Shown piece by piece: positions 1-6,336 of a stretch of DNA of 6,336 nucleotides. A program made the position numbers and the translations under genes. Below the pieces are notes generated by a model. That model was not told the DNA's origin, made no database searches, and was given only the letters and a program-made list of their open reading frames with translations. Source of the stretch: Elusimicrobiota bacterium (GTDB lineage Bacteria; Elusimicrobiota; Elusimicrobia; UBA1565; UBA9628); assembly GCA_023249695.1 (NCBI GenBank), contig JAHFCD010000147.1, forward strand, positions 1-6,336, read 5' to 3'. Position 1 is the stretch's first letter, and each line of letters begins with the position of its first letter.

Positions 1-13
1 GAATTGTTAACAG

Positions 14-22
14 TGCTATAAT
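14..22 (+). promoter_or_regulatory. Extended -10 promoter of the tRNA gene
   Basis: The sequence TGC-TATAAT is a consensus -10 hexamer (17-22) with the extended -10 TG dinucleotide (14-15). Transcription is predicted to start near 29, leaving a leader of about 10 nt before the mature tRNA. The -35 element would lie just before the window, so it cannot be checked. The nearby TTGTTA at 4-9 is too close to be the partner. Confidence 0.8.
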
Positions 23-29
23 CGAACCG

Positions 30-116
30 CGGTCTCGACGGGGCGTAGCTCAATTGGCAGAGCGCGTGGTTTGGGACCACGAGGTTCCGAGTTCGACCCT
101 CGGCGCCCCGAGACCG
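30..116 (+). other. Inverted repeat flanking the tRNA (leader/trailer stem)
   Basis: CGGTCTC at 30-36 is the exact reverse complement of GAGACCG at 110-116, so leader and trailer could extend the acceptor stem in the precursor. If the normal C39-G110 pair is kept, six flanking pairs remain (30-35 with 111-116), including pairing of discriminator A111. No U-tract terminator follows the tRNA before 160. Confidence 0.6.
39..111 (+). tRNA. tRNA-Pro, anticodon TGG
   Basis: The full cloverleaf can be read. The acceptor stem is CGGGGCG (39-45) with CGCCCCG (104-110), and A111 is the discriminator. The D-stem is GCTC/GAGC (48-51, 60-63). The anticodon stem is CGTGG/CCACG (65-69, 77-81), with loop TTTGGGA and anticodon TGG at 72-74. 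The T-stem is CCGAG/CTCGG around loop TTCGACC. The C1-G72 pair, A73 and G37 are identity features typical of bacterial proline tRNAs. UGG decodes CCA and, by wobble, other CCN codons. The 3' CCA is not encoded (GAC follows A111), so it must be added by nucleotidyltransferase. Confidence 0.97.
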
Positions 117-123
117 CCCGGTA

Positions 124-151
124 TTGACGACTCCGCGAAATCCGTTATCCT
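124..151 (+). promoter_or_regulatory. Promoter of the TPR gene, near-leaderless
   Basis: TTGACG at 124-129 (five of six matches to the -35 consensus), a 16-bp spacer and TATCCT at 146-151 form a sigma70-type promoter. The predicted transcription start is about 158-160, at or next to the ATG at 160. This argues that the in-frame TTG at 124 is the -35 box and not a start codon. Confidence 0.55.
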
Positions 152-159
152 TAAGGCGA

Positions 160-639
160 ATGCGAACGCTGCTGCTCCTCTCGCTCCTTTTCGCGGCCTT
201 GCCGGCCGCCGCCGCGCGCCGCTCGCTCTCGGTCGACGCCGGCTTCAAGAAGGCCGACCTGCTGATCGAGAAGGGTGAGTTCGCGAAGGCTCGCGAGGAG
301 CTCGACGAGGCGCTCGGCGAGCTCAAGCCCGACGATTCGCGGCGCCTACGCTACCACGAACGGACCGGGGCGTCCTGGCTGCGCGAGGGCAACATTCCCG
401 AGGCGCGCGCCGCCTTCACCGAGGCGCTCGTCACCCTCCAGCGCCTGAAGCTCGGCGACGAGTACGCGGCGAAGGCTTACACCGGCATGGGGCTTTGCCT
501 GCGCCGCGAGAAGAACGACAAGTACGCGCTCAAGTTCTTCAAGAAGGCCCTCGCCTATCGCCTCGATGAGGGGACGCGGATGTTCGTCGAAGATCAGATT
601 CGCGAGATCGAGGGCGAGCCGCCCGTGCCCGCGCGATAG
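160..639 (+). CDS. Exported TPR-repeat protein, about 159 aa
   Basis: This is a small helical-repeat protein, presumably a protein-protein interaction scaffold outside the cytoplasm; its partner is unknown. Residues 1-19 are a signal peptide (MRTLLLLSLLFAALPAAAA, with an AAA-type cleavage site). The mature part holds about three TPR-like helix pairs: one around residues 28-55 (FKKADLLIEKGEFAKAREEL), one around 63-95 (WLREGNIPEARAAFTEAL), and one around 102-130 (YTGMGLCLRREKNDKYALKF). A short charged and proline-rich tail follows. I chose ATG at 160 because it gives a clean signal peptide; the upstream TTG at 124 adds 12 residues and coincides with a -35 box. AAGG at 153-156 lies only 3 nt from the ATG, too close for a normal Shine-Dalgarno. 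The gene is convergent with the kinase gene, 30 bp apart. TPR assignment is likely; function is unassigned. Confidence 0.85.
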   Translation: MRTLLLLSLLFAALPAAAARRSLSVDAGFKKADLLIEKGEFAKAREELDEALGELKPDDSRRLRYHERTGASWLREGNIPEARAAFTEALVTLQRLKLGDEYAAKAYTGMGLCLRREKNDKYALKFFKKALAYRLDEGTRMFVEDQIREIEGEPPVPAR

Positions 640-647
640 CCGCTGCC

Positions 648-663
648 GCGCCATCAAGGGCGC
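648..663. terminator. Weak hairpin between convergent genes
   Basis: GCGCC-ATCAAG-GGCGC forms a 5-bp GC stem in the 30-bp gap between the TPR and kinase stop codons. It could act for both strands, but no T-tract follows on either strand, so intrinsic termination is doubtful. Confidence 0.2.
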
Positions 664-669
664 CGGGCG

Positions 670-2403
670 TCAGGCGAGCAGGCTTTTGAGGGAGTCGACC
701 AGCTCGGCCGCGTCGGCGACGCGCAGCTTCGGGTCGGGTGAGAGCGTCGCGGCGAACAGCAGCTCCACCTCCTTGGGCAGGCCGGGCGCTAGAAACTGCG
801 GTGGAGCGTACTTCATGCGTTCTTTCTGGGCCAGGAAGTCCGGACCGGAGAACGGGAGGGCTCCGGTCATCGCCTCGTAAAGGCAAACGCCCAAGGCGTA
901 GATATCTGAGGTCTTCGCGCAGCGTCCGAGATGCTGCTCCGGGGCCATGTAGGCGGGCGTTCCCGAGATGTCGAGGCTGGTCAGCCGCGTGACCGTTTCC
1001 TTGGCCTCGCGCGCGATGCCGAAGTCCATGACTTTCGCGTAGCCCCCGGCGTCGATCATGATGTTCGACGGCTTGAGGTCGCGGTGCAGAACGCGGCTGC
1101 GATGGGCGCACGCGATCGCCTCGCACACATAGGTGAACACTCTCACGCACTCGTCCAGCGGCAGGCGGCCGCGGCGTTTCAATACCGCCGACAACGGCTC
1201 GCCGTCGACGAAGTCGAAGACCAGGTACACGCCGCCGGCATCCTCGATGACCTCGTGGATGGCGACGATGTAGGGGTGCGACATATGCGAGATGATCCTC
1301 GCCTCGGTCAGGAACGCGTCGCGCGCGCCATCGGCGCGCGCGATCTCGGCGCGCATCACCTTGATCGCGACCCGTCGCCCGAGGGAGTGATCGAAGGCCT
1401 CGAGCACGATGCCCATGCCGCCCTCTCCTATTTTCCCTTTGAACTCATACCGTCCGCGGAGCAGTCCGGAGAACGGAGGGGAAGCCTCGGGGCGCGGCAG
1501 CTCGAGAATGGACGGCATTGATTGAATTCCCGGCGCGCCGGGCCGCGTCCACGAGCCGGCGAAGGGAGCGCGGCTCGACGGTGACGGGCGGCTGCGGCCG
1601 AAGAAGTAGGCGGCCGCGCCGAGGGCGAGAAGCAACGCCAACCCCAATGCGGCCAAGGCGGCTGCGCCGGCCGCGGGCGGTTGCGGTCCCGGCGCATCGC
1701 GCGGTTGGGCCGGCGCCGGCGCGGCGGCCGGCCTGGCCTCGGCGAGGGGGGCGGCCTGGGGCGCGGGGGCGGGCTCGGGCGCGGCGCGAAGAAGGGGAAC
1801 GGGACCGGGCGGGGCCTCGGGGGGGCCGACGGCGGAGGAGGGCACGACGAACCGCGCGAGGCGCATCGCCCCATTCTTATCCACGCGCGCCCACATTCGT
1901 CCCGGTGGAGGCGTCCCGAGCCCGAGCGAGGCATGGTCCTCGGGGCACGACCCCGAGGTTTCGCCGTAGTATTGTCCGGAAGCGTCGCGTTCCATCAGCA
2001 CGAGGTAAGTGCAGTAGCGCCCGCCCGGCGGACGCGGAGCCGGGACTTCGCGGCCGCCGTCTTCGCGCGGTCCGTCCGGAAAGCGCTCGGGGGCGATCCG
2101 TCCGTCCGTCTGGATGCGAATCGCGGGCAGCGATGCGCCGTCGGGCAGAGGACCGTCGTACTCGAATCCGTTCGGGCCCCGGCGCAGAATTCGCTCGGCC
2201 TTATAGACGTGCGGGAGATTCGCCGCCGGAAGCCAGAGCGTTCCTCGCGGCGGCGGGGGGAGCTGATCGGGGTATCGGGCCGCCTCCGGGCAAGGCGCGG
2301 GCCGCGGCTCGCTCAGCCAGTCGGAGTAGAAGCACGGCTCGGGGCCCTGCGCCCGCGCCGCCGAAGCCGCCAGCAACAGCATCAAAATCCAGCCGAAGCG
2401 CAT
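670..2403 (-). CDS. Receptor-like transmembrane Ser/Thr protein kinase (Hanks type)
   Basis: This 577-aa protein should transfer phosphate from ATP to Ser/Thr of cytoplasmic targets in response to an outside signal. Domains in order: signal peptide 1-18 (ARA before Q19); exported region about 19-195 with Cys24, 38, 131 and 153; Ala/Pro-rich stalk about 196-245; membrane helix about 247-268; Ser/Pro-rich juxtamembrane linker 269-318; kinase 319 to about 575. The kinase has the Gly loop GEGGMG (326-331), Lys348, Glu367, HRDLKPSN (440-447), DFG (460-462), APE (487-489), Asp500 and Arg561, so it looks active and of RD type. The activation loop (471-483) has Thr and Ser candidates for autophosphorylation. 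Kinase-last topology is the reverse of PknB-like enzymes. The outer domain is not recognised. The ATG at 2403 fits both the signal peptide and a promoter 5 nt upstream. Confidence 0.95.
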   Translation of the reverse strand: MRFGWILMLLLAASAARAQGPEPCFYSDWLSEPRPAPCPEAARYPDQLPPPPRGTLWLPAANLPHVYKAERILRRGPNGFEYDGPLPDGASLPAIRIQTDGRIAPERFPDGPREDGGREVPAPRPPGGRYCTYLVLMERDASGQYYGETSGSCPEDHASLGLGTPPPGRMWARVDKNGAMRLARFVVPSSAVGPPEAPPGPVPLLRAAPEPAPAPQAAPLAEARPAAAPAPAQPRDAPGPQPPAAGAAALAALGLALLLALGAAAYFFGRSRPSPSSRAPFAGSWTRPGAPGIQSMPSILELPRPEASPPFSGLLRGRYEFKGKIGEGGMGIVLEAFDHSLGRRVAIKVMRAEIARADGARDAFLTEARIISHMSHPYIVAIHEVIEDAGGVYLVFDFVDGEPLSAVLKRRGRLPLDECVRVFTYVCEAIACAHRSRVLHRDLKPSNIMIDAGGYAKVMDFGIAREAKETVTRLTSLDISGTPAYMAPEQHLGRCAKTSDIYALGVCLYEAMTGALPFSGPDFLAQKERMKYAPPQFLAPGLPKEVELLFAATLSPDPKLRVADAAELVDSLKSLLA

Positions 2404-2408
2404 GCGCC

Positions 2409-2437
2409 AGTGTAGGCGTCGTCCCGCGCGCTGTCAA
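2409..2437 (-). promoter_or_regulatory. Strong promoter of the kinase gene, leaderless
   Basis: On the minus strand, a perfect TTGACA (2437-2432), a 17-bp spacer and TACACT (2414-2409) are followed after 5 nt by the ATG at 2403. Transcription should begin at or within about 2 nt of the start codon, and no Shine-Dalgarno is present. The end of the MITE-like element lies 10 bp upstream of the -35 box, leaving the promoter intact. Confidence 0.75.
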
Positions 2438-2446
2438 TGGAGAATG

Positions 2447-2467
2447 TCTCCAAGTTCATGGGGTTTT
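2447..2467 (+). repeat. Left terminal inverted repeat
   Basis: This 21-bp end begins TCTCCAAGTTCA and runs into GGGGTTTT. It pairs with 2573-2593 with three mismatches (its positions 7, 13 and 21). A second shared block, CGGGCG, follows inside both ends at slightly different distances (2473-2478 on this side). Confidence 0.65.
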
Positions 2468-2480
2468 GAATCCGGGCGAT

Positions 2481-2515
2481 TGAACGGCATGGCGCCGAAG
2501 GCGCCATGCCATTCA
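2481..2515. repeat. 16-bp stem hairpin inside the MITE-like element
   Basis: The arms 2481-2496 and 2500-2515 pair over 16 bp with one mismatch (position 5) around the 3-nt loop GAA; the core is GGCATGGCGCC. There is no T-tract on either side, and the location upstream of two divergent promoters argues against a terminator. It is better read as part of the element. Confidence 0.8.
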
Positions 2516-2572
2516 AATAGAGATATCCTCGTTCGATTATCTTGAGATAAACCTGTCTCCCATCCGCCGCCC

Positions 2573-2593
2573 GAAACCCCGTGAACATGGAGA
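2573..2593 (-). repeat. Right terminal inverted repeat
   Basis: Read on the minus strand this end begins TCTCCATGTTCA and runs into GGGGTTTC, matching the left end at 18 of 21 positions. Confidence 0.65.
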
Positions 2594-2621
2594 GAATGTC
2601 GGCGAACCACCCGCCCGCGCG

Positions 2622-2651
2622 TTGAGCGAAGGAAGGCCGCCGTGCTAAGAT
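2622..2651 (+). promoter_or_regulatory. Promoter of the hydrolase gene, leaderless
   Basis: TTGAGC (2622-2627), an 18-bp spacer and TAAGAT (2646-2651) preceded by an extended -10 TGC (2643-2645) form the promoter. The GTG start lies 6 nt after the -10 box, so the predicted transcription start is the GTG itself. The nearest purine-rich sequence (GGAAGG at 2631-2636) is too far upstream to be a ribosome binding site. Confidence 0.6.
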
Positions 2652-2657
2652 GAGCCG

Positions 2658-3551
2658 GTGGCCGCCGCATTTCTCGTCCTACTCGGATTTTCGGCCGTTC
2701 TCGTCTCGTTGAGCGTCTATACCGCTTATCGCATCATGACGGGCAACGGCTGCATACCGCTGACGGTGCGCCCCGAGCAATACGGCCTGCCTTACGAGCC
2801 CGTGGCCTGCCGCACGAGCGACGGGCTGACGCTCAAAGGCTGGTTCGTGCCCGCCGCGTCTCCCAGCGCGCGCACGATCCTGCTCTGCCACGGCTGGAGC
2901 GCGAACAAAGGCGAGATCCTCAAGGCCACGCACGAGCTGGCCGGCCGGGGTTTTAATCTTCTCTATTTCGACTTCCGGCATTGCGGCGAAAGCGAGGGGA
3001 GCCTCCTCAGCGTCGGCTACTGGGAGGCGCGGGACTTCGACGCCATGTTCGCATTCCTCCGATCCTTCCGGCCCGACGACCGCTACGCCGTCTACGGGAT
3101 GTCGATGGGCGGCATGGTGGCGTTCTCCGGCGTCGCGCGCCACCCCGGCTTCGTCGCGGCGGCCATCGAGAGCACCTTCCGCTCCCACGACGAGGCCGTC
3201 AGCCGCTACCTCCATTTCCAAAGCGGCGTCCCCTATTTTCCGCTGATCCCGCTGATTCTGCTCTGCCTGCGCGTCCGCCTGGGCGGCGACCCTCAGCTCA
3301 ACAGCCCGGAAAGCCTCGCTCCGGGCTTCAAGGTTCCGCTCCTGGGGATATGCGGCGACGATGACCGCCTTTCTCCGCCCGAGCTGATCACGGCGTTGTT
3401 CGCGCGCGTGCCTTCGCCCCACGAGCTCTGGCTCGTGCCCGGCGGCGGCCACGCGCGCTGCGCGCAAGCGGCCGGCGCCGCCTACGCGGACCGCCTGGCT
3501 CGATTCTACGGGGCCGGCTTCGCGGCCGCCGAGAAGAGCTTGTCGGCCTGA
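2658..3551 (+). CDS. Membrane-anchored alpha/beta hydrolase
   Basis: This 297-aa serine hydrolase of the alpha/beta-fold superfamily probably cleaves an ester, thioester or peptide bond; its substrate cannot be told from sequence. An N-terminal membrane helix (about residues 2-24) anchors it, with the catalytic domain probably outside the cytoplasm. Visible motifs are HG (78-79, in CHGWSANKGE) for the oxyanion region, the nucleophile elbow GMSMGG with Ser149, the probable acid Asp236 in GDDDRLSPPE, and His265 in PGGGH. A hydrophobic stretch at 192-204 probably belongs to the cap. The HGWSANKGE motif resembles the YqkD/BAAT-like group of hydrolases. I chose the GTG start because it supplies the membrane anchor and matches the promoter; the next in-frame Met (residue 27) would lose the anchor. 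Its last 46 bp overlap the opposing gene's 3' end. Confidence 0.92.
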   Translation: MAAAFLVLLGFSAVLVSLSVYTAYRIMTGNGCIPLTVRPEQYGLPYEPVACRTSDGLTLKGWFVPAASPSARTILLCHGWSANKGEILKATHELAGRGFNLLYFDFRHCGESEGSLLSVGYWEARDFDAMFAFLRSFRPDDRYAVYGMSMGGMVAFSGVARHPGFVAAAIESTFRSHDEAVSRYLHFQSGVPYFPLIPLILLCLRVRLGGDPQLNSPESLAPGFKVPLLGICGDDDRLSPPELITALFARVPSPHELWLVPGGGHARCAQAAGAAYADRLARFYGAGFAAAEKSLSA

Positions 3552-5041
3552 TCGGAGAGGCGGACCATTCGCGAAGCGGAGGTCCGGGCCTTGACCAGGT
3601 CCGCCTCGTCGCCCTTGAGCGCGTCGAAGAAAACTTCGAGCTCCGCGGTCAGCGCGGTCACCAAAGGTCCGAGCGCGTCGCCGTGACGGCGCGCCGCCAG
3701 CACGGCCGTCGACTCCGGGTCGTCCTTGAAAAGGCGGCTCCAGAGGCCGCGCTTGGGCGGGGCCGGACCGTCGAGGACGGGCACGACGAAGATCGCGTGG
3801 GGCAGGTTGACCGCTTCCCAGTGGCCGCCCGGTATCACGGGCCAGGTCTCGCCGGTCAAGCGGTAGGATTTGAGGCCGCGCAGGCGCCGCAGCTGGAAGA
3901 GGTTGATCTGCGCGCTGCGCAGCACGTCGGCGAACTGGTAGGCGTCGGCTCGCGCGTCCGACAGGGCCTTGGCTCCGCCGTCGCGCCGCGCCCGCAGGAG
4001 GTCGTGCAGCACGGTCTTCGCGTGAGTGCTGATCTCCTCGAAAGACATGTAGTCGACGTAGGACGACGCGTGCGGGGCGATCGCGCGTCCGCTATAGGCG
4101 ACCAAGGAGCCGTGGAACAGGCTGAGGTCGCCGCGACGCAGGCGCTTGGTGAACGCGGCGTGGCGCGATTCATGGAGGATCGCCTCGAACGCGTCGTCGC
4201 GCCCGAAGTCCGGGAGGAACAGGACCTGCTGAGTGGAGTTGTAGGCGGCCACGCCGCCGTCCGTGCGGTCGGGCGCGTATTCGACCGCGGAATCGAAGTT
4301 CTTTTGCAGGTCCCAGGCGAGCCGGTTGAGGCGGTGGCCCTGGCGCTCGGGGATGATCTTGAGCACGGGCGACTGGAAGCCGTCGGCTCGCGTCCGCTCG
4401 CCGCGTTCGACGGCGATGCCGGCGCTCCTCGCCAGGCTCTCGGCGGCCGAGATCAAGGTCTGCAGCTCCTCCACGCCAGATTTCGCCCGGGGGACGATCA
4501 GCGCGGAGCGGTAGCGATAGACTTCCGCGGAGCCGAAGTGGAACGGCGCGCCGGGGCGGAGGTATTCCGCGGATTGATGATCAGACTTGGAGGACTCCCC
4601 GAACATCCGTTTCGTAAATTCGATGAGGTTCCCGATCGGAGCGTCCTCGAGGTTCTGGGGCGAATCGCCGAGGACGGCTTTCGCCGAGGCCATGGGGGCC
4701 GGCGCGGGCCGGATCGCGGCCGTGCGCGCGGGCGAGATATAGGACGCCGGCAGGGCCGCCGGCAGCGGGCTTTGAGCGGCTATGGCCGGCGCGAACGGCG
4801 CGGCCGCGAGGAGGGGCGTCGGGGCGAGCGCGACGGGCATGAGTCCGGGCGCGCCGACGAGGGATGGGGCGGCGAGGTTGAGCGTGATGAGCTGGGGCGC
4901 GCCGCCGGTCATCAAGGGCGAGAGCGTAACGGACGGCGAGGCGGTGTTGGGGCCGGCGGCCTCAACGACGCCGGCGCGGGTTTGCGCGCGCAGCACGGGC
5001 GCAGCCAACAAAAGGAGGGCGGCGAGGGGGAGGGGCCTCAC
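3506..5041 (-). CDS. Exported putative zinc metalloprotease (HExxH)
   Basis: This 511-aa protein is probably a secreted or envelope metallopeptidase; its substrate is unknown. Residues 1-19 are a signal peptide (VLRA before Q20). Residues 20-120 are an Ala/Pro/Leu-rich low-complexity tract, likely a disordered spacer. The folded part starts near 130. HESRH at 290-294 in AILHESRHAAF fits the zincin HExxH motif (ligands His290 and His294, catalytic Glu291). About 41 residues later, SFEEISTH (333-340) offers Glu335, Glu336 or His340 as a third ligand. The C-terminal 200 residues show no motif I recognise. The start is GTG, supported by the signal peptide and by TATACT 6 nt upstream; no Shine-Dalgarno is visible. 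The family is not one I can name. Protease activity is inferred from the motif alone. Confidence 0.85.
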   Translation of the reverse strand: MRPLPLAALLLLAAPVLRAQTRAGVVEAAGPNTASPSVTLSPLMTGGAPQLITLNLAAPSLVGAPGLMPVALAPTPLLAAAPFAPAIAAQSPLPAALPASYISPARTAAIRPAPAPMASAKAVLGDSPQNLEDAPIGNLIEFTKRMFGESSKSDHQSAEYLRPGAPFHFGSAEVYRYRSALIVPRAKSGVEELQTLISAAESLARSAGIAVERGERTRADGFQSPVLKIIPERQGHRLNRLAWDLQKNFDSAVEYAPDRTDGGVAAYNSTQQVLFLPDFGRDDAFEAILHESRHAAFTKRLRRGDLSLFHGSLVAYSGRAIAPHASSYVDYMSFEEISTHAKTVLHDLLRARRDGGAKALSDARADAYQFADVLRSAQINLFQLRRLRGLKSYRLTGETWPVIPGGHWEAVNLPHAIFVVPVLDGPAPPKRGLWSRLFKDDPESTAVLAARRHGDALGPLVTALTAELEVFFDALKGDEADLVKARTSASRMVRLSDQADKLFSAAAKPAP

Positions 5042-5047
5042 GTCCCT

Positions 5048-5077
5048 AGTATAGCCCCGCCGCGGGCGATCCGCCAG
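5048..5077 (-). promoter_or_regulatory. Promoter of the metalloprotease gene, leaderless
   Basis: On the minus strand, TATACT (5053-5048) lies 6 nt before the GTG start. A weak -35 candidate CTGGCG (5077-5072) is 18 bp upstream. The predicted transcription start coincides with the GTG. Confidence 0.55.
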
Positions 5078-5108
5078 AGCGGAGCCGTCGCGCGGGAGCC
5101 GCCGCGGT

Positions 5109-5121
5109 AACCGTTCCGGTT
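5109..5121. repeat. Short dyad between divergent genes, possible operator
   Basis: AACCG-TTC-CGGTT is a perfect 5-bp inverted repeat overlapping the palindrome GGTAACC (5106-5112). It lies between the two divergent promoters, upstream of each. It may be a protein-binding site, but chance is not excluded. Confidence 0.25.
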
Positions 5122-5123
5122 TC

Positions 5124-5190
5124 TAAAATCGCGGGAAGCTGCTCCGGCTGATTTGGAGCCCATGGCCCCGCCCTCGTGGGGCTTTCGATT
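5124..5190 (+). ncRNA. Possible small RNA unit in the divergent gap
   Basis: TAAAAT at 5124-5129 resembles a -10 box, with a predicted start near 5136. The following sequence could fold as GCTCC/GGAGC (5141-5145, 5155-5159) and then the GC hairpin at 5164-5183 followed by TTTCGATT. There is no recognisable -35 box or extended -10, so the case is weak. Confidence 0.2.
5164..5183 (+). terminator. Terminator-like hairpin upstream of the last gene
   Basis: GCCCC (5165-5169) pairs with GGGGC (5178-5182), with an added G-T pair, around an 8-nt loop, and is followed by a short interrupted T-rich tail. It lies before the promoter of the gene at 5227, so it could shield that gene from read-through. 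The stem and tail are short for a strong terminator. Confidence 0.3.
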
Positions 5191-5220
5191 CTGTCGGGCG
5201 CCGCGTCCAGCTGCTAAACT
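5191..5220 (+). promoter_or_regulatory. Extended -10 promoter of the last gene, leaderless
   Basis: TGC-TAAACT, an extended -10 with its hexamer at 5215-5220, lies 6 nt before the ATG at 5227. A weak -35 candidate CTGTCG (5191-5196) is 18 bp upstream. The predicted transcription start is at the ATG. Confidence 0.6.
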
Positions 5221-5226
5221 GACGGC

Positions 5227-6336
5227 ATGAATTCATTTATGCCCTTTCTCTTGACCCTCGTTCTTCCCGGAGCCGCTTGGAGCCAGCAGGCCATGGTCCG
5301 CGTCGTTGCCGTCGGGGACGCTCCCGCGATCCGGTTCTCGGTTCCCGTCGCCGCCGCGTCCTCGTTGTCGGCGGCGCCCGCCTCCTTTGCCGCCTCCGTC
5401 GCGGCCGCTCCAGCCGTCGTTTCGGCGCCGATGCCGAGCCTCTCTCCGGCCCCGCTTCCGGCTTCACCCGCTGCATCGGCGCCAATCCTGCCGGCGGCGG
5501 CGAAGGCGGGGATTCCGCTCCCCGCCCCGACGGGCGGAAACGCCGGCCGGAACCGAGCGGCCCGCGTCGTTCCAGCGGCCGCATCCGGGTCCGTTCTCCC
5601 GAGCGGCGTCCCGACCGCGCGTATTGAGGCAGCCAACGGCTCGTCATTTGCCCGTATCCAGTCGCACGACGCCTCGACCGGCTTCGACGAAAGGGAGGCC
5701 GCGCTGAACGTCCTGTTCGAGAACTCCGCGCGTCACGGCGCCGCGGCGGTCGAGGCGCCGGACTCCGACCGTTCCGCGAAGGCTCCCGCGCTCGCGCCGG
5801 CCGCCTTCGACGCGCCGCGGATCGTCGTGATCGTTTCCTTGCGCGATCCCGGCTCGCCGCAGGCCCTCGACGCGCTGACCGACAATTGGAAAGGCGCGTA
5901 TGGCTTTCAGCGCGACTACAATCACCGGCTGGCTCCGGCGAAGGAGGGGCGCATCACGATCTGGGGCCTGATCCCTGAATCTCAGAAAATGAGATTGTCG
6001 CTCAGCGGGGAAGCCGAGCAGGTTTTTCCCTTGTTCGGTATGAAGATCGAGGACGTCGTCACCACGCCTTATCAGCGGCCGGTCGCAGGCGAGAGTCTGT
6101 TCCGGCGGGGGATGCGTTTCATCAACGAGAAAAGCGAGGGGGCGGCTCTTCTCGTCGCGCTCGTGCCCACTTTCGCGGTCATGGCGGCGCTCTTCGGCCC
6201 GTTGCTCGTCGCCGGCAAGCTCCTTCCGAGCGTGCTCGGCACGGCGGTATTGGGCGGGGGCCTATCCCTTATCGGCCTCGTCTCGCCGTTCGACGCGTTG
6301 ACGCGCTGGATCGCGGCCCCGGTCCGGGCCGCGATG
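5227..6336 (+). CDS. Exported membrane protein with Ala/Pro-rich tract, 3' end beyond window
   Basis: The frame is open from ATG 5227 to the window end (370 codons, no stop), so the gene is cut by the window edge. Residues 1-18 or 1-19 are a signal peptide (hydrophobic core PFLLTLVLPG, then AAWSQQ). Residues about 40-125 are Ala/Pro/Ser-rich low complexity. A short helical piece (ALNVLFENSARH, 159-170) is followed by a small alpha/beta-looking domain, about 198-275, with strand-like IVVIVSL and RITIWGLIP. Two hydrophobic segments, about 306-332 and 335-353, look like membrane helices, so the preceding domain would be outside and held at the membrane. I recognise no enzyme motif and assign no function. 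The layout (signal peptide, Ala/Pro tract, folded domain) matches the divergent metalloprotease gene. The start is supported by the signal peptide and the -10 box 6 nt upstream. Confidence 0.85.
   Translation, partial: MNSFMPFLLTLVLPGAAWSQQAMVRVVAVGDAPAIRFSVPVAAASSLSAAPASFAASVAAAPAVVSAPMPSLSPAPLPASPAASAPILPAAAKAGIPLPAPTGGNAGRNRAARVVPAAASGSVLPSGVPTARIEAANGSSFARIQSHDASTGFDEREAALNVLFENSARHGAAAVEAPDSDRSAKAPALAPAAFDAPRIVVIVSLRDPGSPQALDALTDNWKGAYGFQRDYNHRLAPAKEGRITIWGLIPESQKMRLSLSGEAEQVFPLFGMKIEDVVTTPYQRPVAGESLFRRGMRFINEKSEGAALLVALVPTFAVMAALFGPLLVAGKLLPSVLGTAVLGGGLSLIGLVSPFDALTRWIAAPVRAAM

Follow-up and report, generated by a model that had tools for sequence, protein, structure and literature searches.

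Promoter-like boxes next to start codons point to probable leaderless gene expression in a genus of Elusimicrobiota

Gene content and start-proximal boxes of the window

The window, which is the whole stretch of 6,336 nucleotides analyzed here, carries one tRNA gene and five protein genes (Table 1). All five protein genes are promoter-proximal, as they form two divergent pairs and one gene that follows the tRNA. A tRNA-Pro (TGG) gene also lies upstream in eight of the nine loci related to that of the TPR protein gene; the nine relatives used are 46 to 73% identical to it. The fourth gene, P4, belongs to a set of 50 proteins (P4 included) and matched no family in Pfam or NCBIfam. Each of the five window proteins appears to be secreted or membrane bound. 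A tie between leaderless genes and secreted proteins was weak in the genomes counted (38/95 versus 56/218 promoter-proximal genes, p = 0.015, uncorrected; 44/101 versus 183/589 in a second count).

The initial annotation of this sequence had noted a TANNNT box ending 5 to 8 nt before every start codon and no usable Shine-Dalgarno (SD) sequence at any of them. Both observations hold. Each box lies where it had been placed, and no exact run of the SD core within 20 nt upstream is longer than AAGG, which stands 3 nt before ATG 160; the other four starts have a run of 3 nt or none. The window contains only 25 TANNNT hexamers on both strands; measured as d, the number of nucleotides from the end of the box to the start codon, one falls at d = 5 to 8 at five of five gene starts and at 0 of 214 other ATG or GTG codons (both strands). 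At the background of the source genome (2.52 TANNNT per position over 365 candidate starts, or ~0.7% per position), the chance of five out of five is ~2e-8. Upstream of four of the five genes, a stop is reached before any in-frame start; the exception is ATG 160, with TTG 124, which lies 36 nt upstream at the -35 and has an in-frame equivalent in six of nine TPR relatives. Two further elements had been passed over: -35-like hexamers at the proper spacer before two boxes (TTGACG-16-TATCCT and TTGACA-17-TACACT) and, at two others (TAAGAT and TAAACT), a TGC extension.

Table 1. Genes and promoter-like elements of the window (d, nt from box end to start codon)
Feature	Position	Strand	Remarks
tRNA-Pro (TGG)	39..111	+	ARAGORN; just 5' of first protein gene
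TPR protein gene (gene 1)	160..639	+	start ATG 160; signal-peptide-like N terminus
-35-like TTGACG, gene 1	124..129	+	spacer 16 to TATCCT
-10-like TATCCT, gene 1	146..151	+	d = 8 before ATG 160
Ser/Thr protein kinase-like gene (gene 2)	670..2403	-	PF00069, E = 9.4e-49; signal-peptide-like N terminus
-10-like TACACT, gene 2	2409..2414	-	d = 5 before ATG 2403
-35 TTGACA, gene 2	2432..2437	-	6/6 match; spacer 17 to TACACT
Alpha/beta hydrolase gene (gene 3)	2658..3551	+	PF12146, E = 4.3e-17; N-terminal TM-like stretch
-35-like TTGAGC, gene 3	2622..2627	+	4/6 match; spacer 18
-10-like TAAGAT, TGC extension, gene 3	2646..2651	+	d = 6 before GTG 2658; TAA is an in-frame stop
P4 gene (gene 4), unknown function	3506..5041	-	start GTG 5041; signal-peptide-like N terminus
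-10-like TATACT, P4	5048..5053	-	d = 6 before GTG 5041
-35-position CTGGCG, P4	5072..5077	-	3/6 match to TTGACA; spacer 18
Short reading frame ending ...PLWRIARGGAILGT-stop	5038..5082	-	its TGA overlaps GTG 5041
Gene 5, unknown function	5227..6336	+	runs off contig; signal-peptide-like N terminus
-35-position CTGTCG, gene 5	5191..5196	+	weak, 3/6 match; spacer 18
-10-like TAAACT, TGC extension, gene 5	5215..5220	+	d = 6 before ATG 5227; TAA is an in-frame stop

Start-proximal boxes and SD signals across genomes

Boxes were counted in 60 contigs of the window's metagenome-assembled genome (MAG) plus the window itself (sample G000) and in related genomes. Every in-frame ATG and GTG was taken, without preselecting one start per gene, because the simple, purpose-written gene caller had trimmed three window N termini and left gene 5, truncated by the contig end, uncalled. 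In G000, TANNNT stood 6 to 7 nt before candidate starts 29 times versus 5.0 expected (P = 2e-13), and the sister genome G010 gave 50 versus 4.9. Smaller excesses were found in G018 (11 versus 2.2), G016 (7 versus 1.5), and G020 (12 versus 2.9). The identical script returned 4 versus 6.8 for Escherichia coli K-12 and 13 versus 2.2 for Deinococcus radiodurans MP1. There was no peak at this distance in sampled relatives G028 (3 versus 1.6), G033 (2 versus 0.9), G069 (1 versus 2.0), G071 (13 versus 11.7), G078 (1 versus 4.3), G049 (6 versus 4.7), and G060 (6 versus 6.3). An artefact of in-frame stops, with TAA or TAG opening the box at d = 6, was rejected: the peak in G000 and G010 is also at d = 7 and not at d = 3, 9, or 12.

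Whole genomes were compared by contrasting TANAAT-N6-ATG with TANAAT-N16-ATG, a single spacing (d = 6 versus d = 16) that genomes peaking at d = 7 escape. G000 has 83 sites with N6 versus 8 with N16, and 11 members of the genus together have 978 versus 115. Among 247 genomes, the spacing-6 signal was found in 97 of 142 within the window's class and in 1 of 105 outside it, the latter being a floor since peaks at d = 7 are missed; G072, from another class, has 10 boxes versus 2.3 expected at d = 6 to 7 and yet a spacing-6 ratio of 0.83. Three genomes of the window's own family gave ratios of 0.95 to 1.49. The near-start box appears to be a trait of the lineage, most pronounced in the window's genus and clear in much of its class.

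The box is also tied to gene context. In G000, it precedes 23 of 69 promoter-proximal genes (control, 6.3) versus 5 of 74 operon-internal genes (control, 1.9); in G010, the corresponding counts are 45/158 and 9/123. Because all five window genes are promoter-proximal, which probably explains why each of them has the box, the five-of-five score overstates the genome rate: the TANNNT excess in G000 amounts to ~17% of genes and to 24% of promoter-proximal genes. An SD peak exists as well (112 versus 38.0 in G000; 138 versus 63.7 in G010). The 16S gene of G000 is missing from its MAG, and the evidence on the anti-SD comes from other genus members, where all five full-length 16S loci retain it (...GGATCACCTCCTTT at their 3' end). 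Across the phylum, the anti-SD was seen in 8 of 12 16S loci, the remaining four having been viewed on the plus strand only. A lost SD system was rejected on these two counts. The anti-SD table of PMC10783764 includes Elusimicrobia and Endomicrobia. As to CarD, a conceivable helper, a table in PMC4593161 lists Elusimicrobia (three genomes) as without it. The initial annotation had proposed setting a TANNNT peak against an SD peak; in the sampled genomes the former is present at d = 6 to 7, and so is the latter. Its suggestion of leaderless starts is likely to be right, while its view of them as the default mode of expression finds no support in the ~17% excess and the SD peak.

Promoter character and conservation of the boxes

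Base preferences were assessed at 108 TA-led starts (box at d = 6 to 7) from five genomes, with 352 TANNNT at d = 12 to 54 and 1,164 other starts as controls. TAGAAT (15) and TATAAT (12) were the most common boxes. Adenine at box position 5 (60/108 versus 124/352 control boxes) and a TGN extension (38/108, or 35%, versus 57/352) were enriched, as was C at -1 (78/108, versus 182/352 control boxes and 546/1,164 other starts). At least four matches to TTGACA were found at 16 of 101 TA-led sites, 12 of 49 control boxes, and 4 of 101 sites at the wrong spacer; TA-led sites match the -35 barely better than expected by chance. That none of the 108 has an SD is forced by geometry, as a box at d = 6 to 7 leaves no room for one. 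In these preferences, the boxes resemble the -10 elements of sigma70 promoters.

Conservation was checked for three window boxes, those of the TPR gene, gene 3, and P4, and two of them, the TPR and P4 boxes, recur in relatives. Upstream of the TPR gene, TANNNT stands at d = 8 to 10 in eight of nine relatives, with CATCCT in the ninth (G010), and TTGACG or TTGAC is visible in eight of nine (not in L206). Given d = 8 in the window, the leader of gene 1 would likely be 1 to 3 nt rather than zero. For gene 3, none of 19 alignable relatives (~40% identity, with uncertain positional equivalence) showed the box apart from one weak TTG case; 10 further loci, outside the 19, gave no alignment.

The P4 box is present in four of six relatives: it lies 6 nt before GTG, TTG, and CTG in G016, G008, and G002 and, as TATAAT, at 7 nt in G026, and it is absent in G010 and G013. 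In G016, G008, and G002, the start of P4 shares bases with the stop codon of the gene upstream, and the box sits within the final codons of that gene, spelled GCT-ATA-CTG. In sampled genus genomes, ATA makes up 1 to 5% of Ile codons and GCT 2 to 4% of Ala codons; that rare codons spell the box suggests that the box is under selection as DNA. The bases at CTGGCG, the -35 position of P4, are by eye identical or similar in relatives, but they are coding there too. Only the window and G026 have no upstream gene overlapping P4 in the stretch read. The short frame that overlaps GTG 5041 in the window resembles a 3' remnant of the gene standing upstream of P4 in G016, G008, and G002. In those three genomes, P4 could also be read from the upstream transcript. 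A contrast in which P4 would carry the box where it is transcribed from a promoter of its own, and would lack it behind another gene, was rejected, as these three genomes have both the box and the overlapping gene.

Probable leaderless starts beside SD-led initiation

We interpret the five boxes as sigma70-type promoters whose transcripts would start at or within ~3 nt of the start codon, giving leaderless mRNAs translated without an SD (probability about 0.84). RNA polymerase would start at or near the start codon of each box-bearing gene, and ribosomes would begin on the 5'-terminal NTG. In the window's genus, leaderless initiation would stand beside SD-led initiation, with transcript-first genes often leaderless and operon-internal ones mostly not. 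The near-start box is likely a common second way of starting genes, at roughly a sixth of them, and not the default.

An improbable alternative is that the boxes serve short-leader promoters, or that extra transcripts come from further upstream, with SD-independent, A/U-rich translation as in Bacteroidota. The lack of an SD upstream of the five window genes, the distances of 8 to 10 nt in gene 1 and its relatives (likely leaders of 1 to 3 nt), and the overlap of P4 with an upstream gene in three relatives would fit it. However, the peak at d = 6 to 7 comes with -10 base preferences and C at -1 instead of a general A/U enrichment, and there is an SD peak here, whereas the abstract of PMC3155529 describes SD sequences as generally absent from Bacteroidetes. 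That most genes of the organism are leaderless is less probable again, and we regard it as very unlikely. In its favor, five of five genes would be expected at only 0.4% (0.33^5) if a third of proximal genes had the box, and leaderless promoters lacking TANNNT could raise the share of leaderless genes, but the ~17% excess, the SD peak, the box at only 5 of 74 operon-internal genes, and the intact anti-SD in five genus members speak against it. Chance or composition, by which AT-rich intergenic spots yield TANNNT before starts and hits were picked, can draw on a loose motif and on AT-rich G071 and G060, where boxes are no more common at d = 6 to 7 than elsewhere, but it is refuted by the counts (0/214 in the window, a sharp peak elsewhere in the contigs and genomes sampled, and 83 versus 8 whole-genome sites) and has next to no probability left.

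The leaderless reading places the window's genus near known systems. Zheng et al. 2011 (PMC3160421) describe leaderless genes as concentrated in archaea, Actinobacteria, and Deinococcus-Thermus, state that only operon-proximal genes can be leaderless, and give around 20% for Actinobacteria; their list of leaderless groups does not include Elusimicrobia, and the name is absent from their main text. In common with the TA-led genes described there, the window's genus has TANNNT ~10 bp upstream in high-GC genomes, SD-led genes alongside, and a leaderless signal mainly at first genes, P4 in three relatives being the exception. The marks of a TA-led class are present (a fixed-distance signal above background, no SD at the five window genes, and concentration at first genes), while those of a majority-leaderless organism, with most genes TA-led and SD absent, are not.

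The Deinococcota "-10-motif adjacent to ORF" (Zhong et al. 2025, PMC12340547) likewise has TANNNT 6 to 7 bp before the start; its promoter function was reporter tested there, and a GGAG motif is described as occurring together with the boxes. TACACT is the most common box in that account, whereas TAGAAT and TATAAT lead in the window's genus. Nearly one-third of Deinococcota genes are reported to have the box versus the ~17% excess here, although the estimators differ; ours gives 12% for D. radiodurans MP1 and may therefore run low. In Mycobacterium tuberculosis, whose leaderless transcriptome is described in PMC3898074, leaderless genes make up 26% of those with a primary transcription start site, and a TANNNT -10, no conserved -35, and a common C at -1 are shared with the starts analyzed here. 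A TGN extension is rare there (7% of TANNNT promoters), in contrast to the 38/108 found here. We found no report of leaderless genes in Elusimicrobiota among the literature matches listed, a search of open papers without their supplements, and the signal appears to be of a known kind in a phylum for which no report was found.

A broader scenario, to which we would give somewhat less than even odds, is that leaderless expression was an early trait of one Elusimicrobiota class, amplified in high-GC families and largely absent from sister classes. An extended -10 (TGN-TA-G/T-AAT) would replace the -35. The promoter would fix the 5' end so firmly that it is kept where a preceding gene ends, within its final codons, and outlives that gene as at P4, while the start codon would drift among GTG, TTG, and CTG on one spot. 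The phylum would then offer a within-phylum series of gain or loss.

With one class in which the signal is high and others mostly without it, there would be a natural comparison for what drives or permits leaderless translation, and GC content, operon use, promoter type, and initiation factors could be compared within one phylum. The data also suggest that gene starts in these MAGs would be better called with a TA-led model, as callers trained on SD sequences may misplace them.

Boxes ahead of the five window genes

A -10-like TANNNT box lies 5 to 8 nt ahead of all five start codons of the window, at the positions given in the initial annotation, and none of the remaining 214 ATG or GTG triplets has one at this distance (d, the nucleotides between box end and start codon). 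Four of the five starts have no other in-frame start between the codon and the upstream stop, and in the genes starting at 2658 and 5227 the TAA of the box doubles as that stop. The accompanying claim that a usable Shine-Dalgarno (SD) sequence is missing also held, none of note being present ahead of any of the five genes. The window is the entire contig C125 of the MAG G000 (2.97 Mb, 587 contigs, 73% complete), whose host is taken to belong to Elusimicrobiota.

Features of the window and elements accompanying the boxes
Feature	Position	Strand	Start	Pfam/NCBIfam	Upstream element
tRNA-Pro
TPR protein gene	160-639	+	ATG		good -35, TTGACG, spacer 16
Ser/Thr kinase gene	670-2403	-	ATG		good -35, TTGACA, spacer 17
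alpha/beta hydrolase gene	start 2658	+	GTG		TGC, as in extended -10
P4	3506-5041	-	GTG	no family
Gene 5	start 5227	+	ATG	no family	TGC, as in extended -10

Judged by eye, all five proteins have a signal-peptide-like or membrane-like N-terminus; in a set of promoter-proximal genes drawn from five genomes, this kind of N-terminus is somewhat more frequent where the start has a box at short d (TA-led; 38/95 versus 56/218). The kinase has up to dozens of matches per genome in the order (e.g., 39 in G028 and 38 in G033).

TANNNT peaks in related genomes

We sampled 60 contigs of G000 (the window counted among them), 400 kb of G010, a sister genome of the same genus, and stretches of 16 further phylum members, with genes called by a simple coding model. 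Because picking one start per gene risks circularity, all plausible in-frame starts were taken and none was picked, and each of the 18 genomes was tested singly against Poisson expectations, with no multiple-testing correction. The peak foreseen from the window is present in G000 and G010, at d = 6 and 7 before ATG or GTG. In G072, which belongs to another class (L182 to L185), the peak lies at d = 7, with 8 sites. With an identical script, 150 kb of Deinococcus radiodurans MP1, an organism with known leaderless genes, gave 13 boxes against 2.2 expected, and 150 kb of Escherichia coli K-12 gave 4 against 6.8. The excess at d = 5 to 8 amounts to 17% of called genes in both G000 and G010, compared with 12% for the D. 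radiodurans control; since passages of a published study put the share in this species at nearly a third (PMC12340547), our estimator may run low.

TANNNT at d = 6 to 7, observed versus expected
Group	Counts
Window genome and sister genome	G000 29 vs 5.0; G010 50 vs 4.9
Genus/family	G018 11 vs 2.2; G016 7 vs 1.5; G020 12 vs 2.9
Order	G024 5 vs 1.9; G028 3 vs 1.6; G033 2 vs 0.9; G025 5 vs 0.8
Class	G036 9 vs 2.9; G037 10 vs 5.0; G082 14 vs 3.5; G069 1 vs 2.0; G071 13 vs 11.7
Other classes	G078 1 vs 4.3; G072 10 vs 2.3; G049 6 vs 4.7; G060 6 vs 6.3

To characterize these boxes, we compared 108 TA-led starts from five genomes with 352 control TANNNT at d = 12 to 54. TA-led boxes more often had A at position 5 (60/108 versus 124/352) and TGN ahead (38/108 versus 57/352), and were most commonly TAGAAT (15) or TATAAT (12). 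The base at -1 of the start codon was C in 78/108 TA-led starts, compared with 182/352 controls and 546/1164 other starts; C at -1 is likewise commonest at Mycobacterium tuberculosis transcription starts, according to passages of PMC3898074. A preference for -35 elements was weak at best, with at least 4 matches to TTGACA at 16/101 TA-led sites, 12/49 control boxes, and 4/101 sites at a wrong spacer. The lack of SD sequences at TA-led starts (0/108) is forced by geometry and was therefore excluded from the evidence.

Across 247 genomes drawn from the phylum, we counted TANAAT-N6-ATG against TANAAT-N16-ATG in whole genomes. N6 versus N16 counts were 978 versus 115 in the genus itself (11 genomes), 1131 versus 513 in remaining family members (14), 322 versus 72 in family f2 (4), and 10484 versus 10364 in family f10 (76), with ratios of 1.65-fold in f7 (64) and 1.59-fold in f8 (35). 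A ratio of at least 1.5-fold was found in 97/142 genomes of the class and in 1/105 of other classes, a count that takes d = 6 only and so misses d = 7-preferring families, such as that of G072. In G059, an AT-rich f7 genome, T precedes ATG in 12 of 16 listed N6 sites (by eye) and in 4 of 16 listed N16 sites, hinting at leaderless starts in AT-rich f7 genomes too.

Conservation of individual boxes

Footprinting among relatives covered the TPR gene, P4, and the hydrolase gene. Upstream of the TPR gene, TANNNT occurs at d = 8 to 10 in 8/9 relatives, the ninth having CATCCT; this spacing predicts a leader of 1 to 3 nt. A tRNA-Pro stands ahead of the box in 8/9 relatives. The hydrolase box recurs in only 1/19 alignable relatives, and weakly, which counts against its conservation. 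In G010, G002, G008, and G016, P4 and the TPR gene lie side by side in convergent orientation, with matches that end at most 10 nt apart; the kinase and hydrolase genes separate them in the window.

At P4, TATACT stands exactly 6 nt ahead of a start codon that varies, being GTG in the window and G016, TTG in G008, and CTG in G002 (read by eye). G026, from another family, has TATAAT 7 nt ahead of a P4 ATG. Among the upstream regions compared, the box is absent in G010 and G013, where the stop codon of an FGE-sulfatase-like gene (domain match slightly below the Pfam cutoff) either overlaps the P4 ATG or adjoins it. In G016, G008, and G002, it is another, conserved gene (...HVTLFTEPGG-GIALY...PWRLD--GAILG-x-stop; L193 to L195) whose stop overlaps the P4 start, and the box falls within the last codons of that gene, GCT-ATA-CTG. 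In three sampled genomes of the genus, ATA accounts for 1 to 5% of Ile codons and GCT for 2 to 4% of Ala codons; that such rare codons spell the box suggests that it is under selection. G016, G008, and G002 are related, and the spelling in them represents at least one event. The wobble position of the upstream gene's last codon coincides with the first base of the P4 start, and this overlap may explain why the start codon drifts. In the window, a 14-codon frame (minus strand, 5038-5082) ends ...LWRIARGGAILGT-stop at the same place and the full gene is absent (64 open codons); this frame reads as a leftover 3' end of the upstream gene with the TATACT box still on it.

A likely second mode of gene expression

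The initial annotation also proposed leaderless starts as the default mode of expression, and this was not borne out, given the SD peak in the same genomes, the 17% excess, and the scarcity of operon-internal boxes. SD sequences numbered 112 against 38.0 expected in G000 and 138 against 63.7 in G010, and the 16S 3' end is GGATCACCTCCTTT in five genus members (the 16S of G000 is missing from the MAG). Boxes were found at 23/69 promoter-proximal genes in G000 (6.3 in control windows) versus 5/74 operon-internal genes (control, 1.9), and at 45/158 (control, 6.9) versus 9/123 (control, 0.7) in G010. All five window genes are promoter-proximal, and the window thus overstates the genome rate. If one in three proximal genes carries a box, the probability of five of five is 0.4%, a figure qualified by the window's having been selected for showing the pattern.

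The phenomenon itself is already known. TA-led genes, and the groups having them, are set out in passages of Zheng et al. 2011 (PMC3160421), whose group list does not include Elusimicrobia, and the same box is described and reporter-tested in Deinococcota, according to passages of Zhong et al. 2025 (PMC12340547). Among full-text literature results (titles, abstract beginnings, and passages of PMC10783764 and PMC4593161), we found no earlier report of leaderless genes in Elusimicrobiota. Collectively, the boxes are real and very likely act as promoters that initiate transcription at or beside the start codon; we infer both the transcription start and the mode of translation. Starting genes in this way is probably a common second route to expression within the genus.
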